From: Desulfuromonas sp. SDB
GTDB taxonomy: Bacteria > SDB-A
Direction: 5' to 3'
Assembly: GCA_001412365.1 (NCBI GenBank)
Contig: LKUE01000213.1
Span: forward strand, 1 to 6,387
DNA length: 6,387 nt
Part shown: piece after piece, positions 1 through 6,387 of the stretch
Position numbering within the stretch: the stretch's first letter is position 1
Layout of the letters: each line of letters opens with the position of its first letter
Made by a program: the position numbers and the translations under genes
Notes under the pieces: model-generated
What the model saw: only the letters and a program-made list of their open reading frames with translations
The model's database searches: none
What the model was told of the DNA's origin: nothing

Positions 1-2
1 AG

Positions 3-125
3 TTCCATGAAAGTGCCATAATCATGACCATAGTGGGAGCGGTGATATTATTTGGCGGATTGATCTGGGCATTGAACCGTTCTCATCATCATCATCAAAA
101 TCCTCCTTCTTCAGGTCAGCAATGA
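3..125 (+). CDS. MetS-like NSS transporter small subunit, C-terminal part (5' end outside window)
   Basis: The open frame enters from the left edge and ends at TGA 123-125, giving 40 residues. It has one hydrophobic helix (SAIIMTIVGAVILFGGLIWAL) and a polar tail with four consecutive His (CAT repeats) and a Pro/Ser/Gln end. The pattern S-A-I-x-M-x-I-x-G-x-x-I-L-x-G-G-L is that of the very short single-helix subunits that accompany methionine/alanine importers of the neurotransmitter:sodium symporter family (MetS/MaAIMP type). In that family the protein is usually only 30-60 residues and starts a few residues before this motif, so probably only the start codon region is missing. The large transporter subunit would be expected just upstream, outside the window. 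The stop overlaps the next gene's ATG (ATGA), which suggests translational coupling. The His-rich tail is not a feature I know from the family. It could instead be the end of another single-pass membrane protein. Confidence 0.6.
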   Translation, partial: FHESAIIMTIVGAVILFGGLIWALNRSHHHHQNPPSSGQQ

Positions 126-976
126 TATCGGATTATTTCATTGACCTGGGATTTAAAGATGTTCGGGAAGGGATGTACGAACTGTTCCGGTTCGATGAGT
201 ACGGCATCCCTTTATACCATTATTCCTGGGGAGACTGCTACAATCCAGTATTTATCTGCCATTGGGGTTTGTACAATCTGTACTTATTTAAAACCCAGCA
301 GCAGCAGATTCATTTGGACAATTTCATCAAGGCGGTAAAATGGCTGGAGATATCCGGAGTTCAGGATGAGAGGGGATTATGCTATGAATTCAAATTTCCC
401 CTAACTAAATATAAAATTGATTTTCCCTGGATATCCGCAATGGGTCAAGGCAGGGCAGTATCAGTGCTGACCAGGGCATATCAGCTAACTCAGGACAAAT
501 TGTACCTGGATATGGCTCATCAAGCGTTACAACCGTTTTTTATAGATGCATCTCAGGGAGGGGTTCAATCTGAAATTGTAAAAGGATATATCTGGCTGGA
601 AGAATATCCCTGTTCCCCCCCCTCCCATGTACTTAACGGATTTATAATATCCTTGATGGGCTTGTACGATATCCTGGTGGTGGATCCCAGGGTCAAGCTG
701 AAAAAACTGTACGATCAACTGATCCAGTCATTGGTGCACAATCTGCCCAGATATGACTGCGGTTACTGGAGTTATTACAACCTTTATAAATACCGGGATC
801 TGGCTAATGTTGATTATCATAAATACCATATTCTCCTGCTGTGGAAGATGTACGAGCTGACTGAAAACAAAATCTTCTGGGAGTATTCACTGAAATGGGA
901 GAGATACCTTAACCGATCAATTAACCGGATACTCAGACATACAACCAGAATAAGACAGAGATTATTTAAATTTTAG
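122..976 (+). CDS. D-glucuronyl C5-epimerase C-terminal domain protein
   Basis: This 284-aa protein has no signal peptide or membrane helix and is probably cytoplasmic. The family (C5-epim_C; vertebrate GLCE) inverts C5 of glucuronate to iduronate in polysaccharides. Visible blocks are PWISAMGQGRAVSVLTRAY (102-120), IWLEEYP (157-163), HVLNGFIISLMGLYDI (169-184), YDCGYWSYYNL (211-221) and DYHKYHI (231-237). By eye they line up with vertebrate PGWYSAMAQGQAISTL, WYEEYPT, FVLNGFMYSLIGLYDL, YDTG..TIYDL and WDYHTTHI. Glu161, Tyr162, Tyr219 and Tyr232 therefore fall at the positions I recall as catalytic in GLCE. The N-terminal beta domains of animal enzymes are absent, so only the (alpha/alpha) barrel-like part is present. 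The last 20 residues are strongly basic. The start is ATG 122, overlapping the preceding stop, with a weak AGGT 5 nt before it. The substrate is unknown: it could be a uronate-containing polymer or a different polyuronide or sugar. No glycosyltransferase is visible nearby. Confidence 0.85.
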   Translation: MISDYFIDLGFKDVREGMYELFRFDEYGIPLYHYSWGDCYNPVFICHWGLYNLYLFKTQQQQIHLDNFIKAVKWLEISGVQDERGLCYEFKFPLTKYKIDFPWISAMGQGRAVSVLTRAYQLTQDKLYLDMAHQALQPFFIDASQGGVQSEIVKGYIWLEEYPCSPPSHVLNGFIISLMGLYDILVVDPRVKLKKLYDQLIQSLVHNLPRYDCGYWSYYNLYKYRDLANVDYHKYHILLLWKMYELTENKIFWEYSLKWERYLNRSINRILRHTTRIRQRLFKF

Positions 977-1016
977 AAAAAGGTGAAATGGGATTTTTTA
1001 ATTAAATCCCATTTCA
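977..1016 (-). terminator. Rho-independent terminator of the ABC exporter operon
   Basis: A perfect 13-bp stem (984-996 pairing with 1004-1016) has a 7-nt loop. Read on the minus strand it starts directly after the permease stop codon (1017-1019) and is followed by CC and five T (977-981). The plus strand has no T-tract after the stem (TCAATTCC), so the hairpin is a canonical terminator only for the minus-strand operon. It may still stop or stabilise the convergent epimerase transcript. Confidence 0.85.
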
Positions 1017-1817
1017 TCAATTCCCAACGCTTTCGTATCTTCTTAAATTGTAAAACCAAAATTTAACTGAAAAATAAAACAAGCCCAATCCAACTAGCAG
1101 AGTTATCAAGTGAAAGACACCATAATGACCTGCTCGGAGAATTGAAGCGGAGGGGAAAAAGGCGATGAAACTGACCGGAATGATGTAAATTAATACAAAC
1201 CTCAACCAATGAGCATAAATACTCACCGGATATTGGGAAAACTGGACAATTTCCATAAACGGTGTTCCCATAAAAGCAGTGCTCTTAATTTTAAAAGAAA
1301 CCGCCGAGAAAAACAGGAAATAGCTGGAAATCAGCAGGAAACTGCCGGTTAGTGAAATAATTAATTTGAAAAATATGAAAACATCAAAATTTAAGCACAA
1401 CTTAAACCAGCTGTAGGTTAATACCGCTATCCCCAGCACCACTGAATTTATCTCCATAATACTGTTGCCCAGTTCCAAAACAGTTATATAAAACAGAGGA
1501 TTAATCGGGTATTGTCTAATTAAATCTAATTTTCCCCTGATGATGTAGGAATTGGGAAACCATAAGCACCAGGAGAACAGCATGTAGAACAAACCGGTTA
1601 CAATGGTAAAATAACCAAAGATAAACAGCAACTCATAAAAAGACCATCCGTTAATGACCGGAATATAGCTGAATACCACTTTTAGAAAGATAATATTCAG
1701 TGCATTGTACAAGACGATGGTAAAAAAATAGGTAAAAAAATTCACCCGGTCGGCTACAAAATCCTGAAAATTCTTATGGGAAACAGATAGTAATATTTTA
1801 AGATATCTGTTCATCAT
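1017..1817 (-). CDS. ABC-2 type exporter permease (COG3694-like, second permease)
   Basis: This 266-aa integral membrane protein has about six hydrophobic helices (roughly residues 27-52, 60-87, 108-135, 148-174, 205-227 and 233-256). After helix 2 the stretch IIRGKLDLIRQYPINPLFY matches the family pattern of a Gly-x-Leu-Asp turn followed by a Pro-x-Asn-Pro-Leu segment. Near the end, QYPVSIYAHWLRFVLIYIIP and SFIAFFPSASIL match the second conserved block of the ABC2_membrane_6 (former DUF990) family. It would pair with the upstream permease and the ATPase to form an export complex in the cytoplasmic membrane. Translation starts at ATG 1817 or ATG 1814, preceded by GGTGG. The first ATG overlaps the upstream stop as ATGA, implying coupling. 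It is the last gene of the operon. The substrate cannot be read from sequence; characterised relatives include drug, antibiotic and toxin exporters. Confidence 0.85.
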   Translation of the reverse strand: MMNRYLKILLSVSHKNFQDFVADRVNFFTYFFTIVLYNALNIIFLKVVFSYIPVINGWSFYELLFIFGYFTIVTGLFYMLFSWCLWFPNSYIIRGKLDLIRQYPINPLFYITVLELGNSIMEINSVVLGIAVLTYSWFKLCLNFDVFIFFKLIISLTGSFLLISSYFLFFSAVSFKIKSTAFMGTPFMEIVQFSQYPVSIYAHWLRFVLIYIIPVSFIAFFPSASILRAGHYGVFHLITLLVGLGLFYFSVKFWFYNLRRYESVGN

Positions 1818-2614
1818 CCACCAAAAATTACCACTTTGTTGCGAATCCTACGGAAAAACAAACTGGTAATTAAACTTAAGGAAACCGCCCAAACCAGTTG
1901 AATAAAAATACTTATCAGTATTTCATCGGAATTTATCTTGCCTATGAATATTAAACTGGGAATGTAATTTACATAACGGTAGGGGAGTACAATTGAAATT
2001 TTCTCCACCCAGTCAGGGAAAAATGCCAGGGGTACCAGTGCGCCGGAAAGCAGTAATTTCAAGAACTTCTCCAACTGAATAAAACCTTCAATATTTTTAA
2101 AAAAAATACTTAACAATCCCACCAAAAATGAAATATTGTAAGCGATAAAAAATGATAGCTGTACTGATAACAAGAAAAAGATAATATTGAGAAAGCTGAT
2201 TAGATTGATATTGAAAAATACTACTGAAAAAATAAAAACCGGAACACCTATCATTACAAGATTTAAGAATTTTTGAGAATAAAATCTGATAAGATAATAA
2301 CCATACAGATTTACAGGCATTAGAAAATCATAGCCAATGTCTCCGTTTAAAAGCTGATTTTGAATATCATAGGAAACCGATTGAGTGTTAATAAAACTGT
2401 AAATTGCCCAAATTACAACAATATAATTGATCATATCGCTGAAATTAAATCCCTGAATTTGACTTTGCCCGGAAAAAACTGCCGACCACAGGAAGTACTG
2501 GACCGTAATCATAGCTAAAGCTGAAAAGAGATTTAGTAAATAATCCGCCCGATAGGCAAAATTCTCCTTAATATTGAGATCGATCAGCCGGGAATATTTA
2601 CTTACTGTTTTCAT
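1814..2614 (-). CDS. ABC-2 type exporter permease (COG4587-like, first permease)
   Basis: I start this at ATG 2614, giving 266 aa. The open frame continues upstream to 2665, but that would bury 68 nt in the ATPase gene. The shorter start leaves a 17-nt overlap and gives the family-like N-terminus KYSRLIDLNIKENFAYRADYLLNL. No strong ribosome binding site is seen, so coupling to ATPase translation is likely. There are about six hydrophobic helices. LLNGDIGYDFLMPVNLYGYY is the conserved cytoplasmic turn after helix 2. GALVPLAFFPDWVEKISIVL followed by PYRYVNYIPSLIFIGKI matches the late block of the ABC2_membrane_6 family (G-x-L-x-P-L-x-F-F-P-x-W). It is the same length as the following permease, so the two probably form a heterodimeric channel served by the ATPase encoded immediately upstream. 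Confidence 0.85.
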   Translation of the reverse strand: MKTVSKYSRLIDLNIKENFAYRADYLLNLFSALAMITVQYFLWSAVFSGQSQIQGFNFSDMINYIVVIWAIYSFINTQSVSYDIQNQLLNGDIGYDFLMPVNLYGYYLIRFYSQKFLNLVMIGVPVFIFSVVFFNINLISFLNIIFFLLSVQLSFFIAYNISFLVGLLSIFFKNIEGFIQLEKFLKLLLSGALVPLAFFPDWVEKISIVLPYRYVNYIPSLIFIGKINSDEILISIFIQLVWAVSLSLITSLFFRRIRNKVVIFGG

Positions 2615-3599
2615 AGATATTACGGATAATTTCATCCAGCGATTCAGTTTCAAGGTGAAAATCAATTATAGGATGCACCAGATCAATTTCTCTTAACTTT
2701 TTAAACAAGGGTTTTTCCCGGTTAAACTTAAAAATCAAATTATTTTTTTCACAAGTTTCAATTTTTTCGGGTTTAATTATCTTTTCAAATTCTCGGGGGT
2801 ATACAGTTTTTCCCGAACCAAATTCAATTTTTACCAAAATATCCTGCTGGGAGTACTGATCAATGAAATTTTCTTTTTTTCCGTCAAATAATTTTTTTCC
2901 ACGGTCAATTAATATAATCCGGGAAGCAATGTTTACATCATTAGTGTCATGGCTGGTAATAATTATAGTGGTTTTCAATTCCCGGTTAATTCTCTTCAAC
3001 TCCTCCCTGATCTTCCATTTTGCCCAGGAATCCAGACCAATAGTGGGCTCATCCAGAAATACAATTTGAGGAGAATGAAGGAGTATAGCTACCAATTCAC
3101 ATCTTATTCTCTGCCCCAGAGAAAGAACCCTAACTTGCTTTTTAACTATATCTTCTATCTCCAGATTAGAACATAAGAATCCCAGATTCTGCTGGTAAAT
3201 TTTATCTTCAATTTCATATAGATCCTTGAAAAACCGGTAGGTTTCCATAACCGGCAGATTCCAAAGTAATCTTGACCGGTTTCCAAACATGGTCCCGATA
3301 CTCTTTAGTATTTTATTTCTATGCTGGTTATAGGATTGTCCCAGGATTTGCAGATTTCCCGAATCAGGTTGAATTATTCCGGTCAGCATCTTTATTGTTG
3401 TAGATTTACCTGCTCCATTAGGACCAATGTAGGAAACCAGTTCACCGGGGTTGATATCAAAACTGATATCAGTTACTGCTCTGACTAATTGATGCTGGCG
3501 ATGGAATAGGTTTTGTAATGTTCCCTTGAAACCGCTTTTTAAATGGGGAACCTTGAAAGTTTTAATTAAATTTTCCGCTTTTATTACTGGATCATCCAT
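2598..3599 (-). CDS. ABC exporter ATP-binding protein (COG4586 / NatA-like)
   Basis: This 333-aa nucleotide-binding subunit powers the two permeases encoded after it. Visible motifs, numbered from ATG 3599, are Walker A GPNGAGKST (59-67), signature LSLGQRIRCELVAILLH (159-175), Walker B IVFLDEP (179-185), D-loop GLD (188-190) and switch His217 in TSHD. LSLGQ in place of LSGGQ, and the LFHR insertion before the core, are typical of the COG4586 branch. The Q-loop reads MFGNRSRLLWNLPV, so Asn107 replaces the usual Gln (FGQRSQLWWDLPV in relatives). A C-terminal extension of about 85 residues (250-333) follows the catalytic core. An in-frame GTG exists at 3608, but AGGTGA at 3605-3610 lies 5 nt before ATG 3599 and supports the latter. 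It overlaps the next permease by 17 nt. Confidence 0.92.
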   Translation of the reverse strand: MDDPVIKAENLIKTFKVPHLKSGFKGTLQNLFHRQHQLVRAVTDISFDINPGELVSYIGPNGAGKSTTIKMLTGIIQPDSGNLQILGQSYNQHRNKILKSIGTMFGNRSRLLWNLPVMETYRFFKDLYEIEDKIYQQNLGFLCSNLEIEDIVKKQVRVLSLGQRIRCELVAILLHSPQIVFLDEPTIGLDSWAKWKIREELKRINRELKTTIIITSHDTNDVNIASRIILIDRGKKLFDGKKENFIDQYSQQDILVKIEFGSGKTVYPREFEKIIKPEKIETCEKNNLIFKFNREKPLFKKLREIDLVHPIIDFHLETESLDEIIRNIYENSK

Positions 3600-3604
3600 A
3601 CTAA

Positions 3605-3610
3605 TCACCT
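3605..3610 (-). promoter_or_regulatory. Ribosome binding site deciding the ATPase start
   Basis: AGGTGA on the minus strand has a 5-nt spacer to ATG 3599. Its own GTG at 3608 is in frame but would have no upstream Shine-Dalgarno, so the ATG is preferred. Confidence 0.7.
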
Positions 3611-3739
3611 AAAATATTATTTATATTTCTACAATAATTTACTAAAAGTACTTATGTAAATTAACCTTAATATAGTTCAGGGTGTTTTATAATATAAAGA
3701 ATAATAATAATAATTAAATATTAGTTTTACAATAAATAT
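3611..3739. other. AT-rich intergenic gap between peptidase and ABC operon
   Basis: These 129 nt are almost entirely A/T, with five AAT units at 3700-3714 and a 12-nt AT palindrome at 3732-3743 touching the peptidase stop. I find no GC-containing hairpin with a T-tract after the peptidase, so read-through into the exporter genes is possible. Several TATA-like boxes on the minus strand (for example around 3680-3695) could serve as a promoter for the ABC operon. None has a convincing paired -35, so I do not assign one. Confidence 0.5.
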
Positions 3740-5185
3740 TTATATTCTGAAAAAGTAATCAGTATTCAAGTCTTCTTCGGTAGATTCACTGAGAATTTCT
3801 TGGATAGGTTTTTCATTCCCCGGTTGGTAGTAATTTTGTTCGATATAATCAAAAACTTCCGGTTTCAGATAACTTCCGAATTTCCTGTAAATATTTGATA
3901 TTACTTGATTTGAAATTATGTTGGCAATGATATAAGAGTACTCATTGAATGGAAATTTAACATAGCTGACAAATAGCTCTCCCCAGTTTCTCCTTTCTTT
4001 TAAACCAGTCCACTGGTACATAATTTTCTTATATAAATTATCCGCTTCTTTCACCTTAAGTTCTTTTTCATACAATTCAGATTCAAATAAAAATCGAATT
4101 ATATTTCCCAGAAAGATATTATAATTACTGCTGATTATGGATTTAGAAATAATGTTCAGTTCATCTTCATTATCTACATACTGACCTAAACTTTCCGGCA
4201 ATACCAGGAGCTTATCCACTAATCCGGCCATTGCTTCACAGTAGTAGGCAGGAGTTAATTTAAAGATATAATCTTCAGTGTTTATACTGGCTAAATGCAA
4301 GGCATGGCCGAATTCATGAAATAAACAGTACAGATAATCGGACAGAGGTACTTTCGTATTAACAAAAATCCTTATATCATCGGGTATTGAAATATCAATA
4401 CATTCATTGGATTGATTGGATTCTTTAGTTGAATCGGTCTTTTTAAAGGTTATCCCTTTGTAATTTGCACTGATGCCCCATTGATTTAAAAATCCATTTA
4501 AAAGATCATAACCTGAATTAATAGAAAAATACTTACTTGAAACTTCATTGTTATCATTGAAGTTTTTCCTGCTCTCCTTCTGAATTAAATCATTTCTGGT
4601 TATTTTTATCAGTTCATCTTTTAATGAAAATATTATATTTTTTAATTGTTCATAGGAAATATCATCATTTACCAGACAAAGATCTAAAAACGATGAATAT
4701 CCCTGCTTTTTTGACAAGTAATTTCTTCTGTTGATAATATTTAATATCTTCTGCTTATACTGATTAAAAAATTTATCCTTGAGATCTGTATAATGTTTTT
4801 TTTCTTCGGCATTTTCACTGCAATTTATTTTACTCTGTAGTTCCATTACTCCAAATTTTTTCCCTTCAATTTTAACTGCTTTGTCCAGCATCAAATCTGA
4901 TGCCTGCTCAAAAGCAGCATTGATTTCCTGATCATATTCAATCATTTTCCGGGAAAAATAACTTTTTAAAAGCAACCATTTCCGTTTCTCCAATTTATCT
5001 TCTAATTTACCTAAATTTCTGTGGATAAATGAAATTATTTCCCGGTCATAAAAGAATGGTCTGTATTTATTTAATATTTTTTCTCGATGTAAGGGTTCAT
5101 TATTGACCAGATGATCCCAATAGCTAAGATTACATTCCCGATGGATTTTTTCTAATTCAATATTTATATATTCATAACTATTCAT
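3740..5185 (-). CDS. M3-like zinc oligopeptidase (HEFGH...E)
   Basis: This 481-aa protein is without signal peptide or membrane helices, so a cytoplasmic metallopeptidase is likely. The zinc site is HEFGHALH, with His290, Glu291 (general base) and His294. The third ligand is probably Glu317 in YYCEAMAGLVDKLL, 23 residues on, as expected for gluzincins of the M3/M2 type. The C-terminal region (FPFNEYSYIIANIISNQV, then YYQPGNEKPIQEILSESTEEDL) resembles the end of M3 oligopeptidases. The N-terminal 280 residues are helical and charged, consistent with the clam-shell fold that limits substrates to short peptides. It is shorter than typical PepF/M3 enzymes (about 560-680 aa), and assignment to an exact family is uncertain. 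ATG 5185 is preceded by a weak AGAAG. It overlaps by 8 nt the restored reading frame of the upstream acetyltransferase gene, suggesting coupled translation. Confidence 0.8.
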   Translation of the reverse strand: MNSYEYINIELEKIHRECNLSYWDHLVNNEPLHREKILNKYRPFFYDREIISFIHRNLGKLEDKLEKRKWLLLKSYFSRKMIEYDQEINAAFEQASDLMLDKAVKIEGKKFGVMELQSKINCSENAEEKKHYTDLKDKFFNQYKQKILNIINRRNYLSKKQGYSSFLDLCLVNDDISYEQLKNIIFSLKDELIKITRNDLIQKESRKNFNDNNEVSSKYFSINSGYDLLNGFLNQWGISANYKGITFKKTDSTKESNQSNECIDISIPDDIRIFVNTKVPLSDYLYCLFHEFGHALHLASINTEDYIFKLTPAYYCEAMAGLVDKLLVLPESLGQYVDNEDELNIISKSIISSNYNIFLGNIIRFLFESELYEKELKVKEADNLYKKIMYQWTGLKERRNWGELFVSYVKFPFNEYSYIIANIISNQVISNIYRKFGSYLKPEVFDYIEQNYYQPGNEKPIQEILSESTEEDLNTDYFFRI

Positions 5186-5252
5186 CTATACTTCTGCACA
5201 TTTGAACGAGATTTTTAACTCTTTTACCAGTAAACCTGAATCCATGTTTTTT
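5178..5252 (-). other. Out-of-frame C-terminal part of the GNAT gene, with the A6 frameshift site
   Basis: On the minus strand CAA AAA ACA TGG leads into the short tail. Skipping one A of the six at 5247-5252 leads to CAT GGA TTC and then 22 residues (HGFRFTGKRVKNLVQM... ending SIDE) before TAG 5178-5180. The F-Y-Q-K-H-G-F-R-F-T-G run is classic GNAT motif B sequence. Its stop lies 8 nt inside the peptidase gene, a normal operon overlap. Possible causes are a real one-base insertion, a homopolymer sequencing error, or slippage. Confidence 0.75.
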
Positions 5253-5652
5253 GATAAAATCTAATTGCCCTGGGATTGTTTTCTGAAACATCAAGGTAAA
5301 TTTTCTGGCACTGGTATTTTTTCATCAGAGAAAACACAAACTCCATAATTATTTCACTTATTCTTCTTCCCCTGTATTGTTCAATAAGATAATTAAATCT
5401 GAGAAATCCAATTTCAGGCTTTTTCTCAACCTGGAAAATATCTACAAAACCTATTATTTTTTGATCATTGATAATCATCGAACAGAAATTTACATTTCTT
5501 TTCTGAGTATTCACAACTGCCTTAATATAATTTTTCCGGTCCAGTTCAGGATCATCGGGCAGATCACCGGTGATCTTTTTAGTATCCATTAAAAATTCAG
5601 ATACAATTTCCCGGTCGGAATGAAGGTTGAAAGGTCGGAAAGTGATATTCAA
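5224..5652 (-). CDS. GNAT family N-acetyltransferase, C-terminus frameshifted
   Basis: As read, this gives 142 aa with the GNAT fold: N-terminal strand ITFRPFN, then a central strand KIIGFVDIFQ (65-74). Motif A is around FNYLIEQYRGRRISEIIMEFV (86-106), which binds the acetyl-CoA pyrophosphate. Motif B is IYLDVSENNPRAIRFYQK (118-135). After Lys135 the protein runs into a non-GNAT tail (TWIQVYW) and stops. Dropping one base from the A6 run (T6 at 5247-5252 on the plus strand) instead gives HGFRFTGKRVKNLV and further residues to a TAG at 5178-5180. That is the expected GNAT ending, for about 157 aa in total. The start is TTG 5652, the first codon after an in-frame stop, with AAGGG 11 nt upstream. 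An ATG at 5662 is out of frame. Motif A has Arg97 where Gly/Ala is usual. The acetyl acceptor is unknown. Confidence 0.8.
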   Translation of the reverse strand: MNITFRPFNLHSDREIVSEFLMDTKKITGDLPDDPELDRKNYIKAVVNTQKRNVNFCSMIINDQKIIGFVDIFQVEKKPEIGFLRFNYLIEQYRGRRISEIIMEFVFSLMKKYQCQKIYLDVSENNPRAIRFYQKTWIQVYW

Positions 5653-5691
5653 TTATTTTCATACCCTTAATAAATTACTGGCAATCCGATA

Positions 5692-5910
5692 TTAAGAAAA
5701 GTAAGGGGCAAGTCCCAGGATGGTATGAACAATCGCCAGAATCATGGAAAAAGCAGCCATCCGGGGATGAAGATTATAGGGAATTTTCTTAAAAACCTTT
5801 TTTCTCAGAAAGGGCAATAAAAAGGTAATGGTAAAACTCAACAATACCAATATTCCCAGCCACATCACCAGTGGTTTCCCCAATATAGGAAAATAGGTAA
5901 TTCTGGTCAT
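5692..5910 (-). CDS. Small two-helix membrane protein with H-X13-H pair, putative heme-binding
   Basis: This is a 72-aa protein with two hydrophobic helices (about 13-34 and 50-68) joined by a basic loop (RKKVFKKIP), which should face the cytoplasm. His48 in NLHPRM and His62 in AIVHTILG lie 14 positions apart at the start and middle of helix 2. That is the spacing by which one helix of cytochrome b or ferric-reductase-type proteins contributes one ligand to each of two stacked hemes. One such helix per chain would require a dimer or a partner, so heme binding is an inference. It directly follows the b5 lipoprotein. The stop and start share one base (TGATG), and AAGGAGG at 5915-5921 sits 4 nt before ATG 5910. 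The ATG at 5913 is too close to that site. I do not recognise a named family. Confidence 0.7.
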   Translation of the reverse strand: MTRITYFPILGKPLVMWLGILVLLSFTITFLLPFLRKKVFKKIPYNLHPRMAAFSMILAIVHTILGLAPYFS

Positions 5911-6287
5911 CATTCCTCCTTGATTTCACCGATATAGTATTCTTTTAAACGGTCCCTGGCTCTATCCGAGTGGGGGGTGCCTGATCCCATCGGTCTGGTT
6001 TCAAATAATTCAGTTGCATCTATTCCGCAGCCCTCTAAAATTGCTTTTCCTCCGGGATGAGAGGAAATAAAAGGAGTAACATCGTAAACCTTGCCTTCAA
6101 TAACCAGCCAGCAGTCACCTTGATCACTGTGAGCCTGAACATCTTCCAAGGTATAGAAGGTTACCTGTTCAGCGGTATAAGTTGATTCTCCTGGTTCCTC
6201 ATTATTTTCAGCGGCGGCTTCCTGTCCACTGCAGCCGCTGGATAAAATTACTGCTAAAATCAATCCGATTAAAACGAATCTAATCAT
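5910..6287 (-). CDS. Lipid-anchored cytochrome b5 domain protein
   Basis: This 125-aa protein is exported and lipid-anchored. A short hydrophobic signal (residues 2-18) ends in LSSGC with Cys19 as the likely lipidated residue. A 20-residue acidic/polar linker (20-40) follows, then a cytochrome b5 heme-binding domain (about 43-122). Heme ligand 1 is His77 in the HPGG motif (77-80). Ligand 2 is probably His106 in TPHSDRARDRL. FYTLEDVQAHSDQGDCWLVI and GKVYDVTPFI are typical b5 strands. Cys59 and Cys87 are both in the exported domain and could form a disulfide. The protein would be an electron carrier on the outer face of the cytoplasmic membrane, and the membrane protein encoded next is its likely partner. 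ATG 6287 has GGGAGGT with a 4-nt spacer and a clear promoter upstream. No biochemical partner reductase or oxidase is visible in the window. Confidence 0.9.
   Translation of the reverse strand: MIRFVLIGLILAVILSSGCSGQEAAAENNEEPGESTYTAEQVTFYTLEDVQAHSDQGDCWLVIEGKVYDVTPFISSHPGGKAILEGCGIDATELFETRPMGSGTPHSDRARDRLKEYYIGEIKEE
5915..5921 (-). promoter_or_regulatory. Strong ribosome binding site for the two-helix membrane protein
   Basis: AAGGAGG lies inside the last codons of the b5 gene (Lys-Glu-Glu). It has a 4-nt spacer to ATG 5910 but only 1 nt to ATG 5913, which decides for the shorter 72-aa start. Confidence 0.75.
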
Positions 6288-6311
6288 AATTACCTCCCAG
6301 TTATTTTTTCT

Positions 6312-6341
6312 AGTATAACAAAATTTATGCGGTTATTTCAA
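6312..6341 (-). promoter_or_regulatory. Sigma-A/70-type promoter for the cytochrome b5 operon
   Basis: On the minus strand TTGAAA (6336-6341) and TATACT (6312-6317) each match the consensus at five of six positions and are separated by 18 nt. The extended -10 dinucleotide TG (6319-6320) is also present. The predicted transcript start near 6305 leaves a short leader containing the GGGAGGT ribosome binding site at 6292-6298. No operator-like repeat is evident. With no clear terminator downstream, the transcript may run through the GNAT and peptidase genes. Confidence 0.7.
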
Positions 6342-6387
6342 TTTACCGAAAAACATTATTAATTTAACTGCAGCCTTTTTTGTACAG

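Follow-up and report, generated by a model that had tools for sequence, protein, structure and literature searches.

A 72-aa protein of two transmembrane helices, encoded by a gene that overlaps the gene for an exported cytochrome b5, is likely kin to half a ferric reductase domain (FRD); paired as a homodimer, it would form a diheme wire to the co-translated b5 and, in other lineages, to other exported domains. Both genes lie on the minus strand of a 6,387-nt stretch of DNA from Desulfuromonas sp. SDB (the window). We base this reading on an invariant H-X13-H pair and an invariant Gly19, on similarity to FRD hairpins, on a charged inter-helix loop, on the partner genes found across a family of 27 members, and on two gene fusions.

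An overlapping gene pair in the window

The upstream gene (5910..6287, minus strand) encodes a 125-aa protein with a cytochrome b5 domain at residues 46-122 (PF00173, E = 3.4e-22), whose closest solved relatives in the PDB are cytochrome b5 type B and 1cxy (E from 6e-19 to 3e-18). Beyond the profile match, its membership of PF00173 is reflected in two axial ligands: His77 within an HPGG motif (codon 6057..6059), invariant in 7/7 relatives, and His106 (codon 5970..5972), present in all five b5 proteins that are paired with a hairpin gene. Two cysteines invariant among the same seven relatives, Cys59 (codon 6111..6113) and Cys87 (6027-6029), point to a probable disulfide, in keeping with a location outside the cytoplasm. 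The preliminary description had named this protein a b5 lipoprotein. While the b5 part of that name stands, lipidation is plausible only in the window, which encodes a probable lipoprotein with Cys19 (codon 6231..6233) as the candidate site, and in one other genome (G001); in G306, G424 and G521, the b5 protein carries a signal peptide or an N-terminal anchor but lacks the lipobox cysteine.

The downstream gene (5692..5910, minus strand), referred to here as the mini-cytochrome b gene, was delineated from its open reading frame, the family alignment and an AF2 model (mean pLDDT 90.9) with helices at residues 14-38 and 47-71. His48 (codon 5767..5769), a candidate inner, loop-side heme ligand, lies near the beginning of helix 2, and His62 (codon 5725..5727), a candidate outer ligand, follows 14 residues on in the same helix. 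Helix 1 contains Gly19 (codon 5854..5856), and the loop between the helices (5773..5805) is positively charged, at net +5. The two-helix reading frame with His48-X13-His62, as originally described, is thus borne out by direct reading of the sequence and by the modelled helices, and so is the overlap of the two genes. Stop and start share positions 5910..5913, and the junction, GAGGAATGATGACC, constitutes either a TGATG overlap giving the 72-aa protein or, from an alternative first ATG at 5913, an ATGA overlap giving 73 aa.

The overlapping pair recurs: across five genomes from two distant families (G000, G001, G306, G424 and G521), a window-class b5 gene overlaps the mini-cytochrome gene by 1-4 nt, corresponding to 5/27 members. 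Given that b5 domains were detected in 44/386 genomes, such pairing is too rare a coincidence to be ascribed to chance. The link to b5 is real but lineage-specific, and always takes the form of overlapping genes. Elsewhere on the minus strand, the window encodes a divergent M3/M32-like metallopeptidase with an HEFGH motif (3740-5185; Pfam marginal, 25.4 bits against a cut-off of 25.1) and, at 1017-3608, an ABC-2 exporter set in overlapping order, consisting of an ATPase and two ABC2_membrane_6 permeases.

Family members and probable kinship to the ferric reductase domain

A single-sequence search with the 72-aa protein returned two relatives, one 83% identical, from the same taxonomic family as the window genome and likewise located behind a b5 gene, the other 39% identical and without b5. 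A family profile grown in rounds of 3, 7 and then 20 sequences matched 13/386 genomes at E ≤ 0.01 and 16/386 at E ≤ 0.001 in a domain-wide sample, as well as 14/198 genomes of one phylum at E ≤ 0.001. The resulting 27 members comprise 20 sequences in alignment A4 and seven more; an ordinary FRD-like protein of 222 aa (L095), a one-helix match with an internal stop (L097) and, save for G353 and G103, the weak matches of one profile search were left out.

When homologs were checked for both histidines, as the preliminary description had proposed, none was found to lack either: H-X13-H is present in 27/27 members, a biased estimate of retention given that His-bearing members went into the later profiles, and both residues were already kept in the first, single-sequence matches. 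Across the 20 aligned members, the farthest of which are ~20% identical, His48 and His62 are invariant. The same holds for Gly19 (20/20), which may play a role like that of the heme-facing Gly of cytochrome b; the residue 14 positions past it is Gly in 11/20, Ala in 4/20 and Pro in the window. A survey of 760 transmembrane segments predicted in the loci under study found H-X13-H in 23, all of them from b-type cytochromes or family members.

No Pfam or NCBIfam model covers the 72-aa protein. An NCBIfam match of one member to spo_II_M (E = 6e-4) was taken as hydrophobic noise, and a Cytobacillus match from the genome contig search was spurious, spanning 33 residues within an unrelated open reading frame. 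Plasmid searches returned no match to the family, and searching PDB sequences with the family profile yielded nothing meaningful. Structural comparison of the two-helix hairpin (Foldseek/VIA) gave no E below 4; hairpins of b561 (Z 3.8) and b6 (Z 3.2) were retrieved, yet unrelated hairpins scored higher Z.

Profile comparisons pointed to the FRD. Weak matches to PF01794 (Ferric_reduct) occurred in 14/20 members (best E 4e-5), with the window member at 14.6 bits (E = 0.035), below the gathering score of 28 bits. Using hhalign, the family profile aligned to FRD hairpin 1 with 89% probability (score 33.4, 58 columns) and to FRD hairpin 2 with 86% probability (score 31.7, 57 columns), while the best of 40 control trials each with locally shuffled profiles scored 18.0 and 24.3, respectively. 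The two FRD hairpins scored 25.0 against one another.

The inter-helix loop bears a net charge of +2 to +6 in 20/20 aligned members, with termini near 0, and a weaker one (0 to +5) in the seven extra members. From this positive loop, the mini-cytochrome probably adopts a topology with the loop inside and both ends outside (N-out/C-out), consistent with the exported domains that are fused to the N terminus in two members (G309 and G258). NOX proteins have their TM2-TM3 and TM4-TM5 hairpins oriented out-in-out, with the loop inside. The heme histidines of FRDs lie on TM3 and TM5, those of NOX2 forming the pairs 101/115 and 209/222 (PMC3591440).

The family therefore resembles the FRD (PF01794; NOX, FRE, MsrQ/YedZ) in a second-helix His pair 14 residues apart and in a loop that faces inside, and both FRD hairpins align over most of its length. 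Given this likeness in His spacing, helices and orientation, a homodimer of the window hairpin could rebuild the FRD diheme core. Unlike the FRD, with its four heme histidines on two helices of one chain, the family consists of one hairpin with one His pair per chain and no FAD/NAD domain, so that a dimer would be required to provide four histidines.

Other cytochromes share some of these traits. FezC and DUF4405 proteins (PF14358) are likewise small b-type cytochromes with H-X13-H, but DUF4405 proteins carry their positive charge at the termini and have the opposite predicted orientation, and they match the family profile over the His helix only (52% probability). With PF14358 matching 1/20 members (E = 0.0056) and not the window protein, membership of DUF4405 was rejected. 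FezC, moreover, is tied to ferrosomes, unlike the present family with its exported redox domains. Stand-alone two-helix DUF4405 proteins of 71-101 aa, with H-X13-H and the opposite predicted orientation, were also observed in the loci (L108:1462-1677, L113:1399-1704, L116:1453-1692, L117:1465-1707).

In the cytochrome b6/b core, as in the proposed dimer, two hairpins with two ligand histidines each sandwich two hemes, but all four helices and both His pairs reside in a single chain, as opposed to two helices and one pair in the family; the window protein gives a sub-threshold Pfam match to the C-terminal part (PF00032, E = 0.028). Fusions of DOMON to b561 or FRD, the latter of which have been reported (PMC3591440), similarly combine an exported heme domain with a transmembrane diheme protein, yet in one chain with more helices rather than in separate genes with one hairpin. 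Designed CytbX is also a minimal four-helix diheme membrane protein, but it was created de novo as a single chain and has no natural homologues (PMC10120048). Since the defining features of both FRD and DUF4405 were tested for and found lacking, the family is set apart from the two, while we still claim that it works like them.

Exported partners of the hairpin

An invariable association of the hairpin with b5, as considered in the preliminary description, fails, b5 accompanying 5/27 members only. An exported redox domain of one kind or another adjoins or is fused to the hairpin in 17/27: b5 in five, a superoxide-reductase-like protein in eight, DOMON in two, and a cytochrome c and a YHS fusion in one each. 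Three further members have cytosolic redox neighbours, namely a peroxiredoxin (G371), a ferredoxin (G437) and an FMN dehydrogenase/rubredoxin (G451). The earlier concern that the small protein might occur without any redox partner applies to the remaining 7/27, which have no redox neighbour (G088, G228, G409, G418, G177, G167, G020).

The superoxide-reductase-like neighbours are exported and encoded on the same strand (G353, G436, G487, G510, G545, G454, G569, G253). Their assignment is based on Pfam matches with E between 9e-8 and 6e-4 in five genomes, and on weaker matches or alignment only in three. They have His57 and Cys107 in common with canonical desulfoferrodoxin, and an AF2 model of one such protein matches neelaredoxin structures (E = 2.5e-7). 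Paired genes of this type lie at L079:4639-5010, L081:5119-5484, L082:4521-4973, L129:4067-4405, L075:2381-2731 and L077:3261-3599; some of the paired proteins retain H..H and CNxHG, others are without the last His. A membrane wire supplying an exported superoxide reductase would be an unusual arrangement of superoxide defence.

DOMON neighbours on the same strand were found in G103 and G397 (E of 1e-12 and 2e-15). In the first of the two fusions (G309, L126:2515-3075), a signal peptide and an exported CxxCH cytochrome-c-like domain precede the hairpin; in the second (G258, L125:4197-4679), a signal peptide and a YHS-like domain do so. A multicopper-oxidase-like gene is located upstream of the cytochrome-c-like fusion in L126.

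In G011 (L028:225-1740), a window-class b5 gene overlaps a complete FRD-FAD-NAD reductase gene, implying that the hairpin occupies the place held elsewhere by a full FRD. G052 (L046:527-1944) encodes, directly before a multi-b5 protein, a four-helix protein in one chain, two of whose helices carry H-X13-H (DUF4405-like, E = 9e-5). Judging from the variety of partner genes (b5, superoxide-reductase-like, DOMON and others), the hairpin seems to be an all-purpose wire whose exported outlets can be exchanged.

A proposed electron wire and its alternatives

In the mechanism that we propose as the most likely, two copies of the hairpin would pair in the membrane to form a four-helix bundle that holds two stacked bis-His b hemes, one between both His48 on the cytoplasmic side and one between both His62 on the outer side. 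The hemes would lie ~20 Å apart (arithmetically, 14 residues x 1.5 Å). Electrons would cross the membrane singly, with the outer heme acting as reductant or oxidant of the exported b5; in other lineages, the same hairpin would serve a superoxide-reductase-like, DOMON, cytochrome c or YHS domain. As to the inner electron donor, a quinol is a guess. A minimal diheme homodimer wire to or from the exported b5, as initially put forward, finds support at the sequence level in the retained histidines and the 17/27 exported domains; from there, we infer heme binding, the homodimer, electron flow and its direction, and an inner donor that may be quinol or a cytosolic reductase. Precedents exist: heme binding with b6-like spectra is known for the AB hairpin of cytochrome b6 on its own (PMC5730185), and FezC, which binds heme b, has been modelled as a homodimer (PMC11334425).

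Heme supply in the host counts against the diheme wire. No ferrochelatase was found in the host genome (G000, 98.7% complete), though it encodes a b5 protein, nor in 23/26 genomes tested, and no exported CxxCH protein was encoded within the 570 kb of G000 read. The same 570 kb contained one radical SAM protein, which could not be identified as AhbD.

In short FRD proteins, among them MsrQ/YedZ, the outer heme is probably the only one in use (PMC3591440), and the window pair has no adjoining reductase gene. By analogy, the hairpin might bind one heme or give part of the ligands, forming a heteromer with a membrane cytochrome encoded elsewhere. We consider this rather unlikely, as both histidines are invariant in the family whereas the inner one is Arg in MsrQ/STEAP (PMC3591440), and as no other FRD-type membrane gene adjoins the hairpin gene in the loci read. 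Quite improbable, too, is a role in handling heme (or iron), in which the two histidines would shuttle heme through the membrane and deliver it to the exported b5 or DOMON domain rather than conduct electrons. The hairpin's b5, DOMON and cytochrome c partners all require heme outside the membrane, but the partner met most often (8/27) is a non-heme iron protein of the superoxide-reductase-like type, heme is not required by the YHS and ferredoxin neighbours, and H-X13-H together with FRD similarity is a signature of bis-heme electron transfer. It is barely credible that the hairpin, despite being about as long as one FRD hairpin, is a decayed, functionless fragment of a ferric reductase gene: differences between the window gene and its 83%-identical homologue fall on codon positions 1/2/3 as 15/8/39, indicating purifying selection on the 72-aa protein, residues are invariant across distant lineages, the gene overlap is conserved and the hairpin recurs in 27 genomes.

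Membrane b cytochromes put together from hairpins, homodimers included, are known already. In the open-access literature, we found no description of a family of FRD halves whose exported partners vary, nor of its pairing with b5. That the family scores higher against the FRD hairpins (33.4 and 31.7) than these do against each other raises the speculative, on balance unlikely, prospect that it preserves a half-sized homodimeric state, ancestral through duplication and fusion to the core of FRDs and NADPH oxidases (perhaps also of cytochrome b), and serving as a wire into which many exported redox domains can be plugged; alternatively, the family may have arisen by secondary loss from a full FRD.

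If the homodimeric diheme wire is real, few natural transmembrane electron wires would be smaller (~55-75 residues per chain). Its exported partner would be interchangeable, and it is unannotated in Pfam and NCBIfam. It would also be a natural counterpart of designed membrane cytochromes, and would provide a concrete, expressible model for how single-chain diheme cytochromes may have originated through hairpin duplication.
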